Shown in pieces: positions 1-64,000 of a DNA stretch of 64,000 bases. The position numbers were made by a program, and so were the translations under genes. The first letter of the stretch is position 1, and each line of letters starts with the position of its first letter. Below the pieces are notes generated by a model. It saw only the letters and a program-made list of their open reading frames with translations, was not told where the DNA came from and searched no databases. Origin of the DNA: Streptomyces sp. NBC_01264 (GTDB lineage Bacteria; Actinomycetota; Actinomycetes; Streptomycetales; Streptomycetaceae); contig NZ_JAPEOX010000001.1 in NCBI RefSeq assembly GCF_026340675.1, positions 4,774,001 to 4,838,000 of the forward strand. Reading direction: 5' to 3'.

Positions 1-275
1 CCGACCGCGATATGACCCTGGAGCGAGCCGAGAGAGGTTTCGTCGAAGACTTGGGAAACGAGGCCCATGTCCTTGAAGACGAGGATCTGGGAACCGTTGC
101 TCACAGCGATACCCGCGGACTCTTGTCCACGGTGCTGCAGTGCATACAGTCCGAAGTAGGTGAGCTTGGCGACCTCTTCACCCGGAGCCCAGACACCGAA
201 GACGCCGCAAGCGTCCTGGGGGCCCTTTTCGCCGGGGAGCAGGTCGTGGTTGAGTCGTCCATCACCACGAGGCAC
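1..275 (-). CDS. purF: Amidophosphoribosyltransferase, N-terminal part (runs off window)
   Basis: First enzyme of de novo purine synthesis: transfers glutamine amide nitrogen to PRPP to give phosphoribosylamine. Only the first 91 codons lie in the window. Translation from the GTG at 275 reads MPRGDGRLNHDLLPGEKG and then contains CGVFGVW followed by LTYFGLYALQHRGQESAGI, the Ntn-type glutamine amidotransferase domain; the Cys before GVFGVW is the usual processed N-terminal nucleophile. The GTG lies 7 nt after a TACACT box with no good ribosome site, so the message may be leaderless. The product name is secure from this signature; the rest of the protein is not visible. Confidence 0.93.
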   Translation of the reverse strand, partial: MPRGDGRLNHDLLPGEKGPQDACGVFGVWAPGEEVAKLTYFGLYALQHRGQESAGIAVSNGSQILVFKDMGLVSQVFDETSLGSLQGHIAV

Positions 276-282
276 GCCCCCG

Positions 283-306
283 AGTGTAGGCGAGATCGAC
301 CACTGG
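283..306 (-). promoter_or_regulatory. Putative purF promoter (leaderless arrangement)
   Basis: On the minus strand a TACACT -10 box (283-288) is separated by 18 bp from a weak TTCGGA -35-like hexamer. The start codon of purF begins 7 nt after the -10 box, so transcription would start at or next to the GTG. Confidence 0.4.
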
Positions 307-397
307 TCCGAATTGGGGACGCCCGGGAAATGTCACAGCACGCAGGGTGACGGGACCTGTTCGGAAGCCGGTCGTCTCAATATCCGGATTGCCCTGG

Positions 398-425
398 TTG
401 ACAGTCGCCTGTCGTTTCGTACAAG
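398..425 (+). promoter_or_regulatory. Possible promoter in the purF-sulfatase gap
   Basis: The 394-bp gap 276-669 holds no convincing gene. It has a TTGACA hexamer (398-403), a 16-bp spacer and TACAAG (420-425) on the plus strand, then a pyrimidine-rich stretch around 538-575 that would form a long leader before the sulfatase start. This is inferred from hexamer match only. Confidence 0.35.
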
Positions 426-669
426 CTCCGGGCCATGCAGCCTCTCGGTGACCGCACCGTCACCCTCGTCGCGCGCCGACACGTGGACCTCGTCCGTGTC
501 GCCAGCGCCATCTGTCGCTGTTCTGCGTAGCTCGCGCGCTTTTCCTTTTCCTTTTTCTCCTTTCCCCGCCGCTTTCCGCTCGAGTCCGCTCCGCCGTGCC
601 CTGCGCCGTCCCGCGCCGCCCGGAGCCGGCCCGCGCCGGAAGGCCTGCGGGCCCTGCTCTGGAGTACCC

Positions 670-2106
670 GTGACCTCGTACGAATCCAACCTGTCCCGGC
701 GCGCCTTCGGCGGCGCGGTCGGCGCGACCGCGGCCGCCGCGGCGGTGGGGGTGGGCGTCGCCGCCCCGGCCCAGGCGGCTCCCGTGGCGGAAGCACAGCA
801 CGCGAGCCCGCAGGAGCGGGAGTTCCGGGCCGAGCGGGGACGCCGCTCCCGGCGCCCGAACTTCCTGTTCATCCTGGGGGACGACCTCGGCTGGGCCGAC
901 CTGTCCTCCTACGGCTCCCCGCACATCAAGACCCCGAACCTGGACCGGCTCGCCCGCCAGGGCGTCCGCTTCACCGACGCCTACTCGGGCTCGGCGACCT
1001 GCTCCCCGACGCGCTTCAGCCTGTACACCGGCCGCTACCCGGGCCGCGCCAAGGGCGGGCTCGCCGAGCCCATCGCCGACAAGACGGCGGGCCTGGAGCC
1101 GACCCACCCCACGCTGGCCTCGCTGCTGCGCGGCTCCGGGTACGCGACCGCGCTCATAGGCAAGTGGCACTGCGGCTCCCTGCCCGACTACAGCCCGACC
1201 AAGTCGGGCTGGGACGAGTTCTTCGGGAACTTCAGCGGAGCGCTGGAGTACTACTCCAAGCTGTCCGGCGACGGCAGTTACGACCTCTACGAGGGCGACG
1301 CCGAGTACAAGGACCTGCGCTACTACACGCGGATCCTGACCGAGCGGGCCAGCGAGTACGTCTCCCGCGACCACGGCGACAAGCCGTGGCTGCTGAACCT
1401 CAACTTCACCACCCCGCACTGGCCGTGGATCGCCGACGGGGACACCGAGGCGAGCTCCGAGGTCACCCGCCGGATCAAGGCCGGCGACCGGCGGGCCCTG
1501 TGGCACGAGGACGGCGGGTCCATCGAGAAGTACAAGCGGATGGTGGAGGACCTCGACCGCTCCATCGGCGAGGTGCTGAAGGCGCTGAAGCGCTCCGGGC
1601 AGGAGGAGGACACCCTGGTCTTCTTCTCCAGCGACAACGGCGGCGAGCGCTTCTCCCACAACTGGCCGCTCTCCGGCAACAAGGCCTCCCTCCAGGAGGG
1701 CGGCATCCGCGTCCCGAACATCGTGCGCTGGCCCGCACGGCTCGACGGCGGCCAGGTCAGCCACGTGCCGGTCTTCACCCCGGACTGGACGGCCACCCTG
1801 CTGGAACTGGCCGGCGCCCGCGCGAACCCGGCGTACCCGCTGGACGGGGTCAGCCTGGCCGGATACCTGCTGCGCGGCGAGAAGGTCGCCGAGCGCGACC
1901 TCTTCTGGCGGGTGCGCGGGGAGCGGGCGCTGCGCCGCGGCGACTGGAAGTACTACCGCGGCAAGGCGGGCCGCGACCAGCTCTTCAACCTCGCCGGGGA
2001 CATCCGCGAGCAGGCCGACAAGGCGGCGCTGGAGCCGGCCCGGCTGGCCGAACTGCGGGCGGCCTGGGAGAAGACGGACGCGGGGCTGCTGCCGTACCCG
2101 GGCTGA
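670..2106 (+). CDS. Tat-exported sulfatase (alkaline phosphatase superfamily)
   Basis: Predicted secreted arylsulfatase-type hydrolase of 478 aa. The GTG start at 670 is chosen because it gives a twin-arginine signal peptide (SRRAFGG at residues 9-15, Ala-rich core, APAQA cleavage region near 36). The sulfatase domain follows: GDDLGWADL metal-binding segment, then CSPTR with TGR downstream, the formylglycine signature, the modified Cys being residue 111. KWHCG and SSDNGG are further active-site motifs. The fourth signature position is Thr rather than the usual Ser/Ala, which is tolerated in some members. The substrate cannot be told. The frame stays open upstream to 160, but that extension lacks a signal sequence. 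Confidence 0.88.
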   Translation: MTSYESNLSRRAFGGAVGATAAAAAVGVGVAAPAQAAPVAEAQHASPQEREFRAERGRRSRRPNFLFILGDDLGWADLSSYGSPHIKTPNLDRLARQGVRFTDAYSGSATCSPTRFSLYTGRYPGRAKGGLAEPIADKTAGLEPTHPTLASLLRGSGYATALIGKWHCGSLPDYSPTKSGWDEFFGNFSGALEYYSKLSGDGSYDLYEGDAEYKDLRYYTRILTERASEYVSRDHGDKPWLLNLNFTTPHWPWIADGDTEASSEVTRRIKAGDRRALWHEDGGSIEKYKRMVEDLDRSIGEVLKALKRSGQEEDTLVFFSSDNGGERFSHNWPLSGNKASLQEGGIRVPNIVRWPARLDGGQVSHVPVFTPDWTATLLELAGARANPAYPLDGVSLAGYLLRGEKVAERDLFWRVRGERALRRGDWKYYRGKAGRDQLFNLAGDIREQADKAALEPARLAELRAAWEKTDAGLLPYPG

Positions 2107-2185
2107 TCATCCGTACCGTCACCCGTCCCCTCACCCGTCCCCGGGGGCGGTGACGTGGTCCACAGCCTGTGGAAGGCTGTGGATC

Positions 2186-2789
2186 ATGACGGACCCGATA
2201 CCTGAACCCAGTGAGTACGTACGCCGGTTGCCGATCGGCGAACAGATCCCCTTCTCCTCCGAGGGCATCCCGATGTGGGACACCTTCCCGTTCGGGGGCG
2301 AGCTGCGGGTCAGGCCGCTGGAGGAGCCCGTCCTGCCCGAGCCGCCCCGCAACGGGGAGGCCGGGCCGGAAGGGTGCGAGGGCTGCGAGCCGGCGGACTC
2401 CGACTTCCTGTGGACGGACGAGCACTGGCGGCTGAAGGGCCTGCACGGCTCGCTGCCGGCCATCCTCATGCTGATGCCGCGCGGCCATCACGATCTGCTG
2501 GACCTGCCGGCCGAGCGGGCCGCCGAGCTGGGCGGAATGGCGCAGCGGATCGAGCGGGCCATCCGCAGGCTCGGAGGGATCGGCCGCGTGCACGTCAGCA
2601 AGGTCGGCGACGGCGGCCCACCTGCACCTCTTCCTGATGGCCCGCCCCCAGGGGATGCTGCAGCTGCGCGGCTCCTGCCTGCCGCTGTGGGACGACGTGC
2701 TGCCGAGGCTCCCCGACGAGGTGTGGGCCGAGTCCGCGCGTCGGATCGCCGCGGCGATGGCGAAGGACGGCGGGACCGCGCACGTCTGA
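2186..2789 (+). pseudogene. HIT-like protein gene interrupted by a frameshift
   Basis: Reading from ATG 2186 (GGAAGG upstream) gives a plausible protein with CEGCEP and GHHDLLDLPAERAAELGGM and VHVSKVGDGG. At 2612-2617 the frame breaks. The continuation AHLHLFLMARPQGM, LRGSCLPLWDDVLP and the natural C terminus ending TAHV lie in another frame from 2616 to TGA 2787. Two bases missing in a GGCG run (or one extra) explains it. The HLHLF segment resembles a degenerate histidine-triad motif, as in HIT-like actinobacterial proteins. The uninterrupted product would be about 200 aa. Real mutation or sequencing error cannot be told apart here. Confidence 0.7.
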
Positions 2790-2813
2790 GGCCGGGGCCC
2801 TCGACGGCCGGGA

Positions 2814-3644
2814 TCACTCGACGGCCGAGGCGGCCTTCGCGGTGAGGCCGGTGCCCGGGCCGGTCGCGGTGAGGGTGAGGGTGTCGCCCTGGATCTTCCA
2901 GACGAGCGGGCTGCCGCCGAACAGCTCGGTGAGGGCCCGCTCGACCTCTCCGGAGGCGCCCTCGCAGGCCATCCGGGTGCTGGTGAGGGGGCCGACGGTG
3001 ATGCGGTTCCCCTCGACGGCGGCCGACGCGTTGAAGCGGTTGCAGCCGAGGTTGCCGCTGATGTTCCCGTCCGCGGCCACGGTGAAGCGGGCCCGGCCCT
3101 CGGCGCCGGCCGGGACCGAGGAGGCGCTCTCGCCCTTGACGAGGGAGTCGACGGTCCACTGCGTGGCGACGAGCGGGGCGTTGGGGGCCGGGGGCTTCGA
3201 GTTCAGGGCGATCGTGTTCCCGTCCGGGGCCTTCAAGGTGATCGTCTCCCCGCTCCGTTCCACGGTGAGCTCGCCGCGGAACAGCTTGCGGTAGGCCGTC
3301 TCGAACGGCAGGTCGGCGCAGGCCAGCTCGGTCGTCGCGCCCGGGGTCACGGTCATGGTGGACGGCGAGTCGAAGACCACCGCGGAGGTGAAGCCGTTGC
3401 AGCCGTAGTTGCCGGTGGCCACGGCCTCGTCGCCCTTGCCGCGCTCCACGCTCAGCCGGGCGGCGGAGGCGGGGGCCGGCAGCTTCTTTCCGTCGACGGT
3501 CAGGCTCTCGACCGACCAGGAGCCGGAGAACACGACGAGGGGGCGCGTCCCCTGCGCGCCACCGCCGTCACCACAGGCGGTGGCGGTGGCGGACAGCGCG
3601 AGTACGGCGACCAGGGCGGCGGGGAGGAGCGGCAGCGTACGCAT
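2814..3644 (-). CDS. Lipoprotein with two META (HslJ-like) domains
   Basis: 276-aa putative lipoprotein: hydrophobic leader followed by ATAC with the lipidated Cys at about residue 24. Two similar halves each carry the META/HslJ pattern: residues around WSVESLTVDGKKLP ... GNYGCNGF ... CADLPFE and WTVDSLVKG ... GNLGCNRFNAS ... MACEGASGEVERAL. META domains are common in exported proteins of heat-shock or motility context, but no catalytic role is established. It is followed at lower coordinates by the convergent HIT-like pseudogene. Start ATG 3644 gives the signal peptide; no strong ribosome site is seen. Confidence 0.8.
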   Translation of the reverse strand: MRTLPLLPAALVAVLALSATATACGDGGGAQGTRPLVVFSGSWSVESLTVDGKKLPAPASAARLSVERGKGDEAVATGNYGCNGFTSAVVFDSPSTMTVTPGATTELACADLPFETAYRKLFRGELTVERSGETITLKAPDGNTIALNSKPPAPNAPLVATQWTVDSLVKGESASSVPAGAEGRARFTVAADGNISGNLGCNRFNASAAVEGNRITVGPLTSTRMACEGASGEVERALTELFGGSPLVWKIQGDTLTLTATGPGTGLTAKAASAVE

Positions 3645-3682
3645 GCCGGTGGGACGCGGCCGGCCGCGAACCGGTTCCCGGA

Positions 3683-4474
3683 TCAGCCCATCAGGGGGAG
3701 CAGCCCCGAGAGGTCGGCGCGCTCGCCGCTGGCCCTGACCTGGGCCCCGTCCAGCGCCTCGGCCCAGCTCGTACGGCCGGTGGCGAGCCGGATCCAGGTC
3801 AGCGGGTCGGTCTCCACCACGTTCGGCGGGGTGCCGCGGGAGTGCCGGGGCCCCTCGACGCACTGCACCACCGCGAACGGCGGGACCCGGAACTCCACCG
3901 CCCCGCCCGGTGCCTTCAGCGCGAGGGCGTCGGAGAGCAGCCGGGTGCATGCGGCCAGGGCCTGGCGGTCCACGGGGATGTCCAGTCCGGTGGCGCGGCG
4001 CAGGTCGTCGGTGTGGACGACGAGCTCGACGGTGCGGGTGACCAGGAAGTCGGCGAGGGTCATCGCCCCGATCCACAGGTCCAGTACGCGGCTGCCCGGA
4101 TTCGCGTCGAGCGCCTCGGCCAGGCGGATGCCGGCCCGGTCGTGGAGCTCGACGAGCGGGGCGCCCTCCAGCGTCTCCTTGGCCGCTTCCGCGATCTTCC
4201 CCGCGAGCGAGGCCGTCGCGAACGGCCACTCGGCGGCGGACAGTTCGGGGACGGCGGCGGGCGGCCGGGTGAGGGCGCCGGCCAGCGAGTCGGCGATCCA
4301 GGCGATGTGCGCGGCCAGTTCGGCGACGGACCAGTGCCCGACCCCGCTGGGCCGGGCGAGCTGATCGGCGTCCAACTCCCGTACTGCGTCGCGTACATGA
4401 CCGAACTGCGCGAGGACGGCCGTGCGGATCTTGGCCTGGTCGTACGTACGCGGCTTCTTCTTGGCGGGCGGCAT
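3683..4474 (-). CDS. MDMPI/TIGR03083-family (mycothiol-dependent isomerase fold) protein
   Basis: 263 aa, with the DinB-like helical-bundle pattern of the maleylpyruvate isomerase family: GVGHWSVAELAAHIAWIADSLAGAL near residues 45-68 and a second helix DFLVTRTVELVVHTDDLRRATG, whose His residues are typical metal ligands. The C-terminal part (WIRLATGRTSWAEALDGAQVRASGERADLSGLLPL) is like the sterol-carrier-type tail of these proteins. Members use or are predicted to use mycothiol or act in detoxification; substrate unknown. It lies in the same orientation as the lipoprotein gene, 38 bp upstream. Confidence 0.78.
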   Translation of the reverse strand: MPPAKKKPRTYDQAKIRTAVLAQFGHVRDAVRELDADQLARPSGVGHWSVAELAAHIAWIADSLAGALTRPPAAVPELSAAEWPFATASLAGKIAEAAKETLEGAPLVELHDRAGIRLAEALDANPGSRVLDLWIGAMTLADFLVTRTVELVVHTDDLRRATGLDIPVDRQALAACTRLLSDALALKAPGGAVEFRVPPFAVVQCVEGPRHSRGTPPNVVETDPLTWIRLATGRTSWAEALDGAQVRASGERADLSGLLPLMG

Positions 4475-4550
4475 GGGCCGACCCTACGCGGCCCTGGCCG
4501 GGGGCGGGCCGCCACGTGGCCGACACCGGGCCGGGCCGCGCCGCATGCCG

Positions 4551-5096
4551 TCAGATCTTCGGGGCCTCCGGCAGGCTGGTCTCGCAGCCCGCTCTCGCCG
4601 CCGCCCGCAGGGCCGCCTCGCGGGTCAGCTCGGGCAGGAACCCCGGCTTGCCCCGGGTGGCGGCGTCGGTCTCGATCCTGGCGGTCACCTGGAAGGAGAG
4701 CACTCCGGCGGACCGTGCCGGGCCGGCGCACCGCGCGATGACCGTGACGCTGCGGGCGTCCCACTCGAACCGGCTCGCACCGGGTTCCGCGTCCTTGGAG
4801 GCCGTCACGACGAGGGACAGGTACTCCTGCGGGCGCTCCTGGCCCTCGAAGGTCACCTCACGCCACAGCGAGCACTGGTTCTTTCCCGGGGTACTGGCTG
4901 TGATCCTGCGCCCGAGCCCTCCGGCCCGCATCACCGCATCGGGGTCGACCAGTCCCTGACAGGCCTCGGCGATCTCCGCCCGGCTCCGCGCGGGGGCCCC
5001 GTACCAGTCGTAGACGTACCAGCCACCCAGCCCCACGGCCACCAGCACCACCGGCAGCGCCACCCCGGGAAGCCATCGGCCCCGACTCCGCGCCAT
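4551..5096 (-). CDS. Membrane-anchored hypothetical protein
   Basis: 181 aa with a single N-terminal transmembrane segment (residues about 9-30, VALPVVLVAVGLGGWYVYDW) and an external domain of about 150 aa containing four Cys, which could form disulfides. I do not recognise the family. ATG 5096 is preceded by GGGGAAGGGGA, a good ribosome site. It sits downstream of purL in the same direction but beyond a strong hairpin terminator, so it is probably a separate unit. Confidence 0.7.
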   Translation of the reverse strand: MARSRGRWLPGVALPVVLVAVGLGGWYVYDWYGAPARSRAEIAEACQGLVDPDAVMRAGGLGRRITASTPGKNQCSLWREVTFEGQERPQEYLSLVVTASKDAEPGASRFEWDARSVTVIARCAGPARSAGVLSFQVTARIETDAATRGKPGFLPELTREAALRAAARAGCETSLPEAPKI

Positions 5097-5160
5097 CTGC
5101 GTCCCCTTCCCCGCGGACCCCGCCACCGCCGTCGGCGCGGGCTCCTTGCCGGAACGGACG

Positions 5161-5193
5161 AGCCCCCGCCCGGAACGGTTCCGGACGGGGGCT
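5161..5193 (-). terminator. Terminator downstream of purL
   Basis: Long inverted repeat (AGCCCCCG with CGGGGGCT, CCGGAAC with GTTCCGG, one mismatch between) 25 bp beyond the purL stop. There is little U-run, as is usual in Streptomyces. Confidence 0.7.
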
Positions 5194-5217
5194 GCGCGGT
5201 TCGTACGGACCGGCCGC

Positions 5218-7463
<2,246 letters not shown>

Positions 7464-7467
<4 letters not shown>

Positions 7468-8144
7468 GCGCTGACCAGCTTCTTCAGGACCGAGGTGAAG
7501 AACGGGAGGCCGTCGGTGCGGCCCGTCCCGATCAGCGGCTCGACCGCGTGCTCGGGGTGCGGCATGAGGCCGACGACGTTGCCCGCGGCGTTGGTGATGC
7601 CAGCGATGTCGCGCAGCGAGCCGTTCGGGTTGACGTCCATGTAGCGGAAGGCCACTCGGCCTTCGGCCTCCAGTTCGTCCAGCACCCGCTCGTCGGCCAC
7701 GTAGCGGCCGTCCATGTTCTTGAGCGGTACGGAGATCTCCTCGCCGGCGGTGTAGTCGCCGGTCCAGGCGGTCTCCGTGTTCTCCACGCGCAGCTTCTGG
7801 TCGCGGCAGATGAAGTGCAGGTGGTTGTTGCGGAGCATCGCCCCCGGCAGCAGGTGGGCCTCGGTGAGGATCTGGAAGCCGTTGCAGATGCCGAGGACGG
7901 GCATGCCGCCCTTGGCCTGCTCGATGATGCTCTCCATCACCGGCGAGAAGCGGGAGATGGCTCCGGCGCGCAGGTAGTCCCCGTAGGAGAAGCCGCCCGC
8001 GAGGACGACCGCGTCGACCTGGTGCAGGTCCTTGTCGCGGTGCCAGAGCGATACGGGCTCGGCTCCCGCGAGGCGCACGGCGCGCAGCGAGTCACGGTCG
8101 TCGAGCGTTCCGGGGAACGTGACGACTCCGATGCGAGTGGTCAC
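7464..8144 (-). CDS. purQ: Phosphoribosylformylglycinamidine synthase subunit PurQ (glutaminase)
   Basis: 226-aa class I glutamine amidotransferase that supplies ammonia to PurL. The nucleophile elbow GICNGFQ places the catalytic Cys at residue 87; [12 protein letters not shown] and MPHPEHAVE carry the oxyanion and His/Glu parts of the site. GTG start 2 nt after the purS stop; the stop overlaps purL by 4 nt. Confidence 0.97.
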
Positions 8145-8146
8145 CG

Positions 8147-8392
8147 TCAGGCCTCGACCTTCACGGTGAAGTCTTCGATGACGGTGTTGGCGAGGAAGGT
8201 TTCGGCCATCTTGTGGATGCGGTCGAGGGCGGCCTGGTCGACCGGTCCCTCCACCTCCAGTTCGAAGCGCTTCCCCTGACGGACGTCGGCGATCCCTTCG
8301 AAGCCCAGGCGCGGCAGTGCACGCTGCACCGCCTGGCCCTGGGGGTCGAGGATCTCCGGCTTGAGCATGACGTCGACTACGACGCGTGCCAC
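8147..8392 (-). CDS. purS: Phosphoribosylformylglycinamidine synthase subunit PurS
   Basis: 81-aa PurS, the small bridging subunit of the PurLQS complex. The sequence [20 protein letters not shown] and [12 protein letters not shown] is typical. GTG 8392 is chosen over GTG 8398 because GGGAG lies 5 nt before it. First gene of purS-purQ-purL. Confidence 0.95.
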
Positions 8393-8753
8393 TGGCACTC
8401 CCGATGAGGTGGTTGGTGCGAAGGCGGTTCCCTCAGCGTACCTGGAGGAAATTTCTACGCGGGTAGATATCTCTCTTGTATGATCCTCCACGCCGTTTCG
8501 GCTTCACCAACGCTTCGCAAAATCCACCGGAAAACCACGTACCCGGGATTGCGGCGAGACACGCGGAGATAATTAACTGGGCTTCGCAATGCAATGAGAA
8601 TCGGGGTACAAAGGAATCCTCCGGCGCGCCGGTATTTTCCGGTGCACGGCGATGCCAGAAAGATGCATTCCTCCGATACATCCACACAGGCGACATCACC
8701 GCTCCGTCCGCGCACATCAGCGGGAGCGGCGTCGCGCGAAGGGACCGATATCC
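8393..8753. other. AT-rich divergent intergenic region between purS and lsr2
   Basis: 361 bp without a gene. The section about 8430-8700 is visibly far richer in A/T than its surroundings (for example AAATTTCTACG, AGATAATTAAC, GGTATTTTCC). It must contain the purS and lsr2 promoters, but I cannot assign hexamers with confidence. A palindromic AGATATCT lies near 8466. AT-rich DNA is the preferred target of Lsr2, so autoregulation is plausible. Confidence 0.6.
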
Positions 8754-9071
8754 GTGGCGCAGCGCGTAGTAGTCACGATCTCCGACGACATCGATGGCGG
8801 AGATGCATCGGAAACGGTCGTCTTCGGGCTGGACGGTAAGTCGTACGAGATCGACCTCAATGTGGCCAACGCAAAGAAACTGCGGAAGAGCCTCGCCCCC
8901 TTCGTGGCCGCCGGCCGCCGGCAGGCCCGCTCCGGCAAGACCTTCAAGCACACCTCCATCGCCCCCGACCCCGCGGTCGTCCGGGCCTGGGCCCGCTCCA
9001 ACCAGCTCGACGTCCCCCCGCGCGGGCGGATCCCCAAGAAGGTCTACGAGGAGTACAACGCGGCTCACTGA
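8754..9071 (+). CDS. lsr2: Nucleoid-associated protein Lsr2
   Basis: 105 aa. The N-terminal dimerisation domain reads AQRVVVTISDDIDGGDASETV, and the C-terminal DNA-binding domain contains VRAWARSNQLDVPPRGRIPK, where RGR (residues 90-92) is the AT-hook-like minor-groove motif. Lsr2 is the actinobacterial H-NS-like silencer of AT-rich and horizontally acquired genes. GTG 8754 has AAGGGA 8 nt upstream. The long AT-rich leader suggests self-binding. Confidence 0.96.
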   Translation: MAQRVVVTISDDIDGGDASETVVFGLDGKSYEIDLNVANAKKLRKSLAPFVAAGRRQARSGKTFKHTSIAPDPAVVRAWARSNQLDVPPRGRIPKKVYEEYNAAH

Positions 9072-9157
9072 GAGCCGATTTGCCATCCACCCCTACCGGT
9101 CCGCTAAGGTGTGGATCACGCCAAGGGGCGAGGCCGCAGGTCAGACCCCGAAGTCGT

Positions 9158-9229
9158 GCGGGTGTAGTTCAGTAGCAGAACATCCTCCTTCCAGGGGGAA
9201 GGCGCAGTGTGCGATCCCTGTCACCCGCT
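9158..9229 (+). tRNA. tRNA-Gly(UCC), aberrant D- and T-loops
   Basis: Acceptor GCGGGTG pairs with CACCCGC; D stem GTTC/GAAC; anticodon arm TCCTC-CTTCCAG-GGGGA gives anticodon TCC (Gly, GGA). Two hallmark tertiary elements are missing. The D-loop AGTAGCA has A where G18 should be, and the T-arm has GTGCGA in place of GTTCGA (G55 for T55). Its T-stem pairs poorly (only about four pairs, GCAG with CTGT). The neighbouring tRNA-Gly(GCC) is fully canonical. See findings for a possible non-translational role. Confidence 0.85.
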
Positions 9230-9308
9230 CTGCTCGCTTTACCGACCACGGTTGTGGATCAGGTAGAGTGATGCACGCATCGCACGGCATTTTTGTCGTG
9301 GGAAGCAT

Positions 9309-9381
<73 letters not shown>

Positions 9382-9390
9382 CAGCGTATG

Positions 9391-9419
9391 AAGGCCCCGG
9401 TCATTGACCGGGGCCTTTG
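9391..9419 (+). terminator. Terminator after tRNA-Gly(GCC)
   Basis: Inverted repeat AAGGCCCCGGTCA / TGACCGGGGCCTT with a tight loop, followed by TTTG. Confidence 0.85.
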
Positions 9420-9457
9420 TCGTATGTCCGGTCGCGGCTATTCGCCGGGTCCGAGAT

Positions 9458-9475
9458 CCATGACAGGTGTCATGG
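9458..9475. promoter_or_regulatory. Palindromic operator candidate upstream of the sensor kinase
   Basis: CCATGACAGGTGTCATGG: 8-bp arms around a central GG, 33 bp before the kinase start. Its position suits an autoregulatory site for the NarL-type response regulator, whose family binds short dyads. No footprint evidence exists here. Confidence 0.5.
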
Positions 9476-9508
9476 CCACCCCGGCCCGGAGCCCGCGAGA
9501 CTGGGGCC

Positions 9509-10753
9509 ATGAAACTCAGCGGCTGGTGGAAGAACCGCAGCAGCGCGGGGAAGGTCGAGCTGTACACGCGCTGGTCGTTCCACTTCTTCGTGGTCATCGA
9601 GATCGTGTCGATCGGACTGGTCGCACTGGGATCGATGGTCGAGAAGACCGCCCCGGCGCTCGCGGTCACGCTCTTCCTGATGGTGTGCGCGCAGTCCGTG
9701 CTCGTCGGCTTCCTCTCCTCCCGGTCGATCGACTGGATCCTGGGCCGGCGCGAGCGCCCGGTGCGGCTCGCGGTCGCCGTCACCGCCGTGACCGCCGCCG
9801 CCTCCCTGGGCGTCCTCGGCGCGCGCGCGGCGGGCCTCGTCACCGGCCCGAGCGTGGCCCCGACCCTGGTGGTCGGCATGACCTGCTTCACCAGCGGCAC
9901 GCTCGTCCTGTGCCTGCGCAAGGTCCGGCACATGCGCTACGTGGCTCCGGCCGCCGCGGCCTTCGTCGGCCTGGCGTCCCTCGCCTTCGGTGTTTCGGCG
10001 GGCGAATCCGCCGGTCTGGCCGTCGGGGTGGTGCTGACCAGCGCCTTCCTCTGCTTCGCCTGCGGGTTCTCCGGCTGGCTGCTCGACACGGTGTACGAGC
10101 TGGACCGGGCCCGCGAGGTCCAGGCGCAGCTCGCGGTGGCCGAGGAGCGGCTGCGGTTCGGCCGGGACCTGCACGACGTGATGGGCCGCAACCTGGCGGT
10201 GATCGCCCTCAAGAGCGAGCTTGCCGTACAGCTCGCGCGGCGCGAACGCCCCGAGGCCGTCGACCAGATGATCGAGGTGCAGCGGATCGCCCGGGAGTCC
10301 CAGAAGGAGGTCCGCGACGTGGTCCGCGGCTACCGCGAGGCGAACCTCGCGGTGGAGCTGGAGGGTGCGCGCGGGGTCCTGCACGCGGCCGGGATGGAGT
10401 GCCTGGTCGAGTACGAACGGGGCCACGAGCTGCCCGCCGAGGCCCAGTCGGCGCTCGGCTGGGTGGTGCGCGAGGCGACGACGAACGTGCTGCGGCACGG
10501 CGACGCCCGCAGTTGCGCGATCCGGCTGACGGCGGGTCCCTCGGGCGCGCTCACGCTGGTGGTGGAGAACGACGGTGCCCCCAAGGCCCCGGCCGGGCCG
10601 CCGGGCTCGGGGCTAGCGGGGCTGCGGGAACGGCTCGCGGTGCTGGACGGCACGCTGGAGGCCGGGCCGGTGGAAGGCGGCCGGTTCCGGCTGATGGCGC
10701 AGATCCCCGGCCCGGCGGCCGGTCCGATCCGAGAACTGGAGGCGCGGGCATGA
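9509..10753 (+). CDS. DesK/NarL-type sensor histidine kinase
   Basis: 414 aa. Four or five hydrophobic segments span residues about 22-195. The HisKA_3 dimerisation/phosphoacceptor helix is FGRDLHDVMGRNLAVI with His222, and a compact HATPase_c domain has REATTNVLRHGDA (N box) and GSGLAGLRERL (G box). Such kinases sense membrane or envelope state in many actinobacteria; the signal here is unknown. ATG 9509 is preferred to the upstream ATG/GTG options because the earlier extension overlaps the palindrome. The stop overlaps the response regulator start (ATGA). Confidence 0.92.
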   Translation: MKLSGWWKNRSSAGKVELYTRWSFHFFVVIEIVSIGLVALGSMVEKTAPALAVTLFLMVCAQSVLVGFLSSRSIDWILGRRERPVRLAVAVTAVTAAASLGVLGARAAGLVTGPSVAPTLVVGMTCFTSGTLVLCLRKVRHMRYVAPAAAAFVGLASLAFGVSAGESAGLAVGVVLTSAFLCFACGFSGWLLDTVYELDRAREVQAQLAVAEERLRFGRDLHDVMGRNLAVIALKSELAVQLARRERPEAVDQMIEVQRIARESQKEVRDVVRGYREANLAVELEGARGVLHAAGMECLVEYERGHELPAEAQSALGWVVREATTNVLRHGDARSCAIRLTAGPSGALTLVVENDGAPKAPAGPPGSGLAGLRERLAVLDGTLEAGPVEGGRFRLMAQIPGPAAGPIRELEARA

Positions 10754-11361
10754 CCCCCGTACGCGTACTGCTGGCCGACGACGAGCACCTGATCCGGGGC
10801 GCGCTCGCCGCGCTGCTGGGACTGGAGGACGACCTGCTGGTCGTCGCCGAGGCCGCCTCGGGGCCGGAGGCGCTCGCGATGGCGCGGGCCCACCGGCCGG
10901 ACGTGGCGGTGCTGGACCTGCAGATGCCGGGGGCCGACGGTGTGAGCGTGGCCACATCCCTGCGGGCCGAACTCCCCGACTGCAAGACCATGATCGTGAC
11001 CAGCCACGGCCGGCCCGGGCACCTGAAGCGGGCCCTGGCCGCCGGCGTACGGGCCTTCGCGCCGAAGACCGTATCGGCGCAGCGGCTGGCCGAGCTGATC
11101 CGGACCGTGCACGCCGGAGGCCGTTATGTGGACCCGGAGTTGGCTGCCGACGCGATCAGCGCGGGCGACTCCCCGCTGACCGCCCGCGAGGCCGAGGTGC
11201 TGGAACTGGCCGGGGACGGGGCGCCGATCGCGGAGATCGCGGAGCGGGCCTCGTTGTCCCCGGGGACGGTACGGAACTACCTGTCCTCGGCGGCCACCAA
11301 GCTGGGGGCCGAGAACCGGCACACGGCGGTGCGTCTCGCACGGGCCCGGGGTTGGGTATAG
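10750..11361 (+). CDS. NarL/LuxR-family response regulator
   Basis: 203 aa. Receiver domain with the acidic pair D10-D11, phosphoacceptor D56 in VLDLQMPG, conserved Thr in IVTSHG and Lys in FAPKTV. The C-terminal LuxR-type HTH reads LTAREAEVLELAGDGAPIAEIAERASLSPGTVRNYL. It is coupled to the kinase by a 4-nt overlap. The TAG stop is part of a TATAGT box that probably serves the tRNA-Gly just downstream. Confidence 0.94.
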   Translation: MTPVRVLLADDEHLIRGALAALLGLEDDLLVVAEAASGPEALAMARAHRPDVAVLDLQMPGADGVSVATSLRAELPDCKTMIVTSHGRPGHLKRALAAGVRAFAPKTVSAQRLAELIRTVHAGGRYVDPELAADAISAGDSPLTAREAEVLELAGDGAPIAEIAERASLSPGTVRNYLSSAATKLGAENRHTAVRLARARGWV

Positions 11362-11362
11362 T
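11357..11362 (+). promoter_or_regulatory. -10-like box overlapping the regulator stop codon
   Basis: TATAGT lies 24 nt before the tRNA-Gly at 11386 and includes the TAG stop of the response regulator. No good -35 hexamer is visible. Confidence 0.4.
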
Positions 11363-11385
11363 AGTTCTCGCGCTACGGCGCACCT

Positions 11386-11458
<73 letters not shown>

Positions 11459-11468
11459 CAGTAGTGAA

Positions 11469-11499
11469 GAAGTCCCGGTCCTCGGACCGGGACTTCTTT
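11469..11499 (+). terminator. Terminator after tRNA-Gly copy 2
   Basis: GAAGTCCCGGTCC-TC-GGACCGGGACTTC followed by TTTC. Confidence 0.85.
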
Positions 11500-11520
11500 C
11501 GTTTCCGGACCCGGGCCGCA

Positions 11521-11560
11521 CGGTGAAGGGGCCCCGTTTCCGGGGCCCCTTCACCGTTTT
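11521..11560. terminator. Terminator at the purC 3' end, possibly bidirectional
   Basis: CGGTGAAGGGGCCCCG-TTTC-CGGGGCCCCTTCACCG, followed by TTTT on the plus strand. It lies immediately beyond the purC stop on the minus strand. Confidence 0.85.
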
Positions 11561-11564
11561 CGCC

Positions 11565-12467
11565 TCAGGCCCAGGTCTGGCCGGTGAGGCGCTCGTAGGC
11601 CTCGACGTAGCGGGAGCGGGTCTGCTCCACGACCTCCTGCGGGAGGGCGGGCGGCGGGAGTTCGCCCTTGGAGTCCCAGCCGGAGGCGGGGGAGGACAGC
11701 CAGTCGCGGACGTACTGCTTGTCGAAGGACGGCTGGCTGTGGCCCGGCTCCCATAGGTCGGCCGGCCAGAAGCGGGAGGAGTCCGGGGTCAGCACCTCGT
11801 CGGCGGCGACCAGGCTGCCGTCCTTGTCGAAGCCGAACTCGAACTTGGTGTCCGCCAGGATGATCCCGCGGTCGCGGGCGATGTCCCGGGCCCGGCCGTA
11901 GACGGCGAGGGTGGTCTGGCGCAGCAGGGCGGCCGTCTCGGCGCCCTGGGTACGGGCGACCTCCTCGTAGGAGACGTTCTCGTCGTGCTCGCCGACCTCG
12001 GCCTTGGCGGCCGGAGTGAAGATCGGGCCGGGCAGCTCGGAGCCGTCGACCAGGCCCTCGGGCAGGCCCAGTCCGCAGACCGTACGGGTCTTCTCGTACT
12101 CGGCGAGGCCCGAGCCGGTCAGGTAGCCGCGGGCCACGCACTCGACGGGGACCATGTCGAGGTTCCGGCAGACCAGGGCGCGGCCGGCCCAGTCGGCGGG
12201 GGCGCCGGCGGGCAGCTCGGTGCTGATGACGTGGTTCGGGACGAGGTCCGCGAGCTGGTCGAACCACCACAGGGAGAGCTGGGTCAGGATCCGGCCCTTG
12301 TCCGGGATCTCGGTGGGCAGCACCCAGTCGGCGGCGGAGATGCGGTCGCTGGCGACCATGACTAGATGGCCGTCCTCGTCGCGGTAGAGGTCGCGGACCT
12401 TGCCGGTGTGGAGGTGGACGAGGCCGGGCACCTGCACCGGCTCGGGCTTTTCGACGAATCCGGGCAC
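11565..12467 (-). CDS. purC: SAICAR synthetase
   Basis: 300 aa. Condenses CAIR with aspartate in purine synthesis. Typical blocks: GKVRDLY near residue 23, [43 protein letters not shown] and [15 protein letters not shown] 12467 has AGGGAGA at suitable distance. It stands alone between a double terminator and the divergently unrelated gene behind it. Confidence 0.96.
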
Positions 12468-12544
12468 GGAGTCTCCCTGTGGTTCTGTACGAGCGCGCGG
12501 CCCATTCTCCCGTACCGGTTCGCGAACAGGGACAACGGGTCCGG

Positions 12545-14032
12545 TCAGTCCCGCTTGCAGATCCGGTCGAGGAGATTGGCGGTGGCCCGCTGGACCCGCT
12601 CGTCCACGTGCCCGGGGCGGTCGAGGGCCGGGGACCAGGCGAAGGTTCCGGACGCGAAGACGAGCGCGCCGCTGGGGGCCCGGTAGAGGGAGGTCTCCTG
12701 GTGGCGGCGGTGGCCCTCGCCGTCCTCGTACGGGGAGTGCGCGAGCAGGATCCGGCTCTGGTGCTCGGGGAGCTGCGTGCGCGGGAAGTACCGGTCGGCC
12801 TCGCCCGCGACCAGGCCGGGGAGCTCGTCGTTCTCGGCGGCGCCGGTGGAGTCCCAGAGCCAGTGCGTGGAGTTGCGCACGATGAGCGGCGCGGGCTCGG
12901 GGACCCGTCCCGCGTACTGGATGCCCAGCAGTTGCTGCTCCGGGCGGTCCACCTCGCGCCAGAGGCTGGGGCGGCCGGGGCCGCGGCGTTTTCGGCACGT
13001 GAGGAGCCGGTCGTCGACCCCGGAGGGCGAGGGGGAGAGCTCGACCTGCCAGTACATGGTGTTGGCCGAGAGGAAGACGAGCGAGGTGCCGTGGTCGCGG
13101 GCGCGCTCGACGGTGCGGCGCATGGGGCCGGACCAGTACTCGTCGTGGCCGGGGAAGACCAGGCCGCGGTAGCGGGTGGGGTCGACGCGGCCGGCGTGCA
13201 GGTCGCGGGCGTCGGCGTAGGCGAGGTCGTAGCCGTAGCGCTCGGCCCAGCGGATGAAGTCGTAGGCGTGGCCCACGTGCAGGGGCAGGCCCGCGCCGGC
13301 GTAGGGGCGGTCGAAGGAGACCGTGATGGCGGCGTCGCGCTCGCCGAGCAGCCGGCCCTCCTCGTCCCAGGCGTGGTAGAGGCTCGCGCCCGTTCTGCCG
13401 TCCTCCGGGTAGAGGTTGTAGGCCTGCCAGGTGATGTCGGGCAGCAGGAGCAGCAGATCGGCCGGGTGGTCGTCGCGCACCGTGAAGGGGATGTGCGAGC
13501 GGTATCCGTCGGCGGTCGTCAGCACCGCCACGTAGGCGCCGACGCTCCAGTACGAGGGGACCTGGAGCCGCCAGGAGAGCCACCAGTGGTGGCAGGAGAC
13601 GGTGCGGTCGGCGGTCAGGGGCGCCGGCTGGACGATGCCGGAGAGCCGGGGACTGGTGGTGATCTTGGAGGCGCCGTCGCCGCCGTAGTGCCCGATGCGG
13701 TAGACGTCCACGGAGAACTGCTGGGGCGGGTCCACGGTGATGTGGAAGTCGATGGCCTCACCGGGCGCGACGGCTCCGGTGGAGGCGAACCCCTTGATCT
13801 GCCGGTGCACGTCGTCGGCGGTGCGGGGGCCGCCCGCGCCCCGGGCGCGGGGGATCTGCTGCCCCGGCCCGGCGGCGACCGCCGGGTCCACGTACCAGGG
13901 CACGACCTGGCCGTTGTCGTCGTAGTAGAGCTCGCTCCCCCGGAACCACGGCAGGGGGCCCTGGCCGAAGGGATCGGTCACCGCGTGCGCGAGCGCACCC
14001 GACTCCCAACGCCTGATCTGCTCCGCACCCAT
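12545..14032 (-). CDS. N,N-dimethylformamidase beta-subunit-like protein
   Basis: 495 aa without a signal peptide. The middle and C-terminal regions ([73 protein letters not shown]) match the pattern of the DmfA2 C-terminal domain family, which has a glutamine-amidotransferase-like fold. Real DMFase also needs a small alpha subunit, which is not seen nearby, so the substrate is uncertain. ATG 14032 has GGAGGGGAG upstream. Confidence 0.75.
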
Positions 14033-14196
14033 ACCGCTGCTCCCCTCCCTCGCTCCCCCGAACGCCGCGACCGGCCCCCAGCACATCACATAACGCACGC
14101 ACTCCGTCACCCTTCGTCGCGAAAACTTCAACGGGGATCCCGGATGGGCCCGGCCCTGGGACCAGGGGTGCCAGGGGTACCGGACGGCCCAAAGGC

Positions 14197-15795
14197 CTAG
14201 ACCAGGCGGACCGGCTTCTCGGGGCGTACGCCGACCTCCGCGAGCCAGTCCCGGAGCGGGCCGGGGTCGCGGTCCTCCACGAGCGACAGCACCGGTCCGG
14301 CGAGATCGGCCCGCCGCACCCCGGCGACCAGCAGGACCGGACCGTCCAGCCAGTCCAGCCCGGGCTCGCCTCCCGCGGAGTCGACCGCGGCGCAGCACAC
14401 CAGCGCCACGACGTGGTCCGCCAGCAGGTCCCGGCCGCTGCGCGGGGCCTCCAGCGGGAACAGCGGCAGCGCGTCGGCCCCGCGGCCCGCGGCGGCCGCC
14501 AGGGCGGGCACGGCCTCCCGCGCCAGGTCACCGCTGAGCCGGCCCGCCAGGGCGTCGGCATCGGCGTCCGCGAGGTGGATCAGGACCCGCTCCACCGTGG
14601 AGGCGGCGGGCCCCGGCGAAGCCGACAGCGCGTCCAGGGCGGCCAGCAGGCGGGCCGCCTCCGTGCGCCATTTGCGGTCGACGACCTCTTCGGGATAGGC
14701 CGCCCAGTCCACCGGCGACCAGTCCGGCCCGGCCTCGGCGGGGCCGCCGTGGAACAGCCGCGCGGCCAGCAGCGAGGCGGCCTCGTCCACCGCGCCCGGC
14801 TGGTCCAGCAGATCGCACGCCGGGCGCTCGCCCAGCCGGGAGGCGAACCCGTCGGCCAGCCGGTCGCGCCGGGACAGCTCGGTCAGCGCGGAGACGACGC
14901 CCGCGTCCAGGTGCGCGGGCCAGCGGCCCATCCGCCAGGCGGGCAGGGCGACGCGGGTCAGCAGCCGGTCCCAGCCGGCGTACGCCAGCCCGACCTGCTC
15001 CTGGGCGACGATGCGCAGCGCGTAGTCCACACCCTGTGCACGGTCCGAGGCGGCGGCGGCGACCCCGCGCTCCATCTCGGCGGCGTCCACCCGGCACAGC
15101 CGCAGCAGCAGCCGCGCGGGGGCGGCGATCCAGCCGAGGAAGGGCCGGCCGCCCACGTCCACGGCGGCGTCCAGGCCCCGTACGAATCCGCGCGCATCGG
15201 CTATGTCCGGGTGCGCGGAGGGTCCCGTACCGGCGACGACGGGCGCGAGGACGGCGCGGAGTTCGGCGACCCTCATCCACCACAGGAACGGCGAACCGAT
15301 CACCAGCACCGGGGCGGCGCCGGGCTCGCACTCCGGGCCACCGGCCGTACCGGATATGCGGGTGCCGGTCCGGCGGTGCGCCGGGTGCGTGCGGTCCTCC
15401 AGCCAGCTGTCGCAGTCGGGGGTCAGGGCTATCGCGGAGGGCGCCGGAACGTCCATCCGGTCCGCCAGGTCCCGCACGAGCCGGTAGAGATCGGGGGCGG
15501 CGGATTCCGACAGCGGCACGGTCGGGGTCATGGCGGGGCTGGCCCGCAGCACGACGGCGGCGAAGATCCCGCCGACGAGCAGGACGAACGCGGCGACGGC
15601 GCACACCGCGAGGGTCACGGCCGGCCAGGGGTCACCGGCGAGCCGGCCCGTCATGCGGGCGCTCACCAGCACCACGGCCACGGCGGCGGGCAGCAGCCCG
15701 ACGGCCAGTGCCCTGCTGCGCACACGCAGCACGGCCAAGGCACGGGAACGCGCGGACGGCGTACCCACTTCAGCGATCGAACTGGTTCCGGACAC
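14197..15795 (-). CDS. Membrane protein resembling an M48 peptidase without its HEXXH motif
   Basis: 532 aa. Two transmembrane segments (residues about 30-48 and 60-85) are followed by LYRLVRDLADRMDVPAPSAIALTPDCDSWLE and PVLVIGSPFLWWMRVAELRAVLAPVVAG, which align by pattern with the M48 segment that normally ends AELRAVLAHELGH. Here the zinc ligands are replaced (APVVAG), so it is probably catalytically dead. A long Ala/Leu-rich helical C-terminal half follows. GTG 15795 is the only start with GGTGAGG upstream. The family call is inference from layout. Confidence 0.65.
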   Translation of the reverse strand: MSGTSSIAEVGTPSARSRALAVLRVRSRALAVGLLPAAVAVVLVSARMTGRLAGDPWPAVTLAVCAVAAFVLLVGGIFAAVVLRASPAMTPTVPLSESAAPDLYRLVRDLADRMDVPAPSAIALTPDCDSWLEDRTHPAHRRTGTRISGTAGGPECEPGAAPVLVIGSPFLWWMRVAELRAVLAPVVAGTGPSAHPDIADARGFVRGLDAAVDVGGRPFLGWIAAPARLLLRLCRVDAAEMERGVAAAASDRAQGVDYALRIVAQEQVGLAYAGWDRLLTRVALPAWRMGRWPAHLDAGVVSALTELSRRDRLADGFASRLGERPACDLLDQPGAVDEAASLLAARLFHGGPAEAGPDWSPVDWAAYPEEVVDRKWRTEAARLLAALDALSASPGPAASTVERVLIHLADADADALAGRLSGDLAREAVPALAAAAGRGADALPLFPLEAPRSGRDLLADHVVALVCCAAVDSAGGEPGLDWLDGPVLLVAGVRRADLAGPVLSLVEDRDPGPLRDWLAEVGVRPEKPVRLV

Positions 15796-16104
15796 GGCCG
15801 GACCTCACCCCCTCTGCCATGCGGCGGCGTTGCTCACTCCCCCACTGTGACACCAGCCACTGACATCGCAATGCCGGTGGGCCATGTGCCGGAATGAGAG
15901 CCGGAATGCTTGCGCCGCACCATAGTTGGGGCGCGGGCGGACGTCAGGCAGACCGGGTGACGATCACCCGATGGAATGGCTTTGGGTAAAGCTGGGTGCG
16001 TTCGAACGCGGCTGGATGCACTCGCACGCGAGCATGCGCGCGGGCCCGGCCGCACCGAGTGCGCACCGGGCCCGCTTGCGTCGAATCGCGCTGAACGCCG
16101 CCGG
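15796..16104. other. Intergenic gap with two hairpins
   Basis: 309 bp without a gene. It contains a short dyad GGGTGA-CGA-TCACCC (15955-15969) of unknown role and the strong purD-side hairpin listed separately. No promoter was assigned. Confidence 0.5.
16040..16075 (-). terminator. Terminator beyond purD
   Basis: GCGGGCCCGG and CCGGGCCCGC form a 10-bp stem, with an inner TGCGC/GCGCA-like pairing, 30 bp after the purD stop. Confidence 0.65.
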
Positions 16105-17358
<1,254 letters not shown>

Positions 17359-17418
17359 GCCATGAAGACTAGCCCGCGCACCCGGGTGCCCTTCGTGCGG
17401 GCACCCAAGTCGGACCCC

Positions 17419-19653
17419 CTAGTCGTTCGTGTATTCCTCTACAACGGTGGCCCCGAGCTCGCGCACGATCAGGTCGTGTCCACTCAGTGCGGTGTCCACC
17501 AGGTCCGGGTCGTCGGCCTCCGCGACGTCGTCCTCGGGGGCGACCGGCGGGGGCGCCTGGTGGGTGGGCTGCTGGTGCTGCTGGGGCTGGTGCTGCTGGT
17601 ACGACTGCTGCGGCTGCTGGGATTGCTGCGGCTGCTGCGGCTGCTGCTGGTACGACTGCTGGGGCTGCTGCGACTGCTGGGGCTGCTGGTACGACTGCTG
17701 CGGGGCCTGCTGGGCCGGCGGCTGGTTGTAGGCGGGCGCGGGCGGAGCTCCGTAGGAGGACGCGGAGACGGGGGCCATGGGCTGGGCCCCGCCGCCGACC
17801 ACGGCCTCGATCTTCCAGCTGACCTGGAACTGCTCGGCGAGCACCGCCTTGAGGACGTCCTCGCTGCCGCTGCTCGCGAAGTTGTCGCGGGCTCCGGCAT
17901 TGGGGAAGCCCAGCTGGAGGGTGGTGCCGTCGAAGCCGGCGACCTGGGCGTTCTGGCTGAGCAGGATCCAGGTGAAGCGGCGGCGGTTCTTGACCGCGTC
18001 CAGGACGGCCGGCCACATGGCCTGGATCTGCCCGGCGCCGGCGGCCATGCCGGGGTCCGGCACGGCGTGCGCGGCAGCGGTCGGGGCCGCGGGGGCCTGG
18101 GCAGGTGCCACCGGCGCGGCTGCGGGAGCCGTCGGGGCGCCGGGCGTGGCCGCGCCGGGCCAGGCACCGGGGGCGCCGCCACCGGGCTGCGCGGCACCGG
18201 GCCAGGCACCGGCGGCCGGAGCCGGGGCCGCGGGGGCGCCGGGGGTGGCCGCGCCGGGCCAGGCACCGGGAGCGGGGGCCGCGGCCGGAGGAGCGGCGGC
18301 CGGGGCCACGGGCTCGGGCGGAGCCACGGGGGCGGAGGCGGGGGCCTGGTGCGCGGGAGCCTGGTGCACCGGAGCCGGCTGCACGGGGGGCCGTACCGCC
18401 GCGGGGGCCATGGCGTGGGCCTCCGGCCCGGGTACGTAGCCCATGGCGGGGGCGGCCGGGGCCGCGGCGAAGGCGGCCGCGGCGGCGGAGGCCGCACCAC
18501 CGCGCTCCAGCCGGTCGAGCCGCGCCTGCACGGAACGCTCGTCGTCGAAGGCGGCGGGCAGCAGCACGCGGGCGCAGATCAGCTCCAGCTGCAGCCGGGG
18601 CGAGGTGGCTCCGCGCATCTCCGTGAGCCCCGTGTTGACCAGGTCGGCGGCCCGGGACAGCTCGGCGGCCCCGAAGACGGAGGCCTGGGCCTGCATCCGC
18701 TCGACCACGTCGTTCGGGGCGTCGATGAGCCCCTTCTCCCGGGCGTCGGGCACGGCGGCCAGGATCACCAGGTCGCGCAGCCGCTCCAGCAGGTCGGCGA
18801 CGAAGCGGCGCGGGTCGTTGCCGCCCTCCACCACCCGGTCCACGATCTCGAAGGCGGCGGCCCCGTCCCCGGCGGCGAACGCGTCCACGACTGCGTCCAG
18901 AAGGGTCCCGTCGGTGTACCCGAGGAGCGAGGTGGCCATGGCGTACGTCACACCCTGGTCGGCGGCGCCGGCCAGGAGCTGGTCCATGACGGACATGGAG
19001 TCACGGACGGATCCGGCGCCGGCCCGCACGACGAGCGGCAGCACGCCCTCCTCGACGTGGGCGCCCTCGCGGCCGCAGACCTCGCCGAGGTAGTCCCGCA
19101 GGGTGCCGGGGGGCACGAGCCGGAAGGGGTAGTGGTGCGTCCGGGACCGGATGGTCCCGATGACCTTCTCGGGCTCGGTCGTGGCGAAGATGAACTTGAG
19201 GTGCTCCGGCGGCTCCTCGACCACCTTCAGCAGGGCGTTGAAGCCCGCCGGGGTGACCATGTGCGCCTCATCGATGATGTAGATCTTGTACCGGCTGGAG
19301 GCGGGCCCGAAGAAGGCCTTCTCGCGCAGGTCACGGGCGTCGTCCACACCACCGTGCGAGGCGGCGTCGATCTCGATGACGTCGATCGACCCCGGCCCGT
19401 TGCGCGCGAGGTCCTTGCAGGACTGGCACTCACCGCAGGGCGTGGGCGTGGGGCCCTGCTCACAGTTCAGGCAGCGGGCGAGGATGCGCGCGCTGGTGGT
19501 CTTGCCACAGCCTCGCGGCCCGCTGAACAGGTACGCGTGATTGACCCGGTTGTTGCGCAGGGCCTGCATCAGCGGGTCAGTGACATGCTCCTGCCCGATG
19601 ACCTCGGCGAACGACTCGGGGCGGTAGCGGCGGTACAGCGCAAGGGACGACAC
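17419..19653 (-). CDS. dnaX: DNA polymerase III subunit gamma/tau
   Basis: 744 aa clamp-loader ATPase. Walker A GPRGCGKTT at residues 45-53, zinc-module Cys 61-79 (CEQGPTPTPCGECQSC), Walker B IIDEAH and arginine-finger region TTEPEKVIGTIRSR. Domain III ends near residue 370; then come an Ala/Pro linker with GAWPGAA repeats, a conserved C-terminal tau-like domain (RRRFTWILLSQNAQV), and a Gln/Pro/Ser tail. GTG 19653 begins 7 nt after a TAACCT box and has no Shine-Dalgarno, so the message may be leaderless. No frameshift signal for a shorter gamma form was found. Confidence 0.95.
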   Translation of the reverse strand: MSSLALYRRYRPESFAEVIGQEHVTDPLMQALRNNRVNHAYLFSGPRGCGKTTSARILARCLNCEQGPTPTPCGECQSCKDLARNGPGSIDVIEIDAASHGGVDDARDLREKAFFGPASSRYKIYIIDEAHMVTPAGFNALLKVVEEPPEHLKFIFATTEPEKVIGTIRSRTHHYPFRLVPPGTLRDYLGEVCGREGAHVEEGVLPLVVRAGAGSVRDSMSVMDQLLAGAADQGVTYAMATSLLGYTDGTLLDAVVDAFAAGDGAAAFEIVDRVVEGGNDPRRFVADLLERLRDLVILAAVPDAREKGLIDAPNDVVERMQAQASVFGAAELSRAADLVNTGLTEMRGATSPRLQLELICARVLLPAAFDDERSVQARLDRLERGGAASAAAAAFAAAPAAPAMGYVPGPEAHAMAPAAVRPPVQPAPVHQAPAHQAPASAPVAPPEPVAPAAAPPAAAPAPGAWPGAATPGAPAAPAPAAGAWPGAAQPGGGAPGAWPGAATPGAPTAPAAAPVAPAQAPAAPTAAAHAVPDPGMAAGAGQIQAMWPAVLDAVKNRRRFTWILLSQNAQVAGFDGTTLQLGFPNAGARDNFASSGSEDVLKAVLAEQFQVSWKIEAVVGGGAQPMAPVSASSYGAPPAPAYNQPPAQQAPQQSYQQPQQSQQPQQSYQQQPQQPQQSQQPQQSYQQHQPQQHQQPTHQAPPPVAPEDDVAEADDPDLVDTALSGHDLIVRELGATVVEEYTND
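17571..17715 (-). repeat. Gln-rich coding repeat in the dnaX tail
   Basis: CTG-rich imperfect repeats encode iterations of QQPQQSYQQ and QQSQQPQQ near the DnaX C terminus. All length changes by whole codons would keep frame. Confidence 0.75.
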
Positions 19654-19673
19654 GTATACGAGGTTATCCGGGC

Positions 19674-19689
19674 CCACCGACAACGGTGG
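19674..19689. promoter_or_regulatory. Dyad upstream of dnaX
   Basis: CCACCG-ACAA-CGGTGG, perfect 6-bp arms, 21 bp before the dnaX start codon, in the expected promoter zone. Confidence 0.35.
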
Positions 19690-19705
19690 CCCGCAGACCC
19701 GCCAG

Positions 19706-19777
19706 GTCCGCCGTGGGCGCCAAGTCCGCCGTGAGCGCCCGGTCCACCGTGAGCGGCCACTCCGCCGTGAGCGCCCG
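19706..19777. repeat. Four tandem 18-bp repeats between ffs and dnaX
   Basis: Units at 19706, 19724, 19742 and 19760 follow GTCCGCCGTGAGCGCCCG with two to four differences each. Their function is unknown. Eighteen bp is a multiple of three, but the open frame through them has no gene-like features. Confidence 0.85.
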
Positions 19778-19837
19778 GTTTCCCGCGGTCCTCTGGCTAA
19801 GCGGCCCGGCCGGCCCGACCCGTCCCGGAACGCAAAG

Positions 19838-19931
19838 CGCCCCCCACGCACCCGCCAGAGCCCACTTACCCTTGCTGCCTTCCGGCCCTGGGGGAGTTGG
19901 GTGAGATAGCGCCACGTGAGGGGCTGGGCCC
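19838..19931 (-). ncRNA. ffs: Signal recognition particle 4.5S-type RNA
   Basis: On the minus strand the core reads CCCCCAGGGCCGGAAGGCAG followed by CAAGGGTAAGTGGG. This is the universal SRP helix 8: GCC-GGAA-GGC tetraloop with the AGG/AGCA internal loop. Outer segments CCCCTCACG and CGTGGGG pair to close the rod. The ends are estimated from pairing. It lies upstream of dnaX in the same direction, a usual Streptomyces arrangement. Confidence 0.88.
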
Positions 19932-20070
19932 CACCCTAGCGGATGCGGGGCCCCGGAATCGACCCGCACCCCGACCCGGACCCCGACTCAGACCCCGACC
20001 CGGATCCCCGCCGGAGTCCCCCGACGATCACGTTCGCGAGCACCCCTCAACGTCTTGTATTGTTTGCCCC

Positions 20071-20158
20071 GGAGGATTCGCCTAGTGGCCTAGGGCGCAC
20101 GCTTGGAAAGCGTGTTGGGGGCAACCCCTCACGAGTTCGAATCTCGTATCCTCCGCCA
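20071..20158 (+). tRNA. tRNA-Ser(GGA) with encoded CCA
   Basis: Acceptor GGAGGAT/ATCCTCC, anticodon arm CACGC-TTGGAAA-GCGTG (anticodon GGA), long variable arm GTTGGGGGCAACCCCTC and T-arm with GTTCGAAT. CCA is at 20156-20158. Its 3' part is duplicated at 25417, marking it as the integration site of an island. Confidence 0.95.
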
Positions 20159-20180
20159 TTGCTCTCACCGGGCAATACGT
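20103..20180 (+). repeat. attL-like repeat (3' part of tRNA-Ser plus flank)
   Basis: 78 bp from the anticodon loop of tRNA-Ser through the flank ending AATACGT, identical to 25417-25494. After one mismatch another 10 bp match. Confidence 0.92.
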
Positions 20181-20182
20181 TG

Positions 20183-20214
20183 AAGAGCCCCACCGCTTGC
20201 GGTGGGGCTCTTTG
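20183..20214 (+). terminator. Terminator after tRNA-Ser
   Basis: AAGAGCCCCACCGC-TT-GCGGTGGGGCTCTT followed by TGCG. A variant of the same hairpin follows the second repeat copy (25496-25529). Confidence 0.85.
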
Positions 20215-20222
20215 CGTTCCAT

Positions 20223-20243
20223 GGTCTCAGTTCCAGTCTCATT
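20223..20243 (+). repeat. Island-end direct repeat, left copy
   Basis: GGTCTCAGTTCC, then A, then GTCTCATT. It matches the copy at 25302-25322 with a single change. Each copy itself contains two GTCTCA boxes. Confidence 0.8.
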
Positions 20244-20290
20244 TATTTGCCGCATAGCCGGGCGATCCACCAGATCCCGGCCTCGATGGC

Positions 20291-20719
20291 CTATCCCTCG
20301 TACTCCCATGGGTTCAGCAGGAGTGCGCCTGATCGCGCCAGATGCTTGATGTTCCGGCTCACCAGCGTCCAGCCGTTCGCCAGGGCGGTGGCAGCGATCA
20401 GCGCATCGGGAGGATCGATGCTGGTCCCGGCACTCTTGAGCCTCCGGTGAAGAGCGAGGTAGGCGAGTGCCTCCCGCTCTCCAACGGCGGCGATCCGGTC
20501 GCGGTACTGATCACGGATGTCCATGAGCGCCAGCTCGAAAACGGTACGCCGCACCGGATCAGGTGTTCCCTCAATGCCCGCTTCGATCTCCGCGACCATG
20601 ATGACGCTCAGGTAGAGGGCAGGAGCCGGAACCGACCGAGCCCAGGCGACAACAGCCGGGGCAGGCTTCGGCCGGGTGGTGATCTCTGCGACCACGTTGG
20701 TGTCGAGTAGATAGATCAC
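20291..20719 (-). CDS. PIN-domain toxin (VapC/FitB type)
   Basis: 142-aa ribonuclease-type toxin. PIN active-site acids: D6 in LLDTNVV, E44 in MVAEIEAG and D105 in PPDALIAATA, with a further polar site in SRNIKHL. The GTG start overlaps the upstream antitoxin stop (GTGA), the usual translational coupling of a toxin-antitoxin operon. It lies just inside the left end of the tRNA-Ser island and may stabilise it. Confidence 0.88.
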   Translation of the reverse strand: MIYLLDTNVVAEITTRPKPAPAVVAWARSVPAPALYLSVIMVAEIEAGIEGTPDPVRRTVFELALMDIRDQYRDRIAAVGEREALAYLALHRRLKSAGTSIDPPDALIAATALANGWTLVSRNIKHLARSGALLLNPWEYEG

Positions 20720-20991
20720 CCGCCGTCCGCCTCGTCGTCGTAGGACCGCTGCCCGAACTCCAACCCCTCGAACGGAGCCTCCGTGAGCCGATCGAGAAAC
20801 CCGTCGCTGCCCAGGGTCGCCCAGCGGTGAAGCATGTCGGGCAGGGCATCGATGTCGGTGTCGGCGAGCTCGGCATCGAAGTGTCCGAGCTGCCGCTCGG
20901 GCAGAGACTCCCGGATCTCCCGGATCGTCCGGAGCGGATGAGGCTCCTCAGGTCTGCGCGGCGGGAGCGGCAGATTCGGGGCAGTGCTCAT
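20716..20991 (-). CDS. Probable antitoxin of the island PIN toxin
   Basis: 91 aa, acidic, no classical ribbon-helix-helix motif visible. Segments TIREIRESLPERQLGHFDAEL and DALPDMLHRWATLGSDGFLDRL resemble small Streptomyces proteins of the DUF6247 kind found beside PIN toxins (family recall, not verified). ATG 20991 has GGAGGAG at good spacing. The role is inferred from the 4-nt overlap with the toxin. Confidence 0.7.
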   Translation of the reverse strand: MSTAPNLPLPPRRPEEPHPLRTIREIRESLPERQLGHFDAELADTDIDALPDMLHRWATLGSDGFLDRLTEAPFEGLEFGQRSYDDEADGG

Positions 20992-21598
20992 AATCGGCTC
21001 CTCCACGCTGTGGTCCACGGGCCCATGCCTGAAGACCACCCTAGGCCGGACAACCCTGGAGAGGGCCGAAAACGACCCGAATCCGAGCTTTGACCGAACG
21101 CATCCGCCGGGTCGCCGCCGGCTGTGTCCGGCAGTCGCAGTCAGCCTGCGACAGCGATGGCCCCTTTGGTCGCGAACCAGCTAGACGAAGCTGTCGGGCT
21201 GGACGCAACGGGGAGCGCCACCCCGTAGCCAGCTAAGTGACACGTCGCGAGCACCGCGCCAGTGGTACGTCGTGAAGATCAGCCGTGTTCATGGCAGCAC
21301 AGGCAACAGCCAGGCTGCGCCCGCAGCGGTTGACACAGCCATGCGCGAAGCGGGGCTGGTTCCGATGGACCGTCATGCCCTTTAACGCAAGGTCGACATG
21401 CGGCCGCCTGAGGCCGAGGATCCCACCCTGCCGCAGGCAGAGCGCCACCTGTCGAGTGCCGCCACTCACACCTCGCATATCACCATGCCGCCAAACATTG
21501 TTCACTCGATGGGGCTGGATTCCAGCAGGAATCCCCGAAGCGCAACGACCGCGCCCCATGTTTTTCCTCAGGCCCGATCTAGCGGCGCGAGAGGAAAC
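20992..21598. other. Island sequence without a supported gene
   Basis: About 600 bp. Overlapping short frames on both strands lack ribosome sites, codon bias and recognisable motifs. Probably degraded mobile DNA plus the TA promoter near 21000-21060. Confidence 0.5.
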
Positions 21599-21934
21599 AT
21601 GCGCGATATCTTCACCCTAATCACTGAACGAGTTCAGCGTGACTGCAACGGGGAACCCATCTGCACACATGTCGGCGATGTTCAAGCGTGCGCGATCAAG
21701 AGCCATCCCACATATCCGGTGTTGCGCGAGAAGGCTCGACTTGGCCGAACGAAGTCCGTAGCAAGCTTGCGCCTCTGGGAATCGGTGGGCACTTTGGCGA
21801 GAGAAAGCGACCAACAGGAGAGGGAGAAAGTGGCCGATGATCCTACTGGATCTACTGACCCCATATTTTGGAGGATGGTCGAAAGAGTTGGCGCGAAAAT
21901 GGCGTTACGAGGTTTCCGACATCACCAGCGATGA
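21599..21934 (+). CDS. Possible small protein in the island, unrecognised
   Basis: 111 aa from an ATG preceded by GAGAGGAA. Codon third positions are much less G/C-biased than in chromosomal neighbours. No domain recognised. A competing frame from ATG 21837 (45 aa, MILLDLLTPYFGGW...), followed after one base by an ATG at 21976, looks about as protein-like, so frameshifts are likely in this stretch. Confidence 0.25.
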   Translation: MRDIFTLITERVQRDCNGEPICTHVGDVQACAIKSHPTYPVLREKARLGRTKSVASLRLWESVGTLARESDQQEREKVADDPTGSTDPIFWRMVERVGAKMALRGFRHHQR

Positions 21935-22121
21935 TAGAAGGGGCCTTGGAGGTATGGTTTTCCGCGGCAGGTGACATGCCATCCAAGAAACTCCTGGACA
22001 CAATGATGACCCGTGCGTTCACCGGCGCTCGCGGCCTGCTGGAGGCCGGAAGCTCGGAAACGTGTGCGGCAAGTGCGGAGCATCTGATTGCCGATGCCGT
22101 GCGTGAGGAGGATTCCACGCT

Positions 22122-22357
22122 GTGCGCATCGTCATCATTGACGCCAGCATGGTGCAGGATCCGGATGCCGATGAGAGAATTCGTGGCGAACGCACGGGAG
22201 CCCTGCTGCAACGAATGGGAGTCATGAGCCGCGTCAAGGTTCTCCATGAGAAACTCCGCAGCGGTTGCCGTGATGAGGCAGATACTCCCGCCATTACTCC
22301 CGCACAGATGGGGCGATCCTGGGTGGACGGGATCTCTACTATCGAGTTTCCGATCTA
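22122..22357 (+). other. Decaying reading frames before the HTH gene
   Basis: A frame from GTG 22122 (VRIVIIDASMVQDPDADERI and onwards) looks protein-like for about 65 codons and then loses character. The HTH protein continues in a different frame from about 22274. One protein split by a frameshift is possible but cannot be shown without a homologue. Confidence 0.3.
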
Positions 22358-22582
22358 TTGCCACAACACATCGGCTTCAGCGAGGCGGCCAAGATTGTTG
22401 GCCTTTCAGAATCGCAAGCATCAAAGATGGCCGGGAAGGGATCCCTCTCCTTCAGGGTGCTCTGGATTGGCAATAGCCGAGTCGTGTCGGTCAAGTCACT
22501 TATGCGCATCTTGGGCATCCAGGACTCCCTCGTGCATCCCGACGATGTGGAGAATGGAGCTTCTCATGTCGGCGGAGAATAG
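22358..22582 (+). CDS. Excisionase/AlpA-like HTH protein, start uncertain
   Basis: Residues HIGFSEAAKIVGLSESQASK and KGSLSFRVLWIGNSRVVSVKSLMRILG fit the winged-helix pattern of HTH_17 excisionase-type proteins, which direct excision or regulate mobile elements. The frame is open back to 22274 with plausible residues (GGRDLYYRVSDLLPQ), but the only usable start is TTG 22358 and there is no ribosome site. The N terminus is therefore probably lost or frameshifted. Its place inside the tRNA-Ser island fits an element-encoded Xis. Confidence 0.5.
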   Translation: MPQHIGFSEAAKIVGLSESQASKMAGKGSLSFRVLWIGNSRVVSVKSLMRILGIQDSLVHPDDVENGASHVGGE

Positions 22583-22662
22583 AAAATCGATGCCGACTGG
22601 CCCGAGTAGTCGCCAATCGGGAGGACTCCTCCTCCGCGGACCGCGCTCGTTGGAGGACCTGT

Positions 22663-22693
22663 CACCCTGACGAACCCGCCCGGCGTCAGGGTG
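22663..22693. terminator. Hairpin between the HTH and helicase-like genes
   Basis: CACCCTGACG and CGTCAGGGTG form a 10-bp stem with an 11-nt loop and no U-run. It may be a terminator or an operator. Confidence 0.45.
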
Positions 22694-22844
22694 GGCAGGG
22701 CGTCCGCGGCTCGATGTCACCCGTGGGCGGGGATCTTTCACCCTGCGAGACGTCCACACCCACCGGATGGGCCATCCTTGAGCCCGGTGCCGGACTGGCC
22801 GAGGTCCGGCCACGGCCCGTTTCCTGGCCGGAGGAGAGGTTTCG

Positions 22845-25274
22845 ATGGCGTCCGGATCAACGCTGACAGCCTGGCTGAGCGGTCTCGACGGCCCGCGCCT
22901 GGCACGTGTGCTCGCGACACGGAACGACACCGCGTCCCCTCCGGAGCCCCGCTCGGTAGGGGAGCTGGCGGACCGACTTCAGCGGCCGGGGTCGGTGGCA
23001 CTAGCGCTGCCCCTGCTCACCCTGCCCGACTTGCAGGTGGCCGAGGCCGTGGCGGCGCTCGGGACGACCGCGTCGCGCAAGGCCCTGGCGAAGCTGCTGG
23101 GAGCGACGGCAGGCGAGGCCGGTCTCGCACTGGGAGCGGTCCTGGAGACTCTGGCCGAGCACGCGCTGGTTTGGCCGGACCACAACGGAAGGCTCCACAC
23201 GGCGGCACCGTTGCGGGCGGCATGGGACGCGCCGCTCGGCCTGGACGCACCAATTGCGGAGCTGCTGGCGGACATGACCTCCGACGAGCTGCGCGGCATG
23301 TTGGCGGCGCTGGGCATCAAGCCGCCCGGCACCAAGCAGCAGCGTATGGCGGCGCTCGTCGCGCACCACAGCGACCCCGAAGTCATTGCCGAAGTGGTGG
23401 CACGAGCGCCCGCGGTCACACAGAAGCTGCTGTCCCACCGGGCAGGGTCTGCGCCGAGGCAGCCGCAGGCCATCGTGTTCGGGACCCCTGGCCCCGTCCT
23501 CGAACCGGGGGCGCGGTGGGCACTCGACCGGGGCCTGCTGATCCAGGACCGCCGCCGATACGATCCCGCGCGTATGCCGGTCGAAGTCGCGCTGGCGTTG
23601 CGCGGGCCCACTTGGCGCGCCCCCTTCACCCCGCTTCCACCGTCCCCTCAGCTGGTGTCCATCACCCCCGCCGAGGTGGAGCGGGAGGCCGCAGCCTCGG
23701 CTGCGGCGTTGTTGACCCAGGCCGCCTCGGTCCTCTCGGCCTGTTCCGCGGCTCCGCCCGCCAGACTCAAGTCCGGTGGGATCGGCGCGCGTGAGCTGGC
23801 CCGAATCGGCAAGGCCGCCCATGCCGGCGATGCCGTGGTCCGCATCACCCTGGAGGTCGCGTACGCGGCCGGGCTGCTGGCCCGGGTCGGCGACCGCGTG
23901 GCACCGACCGAGGCCTATGACGTCTGGGCGGAACAGGAGCCCGCGGAGCGGCTTGCCACGCTGCTCCAGGCATGGCGCGAACTGCCGCTCACTCCCACCC
24001 GGGCACGCGACGAGGACAACAAGGCGCTACCAGCCCTCGCGGGAGCGCCGCCCTGTAACGGCTGCCGGCAGGCCCGCGACGGGCTGTTTGCCGCAGCGGC
24101 ACGGCTCCCGGCCGGTCAGGGTGTGAAGGACGTTTCCGATCTCGGACCGACGGTGGCCTGGCACCGCCCGCTCGCCGACACCTCACCTACGGACATCACC
24201 CCGTTCGCCACGGTGATCCGCGAGGCCGAAATGTTCGGAGTGATCGCCCGAGGCGCCCTGTCGGCTCTGGGCGTCCATCTGCTCGCCTACGACGCGGAAG
24301 GACTGACCGCCACCTGCCGACGACTGCTGCCCCCGGCCGCCGAAACCGCCCGGATCGGCGGCGACCTCACCGCCGTCGTCGCCGGCACACCGGCCGCGCG
24401 GGTCGCCGTGGTCCTCGATGCCACCGCTGACCGGGAAACCAGTGGCACGGCCTCGGTGTGGCGGTTCAGCTCCGGCAGCATCCGACGGGCCCTGGACGCC
24501 GGCCGCGCCCCGAGGGACATCGCAGCCGATCTGGCCGCCATCGCAGCCGGGCCCCTGCCCCAGCCGCTGTCCTATCTCATCGCCGACACCGCGCGGGGCC
24601 ACGGACGCGTGCACATCGCCCCGGCCGCCTGCGTCCTCCACGGCGAGGAGCCGGCGCTCCTGGCCGAACTCGCCGCCCACCGGGGGCTCTCCAAGCTCGG
24701 CCTGCGCCAGCTCGCGCCAACTGTTCTGGTCAGTCGTAGCTCGCTCGACACAACCCTCGCAGCGCTCCGCGCCGAGGGCTACGCCCCCGTCGCCGAAACG
24801 GCCGGGGGAACCGTACGCGTCGAGAAGATCCGGCCCCAGCGGGCGGCCGCTCCTGTTCCGGCCCCTCGGCAGACCAACGACAAGCGTGGCACCCGAAGCG
24901 GCGCGGCCATTCGTACGTCGAAGGTCCCGGGCGGCGCCGACCTCGATGAGCTAGCTGTCCGGCTGCTGGCCGCACCACCGACCGTGCCGGAACCCGACCC
25001 CTTCGGCAGCGGAGTCCCCTTCGGGACGGACACCGAAGAAATCGTCGCCAGATACGCGAAGCACCTTGCGTACAGCGATGTCCGCCAGCTCGCCCGAGCC
25101 ATCGACGCCGGCACCGCCATCACCGTCGAGTACGTCGCGGCCTCGGGCAGTCGCACCGTCCGCACCCTGAGCAGCCTGGAACTCGACCCGCCCTACCTGG
25201 AAGCCTGGTGCCACCTGCGCGAAGCCGAACGCGTCTTCACGCTCTCCCGCATCCACGGCGTCATGCCCCAGTAG
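22845..25274 (+). CDS. Helicase-associated (Helicase_C_3) protein with C-terminal WYL-like domain
   Basis: 809 aa. The Ala/Leu-rich N-terminal half contains winged-helix-like repeats as in the actinobacterial proteins annotated helicase C-terminal domain-containing. A central Helicase_C_3/XPB-N-like region (FATVIREAEMFGVIARGALSALG, VWRFSSGSIRRALDAG, LSYLIADTARGHGRVHI) is followed by a WYL-like end (ITVEYVAASGSRTVRTLSSLELDPPYLEAWCHLREAE, counted in two parts). No Walker motifs are present. ATG 22845 has GGAGGAGAGG. Chromosomal versions usually accompany an XPB helicase; none is here. WYL domains bind ligands or nucleic acid in defence regulators, so a cargo role is possible but unproven. Confidence 0.72.
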   Translation: MASGSTLTAWLSGLDGPRLARVLATRNDTASPPEPRSVGELADRLQRPGSVALALPLLTLPDLQVAEAVAALGTTASRKALAKLLGATAGEAGLALGAVLETLAEHALVWPDHNGRLHTAAPLRAAWDAPLGLDAPIAELLADMTSDELRGMLAALGIKPPGTKQQRMAALVAHHSDPEVIAEVVARAPAVTQKLLSHRAGSAPRQPQAIVFGTPGPVLEPGARWALDRGLLIQDRRRYDPARMPVEVALALRGPTWRAPFTPLPPSPQLVSITPAEVEREAAASAAALLTQAASVLSACSAAPPARLKSGGIGARELARIGKAAHAGDAVVRITLEVAYAAGLLARVGDRVAPTEAYDVWAEQEPAERLATLLQAWRELPLTPTRARDEDNKALPALAGAPPCNGCRQARDGLFAAAARLPAGQGVKDVSDLGPTVAWHRPLADTSPTDITPFATVIREAEMFGVIARGALSALGVHLLAYDAEGLTATCRRLLPPAAETARIGGDLTAVVAGTPAARVAVVLDATADRETSGTASVWRFSSGSIRRALDAGRAPRDIAADLAAIAAGPLPQPLSYLIADTARGHGRVHIAPAACVLHGEEPALLAELAAHRGLSKLGLRQLAPTVLVSRSSLDTTLAALRAEGYAPVAETAGGTVRVEKIRPQRAAAPVPAPRQTNDKRGTRSGAAIRTSKVPGGADLDELAVRLLAAPPTVPEPDPFGSGVPFGTDTEEIVARYAKHLAYSDVRQLARAIDAGTAITVEYVAASGSRTVRTLSSLELDPPYLEAWCHLREAERVFTLSRIHGVMPQ

Positions 25275-25301
25275 GCCGAACGGGCTCAGGGACCGGAGAC
25301 C

Positions 25302-25322
25302 GGTCTCAGTTCCGGTCTCATT
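25302..25322 (+). repeat. Island-end direct repeat, right copy
   Basis: GGTCTCAGTTCC, then G, then GTCTCATT, 27 bp after the helicase-like gene and 95 bp before the second tRNA fragment. Pairs with 20223-20243. Confidence 0.8.
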
Positions 25323-25416
25323 CGTACCCGTCCAGGGCCATCCGGCGAACCCTCTGGGTCAGGTTCCGGCCCAGGTCAGAACGGATACGACCCTCTCCGG
25401 ACGGGCGTACGAACAT

Positions 25417-25494
25417 TTGGAAAGCGTGTTGGGGGCAACCCCTCACGAGTTCGAATCTCGTATCCTCCGCCATTGCTCTCACCGGGCAATACGT
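25417..25494 (+). repeat. attR-like repeat (tRNA-Ser 3' fragment)
   Basis: Perfect 78-bp copy of 20103-20180, lacking the 5' half of the tRNA, so not a functional tRNA gene. It is followed by a terminator hairpin AAGAGCCCCGCTGC / GCAGCGGGGCTCTT. Confidence 0.92.
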
Positions 25495-25566
25495 CGAAGA
25501 GCCCCGCTGCTTGCAGCGGGGCTCTTCGACTTTCCCCCCGCATACGGTCCGCAGGCGAGGAACCGC

Positions 25567-26268
25567 ATGGTCGTCCACACCGCCGTCCCGCTCCCGCTCG
25601 GCGTCGATGCCCCGGCGGTTCACGGCCGGGTCTGGTACGCCTCGTACGGGTCCAACATGCACAGGGACCGGCTGACCGCCTACATCGCCGGAGGGACGCC
25701 GCCCGGCGCGGCGCGCTCGTATCCCGGGTGCCGGGACCGGCGGGCGCCGGAGCGGTCGATCGCCGTCCGGCTCGCCGGATGCCTCTGCTTCGCCACGGAG
25801 TCCCCGGTGTGGACGGGCGGGAGGGGCTTCTACGATCCTTCGGCGCCGGGTCGCCTGCTGGGGCGCGCCCACCTGGTGACCGTGGGCCAGGTGTCGGACA
25901 TCGCCGCGCAGGAGATGTACCGGGAACCGGGACCGGATCTCGACCTCGCCAAGGTGCTGCGCGACGGCCGCGACGAGTCGGGCGGCGGCCGCTACGGGAC
26001 CTTGGTCTGCCCGGGGGCGGTCGAGGGCATCCCGGTGCTGACGTTCACCGCCCCCTGGTCCCTGCGGGACATCGAGCCGCTCGCGCCGTCCGCCGCGTAC
26101 CTGCGGTACCTGGCGGGCGGCCTGCTGGAGTCGGGGCCGTGGGGGGAGCGGGAGATCGCCGACTACCTGTCCGCCTGCCCGGGCGCGGCCGGGCACTGGA
26201 CACCGCGGCAGGTGCTCGGCCTGCTCACGGGGCCGCCTGCCGGGGGGCCGCCGGGGGCCCGCGCTTAG
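25567..26268 (+). CDS. Gamma-glutamylcyclotransferase-fold protein
   Basis: 233 aa. The N-terminal VWYASYGSNMHRDRL (YGSN at residues 27-30) is the diagnostic GGCT-fold loop. These proteins cleave gamma-glutamyl or related amides, but the actinobacterial group (often mis-annotated as histone deacetylase) has no proven substrate. ATG 25567 is preceded by GAGGAA. First chromosomal gene to the right of the island. Confidence 0.72.
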   Translation: MVVHTAVPLPLGVDAPAVHGRVWYASYGSNMHRDRLTAYIAGGTPPGAARSYPGCRDRRAPERSIAVRLAGCLCFATESPVWTGGRGFYDPSAPGRLLGRAHLVTVGQVSDIAAQEMYREPGPDLDLAKVLRDGRDESGGGRYGTLVCPGAVEGIPVLTFTAPWSLRDIEPLAPSAAYLRYLAGGLLESGPWGEREIADYLSACPGAAGHWTPRQVLGLLTGPPAGGPPGARA

Positions 26269-26277
26269 CGTGGTGCC

Positions 26278-27171
26278 ATGGACACGGCACAGGAGTTCGA
26301 GGCCCACCGACCCCGTCTGTTCTCGCTGGCGTACCGGATGCTCGGCTCGGCCGCCGAGGCCGAGGACGCCGTGCAGGACGCGTACCTGCGCTGGCACGGC
26401 GCCGAGCCCGGCCAAGTGGCGGCGCCCGGCCCCTGGCTGGCCAAGGTGGTCACCAACCTGTGCCTGAACCGGCTCACCTCCGCCCGGGTGCGGCGCGAGG
26501 AGTACTTCGGGCCCTGGATCCCCGAGCCGGTGGGGACCGGCGACGGGGTGCTGGGGCCGATGGAGACGGCGGAGCAGCGGGACTCGGTGTCGTTCGCCGT
26601 GCTGACGCTGATGGAGCGGCTGTCGCCGCCCGAGCGGGCCGCCGTGGTGCTGCGCGACGCCTTCGGCTACAGCCACCGGGACATCGCGGGCGTCCTGGAC
26701 TGCTCGGAGGCGAACGCGCGCCAGCTCCACGGCCGGGCCAGGCAGCACCTGGCCGACGGCCGGCCCCGGTTCACCAGCTCGCGGGAGCAGGACGACGAAC
26801 TGCTCGCCCGGTTCCTGGCCGCCGCGTCCGAGGGTGCGATGGACGGGCTGGAGCGGTTGCTCTCCGAGCAGGTGGTCGTCTGGTCGGACGGCGGCGGCAA
26901 GGCGAGCGCCGCGAGCCGGCCGGTGGCCGGGCGGGACAAGGCGGCCCGATTCCTGGTCGGTCTCTTCTCCCGGTGGGTCAACGCCGCGGAGATCTCCTTC
27001 GCCGAGGTGAACGGCGTTCCGGCGGTGGTCGGCTGGGCGGACGGCGAGCTGACCGCGTTCGGGGCGCTGGAGCTCGGCGAGGGCGGGATCACCGGCGTCC
27101 GGCTCGTGCTGAACCCGGACAAACTCGGCTTCCTCGCGACTCAGCTCCGAAACCTGTCACAGAACGCCTGA
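26278..27171 (+). CDS. sigJ: ECF41-family sigma factor (SigJ-like)
   Basis: 297 aa. Sigma region 2 (HRPRLFSLAYRMLGSAAEAEDAVQD) and region 4 (RLSPPERAAVVLRDAFGYSHRDIAGVL) are followed by a SnoaL-like C-terminal extension carrying DGGGK (204-208) and NPDKL (279-283). These motifs define ECF41, in which the extension replaces an anti-sigma factor and tunes activity. The partner gene normally encodes a carboxymuconolactone decarboxylase, oxidoreductase or epimerase, exactly what follows here. The symbol is tentative. Confidence 0.9.
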   Translation: MDTAQEFEAHRPRLFSLAYRMLGSAAEAEDAVQDAYLRWHGAEPGQVAAPGPWLAKVVTNLCLNRLTSARVRREEYFGPWIPEPVGTGDGVLGPMETAEQRDSVSFAVLTLMERLSPPERAAVVLRDAFGYSHRDIAGVLDCSEANARQLHGRARQHLADGRPRFTSSREQDDELLARFLAAASEGAMDGLERLLSEQVVVWSDGGGKASAASRPVAGRDKAARFLVGLFSRWVNAAEISFAEVNGVPAVVGWADGELTAFGALELGEGGITGVRLVLNPDKLGFLATQLRNLSQNA

Positions 27172-27177
27172 CCCGTC
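27155..27177 (+). promoter_or_regulatory. Possible ECF41-type promoter before the partner gene
   Basis: TGTCACA (27155-27161) matches the known ECF41 -35 motif and lies inside the end of the sigma gene. A CGTC follows after 12 bp; the reported spacing is about 16 bp, so the -10 assignment is weak. Confidence 0.35.
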
Positions 27178-27239
27178 GGTTCTTCATCGGTGACGGCGGC
27201 GACAGCGGCCGTGACGGCGGCTTCGAAAGGCTGGGACCG

Positions 27240-28016
27240 ATGGAGAACGACACGATCATGGTGACCGGGGCGACGGGCATGCTCGGCCGCGAGGTGCTGG
27301 AGCGGGTCCGCCGCACCGGACGCCCGATCCGCGCGCTCACGCGCCGGACGGACCTGCCGGACGACGCCGGGGTGGACTGGTACACCGGCGACCTGACCGC
27401 CGGCGCCGGACTGGACGAGGCGCTCGCGGGCGTCCGTACGGTCATCCACTGCGCGAGCGACCTCCGGCACTTCAAGAACGACGTCCCCGCCCTCCGGCAC
27501 CTGCTGGAAGCCGGGAAGCGGGCCGGCGTCGAGCACGTCGTCAACATCTCGATCGTCGGCGTCGACCGGATCCCCTACCCCTACTACCGGGTGAAGCTGG
27601 AGTGCGAGCGTCTGCTGGCCGCCTCGGACACCGGCTGGACCAGCATCCGGGCCACCCAGTTCCCCGCACTGCTCGACCTCGCCCTCGGGGCCCTGTCCAA
27701 GCTCCCGGTGGTCCTCGTACCGTCCGGCACCGACTGCCAGCCGGCCGACCCGGGCGAGGTGGCGGACCGGCTGGTCGAGCTGGCCCTCGGCGACCCGGCC
27801 GGCCGGGTGCCCGATTTCGCCGGACCGGCCGTGTACCGGGCCGCCGATCTCGCCAGGGGCTGGCTGCGCGCGACGGGCAAGCGCCGCGCCGTCCTTCCCG
27901 TCCGGATCCCCGGAAAGGTCGGGGCCGCCTGGCGCGCCGGCCACCTGACCGCCCCCGACCACGCGTTCGGCAGGCGCACCTGGGAGCAGTACCTCGCCGA
28001 GCGGGTCACCGGCTGA
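27240..28016 (+). CDS. NAD(P)-binding epimerase/NmrA-like oxidoreductase (ECF41 partner)
   Basis: 258 aa atypical SDR. Rossmann motif VTGATGMLGREVLERV near residues 8-23; YYRVKLECERLL holds the YxxxK-like pair. A typical ECF41 target of the COE class, placed 69 bp after the sigma gene. The reaction is unknown. Confidence 0.85.
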   Translation: MENDTIMVTGATGMLGREVLERVRRTGRPIRALTRRTDLPDDAGVDWYTGDLTAGAGLDEALAGVRTVIHCASDLRHFKNDVPALRHLLEAGKRAGVEHVVNISIVGVDRIPYPYYRVKLECERLLAASDTGWTSIRATQFPALLDLALGALSKLPVVLVPSGTDCQPADPGEVADRLVELALGDPAGRVPDFAGPAVYRAADLARGWLRATGKRRAVLPVRIPGKVGAAWRAGHLTAPDHAFGRRTWEQYLAERVTG

Positions 28017-28111
28017 CCCGCTCGGGCGGCAGCGGTTTCTGGACGTGCGGGCGGACATACCCGCACATACCGTTGCCCGAGACGGCCGAGGAGGCGCGGG
28101 AGGAGGCAGGG

Positions 28112-29812
28112 ATGGACTGGCTCAGGAAGGAGATCTTCCAGCCCTACCCCGAGCTGCTGATCTTCCTGACCATCGCCGTCGGCTTCCTGCTCGGCCGCGT
28201 CCGGTACAAGTCGATCGCGCTGGGCGCCGTCACCGGATGCCTCGTCGCCGGCCTGGTCATCGGCTCCCAGGCCAAGGTCGAGATCGACGGTCCGATCAAG
28301 TCCGTCTTCTTCCTCATGTTCCTCTTCGCCCTCGGCTACGACGTCGGCCCGCAGTTCTTCCGCGCCCTGCGCAAGGACGGCCTCCCCCAGGTCGTCCTGG
28401 CCCTCATCGTCTGCGTCACCGGACTCGCCACCGCCTGGGCCTGCGCCACGCTCGCCGGGTACGGCACAGGCCTGTCCGCCGGTCTGCTCGGCGGCGGCCT
28501 CACCCAGTCCGCCGTCATCGGCGTCGGCTCCGACGCCATCGCCCATCTGCCCGGCGTCAGCGCGGCCGAGGCCCGGGACCAGTCGCATCTGATCGCCGTC
28601 GCCTACGCGGTCACGTACCCCCTCGGTACGGTCCTGCCCGCGCTGCTCCTCGCCGGGATCCTGCCCAGGATCCTGCGCCGGGACCTGGCGGTCGAGAGCG
28701 CCGTGCTCGCCGCCGACCTGGAGGCCTCGGACGACGACCCCGACGCCGGGGAGGGCTACTACAAGCACGTGCTGCGCGCGTACGCCGTCGACGTGGCGGC
28801 CTTCGCGGGGCGCACGATCGGGGACTTCGAGGCGGAGCAGAAGGCCGCCGGGCGGCGGCTCTACATCACCCGGCTGCGCCGCGCCGGGGAGATCCTGGAG
28901 CACACCGCGGAAACCCGGGTGGAGCTGGGCGACATCCTGGCCGTCAGCGCCGTCCGCGGCGACCTGGTCGCGTACGACGCGCGCACCCACATCGGGATGG
29001 AGACGGACGACTTCGAGCTGCTCGCCTACCGCACCGAGTCCCTGCACGTGGTCATCACCGACCGGAACCTCAGCGGCCGCACGATCCGCACCCTGCGCCA
29101 CGAGGAGTTCATGCCGGGCGTCTTCGTGGACGAGCACTGGCGGGCCGGCGCCGACCTGCGGGTCCGGCTCGACAGCACCGTGGAGCGGGGCGACACCCTG
29201 GTCCTCACGGGGCCGCGCAGCCGGGTGGAGGCGGCCGCGGCGGAGCTGGGCAAGCCGGTGCCGACCAGCTTCGCCACGGACATGGTGTGGATCGCGCTCG
29301 GGCTCTTCCTCGGCGGCTGCCTCGGCATTCCGGCGCTGCACGCGGCCGGCGCCCCGCTGTCGCTGTCCACCTCCACCGGGGCGCTGCTGATGGGGCTGGT
29401 CTTCGGCTGGATCCGGAGCAAGTACCCCACGTACGGGAACCTGCCGTCGGCGGCGCAGTGGCTGATGGGCACGCTCGGGCTGTGCGTGTTCGTCACGGTC
29501 GTCGGCCTCAACGCCGGCCCGAGCTTCGTCCCGGGCCTGCGCGAAGCCGGCTGGCCGCTGCTGCTCTGGGGCGCGGCCGTGACGACCGTGCCGCTGCTGG
29601 CCGGATTCGTCTACGGGCACTTCGTGCAGCGCCTCCCCCTCCCGATCCTGCTCGGCGCCCTGGCCGGAGCCCAGACCACGACGGCCGCGCTGGGCGCCCT
29701 GACGGAACGCGCGCGCAGCCAGATCCCGGCCCTGGGGACGACGGTGCCGTACGCCCTGGGCAACGTACTGCTGACGATGTGGGGTTCGGTGATCGTGCTG
29801 CTGCGGCGGTAG
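28112..29812 (+). CDS. AspT/YidE-type antiporter with central TrkA_C domains
   Basis: 566 aa. Two blocks of hydrophobic helices (residues about 10-190 and 390-566) flank a cytosolic region with TrkA_C-like repeats (VELGDILAVSAVRGDL; VERGDTLVLTGPRSRVEAA). Repeated GLLGGGLTQSAVIG and GALAGAQTTTAALG motifs are the signature of the aspartate:alanine exchanger (AAE) family. The substrate is unknown; members exchange dicarboxylates or amino acids. ATG 28112 has GGGAGGAGG upstream. Confidence 0.87.
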   Translation: MDWLRKEIFQPYPELLIFLTIAVGFLLGRVRYKSIALGAVTGCLVAGLVIGSQAKVEIDGPIKSVFFLMFLFALGYDVGPQFFRALRKDGLPQVVLALIVCVTGLATAWACATLAGYGTGLSAGLLGGGLTQSAVIGVGSDAIAHLPGVSAAEARDQSHLIAVAYAVTYPLGTVLPALLLAGILPRILRRDLAVESAVLAADLEASDDDPDAGEGYYKHVLRAYAVDVAAFAGRTIGDFEAEQKAAGRRLYITRLRRAGEILEHTAETRVELGDILAVSAVRGDLVAYDARTHIGMETDDFELLAYRTESLHVVITDRNLSGRTIRTLRHEEFMPGVFVDEHWRAGADLRVRLDSTVERGDTLVLTGPRSRVEAAAAELGKPVPTSFATDMVWIALGLFLGGCLGIPALHAAGAPLSLSTSTGALLMGLVFGWIRSKYPTYGNLPSAAQWLMGTLGLCVFVTVVGLNAGPSFVPGLREAGWPLLLWGAAVTTVPLLAGFVYGHFVQRLPLPILLGALAGAQTTTAALGALTERARSQIPALGTTVPYALGNVLLTMWGSVIVLLRR

Positions 29813-29851
29813 GGGCCGCCCGTAAAGGTTCCCCGGAAGATCCTTCGAAGA

Positions 29852-29857
29852 TATAAT
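29852..29857 (+). promoter_or_regulatory. Consensus -10 box of the vapBC operon
   Basis: Perfect TATAAT, 34 bp before the antitoxin start; weak TTCCCC at 17 bp spacing. Confidence 0.55.
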
Positions 29858-29867
29858 CGGCATCCGA

Positions 29868-29879
29868 GTTGATATCAAC
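29868..29879. promoter_or_regulatory. Palindromic operator of vapBC
   Basis: GTTGATATCAAC, a perfect 12-bp palindrome between the TATAAT box and the ribosome site. This position suits VapB/VapBC autorepression. Confidence 0.6.
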
Positions 29880-29890
29880 GGAGGTGCCTC

Positions 29891-30106
29891 GTGAGTAGAA
29901 CCGTGATCGATCTCGACGATGAGCTGCTCGCCGACGTCGCCCAAGCCCTTGGCACCAGCACCAAGAGGGACACCGTCAACACCGCCTTGCGCGAGGTGCT
30001 GGAGACCCGGCGCCGAGCTCTCGCACTGACACGTCTCCGTGCGGCCGCCGCCGATGGCGCCGTCGAACTGGATCTTTTTGACGACAAGGGGAACTACCGG
30101 CGGTGA
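29891..30106 (+). CDS. vapB: VapB-type antitoxin
   Basis: 71 aa. SRTVIDLDDELLADVAQALG and KRDTVNTALREVLETRRRAL form a ribbon-helix-helix DNA-binding unit, with an acidic tail LDLFDDKGNYRR that would wrap the toxin. GTG 29891 follows CGGAGGTG. The stop overlaps vapC by 4 nt. Confidence 0.88.
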   Translation: MSRTVIDLDDELLADVAQALGTSTKRDTVNTALREVLETRRRALALTRLRAAAADGAVELDLFDDKGNYRR

Positions 30107-30525
30107 GCGCTGCCCAATTCCTCATCGACACGAGCGCGTTGGCCCGACTCATGCGGGGCGACGCCGAACAGTACGGCTGGGACCAGGCGGCGGCAGCCGG
30201 GCTCATCGCCACCTGCCCGATCACCGAGCTGGAGTTCTTCTACAGCGCCAGGTCCGCAGAGGACCGGATCCGGGGGATCGAGGACATGCGGCTGGTGTTC
30301 GGCTGGGTGCCGGTCGACGACCGCGCCTACGACCGGGCCTGGCACGTGCAGGACCTGCTGACCCGGCGGGGGCAGCACCGCAGCACCGGCGCGGTGGACC
30401 TCGTCGTCGCCGCGACCGCGGAACTGCAGGGGCTGACCCTCCTGCACCGCGACCGCGACTTCGAGTGCATCGCGGCCGTCACCGGCCAGGCCCTCCAGTG
30501 GTACGGCCCGGCGGGTGACAAGTAG
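30103..30525 (+). CDS. vapC: VapC-type PIN ribonuclease toxin
   Basis: 140 aa. Acidic PIN residues D9 (FLIDTSAL), E42 (ITELEFFYSA), D99 (GAVDLVVAA) and D117 (HRDRDF). Coupled to vapB by GTGA. It ends 3 bp before the convergent stress-protein stop. Confidence 0.9.
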   Translation: MSAAQFLIDTSALARLMRGDAEQYGWDQAAAAGLIATCPITELEFFYSARSAEDRIRGIEDMRLVFGWVPVDDRAYDRAWHVQDLLTRRGQHRSTGAVDLVVAATAELQGLTLLHRDRDFECIAAVTGQALQWYGPAGDK

Positions 30526-30528
30526 GGC

Positions 30529-31374
30529 CTAGCCGTGGGGGATCAGGGCCACCGGGCTGTGGGCGTGGTGGGACACCGCGTGGTCCGTGGGGCCCATGCC
30601 GTGCAGGGGGCGGTGGTGGCGACGGCCCACGACCAGGAGGTCGGCCTCGTCGAACTGGTCGAGCAGGAGCTTCGCCGGGTCGCCGGGGCGGGTCACGCAC
30701 TCGGCCCGGACCTGCGGGTGGCGCGTGCCGGCCGCGGCCACGGCGGCTTCGAGCGGCTCCGGGTCCACCGGCCCCGTGGACACCGCGTGCACCGCGCACA
30801 GCAGGAGGCCGTGCCGCGCCGCCCAGGCGAACGCGAAGTCGAGCACCGCGCCGTGGTCGCCCGTCGGGTCCACCCCGACGACGACCCCGCGTCCGTGCGG
30901 TGCGCGCGCGGCGGACTCCCGTACGAGGACGACCGGGATCTCGGCGCGGCCCGCGACGTGCAGCGCGGTGGAGCCGAGCTGCGGAACCATGTGGCGGTCC
31001 TCGCCGCTCGCACCGAGCACGATCAGCCCCGTATCCGTCCGGCCGGCCTCCCGCGGGATCTCGTTGCCGGGGCCGCCCTCGGCCGTGGCCGTCTCGACGG
31101 TCAGGCCCCGGTGGGCGGCGCGGAGCTCCTCGGCGAGGGCCGACATCGCGGTCCTGGCGACGTGCTCGCTCGCGCCGAGCACGGGCTGGAACTCCACGGA
31201 GATCGGCTGGACCTTCGGCCAGGCCTGACCCACGTGGAGCAGCCGGAGCGGCGCCCCGGCCGCCACGGCCTCGCGGGCGGCCCACTGGGCGGCGGCGAGG
31301 CTCCGGGGCGACCCGTCGAACCCGACGAGGAGGGGGAGTGCGGGCGGGGTGGGCGGGACAGGCGGGACGGACAT
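30529..31374 (-). CDS. Universal stress protein, two UspA domains
   Basis: 281 aa. Two tandem UspA domains: LLVGFDGSPRSLAAAQWAA with GLIVLGASGEDRHMVPQLGSTALHVAG, and VVVGVDPTGDHGAVLDFA with LLVVGRRHHRPLHGMG. The first retains a G-2x-G-9x-G(S/T)-like ATP-binding pattern only partly; the second is degenerate. ATG 31374 is chosen since AGAAGGG lies 10 nt before it; GTG 31383 has no room for a ribosome site. Confidence 0.85.
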   Translation of the reverse strand: MSVPPVPPTPPALPLLVGFDGSPRSLAAAQWAAREAVAAGAPLRLLHVGQAWPKVQPISVEFQPVLGASEHVARTAMSALAEELRAAHRGLTVETATAEGGPGNEIPREAGRTDTGLIVLGASGEDRHMVPQLGSTALHVAGRAEIPVVLVRESAARAPHGRGVVVGVDPTGDHGAVLDFAFAWAARHGLLLCAVHAVSTGPVDPEPLEAAVAAAGTRHPQVRAECVTRPGDPAKLLLDQFDEADLLVVGRRHHRPLHGMGPTDHAVSHHAHSPVALIPHG

Positions 31375-31507
31375 CGGCGGCACCCTTCTTTCACGTTTCC
31401 GGTCGCTCCTACGACGCTACGCCCCTTGACCTCTTTGCCCCGTTAGATGAATTTTGCACCCACCCGGACGGGCCCGCCGGGCCCGGGCGCGCCACTAGGC
31501 TGCGCGC

Positions 31508-31909
31508 GTGCCTTCGTACTCGATGGGGCAGGCCGCCGGCCTGCTGTGCGTGAGCCCCGAAACCGTCCGCCGCTGGGCCGACGGGGAGCGGCTGCCCGCC
31601 CTGCGAGCGCCCGACGGGGGGCGGACCGTCGACGGGGTGGCCCTCGCCGCCTTCGCCAAGGAGCGGGCCGCCGGGCTGCATCCGGTGCCGGAGAAGGCCC
31701 CCGCCACCTCCGTGCGCAACTCCTTCGCCGGGATCGTCACCGCCGTCCGGGTCGACGAGGTCGCGGCCCGGGTCGAGATCCAGTCGGGCCCGCACCGCTT
31801 GGTCTCCGTGGTGACCCGGGAGTCGGTCGAGGAGCTCGGCATCGCGGTCGGGGTCATCGTGACGGCCCGGGTGAAGTCCACGGACGTGCACATCGACCTG
31901 GCGTTCTAG
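31508..31909 (+). CDS. MerR-like HTH plus Mop/TOBE molybdate-binding protein
   Basis: 133 aa. N-terminal HTH (YSMGQAAGLLCVSPETVRRWADGERLP) and a C-terminal Mop domain (SVRNSFAGIVTAVRVDEVAARVEIQSGPHRLVSVVT, split for length). Such proteins bind molybdate and act as regulators or buffers, which fits the neighbouring molybdenum enzyme xanthine dehydrogenase. GTG start at 31508. Confidence 0.85.
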   Translation: MPSYSMGQAAGLLCVSPETVRRWADGERLPALRAPDGGRTVDGVALAAFAKERAAGLHPVPEKAPATSVRNSFAGIVTAVRVDEVAARVEIQSGPHRLVSVVTRESVEELGIAVGVIVTARVKSTDVHIDLAF

Positions 31910-31930
31910 ACCCCGCCCGGCGGGCCGGCC

Positions 31931-33409
31931 CTAGCAGCGCAGGGCCGCGTACAGGTCCAGCTTGTGGTCGAGGCGGGACAGGTCGCGGCCGGTCAGGGCC
32001 TCCACGCGCTCGATCCGGTAGTGGACCGTGTTCACGTGCAGGTGCAGCGCCTCCGCCGTACGCGTCCACGAGCAGTTGTTCGCGAGGAACACCTCCAGCG
32101 TCTCGCGCAGCATCCCGTCCCCGAGCGAGCCCAGCGTCCGCGCCCCGAACACGCCGCGGACCTCCGGCGGGACCCCCGACAGCAGTTCGGCCAGGGTGTC
32201 CAGCTGCTCGACCCCGCGGACCGCGACCTGCGCGTCCGCGGCTGTCAGCGCGAAGCGCGCCTGGCACAGTGACGCGCCCAGCCCCTCGGCCGAGGCCGTC
32301 CGCGCGCCCACGCCGAGCCGCAGGTCGCTCCCCGGTTCGGCGCACGCCTGGAGCAGCGGCCACACCGCGCGCAGCCGGTCGGCGAGATCGTCGGTGGCGG
32401 CCGCCGCCTCGGGGGAGGCGGCCCCGTCCGGGCCCTCGTAGAGCACCGCCCCGCCCGGACCCGCCGCCCACCGGGCGCCCTCCAGGTGCCCCAGCGCCTC
32501 CGCCAGCGCGTCCCCGTCGGTCGCCGTCACCACGCGGTACGGGCCCCCGGCGGGCAGTCCGGCCACCTGGAGGGCGGCGCCGACGAGATCCGGTTCGGCA
32601 CCGTCCGCCACCAGGGCGAGCAGGTCCCGGCCGGCGGCCCGGCGCGCGGCCACCCGGCGGGCCCGGCCGTCGCGGTACTGCGCGAACACCTCGGCGATCT
32701 CGTGGAGCACCCGCGGCGGCGCCGCGTCGGCGTCCGGGACGTGCAGCAGCCAGGCGTCGTACGGGGAGCTCTCGCTCTCGACTCCCAGCGAGACCCCGCC
32801 CTTCGCGGCGGAGGCGGCCCGCCGCGCCGGGATCGGGGGCGCCGAGGGGGTACGGGCCACCGTGCGGCCGCTCGCGGTCAGCAGGTAGCAGGGCAGTCGG
32901 CCCAGGTGCGCGCACGCCCGGTCCAGCAGCTCCGCCGGCCCGGCCCCGCCCTCCAGGAGCCGGCTGAGCTCGCTGCGCACGTTCTCGGGGAGCGCGAAGT
33001 GCCGGGTGGGGCGCCTGCTGAGATCGCCCCACTGGCGCAGGTACACCGCTTCGGTGACGGCCCGGAAGCTGGTCTGCGCGGGCACCGCCACGAGCGGCAT
33101 CCGGTGGGCCCGGCAGGCGGCGACGAGCTCCTCGGGCACCCCTCCGTGGGTCTCCTCGCCGGCCAGCAGCGCCCGCGCTCCGGCGTCGGCGAGGGCCGCG
33201 ACGAACCGGTCGGTCCTGGCGGCGGCCGACGCCCCCGGACGCCACCACACGAGGCCGCTGAGCACGAGCTCCCCGGGACCCAGGAACCGGCCCGGGTCCT
33301 CCAGGTCGGTGGCGGTCACCCCGCTGACCTCCTGGCCGAGAAGGGACTGCTCGCCCCACAGCAGGGTGAGGCCGAGGTTGTCGGACTGGAGTAGGTCGAG
33401 GACGTGCAT
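31931..33409 (-). CDS. pucR: PucR-family purine catabolism regulator
   Basis: 492 aa. An N-terminal PucR ligand domain (HVLDLLQSDNLGLTLLWGEQ, AGEETHGGVPEELVAACRAH) and a C-terminal HTH_30 domain (NNCSWTRTAEALHLHVNTVH followed by YRIERVEALTG). Family members sense purine-degradation intermediates. ATG 33409 follows AAGGAG. It is divergent from the xanthine dehydrogenase operon, its probable target. Confidence 0.9.
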   Translation of the reverse strand: MHVLDLLQSDNLGLTLLWGEQSLLGQEVSGVTATDLEDPGRFLGPGELVLSGLVWWRPGASAAARTDRFVAALADAGARALLAGEETHGGVPEELVAACRAHRMPLVAVPAQTSFRAVTEAVYLRQWGDLSRRPTRHFALPENVRSELSRLLEGGAGPAELLDRACAHLGRLPCYLLTASGRTVARTPSAPPIPARRAASAAKGGVSLGVESESSPYDAWLLHVPDADAAPPRVLHEIAEVFAQYRDGRARRVAARRAAGRDLLALVADGAEPDLVGAALQVAGLPAGGPYRVVTATDGDALAEALGHLEGARWAAGPGGAVLYEGPDGAASPEAAAATDDLADRLRAVWPLLQACAEPGSDLRLGVGARTASAEGLGASLCQARFALTAADAQVAVRGVEQLDTLAELLSGVPPEVRGVFGARTLGSLGDGMLRETLEVFLANNCSWTRTAEALHLHVNTVHYRIERVEALTGRDLSRLDHKLDLYAALRC

Positions 33410-33464
33410 GGCGGGGACTCCTTGCGGCGGGTGGCAGCCCACAATCGCGAGGCGAATATGAGAG

Positions 33465-33476
33465 TTACCATGGTAA
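33465..33476. promoter_or_regulatory. Palindrome in the pucR-xdh control region
   Basis: TTACCATGGTAA is a perfect 12-bp palindrome, 55 bp upstream of pucR and 156 bp upstream of xdh. Candidate PucR operator. Confidence 0.5.
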
Positions 33477-33514
33477 ATGCAAGGGCAACACCTCGAACAA
33501 CCTCTTGGATGATC

Positions 33515-33547
33515 CACCAGGGACGCCCCGTCGGCCCTGGTGTTTTT
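33515..33547 (+). terminator. Intrinsic terminator in the leader of the xdh operon
   Basis: CACCAGGG, 12-nt loop, CCCTGGTG, then TTTTT. It lies 84 bp before the xdh start codon, pointing with the operon, and no other plus-strand gene precedes it. Attenuation of xdh is the simplest reading. Confidence 0.65.
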
Positions 33548-33631
33548 CCGTGCCGGGGACCAGTCGTCCCGGTGCCCGGCCCGTTGTTTCACTGGCTGGA
33601 GTACGAGACGACGACGGAAGGATGGCGGGAA

Positions 33632-34468
33632 ATGGATCTCAATACGGTGCTCGACGTACGCGACGCACGCCGCCGCGAACCCTGGCGACCGGGTGACGCC
33701 TGGCTCGGTGGCGGGACGTACCTCTTCTCCGAGCCCCAGCCCCACGTCCGCCGTCTCGTCGACCTCTCCCGGATGGGCTGGCCGCCCCTGTCCTGGCAGC
33801 CCGACGGCTCCCTGGACATCGCCGCCACCTGCACCGTCACCGAGCTGTCCCGCTTCGGCCGGACCCTGCCCGCCACGGCCGCGCCGCTGTTCGAACAGTG
33901 CTGCCGGGCCTTCCTCGCCAGCTTCAAGATCTGGAACATGGCGACCGTCGGCGGCAACCTCTGCAACGGCCTGCCCGCCGGCCCGATGATCTCCCTCACC
34001 GCCGCCCTCGACGGCACCGTCCTCCTCCAGGGCCAGGACGGCGCCACCCGCCGCGTGCCCGTCACCGACTTCATCCGCGGAGCCGGCGTCAAGGACCTGC
34101 GCGACGGCGAGCTGCTGCGCTCGGTGCGGCTGCCCGCCCGCGCCCTGGACTCCCGTACGGCCTTCCGGCAGGCCTCCCTCTACGGTCTCGGCCGCTCCGG
34201 CGCCCTCGTCATCGGCGCCCACGACCCCCAGGACGGCTCGCTCGCCGTCACGGTCTCGGCGGCCACCACCCGCCCCTTCCGCTTCTGGTTCGCGCTGCCG
34301 CCGACGGCGGACGGGCTGCGCCGGGCGATCGACGACACGGTCCGGCCCGACGAGTGGTACGACGACATCCACGGACTGCCCGCCTGGCGGCGCCACATGG
34401 GCCTGCTCCTGGCGGAAGAGGTCCGCCGCGAACTGACGGGCGAGGACGCTCCGGAGGAACTGCGATGA
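33632..34468 (+). CDS. Xanthine dehydrogenase FAD-binding subunit
   Basis: 278 aa. FAD-binding domain with LGGGTYLF near residue 27 and [19 protein letters not shown], the pyrophosphate-binding loop of the family, followed by the CO_dehydrogenase flavoprotein C domain. ATG 33632 lies after GGAAGG and GGCGGGAA. The same frame is open back to 33404 through the leader terminator; that part has no domain. It overlaps the next gene by 4 nt (ATGA). Confidence 0.9.
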
Positions 34469-37275
34469 CCATCAGCGGCAGCGACAACGCCGGCGCCAGC
34501 GGCTACGAGATCGACATCAACCAACAGCGTTTCACCGAGGAGCCCCGCGCCGGCCAGTGCCTGCGCACCTACCTCCGCGAGCGCGGCTGGTTCGGCGTGA
34601 AGAAGGGCTGCGACCAGGGCGACTGCGGCGCCTGCACCGTCCACGTCGACGGGCAGCCCGTCCACAGCTGCCTCTACCCGGCCGTCCGCGCCGAGGGCCG
34701 CTCCGTCACCACCGTCGAGGGACTGTGCTCGCCCGGCGGCGAACTGCATTCCGTCCAGCAGCAGTTCCTCGATGCCCAGGGCTTCCAGTGCGGCTTCTGC
34801 ACCGCCGGATTCCTGATGACCACCTCCGCCCTCCGGGCCGAGCAGGGCACCGCGCACGACGACGGCAAGCTCGACGACCTGCCCCGCGCCTTCAAGGGCA
34901 ACATCTGCCGCTGTACGGGCTACCGCGCCATCGAGGACGCCGTGCGCGGCGTGAAGCACGTCGAAACCCCCGAGGCGGGCCAGGCCGTGGGCAAGTCCCT
35001 CGGCGCGCCGGCCGGCCCGCAGGTGGTCACGGGCACGGCCCGCTACACCTTCGACGTCGAGGTGCCCGGGCTGCTCCACATGAAGCTGCTGCGCTCCCCG
35101 CACCCGCACGCCCGGATCGTCTCCATCGACACCACCGACGCCCTCCAGGTCCCCGGTGTGCACGCGGTCCTCACCCACCACGACGCCCCCGACCGCCTGT
35201 ACTCGAGCGCCCGCCACGAGCACCCGGCCGAGGACCCGATGGACACCCGGGTCCTGGACGACGTGGTCCGCTTCGTCGGCCAGCGCGTGGCGGCCGTCGT
35301 CGCCGACTCCGAGCAGGCCGCCGAGGAGGGCTGCCGCCGCGTGGTGGTCACGTACGAGGAACTCCCGTACGTCATCGACCCGGAGGAGGCGATGCTGCCC
35401 GGCGCGCCCGTCCTCCACCCCAAGGGACCCGAGTCGGGCATCTTCCGCGCCGAGAACAACGTGTGCGGCGAGGTCCACAACACCCTTGGAGACATGGAGA
35501 AGGGGTACGCGGAGGCGGACGTGGTCTACGAGGAGACCTTCCGGACGCAGCGCGTGCAGCACGCCAGCCTGGAGACCCACGGCAGCGTCGCGTACTTCGA
35601 GCCGAAGGAGGAGGGGGACGGCGAGCGCATCACCGTCCGCTCCTCCACCCAGGCGCCGTTCCTGACCCGGCGGGCGCTGTGCGCCCTCTACGACCTGAAC
35701 GAGGACGAGGTCCGCGTGGTAGCGGGCCGGGTGGGCGGCGGGTTCGGCGGCAAGCAGGAGATGCTGACCGAGGACATCGTGGTCCTCGCCGCCCTGAAGC
35801 TGCGCCGCCCGGTGAAACTCGAATTCACCCGGGCCGAGCAGTTCTACGGCACCACCACCCGCCACCCCTTCAAGATCACCGTCAAGATCGGGGCCAAGGC
35901 CGACGGCACCCTCACCGCGCTGCGCATCCGCGTGGTCTCCAACACCGGCGCCTACGGCAACCACGGCCCGGCCGTCATGTTCCACAGCGTCGGCGAGTCC
36001 TTCGCGGTGTACAAGGCGCCGAACAAGGAGGTCGAGGCGTACTCCGTCTACACCAACGGCGTGCCCGCGGGCGCCTTCCGCGGCTACGGGCTGGGGCAGG
36101 TCCTCTTCGCCGTCGAATCCGTCATGGACGAGCTCGCCGTCCGGCTCGGCATGGACCCGCTCGAACTGCGCGAGAAGAACGTCATCGGCCCGGGCGACCA
36201 CATGGTGACCCCGATCGGCCACGAGGAGGACCTCTTCATCGCCTCGTACGGGATGAAGCAGTGCATGGACGTCGTCCGCAAGGCCATCGCCGAGGACCGC
36301 AGCCACGAGGACGTTCCCGAGGGCTGGCTCACCGGCACGGGCACGGCGGTCGCCATGATCGCGACCGGTCCGCCCGGCGGCCACTACGCCGACGCCCGGA
36401 TCAGCCTGCTGCGGGACGGCACGTACGACATCGCGGTGGGCACGGCCGAGTTCGGCAACGGCACCACCACCGTCCACAAGCAGATCACCGCCGGCGCGCT
36501 GAACACCACGGTCGACCGGATCGCGGTCCGCCAGTCGGACACGGACGTGGTCCGCCACGACACCGGAGCCTTCGGCTCGGCCGGCACGGTGGTGGCGGGC
36601 AAGGCCGTGATGCTGGCCGCCGACTCCCTCGCGGAGCGCCTCAAGAGCTTCGCGGCCCGCCACACCGGCGTGGCGCGGCACCTGTGCACGCCGGGGGCCG
36701 AGGCCTTCGACTGCGCGGGCCGGACCGTCACCCTCAAGGAGCTGTACGAGGCCGCGTACGACAAGGGCAGGCTCGACGAGATCGCCGCCGACGGCCACTG
36801 GGGCGGCTCCCCGCGCTCGGTGGCCTTCAACGCCCAGTGGTTCCGCCTCGCGGTCGACCCCGGCACGGGCGAGATGAAGATCCTGCGCAGCGTCCACGCG
36901 GCGGACGCGGGCAAGGTCATGAACCCGATGCAGTGCCGCGGCCAGGTCGAGGGCGGCGTGGCCCAGGCCCTGGGAGCCACCCTCTTCGAGACCGTACGGG
37001 TGGACGAGCGCGGGGAGGTCACCACGGCCGCCTTCCGCCGCTACCGCCTCCCGCAGTACGCGGACGTCCCGCGCACGGAGGTCCACTTCATGGAGACCTC
37101 CGACTCGATCGGCCCCCTCGGCGCCAAGTCCATGTCCGAGAGCCCCTTCAACCCGGTGGGCCCCGCCTTCGCCAACGCGCTCCGGGACGCGACGGGGATC
37201 CGTTTCACGGAACTGCCGGTGACGCGGGACGTGGTCTGGCAGAAGATCGACGAGGCCCGGGGCCGACGCCCCTGA
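34465..37275 (+). CDS. Xanthine dehydrogenase, fused 2Fe-2S and molybdopterin subunits
   Basis: 936 aa. Oxidises hypoxanthine/xanthine to urate. N-terminal [2Fe-2S] domain C49, C54, C57, C69; helical [2Fe-2S] domain C109, C112, C148, C150 ([11 protein letters not shown]). The molybdopterin domain begins near residue 190 ([15 protein letters not shown]) and has [22 protein letters not shown] and the C-terminal [13 protein letters not shown], whose Glu is the likely catalytic base. The fused small-large layout with a separate FAD subunit is the usual actinobacterial form. Confidence 0.93.
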
Positions 37276-37285
37276 CGCTCGCTCC

Positions 37286-37300
37286 ATCTGCCAGGCAGAT
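37286..37300. promoter_or_regulatory. Inverted repeat after xdh
   Basis: ATCTGCC-A-GGCAGAT, perfect 7-bp arms, 10 bp beyond the xdh stop. Weak terminator or operator for the next gene. Confidence 0.4.
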
Positions 37301-37391
37301 ACGACCAAAATCGGCATAGTTGCGGCTCATATCATGGCACCAACCTTGCAGATGAGGTTCTGGCGGGCATCGCGCCGGGCATGAGTGAGCC

Positions 37392-37868
37392 ATGGCCGAA
37401 CTCATGCTGCACAGAGACCTGGACCACCCGGCGACGCTCAGCGTCGCGGACCTGCGGGACTGGGCACAGCACCGTGCCGCGGTCACCTTCGACTGCGCGA
37501 CGAACGGTCCGCAGCACCACGTGTTCGAGGGCCCGCTGCTCCGGGAGGTCGTCTCGGACGCCGGCCCGGCCTTCGACGCCCGCCGCCGCAAGGACCGTTC
37601 GCGGTTCCTGCTCGCCGTGACCGGCGGGGACGGACACCATTCGATGCTGTCCTGGGCCGAGCTGGACGCCGACTTCGGCGCGAGCCCGGTGCTGCTGGCG
37701 ACCCGCCTCGACGGTGAGGACCTCGACCGGGCGGGTGCGCAGCTGGTGGTCCCTTCGGACCGGTGCGGGGCGCGCTACGTCAGCGCGGTCACGCACGTGT
37801 GGTTCGGCGCGCTGGCGCCGCCGAGCCTGGGCCTGGGCAGGGGCCTGGGTGTGCGGGTGGGTGTGTAG
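37392..37868 (+). CDS. Oxidoreductase molybdopterin-binding-fold protein
   Basis: 158 aa. HRDLDHPATLSVADLRDW and VTFDCATNGPQHHVFEGPLLREVVSDAG follow the sulfite-oxidase (SUOX) fold pattern, where the partner Cys coordinates molybdenum (here in FDCATNG). It is far shorter than true sulfite oxidases, as are many actinobacterial homologues. The C terminus after SAVTHVWFG is Gly/Leu/Val-rich and looks abnormal, and the frame continues past the TAG into a separate remnant. ATG 37392 lacks an obvious ribosome site. Confidence 0.65.
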   Translation: MAELMLHRDLDHPATLSVADLRDWAQHRAAVTFDCATNGPQHHVFEGPLLREVVSDAGPAFDARRRKDRSRFLLAVTGGDGHHSMLSWAELDADFGASPVLLATRLDGEDLDRAGAQLVVPSDRCGARYVSAVTHVWFGALAPPSLGLGRGLGVRVGV

Positions 37869-38040
37869 ATCTCCAGGTTCCTGTCACACCCGTGCGGCGG
37901 CGCGGGTCAGTGCCTGGTCCTCTACTACACCGGCGCGGTGGTCACCGTGGCCCGGGCCCGGGCCTATGCCCACACCCCCTTCCCGGTGATCCACCTGGCC
38001 CCGGTCGTCGCCGCCTTCGCACTCGGCTTCGCCGCCTGAG
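37869..38040 (+). pseudogene. Remnant of a DoxX-like membrane protein C terminus
   Basis: In the same frame as the preceding gene, directly after its TAG: GQCLVLYYTGAVVTVARARAYAH then a hydrophobic helix ending LGFAA before TGA 38040. The pattern resembles the last helices of DoxX_2 proteins. There is no start codon with a ribosome site, so it is read as a relic. Confidence 0.4.
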
Positions 38041-38054
38041 GGTCCGTACGCCCG

Positions 38055-38867
38055 TCAGGCGAACTTCGGCATCTCGCCGACCGTCTTCGCCACGTCGATC
38101 ACGGCGAAGGCGGCGCCCTGCGGGTCCGTCACGGCCGCGAAGCGCCCGAAGGGGCTGTCCATCGGGCCGAAGTGCAGCTTGCCGCCGTGGGCCTGGGTCT
38201 TCGCGACCGCCTCGTCGCAGTCCGGGACGGCGAAGTACACCTGGACGTACGAGGGGATCTCGGGCGGGAAGTCGGTGCCCATGTTCATCCGGCCCAGCAC
38301 CGGGTTCTCCGGGCCGCCCAGGCTGAAGACCTTGAAGTCCATCCCGGCCATCTCGGGGTCGTCGCCGGCGTCCATCTGCTTGCCTTCGTACGGGAAGACC
38401 TGCGGGAGGAACGCGTCCGGCTTGGCCACGTCGCGCGAGAAGAACTCGGCCCAGCAGTACGCGCCCGGCTCGCCGGTCTTCTCGAAGCCCTTGTGGTCGC
38501 CGGGCTGCCAGACGCCGAAGACGGCGCCGCTCGGCTCCTTGGCGATGGCCATCGTGCCGAAGGAGCCGACCTGCATCGGCTCCATCAGGACCTCGCCGCC
38601 GGCCGCCTTGATCTTCGCGGCCGTGGCCGTCGCATCGGGCGAGGCGAGGTAGAGACACCACTGCGACTGGCCCTCCGCCCCCGGCATCGGCGGCACCACG
38701 GCCGCGACGGCCTTGCCGTCGGAGTAGGCCTGCGTGTAGTTCCCGTACTCGCTGCTGGACTCCCCGAAGGTCCAGCCCAGCACATCGGCGTAGAAGGTCT
38801 TCGCGCCCTCCAGATCGGAGAACATCGCGTCCACCCAGCAGGGCGCGCCTTCCGTGAACTCAGCCAT
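38055..38867 (-). CDS. VOC-family protein with two glyoxalase-like domains
   Basis: 270 aa. Two tandem beta-alpha-beta-beta-beta modules: WVDAMFSDLEGAKTFYADVLGWTF and CWAEFFSRDVAKPDAFL, the latter with PNC-like end FAAVTDPQGAAFAVIDV. Metal-dependent dioxygenase/lyase or resistance roles occur in the family; function not predictable. ATG 38867; divergent from the HhH gene. Confidence 0.87.
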   Translation of the reverse strand: MAEFTEGAPCWVDAMFSDLEGAKTFYADVLGWTFGESSSEYGNYTQAYSDGKAVAAVVPPMPGAEGQSQWCLYLASPDATATAAKIKAAGGEVLMEPMQVGSFGTMAIAKEPSGAVFGVWQPGDHKGFEKTGEPGAYCWAEFFSRDVAKPDAFLPQVFPYEGKQMDAGDDPEMAGMDFKVFSLGGPENPVLGRMNMGTDFPPEIPSYVQVYFAVPDCDEAVAKTQAHGGKLHFGPMDSPFGRFAAVTDPQGAAFAVIDVAKTVGEMPKFA

Positions 38868-38975
38868 GATCGATCGACTCCTGTGTCGTGTACGACGTGA
38901 CCCGTCTCGGTACTCACGCTAGGCGCGGGCTCTGACAACCGCGCGGGGAGCACGGCCGCGCGGCACCCTGGGGTC

Positions 38976-39620
38976 ATGGACGACAAGAACGAGGTCGACA
39001 AGAACACGGTCGGCAAGAACAAGAGCGTCACCATCCGGCTCGCCCAGCAGCCGGAGGCGGACGAGCTGCTCGGGCGCAGCCCGCTCGCCGCGCTGGTCGG
39101 GATGCTGCTGGACCAGCAGGTACCCATGGAATGGGCGTTCTCGGGGCCCTGGACGATCGCCCGGCGCCTGGGCTCCGACGACCTGGACGCGCACGCGATC
39201 GCCGCCTACGACCCGGAGGCCTTCGCCGCACTGCTCTCCGAGAAGCCGGCCGTGCACCGCTACCCGGGGTCGATGGCGAAGCGGGTGCAGCAGCTGTGCG
39301 CGTACCTGGTGGAGCACTACGGAGGGGACGCGGCGGCGGTGTGGGCCGACGCGGGTACCGGCGCCGAGCTGCTGGCCCGGCTGCGGGCGCTGCCCGGATT
39401 CGGGGAGCAGAAGGCGCAGATCTTCCTGGCGCTGCTCGGCAAGCGGTTCGGGGTGCGGCCGCGCGGCTGGCGCGAGGCGGCCGGCGGGTACGGGCCGGCG
39501 AACGTCTACCGGTCGGCGGCCGACATCACCGGCCCGGAATCGCTGGCCAAGGTGCGGGCCCACAAGCAGGAGGCGAAGGCCGCCGCGAAGGCCGGGAAGG
39601 CGGCCGGCGCGAAGGCCTGA
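38976..39620 (+). CDS. HhH-GPD-fold DNA glycosylase-like protein
   Basis: 214 aa. LVGMLLDQQVPMEWAFSGPWTIARRL and the helix-hairpin-helix LLARLRALPGFGEQKAQIFLALLGKRFGV (read in two parts) match the base-excision glycosylase superfamily as seen in short actinobacterial HhH-GPD proteins. The usual catalytic Asp/Lys after the hairpin is not evident, so glycosylase activity is uncertain. A Lys/Ala tail (EAKAAAKAGKAAGAKA) may bind DNA. Confidence 0.8.
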   Translation: MDDKNEVDKNTVGKNKSVTIRLAQQPEADELLGRSPLAALVGMLLDQQVPMEWAFSGPWTIARRLGSDDLDAHAIAAYDPEAFAALLSEKPAVHRYPGSMAKRVQQLCAYLVEHYGGDAAAVWADAGTGAELLARLRALPGFGEQKAQIFLALLGKRFGVRPRGWREAAGGYGPANVYRSAADITGPESLAKVRAHKQEAKAAAKAGKAAGAKA

Positions 39621-39710
39621 AAAGCGGCCACCAGCGGTTCCAGGAAACGGAATTGACGATTCGGGCGAGTGCCGCGCCGGTTGTCAGACCCTGCCCCTAA
39701 GCTCGTGATC

Positions 39711-40187
39711 ATGACTGAGAACCTGACGCGCGCCGCTTCCGCCGAGATCATCTCCGACGGTCCCGGCAGCCTGATCACGCTGCTCACCGACACCGCCGAG
39801 CTCACCTGCAACACGGCCACCTTCGAGGTCGGCGCGGCGGGCGCCCCGGTGCACTTCCACACCAAGGCGACCGAGTTCTTCCACGTGACGGACGGCACGC
39901 TCGACGTCCTGCTCGGCGACGAGATACACACCCTGACCAAGGGCGACTTCCTCGCCGTGCCCCCCGGCGTGAAGCACGCCTTCGCGCCGGCCGCCGACAG
40001 CACCGCCGAGGTGTTCGTCGGCTTCACCCCCGGCATGGGCCGCTTCGACTACTACCGGCTGCTCGGCCGGGTCCGGGCCGGCGAGGCCACGGTGCAGGAC
40101 ATCATCGACAGCCAGCCCGTCTACGACAACCACTACGCGGAGAGCGACGCCTGGGCCGGCCGCCTGAAGCGCAGCGCCGAAGCGTAG
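39711..40187 (+). CDS. Cupin-domain protein
   Basis: 158 aa single-domain cupin. Motif 1 VHFHTKATEFFHVTDGTLDV with His metal ligands; motif 2 FLAVPPGVKHAFAP. The 3' end overlaps the convergent opcA-like gene by 55 bp. ATG 39711; substrate unknown. Confidence 0.85.
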   Translation: MTENLTRAASAEIISDGPGSLITLLTDTAELTCNTATFEVGAAGAPVHFHTKATEFFHVTDGTLDVLLGDEIHTLTKGDFLAVPPGVKHAFAPAADSTAEVFVGFTPGMGRFDYYRLLGRVRAGEATVQDIIDSQPVYDNHYAESDAWAGRLKRSAEA

Positions 40188-41068
40188 ATCTCGTCGGCGT
40201 CGAGCCGTCGCAGTTCCTCCGCTATCAGCTCGGCACTGCTGCGGATCTTCAGCGCCACCTTGCGGTCGGGGCTGCCCGGCAGGAGCAGGGTGGCCAGGAC
40301 CCCGTCCGGGCGGTCCACGCGGATCTCCCCGGCCGAGGTCGTCAGCCGGACCCGGGTGATGACCGGGCCCCCGGTCGCCACGCGTTCCACGGGCACGCCG
40401 AGCCGGTCCTCCAGCCAGCGGGCCAGCAGCTCGGAGCTGGCGTTGCCGGGCTCGCTCTCCACCGAGGCGCCCGTCACCGGGAGCGGCTTCTGGTCCAGGG
40501 CGGCGGCCAGCAGCGAACGCCACGGAGTGAGCCGGGTCCAGGCCAGATCGGTGTCCCCGGGCACGTAGGCGCCGGCCCGGGCGTCGAGCGCGGCGACCGG
40601 GTCGGCGGCCGCCTCGGCATCCGTGATCCGGCGCTGCGCGAGCGCGCCCAGCGGATCCCGGGCGGGCGCGTCCGGGGCGTCGGCGGGCCACCAGGCCACC
40701 ACGGGCGCGTCCGGCACCAGCAGCGGGAGCACCACGGAGCCCGCGTGCTCGGTGAGCGCCCCGTGCAGCCGGAGCAGCACGATCTCCCCGGACCCGGCGT
40801 CCGCGCCGACCCGCAGCTCGGCGTCGAGCCGGTGCTGACGCAGCCGGTGCGAGCCCCGTGCGGTGCGCTTGATCACCGCGATGATCCGGCAGGGGTGCTC
40901 GCGCGAGGCCTCGGAGGCCGCGCGGACGGCGTCGTAGGCGTTCTCCTCGTCCGTGACGACGAGGAGGTTGAGCACGAGCCCCATCGTGGGGCTCCCGACG
41001 GCCCGTCGCGCGTCGAGCAGGGCCCGGTTGACCTTGCTGGAGGTCGTATCGGTGAGTTCGGTCCGCAT
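40133..41068 (-). CDS. opcA: OpcA-like glucose-6-phosphate dehydrogenase assembly protein (paralogue)
   Basis: 311 aa. LTDTTSSKVNRALLDARRAVG, VVTDEENAYDAVRAASEASR, LPDAPVVAWWPADAPDAPAR-like and RSSAELIAEELRRLDADE are hallmark OpcA segments. OpcA activates or assembles actinobacterial Zwf. The normal gene lies in the tkt-tal-zwf-opcA cluster, none of which is here, so this is probably a second copy. It overlaps the cupin gene tail to tail. Confidence 0.85.
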   Translation of the reverse strand: MRTELTDTTSSKVNRALLDARRAVGSPTMGLVLNLLVVTDEENAYDAVRAASEASREHPCRIIAVIKRTARGSHRLRQHRLDAELRVGADAGSGEIVLLRLHGALTEHAGSVVLPLLVPDAPVVAWWPADAPDAPARDPLGALAQRRITDAEAAADPVAALDARAGAYVPGDTDLAWTRLTPWRSLLAAALDQKPLPVTGASVESEPGNASSELLARWLEDRLGVPVERVATGGPVITRVRLTTSAGEIRVDRPDGVLATLLLPGSPDRKVALKIRSSAELIAEELRRLDADEIYASALRFRRPAQASLSA

Positions 41069-41122
41069 GCTCCGAGTCTCGCAGGCCCGACGGGGCCTCA
41101 GGTACGGATCCCCCGTGCGGGG

Positions 41123-42706
41123 TCAGCGGCGCCGCCTGGCCGTGCCGAAGATGGACCGGGAGATCTCGCGGCCCAGTTGGGTACCGATCGACCGGGCCAG
41201 CGAGCGGAAGAGCCCGCTGCCCACCACCTGCTCCGCCAGCGAGGGATCTGGCTTCGGCGCGGCCTTCGCGGCCGCCTTCGCCTGCTTCTCCGCCTCCGCC
41301 GCGGCCGCCGCCGCCTCGGCTTCCGCCTCCGCCGCCGCCTGCTCGGCGGAGATCTTCTCGTACGCCGATTCCCGGTCGATGGGCTCCGCGTACCGCGAGT
41401 AGAGCAGCGAGGACTTCACCGCCTGGTCGAGCGCGGCCGCGTCGATCGGCCCCATCAGCGACTGCGGGGCCCGCAGCCGGGTCGCCGCGACCGGTGTCGG
41501 CGCGCCGTTCTCGCTGAGCACCGTGATCACGGCCTCGCCCGTGCCCAGCTGGGTCAGCAGCTCCTCCAGGTCGTAGGCGGAGTTCGGGAAGGTCTTCACC
41601 GTCGCCTTCAGCGCCTTCGCGTCGTCCGGGGTGAAGGCGCGCAGCGCGTGCTGCACCCGGTTGCCGAGCTGCGCCAGCACGTCGGCCGGCACGTCCTTGG
41701 GGGTTTGGGTGACGAAGAAGACGCCGATGCCCTTGGAACGGATCAGCCGGACCGTCTGCGTGATGGCTTCGAGGAAGGCCTTCGAGGCCCCGTTGAACAG
41801 CAGGTGCGCCTCGTCGAAGAAGAAGACCAGCTTGGGCTTCTCCAGATCGCCGACTTCCGGAAGATCGGTGTACAGGTCCGCAAGCAGCCACATCAGGAAG
41901 GTGGAGAAGAGCTGCGGTTTGTCCTGCACCGCCGGGAGCTCCAGTACGGAGACCAGGCCGCGCCCGTCCGCCGCCGTCCGCAGGAATTCGCTGGTGTCGA
42001 ATTCGGGCTCGCCGAAGAATTCCGCCGCCCCCTGCTGTTCGAAGGCGGTGAGCGCCCGAAGAATCACTCCGGCGGTCACCGTGGAGAGTCCGCCGATGCC
42101 CTTGAGCTCGGGCTTCCCCTTGTCCGAGACGAGGAAGGCGACGACGGCCCGCAGGTCCTTGAGGTCGATCAGCTCCAGGCCCTTGGTATCGGCGTAGTGG
42201 AAGATCAGCCCCAGCGACTGCTCCTGCGTCTGGTTGAGCTGGAGCACCTTGGACATCAGCACCGGGCCGAAGCTCGTCACGGTGGACCGGAGGGGGATTC
42301 CGGGTCCGATCCCGCCCAGCGAGTAGAACTCGCTGGGAAATCCTGCGCCCTCCCATTCCTGGGCCACGTCCTTGGCGCGTTCGCCGATCTTCTCGTTGGC
42401 CGTGCCGGGCGCGGAGATCCCCGAGACATCGCCCTTGATGTCCGCGAGGAAGACCGGAACGCCGTTGGCCGACAGCTGCTCGGCGATCAGCTGCAGCGTC
42501 TTGGTCTTGCCGGTCCCGGTGGCGCCCGCGACCAGTCCGTGCCGGTTGAGCATCGACAGCGGGATCCGGATCTGGTGCTCCGGCAGGCAGGCCCCGTCCC
42601 AGAGCAGGGCTCCCAGATCGAGCGCGGGTCCGGTGAAGGCGTACCCCGTGGCGATCTGGCCGGCGGGGGACGCGGCAGGGGATGCGGAGTCGGTGCTCTG
42701 GCTCAT
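41123..42706 (-). CDS. HerA-like (DUF853) DNA-pumping ATPase
   Basis: 527 aa. Walker A GATGTGKTK (61-69), DIKGDVSG, Walker B LVFFFDEAHLLF and FVTQTPKDVPADVLAQLGNRVQHALRA (read in two parts) identify the DUF853 group of HerA/FtsK-like ATPases. Its bacterial role is unknown; archaeal HerA works with NurA, and no nuclease gene adjoins. An Ala/Glu/Lys helical linker near residue 450 precedes an amphipathic C terminus. Confidence 0.9.
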   Translation of the reverse strand: MSQSTDSASPAASPAGQIATGYAFTGPALDLGALLWDGACLPEHQIRIPLSMLNRHGLVAGATGTGKTKTLQLIAEQLSANGVPVFLADIKGDVSGISAPGTANEKIGERAKDVAQEWEGAGFPSEFYSLGGIGPGIPLRSTVTSFGPVLMSKVLQLNQTQEQSLGLIFHYADTKGLELIDLKDLRAVVAFLVSDKGKPELKGIGGLSTVTAGVILRALTAFEQQGAAEFFGEPEFDTSEFLRTAADGRGLVSVLELPAVQDKPQLFSTFLMWLLADLYTDLPEVGDLEKPKLVFFFDEAHLLFNGASKAFLEAITQTVRLIRSKGIGVFFVTQTPKDVPADVLAQLGNRVQHALRAFTPDDAKALKATVKTFPNSAYDLEELLTQLGTGEAVITVLSENGAPTPVAATRLRAPQSLMGPIDAAALDQAVKSSLLYSRYAEPIDRESAYEKISAEQAAAEAEAEAAAAAAEAEKQAKAAAKAAPKPDPSLAEQVVGSGLFRSLARSIGTQLGREISRSIFGTARRRR

Positions 42707-42794
42707 ATATCACTCCCGAATTAGCACTATCTGCCACCTTTGCACCGTCATCGCAAGGCTGCGCCCCTGGGCCCTTGCCCGGTAGGCTTTCCGT

Positions 42795-43091
42795 GTGATC
42801 TTCAAGCGCATCGGAAATAGGCGGCCGTACCCCGACCACGGCAGGGAAACCACCCGGCAGTGGTCGGATGTCGCCCCGCGCCCGGTCCGGCTCGACCAGC
42901 TTGTGACCACCAAGGGCCAGCTCGACCTCGAAACGCTGCTCGCCGAGGATTCGACCTTCTACGGGGACCTCTTCGCCCACGTCGTGAAGTGGCAGGGCGA
43001 CCTGTACCTGGAGGACGGTCTGCACCGCGCCGTCCGCGCCGCGCTCCAGCAGCGCCAGGTCCTGCACGCGCGCGTCCTCGAACTGGGCTGA
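42795..43091 (+). CDS. Conserved small actinobacterial protein of unknown function
   Basis: 98 aa from GTG 42795. RPVRLDQLVTTKGQLDLETLLAEDSTFYGDLFAHVVKW (read in parts) is soluble and mixed alpha/beta; I do not recognise a domain. It lies 124 bp upstream of the LytR_C protein gene in the same direction. Confidence 0.65.
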   Translation: MIFKRIGNRRPYPDHGRETTRQWSDVAPRPVRLDQLVTTKGQLDLETLLAEDSTFYGDLFAHVVKWQGDLYLEDGLHRAVRAALQQRQVLHARVLELG

Positions 43092-43215
43092 CGGGCTGGG
43101 CTGACGGGCCCCTCCCGGTTGTCTGATAGGTCCCGGTTGCGCCTTTCGGGTCAGGCTTGCCCTATGAACAGATGATTCAGTGGGCATCGGCAGCGCTCGG
43201 CATTACGCTGCGCAC

Positions 43216-43860
43216 ATGAGCATGCTCACTCCCCCTGGCATGGGCGGAAAGTACAAGGTCACGGGAGCGGCTTACCCCCGCATGACCCGCCCTCGACGCC
43301 GTCGCCGGATCGTCCTCGTGGTGCTCGGATCGATCATCGGGCTCGCCCTGATCGCTTACGGGGCCGTGCAGCTCATCGACGTGTTCGGCGGTGACGCGGA
43401 CAAACGCAAGACCGCCGCCGCGGCCAAGGACTGCGCCACCCCCGCCCCCAAGGCGGGCTCCACCGCCTCCGCCGCGCCGCAGGTCGTGCTCCCGCCGCCC
43501 GCAGGCATCACGGTCAACGTCTACAACGCGACCCCGCGCGCGGGCCTGGCCAAGGCCGTGGGTGATGAGCTCAAGAGCCGCGGCTTCGCCATCGGCAAGG
43601 TCGGCAACGCCCCCGCCCACTTCGACAAGAAGGTCCCGGGCGCCGGGATACTGGTCGGCTCGCCGCAGACGGACAAGGCCGCCTTCTCCGTCCTGGGCAC
43701 CAACCTCGCCGGCGCCACCCAGCAGACCGACGCCCGCGAGAGCGCGGACATCGACCTGATCCTGGGCGACGCCTTCAAGGAGCTCACGCCGAAGGCCGAC
43801 GCGGACAAGGCCCTCGCCGTCCTGGCCAACCCCCGGCCCGCGCCCGCCAAGAAGTGCTGA
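43216..43860 (+). CDS. LytR C-terminal-domain membrane protein
   Basis: 214 aa. One transmembrane helix (about residues 32-52), a Thr/Ala/Pro spacer, then a LytR_C domain (ITVNVYNATPRAGLAKAVGDEL, VPGAGILVGSPQTDKAAFSV). This domain accompanies cell-wall polymer ligases; alone it may bind cell-wall or phosphatase partners. ATG 43216. Confidence 0.85.
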   Translation: MSMLTPPGMGGKYKVTGAAYPRMTRPRRRRRIVLVVLGSIIGLALIAYGAVQLIDVFGGDADKRKTAAAAKDCATPAPKAGSTASAAPQVVLPPPAGITVNVYNATPRAGLAKAVGDELKSRGFAIGKVGNAPAHFDKKVPGAGILVGSPQTDKAAFSVLGTNLAGATQQTDARESADIDLILGDAFKELTPKADADKALAVLANPRPAPAKKC

Positions 43861-43893
43861 CCTGGCGACCTGCTGACCTGCTGACCTCATGAA

Positions 43894-43926
43894 GAAGCCC
43901 GGCCTCCCCCAAGGGGGGCCGGGCTT
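43894..43926. terminator. Bidirectional terminator between the LytR_C gene and upp
   Basis: GAAGCCCGGCC ... GGCCGGGCTTC with an inner C5/G5 stem, between convergent genes. Confidence 0.8.
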
Positions 43927-43942
43927 CCTCGCGGTCGCGCCG

Positions 43943-44578
43943 CTACTCCGCCGAGCCGTACATGCGGTCGCCCGCGTCGCCCAGTCCCGGCACGATGTAG
44001 CCCTGCTCGTTGAGCCGCTCGTCCACCGCGGCCGTCACCACCGTCACCGGCGTGCCCGCCAGCTCGCGCTCCATGACCTCGACGCCCTCGGGCGCGGCCA
44101 GCAGCACCACCGCGGTCACGTCGTCCGCACCGCGCTTGATGAGCTCCCTGATCGCCGCGACCAGCGTGCCGCCGGTGGCGAGCATCGGGTCCACCACGTA
44201 GACCTGGCGGCCCGAGAGGTCCTCCGGCATGCGCGTCGCGTACGTGGAGGCCTCCAGGGTCTCCTCGTTGCGGACCATGCCGAGGAAGCCCACCTCGGCG
44301 GTCGGCAGCAGCCGCACCATGCCGTCGAGCATGCCGAGACCGGCGCGCAGGATCGGTACGACCAGCGGCCGCGGGTAGGAGAGCTTCACGCCGGTGGTCG
44401 GGCCGACCGGGGTGACGATGTCGGCCTGCTCGGTGCGCACGTCCCGGGTGGCCTCGTACGCGAGCAGGGTCACCAGCTCGTCGGCGAGGCGCCGGAAGGT
44501 GGGGGAGTCGGTGCGCTTGTCGCGCAGAGTGGTGAGTTTGTGCGCCACCAAGGGGTGATCCACGACCAGCAAACGCAC
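43943..44578 (-). CDS. upp: Uracil phosphoribosyltransferase
   Basis: 211 aa. Salvages uracil with PRPP to UMP. PRPP loop [16 protein letters not shown], uracil-binding end GDAGDRMYG and [12 protein letters not shown] are classic. GTG 44578 with GAGGAT upstream. Complete. Confidence 0.96.
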
Positions 44579-44772
44579 AACATCCTCCAAGACTCGGCTG
44601 CCGCAGCGAAAGCTGCGACCTGCGACGCCGCTACCTGCGAAAACGGCCGCAAACGCGCGACCCACACCCAAAAGGCTACGCGCTGCGCCCACCGCTTCGC
44701 GCCCGATGCGGCGACCGCGCCCGGGAAACCCCTGGAGATGCGGCCCGCCCGGACCCCCAGCACGCTGGACTG

Positions 44773-45738
44773 ATGACCCACGCAATGGTGATCGCCGCCG
44801 TAGACGGATCCGAACACAGCCTCAAGGCCCTCGAGTGGGCAAGGGCTGCGGCAGTGCGCCACGGCACCGGGCTCGTCGTCGCCCACGTCCTGTCCGACAG
44901 CGTCCAGCTGTACGCGGCACGCCGTTCCTCCCTCCAGGACCGCACCGAGCCCGAAGAGGTCGAGGACCCCGTCAGCGGACGCATACGGGCCCACCTGGCG
45001 GCCGGGGGCAAGCTGCCCTCCGAGGTCCGCTACGAGTCCCTGGAGGGCTCCGTCCCGGAGGCCCTGCGGGACATCGGGGAGGGCGCCCGGATGCTGGTGA
45101 TGGGCTCCCGGGGCCGCGGCGGCTTCGCCGCGCTGCTGCTCGGCTCGAACAGCCGCGCCGTGGCCACCAGTGCCGCCTGCCCGGTGGTCGTGGTCGCGCA
45201 CGAGGCGCGCGGAGTGGACGCGGCCTCCCAGGCCTCGGCCGGGCGGGTCGTGGTGGGGCTGCACGCCGCGGAGACGCCCGACAACGTACTGGACTTCGCG
45301 TTCACCGAGGCCGCCGCGCGGGGCACCACCCTCCAGGTGGTCTCGGCGTACAGCATCCCGCCCTCGCCGACGATGGTGATCGACAGCCCGTTCGCGGTGA
45401 TCCCGCCGGAGGCGCTGGTGGGGGAGGACGAGAACGCGGTGCCGGCCGAGCGGGAGATGCTCCGCTCCCAGACGGAGCGGCTCGCACCGTTCCGGGCGAA
45501 GTACCCGACGGTGCCCGTCGAGCAGGCCGCGGTGCCCGGGGACGCGGCCGGGCGCCTCGTCGACACCTCGAACTCGGCGGCACTTGTCGTGGTGGGCCGC
45601 CACCACCCGCGCCGGCACATCCGGTCCCTGATGATCGGCTCGGTCGCGAACGCCGTGCTGCAGCACGCGCACGGGCCGGTGGCGATCGTCCCGACGCTGT
45701 CGGAGGCCGAGGAGTCGGGTTTGTCGGAATCTGACTGA
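44773..45738 (+). CDS. Universal stress protein, two UspA domains
   Basis: 321 aa. Domain 1 [20 protein letters not shown] and [21 protein letters not shown] keep the ATP-binding G-2x-G-9x-G-S pattern. Domain 2 ([40 protein letters not shown]) is close to it. ATG 44773. Divergent from upp. Confidence 0.9.
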
Positions 45739-45842
45739 ATTCCTGCGGAGTCGTAGCAGAAGGTGGCATCAAACGGCCGGTCCGAGGGAAGGTGGGGGTT
45801 CGGGGGGACGGACCGGACCGGACCAGCCAGGGGCGGTGACCC

Positions 45843-46016
45843 ATGCCCGAAGACGATCACGAGCCACTGGAGACGACGGCGCAGCGCAGAGCCCGGCGCG
45901 CGCAGTTCCTCCGCGACCTGAACGAGGCCCGCGAACTGCGCGACCGGGTCCAGCCCAGGCGTGCCCGCGCCGCCCGCATGCGCCAGCAGATGCGCATGCG
46001 CACCTTCCGCTGGTGA
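45843..46016 (+). CDS. Small basic protein, 57 aa
   Basis: MPEDDHEPLETTAQRRARRA ... RMRQQMRMRTFRW: acidic start, strongly Arg-rich helical remainder. Unrecognised family. Codon bias is typical, and the frame is flanked by genes in the same direction. The ribosome site (GGGGCGGTGA) is moderate. Confidence 0.55.
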   Translation: MPEDDHEPLETTAQRRARRAQFLRDLNEARELRDRVQPRRARAARMRQQMRMRTFRW

Positions 46017-46279
46017 GCCCCGCCGACGGCCCCGGCGAGCTCCCTTCCGGCCGCCGCGCGGCCCCCGCCCCGCCGCCCTCCCGGCCCCGGCACGAGGCCC
46101 CGTACAACACGCGCGGCCAGCGCCACGGCGCGGAAGACCTCTCGCATCGGCTCCGTTTCTGCCACGATGCCGACTGGGCGGGGTACGAAACGGCGAGCAC
46201 GGCGGCCGTTCCACCCCCCACCCACCTCCGGCCGGGGGGAACTCCAACCGGCACGCCTATGACCAGTGGGAGAGTCACG

Positions 46280-46858
46280 GTGTATTTCGCCGCACTGCTC
46301 GCGCGCACCGAAGACGGGTGGGAAGCGAGCGACATGGAACTCGACGATGTCGAGTCTCTGAGTGATCTGATCGATCTCACCCGCTCCGCCTCTGTCGACG
46401 ACGACACGGTGGTAGCCCTCATCGAACAGGAGGACACCTGGTTCGGGGTCGTCCGGGTGGACGGCGAGGAGGACCCGCGCTACTTCGTGTCCAACGCCGC
46501 CGCCGCCTCCCGCAGCTCCTACGGCTCGATGCTGACCGATGAGCTGCTCGGCAAGGACGAGGAGGACGACGAACTCGACGAGCTGGACCTCGACGGCACC
46601 GAGGACGGCGAGGACGAGGTCATCGCCTCCTACTCGGACGGCGGATCCGCCGACGGAGACCAGGAGGACGAGGACGAGGACGACCACGACGACGTCCGGG
46701 CCGGTGCCGAACCCGCACCGGCCGGCCCGCTCGGCGACCCCCGGCTGCTCGACGACCTCGGGGTGAGCCACAAACAACTGATGACCCTGGACGGGGACGC
46801 CCTCTCGGAGATCGCCGATTCCCTCGGCGCCACCGAGGTCCTGGAGGCCGTCCGCTAG
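46280..46858 (+). CDS. tRNA adenosine deaminase-associated protein
   Basis: 192 aa, very acidic. YFAALLARTEDGWEASDMEL and TVVALIEQEDTWFGVVRVDG are the conserved start of this actinobacterial family; a Glu/Asp-rich linker leads to the C-terminal helix LGVSHKQLMTLDGDALSEIADSLGA. It adjoins tadA with a 1-nt overlap (TAGTG), so the two are probably co-translated. GTG 46280 is chosen since GGGAGAG precedes it; ATG 46259 is the alternative. Confidence 0.85.
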   Translation: MYFAALLARTEDGWEASDMELDDVESLSDLIDLTRSASVDDDTVVALIEQEDTWFGVVRVDGEEDPRYFVSNAAAASRSSYGSMLTDELLGKDEEDDELDELDLDGTEDGEDEVIASYSDGGSADGDQEDEDEDDHDDVRAGAEPAPAGPLGDPRLLDDLGVSHKQLMTLDGDALSEIADSLGATEVLEAVR

Positions 46859-47364
46859 TGATCCCCGCGCACCACCACACCCCGCGGCCCACCCCGTACA
46901 CGCCCGATCCCGTACGGGACCCGTGGCAGGACTCCATGCGCCTGGCGCTCCGGGAGGCCGCCCGGGCGGTGCCGGCCGGCGACGTGCCGGTCGGCGCCGT
47001 GGTGCTCGGCCCGGACGGCACGCTCCTCGCCTCCGGGCACAACGAGCGGGAGGCGACCGGCGACCCGACGGCGCACGCCGAGGTACTGGCGCTGCGCCGG
47101 GCGGCCACCGCCCTCGGGGAATGGCGGCTCCCGGGGTGCACCCTCGTGGTGACCCTGGAGCCGTGCGTGATGTGCGCGGGCGCCCTCGTGCAGTCACGCG
47201 TGGCCCGGGTCGTCTACGGGGCGCCCGACGAGAAGGCGGGCGCCGCCGGGTCGCTGTGGGACCTCGTACGGGACCGCCGGCTCAACCACCGGCCCGAGGT
47301 GATCTCGGGCGTGCTCGCGGGGGAGTGCGCGCGGCAGCTCACGGACTTCTTCCGCGACCTCTGA
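46858..47364 (+). CDS. tadA: tRNA-specific adenosine deaminase
   Basis: 168 aa. Deaminates A34 to inosine in tRNA-Arg(ACG). Zinc site H73-A-E75 (PTAHAEVLAL) and C103/C106 (EPCVMCAGALVQSRV). An N-terminal extension of about 20 residues from GTG 46858 may be dispensable; the ATG at residue 27 is an alternative. Confidence 0.94.
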   Translation: MIPAHHHTPRPTPYTPDPVRDPWQDSMRLALREAARAVPAGDVPVGAVVLGPDGTLLASGHNEREATGDPTAHAEVLALRRAATALGEWRLPGCTLVVTLEPCVMCAGALVQSRVARVVYGAPDEKAGAAGSLWDLVRDRRLNHRPEVISGVLAGECARQLTDFFRDL

Positions 47365-47411
47365 ACCAATGGATTTCAGAGCACGGGTCTCCTTGGGCTA
47401 AGCTCTCTCTC

Positions 47412-47498
47412 GGTAGCGTGTCCGAGCGGCCGAAGGAGCACGCCTCGAAAGCGTGTGATGGTGCAAGCTATCCGTGGGTTCAAATCCCACCGCTACCG
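47412..47498 (+). tRNA. tRNA-Ser(CGA)
   Basis: Acceptor GGTAGCG/CGCTACC, anticodon arm CACGC-CTCGAAA-GCGTG (anticodon CGA), long variable arm, T-loop GTTCAAAT. CCA not encoded. Confidence 0.95.
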
Positions 47499-47506
47499 CT
47501 CTGATC

Positions 47507-47542
47507 GAGAGCCCCGCCCCGCAAGGGTCGGGGCTCTCGTCG
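47507..47542 (+). terminator. Terminator after tRNA-Ser(CGA)
   Basis: GAGAGCCCCG ... CGGGGCTCTC stem followed by GTCGTTTT. Confidence 0.8.
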
Positions 47543-47633
47543 TTTTCCCGGTACAGGGGCACCTGGGGTGCGCGGCTTCCGGCGTCCGGGGGACATCCGC
47601 GTGACCGCCCGCGCCCTGGGCCGTTGTCACGGC

Positions 47634-47921
47634 ATGACCAAGACCCAGCGCATCCTCGCCGCCATCGCCCTCGCGGGGGCCGCCGCGGGCCTCGCGGCTC
47701 CCGCCTCCTCCGCCGCCCCGATCTCCCCCCTCACCCTCCCGGACCTGCCGGCTCCGCAGGGCATGCCCGAGGGTGCGAGCCCGTCCTCGGTGCAGGAGAT
47801 CGGCGGACAGGTCAGCGGCGGCCTGAACCAGCTCAACCAGCTGATGGAGCTGCCGAACCACCTCGCCCCCGTGATCGCCCCGGTCCAGCCGATCGCCGAC
47901 CTGGCCGGCGGGCTGGAGTAG
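47634..47921 (+). CDS. Small secreted protein
   Basis: 95 aa with an N-terminal signal peptide (KTQRILAAIALAGAAAGLAA, cleavage near SSAAP) and a Pro/Gly/Leu-rich mature part. No Cys. Unrecognised. Immediately followed by a 16-C tract. Confidence 0.7.
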   Translation: MTKTQRILAAIALAGAAAGLAAPASSAAPISPLTLPDLPAPQGMPEGASPSSVQEIGGQVSGGLNQLNQLMELPNHLAPVIAPVQPIADLAGGLE

Positions 47922-47931
47922 GCGCGCGAAG

Positions 47932-47947
47932 CCCCCCCCCCCCCCCC
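47932..47947 (+). repeat. Homopolymeric C16 tract
   Basis: Sixteen consecutive C between the small secreted gene and the 6C RNA terminator. Length may be unreliable in the assembly. Confidence 0.85.
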
Positions 47948-47961
47948 GAGAGGCCGGGAAC

Positions 47962-48105
47962 GCGAAGAAGGCCCCGACCTGAGTCGGGACCTTCAACGGT
48001 TGGGACGGGGGAAGTGGCATCGGGGGGACAAGCCACTTCCCCCGATGAGGACGGAACCTGCCAGTCCAAGCCGCAGTCAGGGGGGAAGCTTGCGGCTCGG
48101 ACCCC
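47962..48105 (-). ncRNA. 6C RNA
   Basis: On the minus strand a 10-bp hairpin (48066-48100) has a loop with six C. It is followed by a 13-bp hairpin (48006-48044) whose loop TTGTCCCCCCGAT again has six C, and a rho-independent terminator. Two C6-loop hairpins define the actinobacterial 6C motif. Ends are approximate. The strand is the opposite of the flanking genes. Confidence 0.8.
47967..47994 (-). terminator. Terminator of the 6C RNA
   Basis: Minus strand GAAGGTCCCGAC-TCAG-GTCGGGGCCTTC then TTCG; one mismatch in the stem. Confidence 0.7.
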
Positions 48106-48311
48106 GCAGTGAGGTCCTGTCCCTCGCTCACCGATTTCCTGCCAGAACCGGTGGGCTTGTGTTCAATCCTGCGCCTTCCGGGGCCGGAGACACACCGGCA
48201 AAGGGCCTGCGTCGCCAGGTCATTGGTCCTTAAAGGTCAGGTGAGTGTTCGAACGCGACGGGCTAGACTCTGCCGACCTTGCAGGACCGGTTGGGGAGGC
48301 CGACAGCGCAC

Positions 48312-48473
48312 GTGGAAACCAAGAAGCTGATCTCGGGCGCCCTTGTCGTCTTCGTCCTCTTCGTCATCATCACTCAGCCCAAAAAAGCCGCCGATATGGT
48401 GCAAATAGGCTTCCAGGGGATCTCGGATGCCGCAACGGCGATCGGCGAGTTCATGACCGAACTGGTGCGCTGA
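48312..48473 (+). CDS. Small single-pass membrane protein, 53 aa
   Basis: ETKKLISGALVVFVLFVIIT forms one transmembrane helix, followed by an amphipathic helix (DMVQIGFQGISDAATAIGEF). Unrecognised; the ribosome site (GGGGAGG) is slightly far. TTG 48279 is an alternative start. Confidence 0.6.
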   Translation: METKKLISGALVVFVLFVIITQPKKAADMVQIGFQGISDAATAIGEFMTELVR

Positions 48474-48506
48474 ACCCGTACGCTGAAGCGGTTTCCGGAC
48501 TTCCCG

Positions 48507-48536
48507 GCCCCCCACTCCGACGGGTGGGGGGCTTTT
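48507..48536 (+). terminator. Terminator after the small membrane protein
   Basis: GCCCCCCAC ... GTGGGGGGC followed by TTTT. Confidence 0.85.
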
Positions 48537-48607
48537 CGCGTTCCCGCACACGGGGCAAGATGCCCTGTTATGCCCAACTTACTACCAACACGGCGTTATA
48601 CGGTGCT

Positions 48608-48620
48608 TGCACACAGTGCA
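48608..48620. promoter_or_regulatory. Palindrome upstream of the SigF-like gene
   Basis: TGCAC-ACA-GTGCA, 65 bp before the start codon. Candidate operator only. Confidence 0.35.
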
Positions 48621-48684
48621 CATGTCTTGTGATGCTATGACCGCTTTTGACGGATGAGTTGATGACGTGAAGTGAAGGGGTGGC

Positions 48685-49707
48685 GTGACCGTGCCGGCCA
48701 GTACTGCGCCCGAGGTGCCGCCCCAGCAGGACCCGCAACAGGAGCAGCCCCACCATCCGCACGAACCACACCGGGACTGCGCCCAGGCCCCGCACCAGGG
48801 CCCGCACCGGGACTCCCCGCAGGCGCCGCACCAGGCCCCGCACCAGGCGCACCCGGACTCCCCGCAGCCCCCGCCGCAGGAGGCCCACGTACCGCCCCAG
48901 CAGGAGGCTGTCGAGGAGCCTGCGGTCGCCCCCAGGCCGCAGAGCCGGGGGGCCGACACCCGGGCCCTCACCCAGGTGCTGTTCGGGCAGCTGAAGGACC
49001 TGGAGCCGGGCACCAGCGAGCACTCCCGGGTCCGCGGGGCCCTCATCGAGGCCAACATCCCGCTCGTCCGGTACGCGGCGGCCCGCTTCCGCAGCCGCAA
49101 CGAGCCGATGGAGGACGTGATCCAGGTCGGCACGATCGGCCTGATCAACGCGATCGACCGGTTCGACCCCGAGCGCGGAGTGCAGTTCCCGACCTTCGCG
49201 ATGCCGACCGTGGTGGGCGAGATCAAGCGGTACTTCCGCGACAACGTCCGCACCGTCCACGTCCCGCGCCGCCTCCACGAGCTGTGGGTCCAGGTCAACG
49301 CCGCCACCGAGGACCTCACCACCCTGCACGGCCGCACCCCGACCACCCCCGAGATCGCCGAGCGGCTGCGCATCGGCGAGGACGAGGTGCTCTCGTGCAT
49401 CGAGGCCGGCCGCAGCTACCACGCGACCTCCCTGGAGGCCGCCCAGGAGGGCGACGGGCTCCCCGGCCTGCTCGACCGCCTCGGCTACGAGGACCCCGAG
49501 CTGGCCGGCGTGGAACACCGCGACCTGGTCCGCCACCTCCTCGTACAACTGCCCGAGCGCGAGCAGCGGATCCTCCTCCTGCGGTACTACAACAATCTGA
49601 CCCAGTCGCAGATCAGCGCCGAGCTCGGTGTCTCCCAGATGCACGTCTCCCGACTCCTCGCCCGGAGCTTCGCCCGGCTGAGATCCGCAAACAGGATCGA
49701 GGCCTAA
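48685..49707 (+). CDS. sigF: SigF-type (SigB/F/G family) RNA polymerase sigma factor
   Basis: 340 aa. Residues 1-95 are a disordered Pro/Gln/His-rich extension with APHQ repeats. Region 2 ([26 protein letters not shown]), region 3 ([15 protein letters not shown]) and region 4 ([25 protein letters not shown]) are complete. The Streptomyces SigF group acts in spore maturation or stress and is controlled by partner-switching anti-sigma factors; none is adjacent. GTG 48685 follows GAAGGGG. The exact orthologue is a judgement. Confidence 0.85.
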
Positions 49708-49953
49708 CCGGATCGAGTGGAGATCATTCTCCGCGTTTCCTGACAGAGCGGCAGATTCCCGCCCTAGAGCAGGCCTATCGTGTTCTGTCGCTGGAGATAC
49801 TTGTCGACATGGCGCTACAGCGTGTTGCCGACATGTGACATTCTGCTGGAACCGCGTTTGCCGCAGCCCCGCCTCCGGTATTCAGGTGGAGGCTGCGTTC
49901 CTCCGACGGGCGCGCAGATGAAGCGCGACCGTCCGCGACCTCAAGGGGGTGGC
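49708..49953. promoter_or_regulatory. Leader region between the two sigma genes
   Basis: 246 bp lacking a gene. An open frame through it joins the second sigma gene but has no ribosome site. Likely holds the promoter of the second gene; hexamers not assigned. Confidence 0.35.
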
Positions 49954-50808
49954 ATGTCCGTAGACCAGGGCAGCTCACAGGTGCTCACGCTCGTCAAGCA
50001 GCGTGAAGTGCCGGCAGTGTCCCACCGCTCGGAAGCCATCGACACCCGGATCGACACCCGCACGCTCTCCCGCTCCCTCTTCAAGCGCCTCGCCGGCCTC
50101 GATGCGGACAGTCCCGAGCGGACGTACGTGCGCGACACCCTGATCGAGCTGAACCTCCCCCTAGTGCGCTACGCCGCGGCCCGCTTCCGCAGCCGCAACG
50201 AGCCCATGGAGGACATCGTCCAGGTCGGCACGATCGGGCTGATCAAGGCGATCGACCGGTTCGACTGCGAACGCGGGGTGGAGTTCCCGACCTTCGCCAT
50301 GCCGACGGTCGTCGGTGAGATCAAACGGTTCTTCCGGGACACCTCCTGGTCCGTGCGCGTCCCGCGCCGGCTCCAGGAGCTGCGACTCGCCCTCACCAAG
50401 GCCAGTGACGAGCTCGCCCAGAAGCTCGACCGCTCGCCGACCGTGCCGGAGCTCGCGGCCGTGCTCGGGGTCTCGGAGGAGGACGTCGTCGACGGCCTCG
50501 CCGTGGGCAACGCGTACACCGCCTCCTCGCTCGACTCGCCCTCCCCCGAGGACGAGGGCGGCGAGGGCTCGCTCGCGGACCGCCTCGGGTACGAGGACAC
50601 CGCACTGGAGGGCGTCGAGTACCGCGAGTCGCTCAAGCCCCTGCTGGCCAAGCTCCCGCCGCGGGAACGGCAGATCATCATGCTGCGGTTCTTCGCGAAC
50701 ATGACCCAGTCGCAGATCGGCGAAGAGGTCGGCATCTCCCAGATGCACGTCTCCCGGCTGCTCACGCGCACGCTCGCGCAGCTCCGCGTCGGCCTGATCG
50801 GCGAATAG
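49954..50808 (+). CDS. Second SigF-family RNA polymerase sigma factor
   Basis: 284 aa from ATG 49954, with AAGGGGGTGGC before it. Regions 2, 3 and 4 are closely similar to the previous gene ([48 protein letters not shown]) but it lacks the Pro-rich extension and has its own spacer (SPSPEDEGGEGSLADRLG). Resembles SigN/SigK-type paralogues. Adjacent tandem duplicates suggest divergence for different developmental signals. Confidence 0.85.
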   Translation: MSVDQGSSQVLTLVKQREVPAVSHRSEAIDTRIDTRTLSRSLFKRLAGLDADSPERTYVRDTLIELNLPLVRYAAARFRSRNEPMEDIVQVGTIGLIKAIDRFDCERGVEFPTFAMPTVVGEIKRFFRDTSWSVRVPRRLQELRLALTKASDELAQKLDRSPTVPELAAVLGVSEEDVVDGLAVGNAYTASSLDSPSPEDEGGEGSLADRLGYEDTALEGVEYRESLKPLLAKLPPRERQIIMLRFFANMTQSQIGEEVGISQMHVSRLLTRTLAQLRVGLIGE

Positions 50809-50873
50809 CCTGCGCGGGCACCGGAGTACCGCCTCGGGCCCGCCCGGGCAATCCTCAGCACCCGCTTCACAAT

Positions 50874-50886
50874 TGACGGCACGTCA
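50874..50886. promoter_or_regulatory. Palindrome before the lipoprotein start
   Basis: TGACG-GCA-CGTCA, 14 bp before the ATG; overlaps TTGACG and may be an operator. Confidence 0.35.
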
Positions 50887-50900
50887 GTAAAACTGCCGGG

Positions 50901-51743
50901 ATGCGAAAGGTATCCCGGCAGGCCGCCGTCCTCGTCCTGGGCGTCACGGCCGCCACCGCCGCCCTGACCGGTTGCGGCGGCCCCGCGCGCGAGGGCTACG
51001 TGGCCGTGGGCGCGGCCGCTCCCGGCCCGGAGCGGGGCGCCGGGGAGAACGTCGCACCCAAGGCCGGGGTCGAGCTCCAGTCGCTCCCGCAAGGCCCTCC
51101 CGGATCCTCCGCGTCCGGCGCAGGCACCTCCGGCAGCGCCTCGGCGGACATTCCGGCCGACGCCCCGGGCGCCACGCCCGGCGGCAGCTCGGGCGGGGTC
51201 GCTGGTGGAGCCTCGGGCGGGGCCCCCGGCGGTACACCGCCCGGCGACCCGGGATCGCGGCCCCCGGCCGGCTCCACCTCGGGCGGCGGCACGGCCACGC
51301 CCCCCGGCGGCTCCGGGAACCCGCCCGGCACCGCACCCGGCACCACGCTCCCGACCGCCCCGGGCGGCAAGCCCGGGACACCGTCCGGCCCGCCCCCGAA
51401 GCCCGGGCCGTCCACCCCGGCGCCGCCTCTGGCCACGCCGGCGAAGCTGAGCATCGGCGCGCCGACCCGTACCGCGACGGCGGAACGCTGGTGCGAGCAG
51501 GTCACGGTGGCCTTCACCAACACCGGAGGCACCGCTGCCCGTTCCGGCACCGTCAGCTTCGCGACGCACATCATCGGCGCCCTGGGCGTCGACTGGAACA
51601 CCATCAACTCGACCCAGCCGCTGCCCGCCCCGATCGCGGGCGGCACGGCGAAGACGCAGACCTACCGGATCTGCGTCGAGGCCTGGCGCGTCCCCCTGGG
51701 CATGCACGTGGAGACCCAGCGGGTCACGGCCACCTGGAACTGA
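50901..51743 (+). CDS. Lipoprotein with Pro/Gly/Ser-rich stalk
   Basis: 280 aa. Lipobox LTGC with Cys25, then a low-complexity stalk of about 130 residues (Gly, Pro, Ser, Thr), and a compact C-terminal beta domain (WCEQVTVAFTNTGGTAARSG, IGALGVDWNTINSTQPLPAP) with an Ig/cellulose-binding-like look. Cell-surface protein of unknown role. ATG 50901. Confidence 0.8.
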   Translation: MRKVSRQAAVLVLGVTAATAALTGCGGPAREGYVAVGAAAPGPERGAGENVAPKAGVELQSLPQGPPGSSASGAGTSGSASADIPADAPGATPGGSSGGVAGGASGGAPGGTPPGDPGSRPPAGSTSGGGTATPPGGSGNPPGTAPGTTLPTAPGGKPGTPSGPPPKPGPSTPAPPLATPAKLSIGAPTRTATAERWCEQVTVAFTNTGGTAARSGTVSFATHIIGALGVDWNTINSTQPLPAPIAGGTAKTQTYRICVEAWRVPLGMHVETQRVTATWN

Positions 51744-51749
51744 GGCCCG

Positions 51750-51989
51750 TCAGAGCGCCAGCCAGGCCACCACGGCGATCAGGACCACCGCGGCGACGCC
51801 GACGCCGATCCACAGAGCCGCGCCCGGGCCCGACTTGCGCGCGGCGCGGTTCTGCATGCGCGAACCGGGGACGGCGGGAGCCGGTGCCGGCTCCTCGACG
51901 AACGCCCGGAACATCTGGGTGCTGCCCGCGGGGTCGTAGTCACCCTCGGGAGCCTGTGAGTTGTGGTTCGAGTCGTGATTCGCAGCCAT
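51750..51989 (-). CDS. Small tail-anchored membrane protein
   Basis: 79 aa. Hydrophilic Asn/Pro-rich N terminus and one C-terminal transmembrane helix (GAALWIGVGVAAVVLIAVVA). Family not recognised. It converges with the lipoprotein gene, 6 bp apart. Confidence 0.7.
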   Translation of the reverse strand: MAANHDSNHNSQAPEGDYDPAGSTQMFRAFVEEPAPAPAVPGSRMQNRAARKSGPGAALWIGVGVAAVVLIAVVAWLAL

Positions 51990-52053
51990 GCGCAGGACCC
52001 TAGCCGGTTTTCCGATTCCTTTACCGCCCGGGCCTCCGATTCATTTGCCTGTA

Positions 52054-52077
52054 GCAACCATCTGCTTCTATGGTTGC
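52054..52077. promoter_or_regulatory. Operator-promoter of the marR-MFS operon
   Basis: GCAACCAT-N8-ATGGTTGC, perfect 8-bp arms. It overlaps a plausible promoter (TTGCCT at 52046, 17-18 bp spacer, TATGGT at 52069), just upstream of the MarR gene. Probable MarR autorepression site. Confidence 0.65.
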
Positions 52078-52108
52078 CCGAAGCAACGACATTTGGAGGG
52101 GGGTCCCG

Positions 52109-52627
52109 ATGACCACAGCGCCCGCAGCACACGCAGCTCCTGTGGCTCCCGCAGCTCCTGTGACTCCCGTGGCTCCCGTGGCTCTCGCCGCGCCGACACC
52201 CGCCACGCGTTACGCCGAGCTGGCCCGTCAGCTCACCGGCATCGGCGCCGTCAAGCGCGACCTCGCCCGTCTCCTGCCCTCCGACTGCCCGCCCGGCTCG
52301 GCGGCCGTGCTCACCGTGCTCGACCGCCACGGCGAGATGCGGCTCGGCCGCCTCTCCGAGTACCTGGCCATCGACATCTCCGTGACCAGCCGGCACGTCG
52401 CGCACACCGCCGACCGCGGCTGGATCACCCGCGACACCGACCCCGTCGACGCCCGCTGCCGGATCCTGCGCCTGACCCCGGCCGGCCGCGCGCTCCTCAC
52501 CGAGCTCGGCGACCGCCACACCACCGCCTTGGCGAAGGCCCTGGCCGACTGGTCCGACGCGGACGTCGACCACCTCAACATCCTGCTGGCCCGGCTCCGG
52601 TCGGGCTTCACGCTTCCAGACAGCTAG
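52109..52627 (+). CDS. MarR-family transcriptional regulator
   Basis: 172 aa. An Ala/Pro N-terminal tail, then the winged helix (LTVLDRHGEMRLGRLSEYLAIDISVTSRHVAHTADRGWI, read in parts) with the wing DPVDARCRILRLTPAG. ATG 52109 follows GGAGGGGGG. It is 14 bp upstream of the exporter gene it probably represses. Confidence 0.9.
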   Translation: MTTAPAAHAAPVAPAAPVTPVAPVALAAPTPATRYAELARQLTGIGAVKRDLARLLPSDCPPGSAAVLTVLDRHGEMRLGRLSEYLAIDISVTSRHVAHTADRGWITRDTDPVDARCRILRLTPAGRALLTELGDRHTTALAKALADWSDADVDHLNILLARLRSGFTLPDS

Positions 52628-52641
52628 ACCGAAGGAAACAC

Positions 52642-54246
52642 ATGGCTACGACCACACCCACCGGTGTGCGGGGAGGCGGCCGGCCGGAGACCACGTCCGA
52701 CAGCGCGCCCATGACCCACCCGCAGATCATGAAGGCGCTCTCCGGGCTGATGCTCGGCATGTTCGTGGCGATCCTGTCGTCCACGATCGTCTCCAACGCC
52801 CTGCCCCAGATCATCGGCGACCTCGGCGGCACCCAGTCCTCCTACACCTGGGTGGTCACGGCCGCCCTGCTCTCGATGACGGCGGCGACCCCGCTGTGGG
52901 GCAAGCTGTCCGACCTCTTCAGCAAGAAGCTGCTCGTCCAGATATCCCTGGTGATCTACGTCCTCGGCTCGATGGTCGCGGGCATGTCCCAGAACACCGG
53001 CATGCTCATCGCCTGCCGCGTGGTCCAGGGCATCGGCGTCGGCGGGCTCTCCGCCCTCGCCCAGATCGTGATGGCCGCGATGATCTCCCCGCGCGAGCGC
53101 GGCCGGTACAGCGGCTACCTCGGCGCGGTCTTCGCCGTCGCCACCGTCGGCGGTCCGCTGCTCGGCGGGGTCATCACCGACACGAGCTGGCTCGGCTGGC
53201 GCTGGTGCTTCTACGTCGGCATCCCCTTCGCCGTCATCGCCCTGATCGTGCTCCAGCGGACCCTGCACCTGCCCGTCGTCCGGCGCGACGTCAAGGTCGA
53301 CTGGCTCGGCGCCTTCCTGATCAGCGGCGCCGTCTCGGCCCTGCTGATCTGGGTGACGCAGGCCGGCACCTCGTACGACTGGATGTCCTGGCAGACCGCG
53401 GCGATGACCGGCGGCGCGCTCGCGCTCGGCCTGCTCTTCGTCCTCGTCGAGTCCAGGGCGAGCGACCCGATCATTCCCCTGCGGCTCTTCCGCAACAAGA
53501 CCATCAGCCTCGCCTCGGCCGCCTCGCTCTTCGTCGGCATCGCGATGTTCTCGGGCACCGTGTTTTTCAGCCAGTTCTTCCAGTTGGCCCGCGGTGAGTC
53601 CCCCACGATGTCCGGAATCCTCACGATTCCCATGATCGGCGGGCTCTTCGTCTCCTCCACCGTTTCCGGTCAGGTGATCACCAACACCGGCAAGTGGAAG
53701 GCCTGGCTCGTCTCCGGCGGTGTGCTCCTGACGGCCGGACTCGGCCTGCTGGGCACCCTGCGGTACGACACCCCGTACTGGCACATCGCGATCTTCATGG
53801 CGCTGACCGGCCTCGGCCTCGGCATGATGATGCAGAACCTGGTCCTCGCCTCCCAGAACCAGGTGGCCCCCGAGGACCTCGGCGCCGCCAGCTCGGTCGT
53901 CACCTTCTTCCGCTCGCTCGGCGGCGCGATGGGCGTCTCCGCACTCGGCGCGGTCATGGCCAACCGGGTCACCCACTACGTCCAGGACGGCCTTGCCGCG
54001 CTCGGCCCGAAGGCGGCGGCCATGGGCCACGGCGGAACCGGCGGGGGCGCGATCCCCGACCTCGCCACGCTGCCCGAGCCGTTCCGCACGGTCGTCGAGT
54101 CCGCGTACGGGCACGGAGTCGGTGACGTCTTCCTCTACGCCGCCCCCACCGCGCTGTTGGCGCTGGTGCTGGTGGTGTTCATCAAGGAGGTCGCCCTGAG
54201 GTCGAAGCCGGCGGCCCACGAGCCGGCCGCCGCGTCGGCGGAGTAG
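52642..54246 (+). CDS. DHA2-family (EmrB/QacA) multidrug MFS exporter
   Basis: 534 aa with about 14 transmembrane helices. Motif A GKLSDLFSKKLL, motif C-like GAVFAVATVGGPLLGGVIT and the DHA2-specific LDWL-like DWLGAFLISG. Proton-driven drug efflux is the family role; the substrate is unknown. ATG 52642 with GAAGGA upstream, in operon with MarR. Confidence 0.92.
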   Translation: MATTTPTGVRGGGRPETTSDSAPMTHPQIMKALSGLMLGMFVAILSSTIVSNALPQIIGDLGGTQSSYTWVVTAALLSMTAATPLWGKLSDLFSKKLLVQISLVIYVLGSMVAGMSQNTGMLIACRVVQGIGVGGLSALAQIVMAAMISPRERGRYSGYLGAVFAVATVGGPLLGGVITDTSWLGWRWCFYVGIPFAVIALIVLQRTLHLPVVRRDVKVDWLGAFLISGAVSALLIWVTQAGTSYDWMSWQTAAMTGGALALGLLFVLVESRASDPIIPLRLFRNKTISLASAASLFVGIAMFSGTVFFSQFFQLARGESPTMSGILTIPMIGGLFVSSTVSGQVITNTGKWKAWLVSGGVLLTAGLGLLGTLRYDTPYWHIAIFMALTGLGLGMMMQNLVLASQNQVAPEDLGAASSVVTFFRSLGGAMGVSALGAVMANRVTHYVQDGLAALGPKAAAMGHGGTGGGAIPDLATLPEPFRTVVESAYGHGVGDVFLYAAPTALLALVLVVFIKEVALRSKPAAHEPAAASAE

Positions 54247-54258
54247 CCGGGCGGCCGT

Positions 54259-54924
54259 CTACGGGGCTGCGGGCGCGGGGTCCGCGGTGTGCGCGGTGTA
54301 CGCGGTGTACGCGGTGTGCGCCTGGATCCCGGCGATCAGGACGTCGAGCGCCAGACAGAACTCCCCTTCGGGCGGCCGCCGGACCGTGCCACCGCAGCCG
54401 TGCAGGAACTGGAAGACGGCCAGCCGGGCCCCGGCACGGGTGGCGTCCGGCAGGCCCGTGGCGTCCAGTACCCGGTGCAGGGCGGCGTCGAAGGCCTGCG
54501 CGTGCGGGCCGATGTTCGGGTACGCGGCGGTGAGCGGAGCCACCCACGGGTGGTCCGCGAGCAGCCGGCGGTAGCCCCGGGCCAGCGAACGGAGCCGGCC
54601 GGGCCAGCCCACCACGGGCGGCCCGGCCGGCTCCTGTCGTTCACCGAGCTCCCCCAAAGCGCTGTCCAGGGCGAGTTCGAGCAGATCGTGCTTGGTGTCG
54701 ACGTACCAGTACAGGGACATCGCGGTGACCCCGAGCCCGGCGGCGAGCCGCCTCATGGAGAACCGGGCCAGCCCCTCGGCGTCCAGCAGCCGTACCGCCG
54801 CGGCCGTGATGCGTTCCCGGTCCAGTCCGGCGGGGGCCTCACTGCGGCGCCGGGCGGGTGCGGCCTGCCGTACCGCCAGCCAGACGCTGGTCCGGGCCGT
54901 ACCGGGATCGGCCGGAGTGACCAT
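54259..54924 (-). CDS. TetR-family regulator
   Basis: 221 aa. HTH RERITAAAVRLLDAEGLARFSMRRLAAGLGVTAMSLYWYV (read in parts) with the TetR_C_1-type ligand domain. ATG 54924 is preferred over GTG 54945 because GAGGAGG precedes it. The C terminus includes TAYTAYTAHTA from short DNA repeats. It converges with the MFS gene and may control drug genes. Confidence 0.88.
   Translation of the reverse strand: MVTPADPGTARTSVWLAVRQAAPARRRSEAPAGLDRERITAAAVRLLDAEGLARFSMRRLAAGLGVTAMSLYWYVDTKHDLLELALDSALGELGERQEPAGPPVVGWPGRLRSLARGYRRLLADHPWVAPLTAAYPNIGPHAQAFDAALHRVLDATGLPDATRAGARLAVFQFLHGCGGTVRRPPEGEFCLALDVLIAGIQAHTAYTAYTAHTADPAPAAP
54286..54321. repeat. 9-bp tandem repeat at the TetR 3' end
   Basis: Four copies of GCGGTGTNC GC-type units (GCGGTGTGC, GCGGTGTAC) encoding TAYTAY-like residues. 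Confidence 0.7.
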
Positions 54925-55013
54925 GGAGGCATCCTCCTCACGCACACGGGACCGGCCCGCAGTGCCCGGTCCGCCCCCTTGATGCTAGGGGGTGGGACCG
55001 GGTCGGGTGGGCC

Positions 55014-57242
55014 TCAGGACGTCTGCGACGTCGGCGCGGTGAGGTCGTAGAAGGTGGCTCCGCCGATGGTGGAGGCCTTGAAGTTGGCCTTCACCCAGGT
55101 CTCGATGGAGCTGCTCACGCCCCCGCCGGGGCCGCCCCCGCCGCGGACCGCGGTGCCGGTCCCGGCGCCGCCGGTCTCGCCGCCCGCCGCGGCGCCGTCG
55201 GCTCCCGTGCCGCTCTGGCCGATGAAGTAGTGGATCTTCCCGGCGCTCACGTACGCCTTGAACTGCTCCAGGGTCGGAGAGGGGTCGCTGCCGTTGAAGC
55301 CGCCGAGGGCCATCACCGGCTCCTGCGAAGCGAGCTGGTAACTCGCGGCGTTCTGCGAGCCGATGGCGGCCGCCGCCCAGGTGTACCGGTCCGCGTCGGC
55401 GCGCAGCGCGGCCGTGGCCTCGGCGCTGGTCCGCGTCCCGCCGAGCAGGCCGCCCATGCCGCCGCCCATGCCTCCGCCCGGTCCGCCGCCGGTCCTGGTG
55501 CCCCGGCCGCCGTCGGTGGAGCGGTTGCCGCCGGGGGCCCGGCCGCCCGGAGCCTGGCCGCCGGGGGCCTGGCCGCCCTGCGCGGCGGCGCCCGGGGGCG
55601 TGCCCTGTGGTGCGGCTCCGCCGCCGGGCAGCGCGCCGCCGCCCGGCGTCTCGAAGCCGCGCATCCCGCCGCCGGGGCCGCCGCGGCCGCCCGCGACCGC
55701 GGGGCCCGCCGTGACGATCGAGCCCGTGTGCGAAGTGGTCACCGTGGTCAGGCAGTACGCGAGGGGTCCGGCCAAGGCCACGCCCAGGCCGACTGCCGCC
55801 ACGCCGAGTGCGGTGCGGCGGCCCAGCCGCGCGGTGAACGGCAGCAGCAGGGCCGTGCCGAGTCCGACAGCGAGGACCGACCAGCGCAACCACGGCACGT
55901 ACTCCGCGGAGCGACCGAGCAGCACGAAGGCCCAGTACGACGTGAGTGCGAGGGTCCCCGAGAGCGTGAGGGAGGCGGCCCGGCTGCCCCGCTCCTCCCA
56001 CAGGACCGCGACGCCCATGCCGACCAGGGCCGCGATGTACGGGGCCAGGGCGACGGTGTAGTACTCGTGGAAGATGCCCTGCATGAAGCTGAACACCACC
56101 GCGGTGATCAGCAGCGCCCCGCCCCAGGCCAGGAAGGCCGCGCGGGCCATGCCCTCCAGGGTGTCGGTGGCCCGGCGGGCCCGCCAGGTGACCACGAGGC
56201 CCGCGACGAGCAGGATCAGCGCGGCGGGCAGCAGCCAGCCGATCTGGCCGCCGATGTTGGAGGAGAACAGCCGGTCGATGCCGGTCTCCCCCCAGCCCAT
56301 TCCGCCACCGCCGCCACCGCCGCCGGGGCCGCCGGTCATGCCCTCGGCGGCCGCCGTGCGGGCTCCGCCGCCGACGCTTCCGGTCTCTTCGCCGTTGATC
56401 CGGCCGAGGCCGTTGTAGCCGAGGGTCAGTTCCAGGAAGGAGTTGTTCTGCGAGCCCCCGATGTACGGGCGGGAGGAGGCGGGCCACAGTTCGACGATCG
56501 CCACCCACCAGCCGCCGGCCACCACCATGGCGAGGGTGGAGAGCAGCAGCTGTCCCAGGCGCCTGCGCAGCCGGGTCGGCGCGCAGACCGCGTAGAGGAG
56601 CGCGAGGGGCGGCAGGATGACGAAGGCCTGCAGGGTCTTGGTCAGGAAGGCGAAGCCGACCGCGACCCCGGCCCAGACGAGCCACTTGGTGTGGGCTCCG
56701 TCCAGGGCCCGGAGCACGCAGTAGACGGTGACGGTCATGAGCAGCGTCAGCAGCGCGTCGGGGTTGTTGAAGCGGAACATCAGCGCGGCCACGGGCGTGA
56801 GCGCGAAGGCGGCTCCGCTGATGAGGGCCGCCGCCGGGCCGAACTGGCGGCGTACGGCCGCGTGGAGGACGGCGGTCGTGCCGACGCCCATGAGGGCCTG
56901 CGGGACGAGGATCTGCCAGGCACCGAGCCCGAAGAGCCGGACGGACAGCATCATCGGCCACAGCGCGGCCGGGGGCTTGTCCACGGTGATGGAGTTCCCG
57001 GCGTCGGAGGAGCCGAAGAAGAAGGCCTTCCAGCTCTCGCCGCCCGCCTGGACCGCGGCGGAGTAGAAGGAGTTGGCGTAGCCGGAGGCACCCAGGTCCC
57101 ACAGCAGCAGGGCGGCGGTGACGAGGAGCAGCCCGAAGTAGGCCGGGCGTTCCCAGCCGGGCCGTGCGGCGTGCGCCCGGGCGGAGCCGGTCGACGGGGC
57201 GGCCGGGGAGGGCGGGTGGAGCGGTAGGGCTGCCGTGGTCAT
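55014..57242 (-). CDS. GT39/PMT_2-like membrane glycosyltransferase
   Basis: 742 aa. About 11 transmembrane helices; the luminal DKPP motif (SITVDKPPAALWP) and NNPDAL are typical of PMT_2/ArnT-type enzymes using polyprenyl-phosphate sugars. Extracytoplasmic loops are exceptionally Gly-rich (GGPGGGGGGGGMGWG; GGGPGGGMGGGMGG). The C-terminal domain (YTWAAAAIGSQNAASYQLA, KIHYFIGQSGTG) is extracellular. The start overlaps the GT2 stop by one base. Confidence 0.87.
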   Translation of the reverse strand: MTTAALPLHPPSPAAPSTGSARAHAARPGWERPAYFGLLLVTAALLLWDLGASGYANSFYSAAVQAGGESWKAFFFGSSDAGNSITVDKPPAALWPMMLSVRLFGLGAWQILVPQALMGVGTTAVLHAAVRRQFGPAAALISGAAFALTPVAALMFRFNNPDALLTLLMTVTVYCVLRALDGAHTKWLVWAGVAVGFAFLTKTLQAFVILPPLALLYAVCAPTRLRRRLGQLLLSTLAMVVAGGWWVAIVELWPASSRPYIGGSQNNSFLELTLGYNGLGRINGEETGSVGGGARTAAAEGMTGGPGGGGGGGGMGWGETGIDRLFSSNIGGQIGWLLPAALILLVAGLVVTWRARRATDTLEGMARAAFLAWGGALLITAVVFSFMQGIFHEYYTVALAPYIAALVGMGVAVLWEERGSRAASLTLSGTLALTSYWAFVLLGRSAEYVPWLRWSVLAVGLGTALLLPFTARLGRRTALGVAAVGLGVALAGPLAYCLTTVTTSHTGSIVTAGPAVAGGRGGPGGGMRGFETPGGGALPGGGAAPQGTPPGAAAQGGQAPGGQAPGGRAPGGNRSTDGGRGTRTGGGPGGGMGGGMGGLLGGTRTSAEATAALRADADRYTWAAAAIGSQNAASYQLASQEPVMALGGFNGSDPSPTLEQFKAYVSAGKIHYFIGQSGTGADGAAAGGETGGAGTGTAVRGGGGPGGGVSSSIETWVKANFKASTIGGATFYDLTAPTSQTS

Positions 57243-58507
57243 CAGGAGTGGTCCTTCGCGGGAGTGGCGCGCCGTTCGGGGAAGACCCAGGCGCGGAAGA
57301 GCAGGAACCGCAGCACGGTGGCGGCGAGGTTGGCCGTGACCAGGACCGCCAGCTCGGTGCCGTGCCCCGGCTCGGTGCTGGCGGCTCCGAGGGCGGCGAG
57401 CGATCCGCTGGTCAGGGCCAGTCCGATGGCGAACACCACGAGCCCCTGGGCCTGGTGGCGCACGGCGCGGGCCCGGCCCCGGACGCCGAAGGTGAGCCGG
57501 CGGTTGGCGGCGGTGTTGGCGACGGCGGAGAGCAGCAGTGCGGCGGCGTTGGCGAGCTGGGGGCCGGCGGCGGTCCGGGCCGCGGAGTAGAGGAGCAGGT
57601 AGAGGAGGGTGGACAGGGCGCCGACCGCGCAGAAGCCCAGGAGCTGGCGGGCCAGCCCGCGCGGGACCCCGGGCAGTGCGGTGCGGTCGCGCGGGTCGTC
57701 CCCGAAGGGGCGGGCGAGCCGGTCCAGCGGGAGCGCGCCGACGGCCAGCGCCCTGCCCACCCGCCAGACGCCCTTGAGGTCCTCGGCGGCGGTGCGGGCG
57801 ATGTGCACGGTGGAATCGGGGTCGTCGACCCAGTCCACCGGGACCTCGTGGATCCGCAGGCCGGCCCGCTCGGCGAGGACCAGCAGCTCGGTGTCGAAGA
57901 ACCAGCCGGAGTCCTCCACCAGCGGCAGCAGCCGGGTCGCGACCTCGCGGCGGATCGCCTTGAAGCCGCACTGGGCGTCGCTGAAGCGGGCGGAGAGCGA
58001 GGAGCGCAGCAGCAGGTTGTAGGCGCGGGAGATGAACTCCCGCTTCGCTCCTCTGACCACCCGCGAGGAGCGGGCCAGCCGGGTGCCGATGGCGAGGTCG
58101 GAGTGGCCGGAGATCAGCGGGGCCACCAGCGGCAGCAGGGCGTTGAGGTCGGTGGAGAGGTCCACGTCCATGTATGCCAGGACGGGCGCGTCCGACTCCC
58201 CCCACACGGTGCGCAGGGCCCGGCCGCGGCCCTTCTGCTCCAGCCGGGTGCTGCGCACCCCGGCCACGGAGGCGGCGAGGGCGGCCGCGACCTCGGGGGT
58301 GCGGTCGGTGCTCGCGTTGTCGGCGATGGTGATGCGGAAGGGGTACGGGAAGGTCCGCGTGAGGTGCTCGTGCAGCCTGCGCACGCAGGGGCCGAGGTCC
58401 GTCTCCTCGTTGTAGACCGGGATCACCACGTCGAGGACGGGCTCACCCGGCACGGGAGCGAGGGGCGCCCGTACCGGGAGCGCTCCGGGAGAGGTGTCGG
58501 TAGGCAT
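57242..58507 (-). CDS. GT2 dolichol-phosphate-type glycosyltransferase fused to GtrA domain
   Basis: 421 aa. GT-A catalytic part VVIPVYNEE, YMDVDLSTDL (DxD-like) and SDAQCGFKAIRR; the last 140 residues form four GtrA transmembrane helices (GFCAVGALSTLLYLLLY, ANTAANRRLTFG). It would make and flip a polyprenyl-phosphate sugar for the GT39 partner. ATG 58507 has GGGAGGG. Confidence 0.9.
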   Translation of the reverse strand: MPTDTSPGALPVRAPLAPVPGEPVLDVVIPVYNEETDLGPCVRRLHEHLTRTFPYPFRITIADNASTDRTPEVAAALAASVAGVRSTRLEQKGRGRALRTVWGESDAPVLAYMDVDLSTDLNALLPLVAPLISGHSDLAIGTRLARSSRVVRGAKREFISRAYNLLLRSSLSARFSDAQCGFKAIRREVATRLLPLVEDSGWFFDTELLVLAERAGLRIHEVPVDWVDDPDSTVHIARTAAEDLKGVWRVGRALAVGALPLDRLARPFGDDPRDRTALPGVPRGLARQLLGFCAVGALSTLLYLLLYSAARTAAGPQLANAAALLLSAVANTAANRRLTFGVRGRARAVRHQAQGLVVFAIGLALTSGSLAALGAASTEPGHGTELAVLVTANLAATVLRFLLFRAWVFPERRATPAKDHS

Positions 58508-58532
58508 GCCCCGACCCTCCCGGGCCGGGCTG

Positions 58533-60209
58533 TCACCGCTGTGTGCTGACCCTGTGGCCCGTCTGTGAGTACGGCTGCGCGGGAGCGGGGGCGGCGGGGT
58601 GGGCCAGGGGCAGCAGGACCTCGAAGGAGGTGTGGCCGGGGGCGCTGCGGACGTCGACGTGGCCGCCGTGGGCCGCGACCACGGCGGCCACGATGGCCAG
58701 GCCGAGGCCGGTGGAGCCCGCCGAGCGGGAGCGCGAGGCGTCGCCGCGGGCGAAGCGCTCGAAGACGTGGGGCAGCAGCTCGGGCGGAATGCCGGGGCCG
58801 TCGTCCTCGATCCGGAGCCGGACGAGGGATGTTTCACGTGAAACATGCGCCGTGACGGTGGTGCCGGGCGGGGTGTGCGTCCGGGCGTTGGCCAGCAGAT
58901 TCACCAGCACCTGCTGGATCCGCGCCGGGTCGGCGTGGACCAGCGCGGGCTCCTCGGGCAGTTCCAGGCGCCAGTGGTGGTCGTGGCCGGCGGCCCGGGC
59001 GTCGCTGACGGCGTCCACGACCAGCGGGGCCAGGTCCGTGTCGCAGGTGGACAACGGGCGGCCCGCGTCGAGCCGGGCGAGCAGCAGCAGGTCCTCCACC
59101 AGACCGGTCATCCGGGTGGCTTCGGACTCGATCCGCCCGAGGGCGTGCCGGGTGTCGGGGCCGGGCTCCTCGCGGCCCCGGCGGGTCAGTTCGGCGTACC
59201 CGCGGATCGAGGCCAGCGGGGTGCGCAGCTCGTGGCTGGCGTCGGCGACGAACTGGCGGACCCGGGTCTCGCTCTGCTGGCGTGCGGTCAGGGCCGAGGA
59301 GACGTGGCCCAGCATCCGGTTGAGGGCGGCGCCGACCTGCCCGACCTCGGTACGGGGATCGGCCTCGGCGTCGGGGACCCGCTCGTGGAGAGCGGGCTCT
59401 CCGCTGTGCAGGGTGAGTTCGGAGACCCGGGTGGCGGTGGCGGCGACGCGGCGCAGCGGGCGCAGGGCGACACCGACCAGGGCCTGTCCGGCGAGGGAGG
59501 CCGCGATCAGTCCGGCGAGGGTGACGAAGACCTCCACCGCGATCAGGGTGTGCACGGTGGAGTCGACCTCGTTGAGCGGGAAGCCGAGCACGATGCTGCC
59601 GTTGCTGCCGGTGCTGCCGACGCTGCTGTTGCTGCCGACGGGCGCGGCCAGCACCCGGTAGCCGCCGAGGCCGGGCAGGTGCAGTTCGACCGGGTCCCCG
59701 GGACGGCCGTCGGCGGCCTTGTGGGCGGCCCCGGCGAGGGCGGAGGCCTGCTCCGCGGTGAGGGGAGGGTGGCCGTCGGATCCGGATCCGGCCCCGGCCC
59801 CGGCCCCGGAGCCTCCGAGGGCGGCACTGCGCTGGCTGCGGACGCTGTCGACGGTCTTGCCCGCGGCGTCGAGGCGGACCCCGACGGCCCCCAGCGGGGA
59901 TCCGGGTCCCAGGACGACGCCGAGGTTGTTCTCCCGGGGGGCCTTGCCCGCGCCCGGGCGGCTCGCCATCTCGACGGAGAAGCGCAGCTGTTCGTCGACC
60001 TTGTCGACCAGGTACGAGCGCAGAGCGACGGTGGTGACGGTGCTGATGGCCGCGCCGACGACGGCGATGAGGGCCACCGCCGAGACGACGAGCCGGGTCC
60101 GCAGCGACCAGGGCCGCCGACTCCGCCGGGGGCGGCGGGGGCCGGGGGGACGCGCCGGGCGACCCGGCCGGCGCGGACGGCGGGTGCGCCGGGGCTCGCC
60201 GGCCGCCAC
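58533..60209 (-). CDS. OmpR-class sensor histidine kinase
   Basis: 558 aa. Arg-rich cytoplasmic start, two TM helices (residues about 38-62 and 218-245) flanking an exported sensor domain with Ser/Gly stretches, HAMP, HisKA with H326 (ADASHELRTPLASIRGY) and HATPase (NLLANARTHTPPGT, DDGPGIPPE, GSTGLGLAIV). GTG 60209 overlaps the regulator stop (TAGTG). The coding sequence includes a perfect parS around codons 455-460. Confidence 0.92.
   Translation of the reverse strand: MAAGEPRRTRRPRRPGRPARPPGPRRPRRSRRPWSLRTRLVVSAVALIAVVGAAISTVTTVALRSYLVDKVDEQLRFSVEMASRPGAGKAPRENNLGVVLGPGSPLGAVGVRLDAAGKTVDSVRSQRSAALGGSGAGAGAGSGSDGHPPLTAEQASALAGAAHKAADGRPGDPVELHLPGLGGYRVLAAPVGSNSSVGSTGSNGSIVLGFPLNEVDSTVHTLIAVEVFVTLAGLIAASLAGQALVGVALRPLRRVAATATRVSELTLHSGEPALHERVPDAEADPRTEVGQVGAALNRMLGHVSSALTARQQSETRVRQFVADASHELRTPLASIRGYAELTRRGREEPGPDTRHALGRIESEATRMTGLVEDLLLLARLDAGRPLSTCDTDLAPLVVDAVSDARAAGHDHHWRLELPEEPALVHADPARIQQVLVNLLANARTHTPPGTTVTAHVSRETSLVRLRIEDDGPGIPPELLPHVFERFARGDASRSRSAGSTGLGLAIVAAVVAAHGGHVDVRSAPGHTSFEVLLPLAHPAAPAPAQPYSQTGHRVSTQR
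58830..58845. promoter_or_regulatory. parS: parS centromere site
   Basis: TGTTTCACGTGAAACA, the full 16-bp ParB-binding consensus, within an 18-bp perfect palindrome (58829-58846). It lies inside the kinase gene, encoding HVSRET. Confidence 0.92.
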
Positions 60210-60976
60210 TAGTCGGCCGGCTTGATCAGGTAGCCGGCGCCGCGACGGGTGTGGATCATCGGCGGGAGGCCGGTTCCGCCCTCCAGCTTGCGCCGCAGGT
60301 AGGAGATGTACAGCTCGACGACGTTGGCCTGGCCGCCGAAGTCGTACGACCACACGCGGTCCAGGATCTGCGCCTTGCTCAGCACCCGGCGCGGGTTGCG
60401 CATCAGGTAGCGCAGCAGCTCGAACTCGGTCGCGGTCAGGTGGACGTCCTGACCGCCCCGGGTCACCTCGTGGCTGTCCTCGTCGAGCTGCAGGTCGCCG
60501 ACCTGCAGCACCGACCCGCCGCGCGCGGCCTGCGCCGCTCCCGAGCGCCGGACCAGGCCGCGCAGCCGGGCGACGACCTCCTCCAGGCTGAACGGCTTGG
60601 TGACGTAGTCGTCGCCGCCCGCCGTCAGACCCGCGATGCGGTCCTCCACCGAGTCCTTCGCGGTCAGGAACAGCACCGGGACCTGCGGGAGCTCCCGCCG
60701 CAGGCGGCCCAGGACGGCCAGCCCGTCCATGTCGGGGAGCATGATGTCGAGCAGGACGACATCGGGCCGGAACGCCCGTGCCGCGCGCACCGCGCCCGCG
60801 CCGTCGCCCGCGCTGCGGACCTCGCAGCCCTCGTAGCGCAGGGCCATGGAGAGCAGCTCGGACAGGGCGGCCTCGTCGTCCACGACGAGGACCCGGCAGG
60901 GGCTGCCGTCGGGCCGGACGAGGGCCGTGTGGTTGCCGGTGGACGTGGACGCGTGGGATGTGGTCGTCGCAGTCAT
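60209..60976 (-). CDS. OmpR/PhoB-family response regulator
   Basis: 255 aa. Receiver D33-D34 (VVDDE), phosphoacceptor D77 (LLDIMLPD), T and K105-like in LTAKDS/VTKPF; winged-helix output with ATEFELLRYLMRNPRRVLSK and ANVVELYISYLRRKL. First gene of the regulator-kinase-GT2-GT39 operon. ATG 60976. Confidence 0.94.
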   Translation of the reverse strand: MTATTTSHASTSTGNHTALVRPDGSPCRVLVVDDEAALSELLSMALRYEGCEVRSAGDGAGAVRAARAFRPDVVLLDIMLPDMDGLAVLGRLRRELPQVPVLFLTAKDSVEDRIAGLTAGGDDYVTKPFSLEEVVARLRGLVRRSGAAQAARGGSVLQVGDLQLDEDSHEVTRGGQDVHLTATEFELLRYLMRNPRRVLSKAQILDRVWSYDFGGQANVVELYISYLRRKLEGGTGLPPMIHTRRGAGYLIKPAD

Positions 60977-61052
60977 GCGTACACGCTGGCCGCCGCCCGT
61001 GAGAGCGCTCTTGCCTGAAGCTGTGAATTCCCTGAGAAACCCCTCCCGCCCC

Positions 61053-61934
61053 TCAGCCCAGGTGGAAGAGCCGGGCCGCGTTGTCGTGGCAGACGGCGCG
61101 CAGCCAGTCGTCGCCGAGGCCGAGGCGTTCCAGGGCCTCGAGCTGGTGCTCGTAGGGGTAGGGGATGTTCGGGAAGTCGGTGCCCAGCAGGATCCGGTCG
61201 CCCAGATCGGCGAGCCTGCCCCGGTCCTGCGGCGGGAAGCCGCTGAACTGCTCCGAGAAGTCGGTGAAGGCCATGGTGGTGTCGAGGCGGACTTCGGAGT
61301 ACCGGTCGGCGAGGTCGAGGAAGTCCGCGTACTCCGGCATTCCCATGTGCGCGACGATCAGCGGCAGCCCGGGGTGACGGGCCAGCAGCCGGGCGATCGG
61401 CTCGGGTCCGGTGTGCTTGCCCGGGACGGGCCCCGAACCGCAGTGCACGACCGTCGGGATCCCCGCCTCGGCGAGGAGCCCCCACACCGGGTCGAGGCGG
61501 TCGTCGGTCGGGTCGTACCCGCCCACCTGGAGGTGCGCCTTGAAGACCCGGGCCCCCGCGGCGACGGCCTGGCCGACGTACTCCCGCACCCCGTCCTCCG
61601 GGAAGAAGGTCGCGGTGTGCAGGCAGTCGGGGGTGCGCGCGGCGAAGTCCGCGGACCAGGAGTTGAGCCAGGCGGCCATGGCGGGCTTGTGCGGGTACAG
61701 CATGGCGGTGAAGGCCCGGACCCCGAATTCCCGGAGCAGCGCGACCCGCTGCTCCTCCTCGTGCCGGTAGGTGATGGGCCACTCAACTCCGGTCAGCGGG
61801 CCGACCGCGTCGAAGTAGTCCCACACCTTGTCCAGCACGCGCTCCGGCATGAAGTGCGTGTGTACGTCGACCAGCCCGGGCACCCCGAGCCGTTCCCGGA
61901 ACGCCCGGACGGCCTCAGCCGTCTTCGCGGACAA
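61053..61934 (-). CDS. Amidohydrolase_2-family metal-dependent hydrolase
   Basis: 293 aa TIM-barrel protein: VDVHTHFMPERVL (metal His pair), VVHCGSGPVPGKH, LPLIVAHMGMPEY and LLGTDFPNIPYPY. Members are decarboxylases or lactonases of aromatic catabolism; substrate unknown. The assumed start TTG 61934 overlaps the upstream ABM gene by 20 nt. A later start at LGVPGLVDVHTH (GTG about residue 17) is possible. Confidence 0.85.
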   Translation of the reverse strand: MSAKTAEAVRAFRERLGVPGLVDVHTHFMPERVLDKVWDYFDAVGPLTGVEWPITYRHEEEQRVALLREFGVRAFTAMLYPHKPAMAAWLNSWSADFAARTPDCLHTATFFPEDGVREYVGQAVAAGARVFKAHLQVGGYDPTDDRLDPVWGLLAEAGIPTVVHCGSGPVPGKHTGPEPIARLLARHPGLPLIVAHMGMPEYADFLDLADRYSEVRLDTTMAFTDFSEQFSGFPPQDRGRLADLGDRILLGTDFPNIPYPYEHQLEALERLGLGDDWLRAVCHDNAARLFHLG

Positions 61935-62256
61935 AGCCGTGGCTCCGCTCGACCGTCGCGACGTGCAGCGTGTAGCTCTCGTACCAGTCGGCGCGGCCCT
62001 GCTTCATCGCCGCCTGGTGCTCCATGTCCTTGCGCCAGAGGGCCATGGACTCGTGGTCGCGGAAGTACGCGACGGTGATGCCGAGCCCGCCGGGGGTGCG
62101 CGCGGACTCGTAGCCGAGGAAACCCGGATTGCCGCTGACGAGCTCGCTCATCCGGTCGAGCGTCTCGGGGTATCCGCTGCTCTCGGCGGTCCGGACACTG
62201 GTGAACACGCTCATGACATAAGGAGGTTCGAAGGCCTGTACGGGCTGGATACTCAT
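61915..62256 (-). CDS. Antibiotic biosynthesis monooxygenase (ABM)-domain protein
   Basis: 113 aa. YVMSVFTSVRTAESSGYPETL ... LGYESARTPGGLGITVAYFRD ... ALWRKDMEHQAAM is the ABM dimeric ferredoxin-like fold. Such proteins cleave or oxidise small substrates including heme. ATG 62256 with GAGGGTGGGG; translationally overlaps the amidohydrolase. Confidence 0.85.
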   Translation of the reverse strand: MSIQPVQAFEPPYVMSVFTSVRTAESSGYPETLDRMSELVSGNPGFLGYESARTPGGLGITVAYFRDHESMALWRKDMEHQAAMKQGRADWYESYTLHVATVERSHGFVREDG

Positions 62257-62359
62257 GCCCCCACCCTCTGCGGCGGGTACGTGGCATGTCCACCGGAAAA
62301 CGGCCCGGGGAGCCAAAGAGATCCAAGTTTTGACCTTGCCCCTTCCTCCGCCGGTCAGG

Positions 62360-63253
62360 TCAGAACAGCCCGTCCTGCGCGGCCGCGGCATCGCGCCCGG
62401 AGACCGAGATCTCCGCCTCGGGCACATCGGTGACACCGCTCTCCCCGGGCGCCACCAGCTCCCACCCCGCGAGCAGCCGGGTGTCCACGACCAGCCCGTC
62501 GGCGAAGTGCAGATCGGGCCCGGCCGCGCCGACGAGCCGGCCAGCGACCCTCCCGCCGGGCACCATCTCGGTGATCACCCGGACAGGGGCGGGCAGCGCG
62601 TCGAGCCCGAACGCCCCGGCGTGGTCGGTCACCTCGCTCTCCAGCCTCTCCAGCGACTCAGGCCACCCCTCCAGCGCGGCCGCCCGCGCGTGCAGGGCCG
62701 CGACCTCCGCCGCCCGCTCGGGCGCCGGCGGCAGGTCCCCCCGCAAGGACCGCTTACGGGCATAGGCGATCCGGTCGGGCACGCCGAGCGCGGCCCGCAA
62801 CAGCTCCTCGGTCCGGCGGGTGGCCATCAGCGGCCCGCGCCCCAGCCAGGCCCAGGCCACTGCGCCCTGCTCCAGCAGCCGGACGGACCCGCGCTCCTCG
62901 GCGGTGATGCCGACCTTGACCAGCCCGGCCCCGAACCAGGCGAGGTACACCCGGTAGGTACGCGGATCACCGGCGTTGGTGTCGGCCGCCACCGAGAAGG
63001 AACGGTTCAGGCCGGCGCACTCGGGGCACTGGGCGTTCCCGGCCCGCCCCGGCACGGTCCGCCCCGTCGGGCACGGCGTCCGCCGTCCGGCCCGCCGGAT
63101 GCCGAGGCAGTGGCGCTCTCCCCGGGCGGCGAAGCCGAGCGGCTGCCCGTACCCGAGGAGGCTGACGCGCTCTCCCCTCCCCGGTCCCCGGCCGTACCAG
63201 CCCATGGCCGGCCGCCCGTCGTTCCACCGGAGGCCGGTGCACCACCAGGTCAC
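62360..63253 (-). CDS. DUF2797 family protein
   Basis: 297 aa. An N-terminal segment with Cys pairs (CPTG, CPECAG) that may bind zinc, then VYLAWFGAGLVKVGITAEERG and LATRRTEELLR-like helical region. DUF2797 proteins are conserved in actinobacteria without a known role. GTG 63253 overlaps the AsnC stop (GTGA), so it is co-translated with the regulator. Confidence 0.8.
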   Translation of the reverse strand: MTWWCTGLRWNDGRPAMGWYGRGPGRGERVSLLGYGQPLGFAARGERHCLGIRRAGRRTPCPTGRTVPGRAGNAQCPECAGLNRSFSVAADTNAGDPRTYRVYLAWFGAGLVKVGITAEERGSVRLLEQGAVAWAWLGRGPLMATRRTEELLRAALGVPDRIAYARKRSLRGDLPPAPERAAEVAALHARAAALEGWPESLERLESEVTDHAGAFGLDALPAPVRVITEMVPGGRVAGRLVGAAGPDLHFADGLVVDTRLLAGWELVAPGESGVTDVPEAEISVSGRDAAAAQDGLF

Positions 63254-63684
63254 AGGGGGAGCGGTCGCTCGAAGAAGGTTTCCAGGACGACGGTGGCCTG
63301 CGTCCCGCTGACACCGTCGATGGCGTAGAGGCGGCGCAGGACGTCCTGCAGCTGCTCGGTGGTGCCCGTGCGGATCTTGACCATCACCGAGGCGCTGCCG
63401 GCGATGATGTGCGCCTCCTGGATCTCCGCGATGCCCTCGAAGGCGGCCCGCGAGTCGCCCATCCAGGCCGTGGAGTCGACCATCACGTAGGCCAGCACCC
63501 CGCTGCCGACGGCCGCCGGATCCACCTCGACCGTGGTCCGCCGGATGACCCCGCGCTCGCGCAGCTTGCGTACGCGCTCGTGGGTGGCGCCCGCGGAGAG
63601 CCCCACGGAGGCCGCCAGCGCCGCGTACGACTGGCCCGCGTCCTCCTGGAGGCGCTGGATCAGCGCCCGGTCGATGTCGTCCAC
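63250..63684 (-). CDS. Lrp/AsnC-family transcriptional regulator
   Basis: 144 aa. HTH DDIDRALIQRLQEDAGQSYAALAASVGLS followed by the RAM ligand/oligomerisation domain (AHIIAGSASVMVKIRTGTTE). Lrp members respond to amino acids. GTG 63684 has AGAAGGAG. Confidence 0.9.
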   Translation of the reverse strand: MDDIDRALIQRLQEDAGQSYAALAASVGLSAGATHERVRKLRERGVIRRTTVEVDPAAVGSGVLAYVMVDSTAWMGDSRAAFEGIAEIQEAHIIAGSASVMVKIRTGTTEQLQDVLRRLYAIDGVSGTQATVVLETFFERPLPL

Positions 63685-63750
63685 CGAACTCCTTCTACGT
63701 CCCTGCACACCCTGGCGGAGACGCTACCTGATCCTGCATTCACCCCCCGT

Positions 63751-63769
63751 GGCCGAACAGCATTCGGCC
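63751..63769. promoter_or_regulatory. Inverted repeat between the AsnC and PH-domain genes
   Basis: GGCCGAA-CAGCA-TTCGGCC, 7-bp arms, upstream of the AsnC start. It may be an AsnC autoregulatory site or a weak terminator of the upstream PH gene. Confidence 0.4.
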
Positions 63770-63798
63770 GAGCCCTCCCCCTTCCTCCCCCGGCCCGG

Positions 63799-64000
63799 CT
63801 AGCGGGCGACGAACTGGGTCAGGATCGCCTGCACCTCGTAGATGTCGACGCCCTTGGTGAAGGTCTTCGCTATCGGTGTCGAGCTCCCGGAGAGCCATAT
63901 CTTCAGCTCCGCGTCGAGGTCGAAGTGGCCGGCGGTCTCCACGGAGAAGTGCGTGATGCTCCGGTACGGAATCGAGTGGTACTCGACCTTCTTGCCCGTG
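63799..64000 (-). CDS. Bacterial PH-domain protein, C-terminal part
   Basis: 67 codons before the stop: VEYHSIPYRSITHFSVETAG, then FDLDAELKIWLSG and FTKGVDIYEVQAILTQFVAR. This matches the bPH (DUF1696-type) domain found in small soluble actinobacterial proteins. The 5' part is outside the window. Confidence 0.85.
   Translation of the reverse strand, partial: TGKKVEYHSIPYRSITHFSVETAGHFDLDAELKIWLSGSSTPIAKTFTKGVDIYEVQAILTQFVAR

Follow-up and report, generated by a model that had tools for sequence, protein, structure and literature searches.

The window, i.e. the whole stretch of 64,000 nucleotides analysed here (G000:C1:4774001-4838000 of a 10.67-Mb Streptomyces genome; genus label g1), harbors five tRNA genes, among them a divergent tRNA-Gly(UCC) and, downstream of it, two tRNA-Gly(GCC) genes (Table 1). 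An open reading frame that we take, from its sequence, to be Lsr2-like lies upstream. A bacterial small SRP RNA is also present (window 19830-19928 on the minus strand, 62.3 bits with Rfam).

Table 1. Features at the tRNA-Gly(UCC) locus, in window positions.
Feature	Position	Strand	Basis
Lsr2-like ORF upstream, start codon uncertain	8652..9071	+	ORF list
Promoter-like TTGCCA-N19-TAAGGT upstream of the divergent tRNA	9080..9110	+	constant-spacing motif, regular expression
Divergent tRNA-Gly(UCC)	9158..9229	+	Rfam RF00005, 45.2 bits, full length
Position 18 = A, where G is near-universal	9174..9174	+	direct reading
Anticodon TCC, with T33 just before	9190..9192	+	direct reading
Additional bulged U of the T-stem, giving a T-arm of 18 nt	9208..9208	+	Rfam alignment; isolated T-arm fold
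Position 55 = G, where T (pseudouridine) is canonical	9211..9211	+	direct reading
TAGAGT, resembling a -10 element, of the tRNA-Gly(GCC) gene downstream	9264..9269	+	direct reading
Canonical tRNA-Gly(GCC), next gene downstream of the divergent gene	9309..9382	+	ARAGORN, Rfam
Canonical tRNA-Gly(GCC), second copy	11386..11459	+	ARAGORN, Rfam

The UCC gene has the lowest Rfam score of the five tRNAs, and ARAGORN, run on the window, made no tRNA-Gly(UCC) call at 9158-9229. Direct reading yields the acceptor stem GCGGGTG/CACCCGC with the discriminator U73, the D-loop AGTAGCA with A18 and a retained G19, the anticodon loop CTTCCAG with U33 and the UCC anticodon, and the variable region AGGC, while CCA is not encoded. 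The T-arm, GCAGTGTGCGATCCCTGT, comprises 18 bases as compared to 17 in the canonical UCC gene of the same genome. According to the Rfam alignment, its stem is composed of five pairs, G49-U65, C50-G64, A51-U63, G52-C62 and, beyond an inserted U, G53-C61, followed by the T-loop TGCGATC with G55 and a retained C56. Direct reading and Rfam hence bear out the initial claim of a sequence-only reading of this DNA that G18 and T55 are both replaced. The poorly paired T-stem that it had described is likewise recovered as the bulged U, and the isolated T-arm is predicted to fold at -1.8 kcal/mol versus -6.6 kcal/mol for the canonical UCC gene; ARAGORN and Rfam also agree with it that the neighboring tRNA-Gly(GCC) genes are canonical. 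Folding of the entire molecules was dropped as a means to discriminate the two UCC genes, since the minimum-energy structure of the divergent gene (-29.3 kcal/mol) misses the T-arm and that of the canonical gene (-29.0 kcal/mol) misses the cloverleaf altogether. U33, A37, T54, A58, G19-C56 and G49-U65 are all intact. Recognition as a glycine tRNA relies on G1-C72, C2-G71, C35, C36 and U73, all of which are retained, and the acceptor and anticodon columns are invariant among the 20 variants aligned.

A scan of the whole genome returned 76 Rfam tRNA matches. Its glycine set consists of the divergent UCC gene, one canonical UCC, one CCC and three GCC genes. The canonical tRNA-Gly(UCC), whose existence the sequence-only reading had left to a genome-wide scan, is located at G000:C1:3592869 (Rfam genome scan; ARAGORN call), and the divergent gene is therefore probably not needed for decoding. 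Both UCC genes share the acceptor stem GCGGGTG/CACCCGC, U73, C35 and C36. In contrast to the divergent gene, the canonical Streptomyces UCC and CCC genes that were read combine G18 and G19 with a TTCRA T-loop and a 17-nt T-arm with a stable stem, and those of this genome are called by ARAGORN. The divergent gene is 74-78% identical to the other tRNA-Gly genes matched in a search of relatives, and the T-loop motif GTTCRA is present in each of the other 75 tRNA genes found in the genome (76 rows, as one Phe gene was read twice). In a crude test, the sole other tRNA gene without GG in the D-loop stretch was a tRNA-Leu(UAA) at G000:C1:4102141-4102222 (L094), presumably of the bldA type. Glycine tRNAs of Streptomyces have surfaced in other contexts: the accessible portion of PMC4398421 describes DasR binding sites both at glyS and at a tRNA-Gly that lies upstream of SCO3679, and that of PMC8388888 an antisense RNA to tRNA-Gly(CCC), neither of which has been established to be the divergent gene.

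The surroundings of the gene follow a regular plan within the genus. At 58 of 61 loci, a regular expression for TTGC...TANNNT at one constant spacing finds a promoter-like motif before the divergent tRNA, and the three loci without a match are promoter-distal tandem copies whose first copies are preceded by it. Tandem arrays contain two to four copies; among the 11 arrays examined, 10 have the motif ahead of the first copy and none has it between copies, with a looser -10-like string between the copies of array L158. No promoter motif was found at the standard spacing in L253 (g43). The longer arrays are L341 with four copies and L362, L116, L122, L123 and L125 with three each, spaced by 113-119 bases from start to start. 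In L384 (Streptomyces sp. AV19), copies at 2661-2732 and 2830-2875 flank a run of N; one is cut and one starts with N, which leaves the copy number uncertain. A tRNA-Gly(GCC) starts downstream at 61/61 loci, and the spacer before it holds TAGAGT, TAGGCT, TACAGT or TAGGGT at 59/61. In four loci from g35 and g31, the adjoining tRNA-Gly(GCC) has a D-loop that is one base shorter, AGTGGTA versus AGTTGGTA (L165 1629-1700, L262 380-451, L300 436-507 and L302 166-237). Among the matches listed, the bases directly upstream of the divergent tRNA differ in many other genomes of the genus.

This divergence of the flanks is quantified by the mean pairwise identity over the 61 loci (ungapped), which amounts to 93% for the gene versus 43% for the 60 bases upstream and 40% for the 40 bases downstream. 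The search of relatives recovered the gene from all 60 other genus genomes; in these and the genome at hand, 71 copies were read (one copy at 55 loci, two at two, three at four), and all variants from these genus genomes share a GTAG D-loop motif and a GTGC[AG]AT T-loop motif. When the 21-pair structure is laid over the 20 distinct variants, 99.5% of the 420 stem cells pair. In 20 of these cells both sides have changed, a number reached in none of 500 shuffles. Named loci retrieved with a Kitasatospora PurQ query point in the same direction: at least 70 contain the divergent gene (70/80 among the matches listed), with A18, G19, G55 and C56 in 75/75 of the 72-nt copies among these matches, and the 10 listed loci without it comprise seven of the Kitasatospora clade, two distant MAGs and one short contig. 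Phage records contained no match to the divergent tRNA, and a plasmid collection gave a single 78% match, located in an 11.85-Mb Nonomuraea record. The gene is thus a real, conserved and structurally altered tRNA.

Its range was delimited with a covariance model of the divergent gene that was run over 150 genomes of the family from 17 genera, using stricter filters than the genus search. The scores are bimodal, with at least 86 bits in 107 genomes and at most 73 in the rest. Altogether, 107 copies were read from 104 of the high-scoring genomes, and the other three (G000, G013, G056) were read separately. Positions 18 and 55 covary strictly: 99 family copies and one 71-nt copy with the same loops have A18/G55, seven copies from g30 and g33 have G18/U55, and none of the copies read is in a mixed state. 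G19 and C56 are invariant in the 106 full-length family copies, G19 being present in all 99 of the 72-nt A18 copies. Since A51-U63 and the longer T-arm already occur in the G18/U55 orthologs that were read as well as in the A18/G55 ones, both predate the switch and do not mark it alone. By genome, 100 of the 150 have A18/G55, seven have G18/U55 and 43 lack the gene. The changes in the D- and T-loop that the sequence-only reading had proposed to follow across relatives are thus conserved in the 60/60 other genus genomes and in two thirds (100/150) of the family.

The 43 genomes without the gene include all 38 of g42 (Kitasatospora) and all three of g39, in addition to one of two of g44 (G125) and one of g35 (G235, 71% complete); the latter two absences may reflect an assembly gap or a separate loss. 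A further search with looser filters in six gene-lacking genomes, including two of Kitasatospora that were read, did not detect the divergent gene. The Kitasatospora locus L249 retains the gene order purQ-purS-lsr2-like, after which come two canonical GCC genes. The idea that this pair had replaced the divergent gene was set aside, as loci of g31 and g35 have the same two-GCC arrangement next to a divergent gene, and simple loss is likely the better reading. Two of the three g39 genomes possess an extra tRNA-Gly(UCC) (L239 in G109 and L240 in G122, 1501-1573) with canonical D- and T-loops, A51-U63 in the T-stem and, as read here, C33 in place of the near-universal U33; it is possibly an independent translation-impaired tRNA-Gly. 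Outside the family, an order-level search of 15 genomes gave no score above 73.5 bits (stricter filters, by score); this search also added seven genus genomes, two of which were read. A class-level search of 268 genomes outside the genus did not find the divergent tRNA, with no score above 74.2 bits (stricter filters, mostly by score), and L179 and L180, among the best-scoring matches of the class, proved canonical on reading.

The direction of change was approached with gene trees. In a FemX tree, g30 and g33 (100/98) stand beside all other sampled genera of the family, which form one group (96/94), so that g30 and g33 come out as the earliest branch of the family, and Kitasatospora joins g39 (90/87); the tree, whose 26 rows comprise 22 family members and four long outgroup rows, is rooted at the midpoint and represents one gene that is itself the suspected partner. 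PurQ also joined g39 and Kitasatospora (96/93) and was dropped as a guide to polarity, because it left g30 and g33 unplaced. According to the available part of PMC6113628, S. scabrisporus is placed before Kitasatospora and Streptacidiphilus, and Embleya and Yinghuangia are new genera of the family; we infer that these early genera correspond to g33 and g30. The A18/G55 form looks like a change that arose within Streptomycetaceae, and both sides of the 18-55 contact apparently changed together, once. The simplest history would start from a family ancestor that already had a second UCC gene with the longer T-arm, followed by one concerted 18-55 change and one loss before Kitasatospora and g39.

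A plausible candidate for a consumer of the charged tRNA is FemX. In the genome at hand, femX (C1:4951360-4952475) lies about 168 kb from the divergent tRNA and is not physically linked to it; a second gene of the FemAB family is found at C2:1735799. Of the 150 genomes of the family, 149 encode FemX, and the 38 of Kitasatospora, which lack the divergent tRNA, are all among them. The exception, G120, contains the tRNA and has no FemX match, in a fragmented assembly of 410 contigs. Across the class, relatives of FemX (E <= 1e-20) occur in 132/296 genomes and, outside the genus, in 104/268, with the divergent tRNA found in none of these. A strict co-occurrence of tRNA and FemX is thereby rejected. 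For K. viridifaciens, whose own genome is outside the set identified here, the accessible text of PMC8092295 reports DAP-linked Gly in muropeptides of the mycelium and in the cytoplasmic precursor. Hence, the meso-DAP that the excerpt of PMC6113628 describes for mycelium was dropped as a reason for the loss in Kitasatospora. As the Kitasatospora genomes keep FemX without the tRNA, K. viridifaciens has DAP-linked Gly, and FemX relatives in the class occur where no such tRNA was found, the tRNA is not required for glycine addition as such. FemX remains the leading candidate consumer, yet one that does not depend on the divergent tRNA across the family. Of the earlier suggestion of a wall donor, the part that the gene may feed the wall still stands in view of the staphylococcal resemblance and the near-universal FemX, whereas a donor needed for the Gly branch fails for the family, given that 38/38 Kitasatospora genomes without the tRNA keep FemX.

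Taken together, the reading that we favor, with a rough probability of 0.4, is that of a divergent tRNA that is poorly used in translation and buffers Gly-tRNA for non-ribosomal use, most likely by FemX. The tRNA-Gly(UCC) paralog would be transcribed from its own promoter, as the promoter-like motif observed upstream suggests, and then presumably be charged by the ordinary glycyl-tRNA synthetase. Its remodelled elbow, in which the 18-55 contact is replaced and the T-stem is weak and bulged, could render it a poor substrate of EF-Tu and the ribosome, probably through weak EF-Tu binding. The Gly-tRNA may thus be left available for non-ribosomal transfer, in the first place to FemX, which would attach the glycine to DAP in the precursors of peptidoglycan. 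The tRNA is envisaged as a supply buffer rather than a strict requirement because FemX persists in the Kitasatospora/g39 clade, where the tRNA was apparently lost. A wall donor is plausible in view of the resemblance to staphylococcal wall tRNA-Gly, the presence of FemX in 149/150 genomes and the retained elements for glycine charging. That a glycine tRNA left translation by a single concerted swap from G18/U55 to A18/G55 atop an older T-stem bulge, convergent with the staphylococcal wall tRNA-Gly, is put forward tentatively, with the balance somewhat against it.

The proposed role is weakened by G19, C56, T54, A58 and U33, which are intact, and by the strong EF-Tu pair G49-U65, which this gene keeps, as well as by the unlinked femX. 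The same bases, along with A37, are compatible with a working elongator in which paired mutations merely exchanged the 18-55 contact for A18-G55, so that the gene supplies a minor or condition-specific isoacceptor for GGA/GGG and has no special role in the wall. The concerted change of 18 and 55 is what a contact preserved in another form would predict, and the divergent gene adjoins ordinary tRNA-Gly(GCC) genes. Such an elongator nevertheless appears unlikely, although well worth considering: the genome already has a canonical UCC gene, Kitasatospora and g39 manage without the divergent one, the isolated T-arm is predicted to be far weaker than the canonical one and its T-loop with G55 has no parallel among the other 75 tRNA genes found in the genome. 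Decay into a pseudogene, or a sequencing artefact, could account for the missing ARAGORN call and the low Rfam score, and is extremely improbable for a gene that occurs in 60/60 other genus genomes and, among the matches listed, in 70/80 named loci with A18/G55 in 75/75 72-nt copies, and whose T-loop core is nearly fixed. Further arguments against decay are the compensatory changes in the stems, the promoter-like motif at its constant spacing and the existence of tandem copies.

Conceivably, the charged tRNA serves another non-ribosomal or regulatory purpose, for example, by supplying a different Gly-tRNA transferase, by being delivered by a specialised second EF-Tu or by acting as a stress or uncharged-tRNA signal. 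The genome does encode a second, divergent EF-Tu (G000:C1:2036006-2037184, 557 bits versus 728 for the main EF-Tu). Its orthologs are found in 69 of the 100 A18/G55 genomes, in none of the seven G18/U55 genomes and in five of the 43 gene-lacking ones, a count from which one match of 62% identity (G165) was excluded as not orthologous. This distribution, patchy in the family, loosely tracks the A18/G55 tRNA and is suggestive. However, the association is confounded by phylogeny, as nearly all variation in the tRNA lies between genera, and 31/100 A18/G55 genomes have no second EF-Tu at the cut-off used. Streptomyces FemABX-type enzymes also use Gly-tRNA for antibiotics, as stated in the part of PMC12945691 that is available. 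Antibiotic Gly-transferases are generally too sporadic to explain conservation throughout a family, and another non-ribosomal or regulatory purpose, taken as a whole, is rather unlikely.

A literature search, restricted to open-licence papers and hence weak evidence, found no description of the divergent Streptomyces tRNA. The accessible part of PMC4052509 regards it as somewhat unclear, for most instances, how aminoacyl-tRNAs are diverted away from the ribosome into the synthesis of the wall. With a pre-switch, a post-switch and a lost state of the same tRNA, the Streptomycetaceae offer a testable case; if the tRNA did leave translation by the 18-55 swap, the pre-switch form of g30 and g33 and the natural loss in Kitasatospora and g39 would constitute ready-made controls. 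If, instead, the tRNA is still active in translation, a near-universal tertiary contact would be replaceable as a pair, which matters for the folding rules of tRNAs and for gene-finding programs that overlook tRNAs of this sort.

Among known systems, the Streptomyces gene resembles tRNA-Other of B. cereus, a non-standard tRNA-like gene tied to the envelope; the excerpt of PMC3399842 describes a pseudo-tRNA that affects the cell wall and antibiotic resistance, has no role in translation and may belong to a larger regulatory RNA beside a genomic island. The Streptomyces gene is, in contrast, a tRNA-Gly of compact size that is conserved through the family and preceded by a promoter-like motif of its own. 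A closer counterpart is the wall tRNA-Gly of staphylococci, which has the UCC anticodon and GUGC in place of GT-psi-C. These pentaglycine bridge donors of S. aureus and S. epidermidis are also extra to canonical isoacceptors in a FemX-carrying organism, and they have in common with the Streptomyces gene an altered position 18, G55 and A51-U63; GTGC is present in the window gene and in the A18 copies read. The staphylococcal-like loss of the D-loop GG, which had been claimed from the outset, holds for G18 and not for G19: the staphylococcal tRNAs replace both positions, with UU or CU at 18-19 according to the available text of PMC4052509, whereas the Streptomyces gene replaces position 18 only. 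The same source portion names A49-U65 and A51-U63 as T-stem pairs that weaken EF-Tu binding, and lost EF-Tu pairs are likewise mentioned in the part of PMC9976931 at hand. The Streptomyces gene differs in keeping the strong EF-Tu pair G49-U65, with A49-U65 in 13 of 14 g31 copies and in the g38 copy of the divergent tRNA, and in its extra bulged T-stem U. The products diverge as well, as staphylococci build a pentaglycine bridge and Streptomyces a single-Gly branch on DAP that a sister genus makes without the tRNA. If the escape from EF-Tu is true, this comparison would suggest that the same solution was reached twice via the same tRNA contact.
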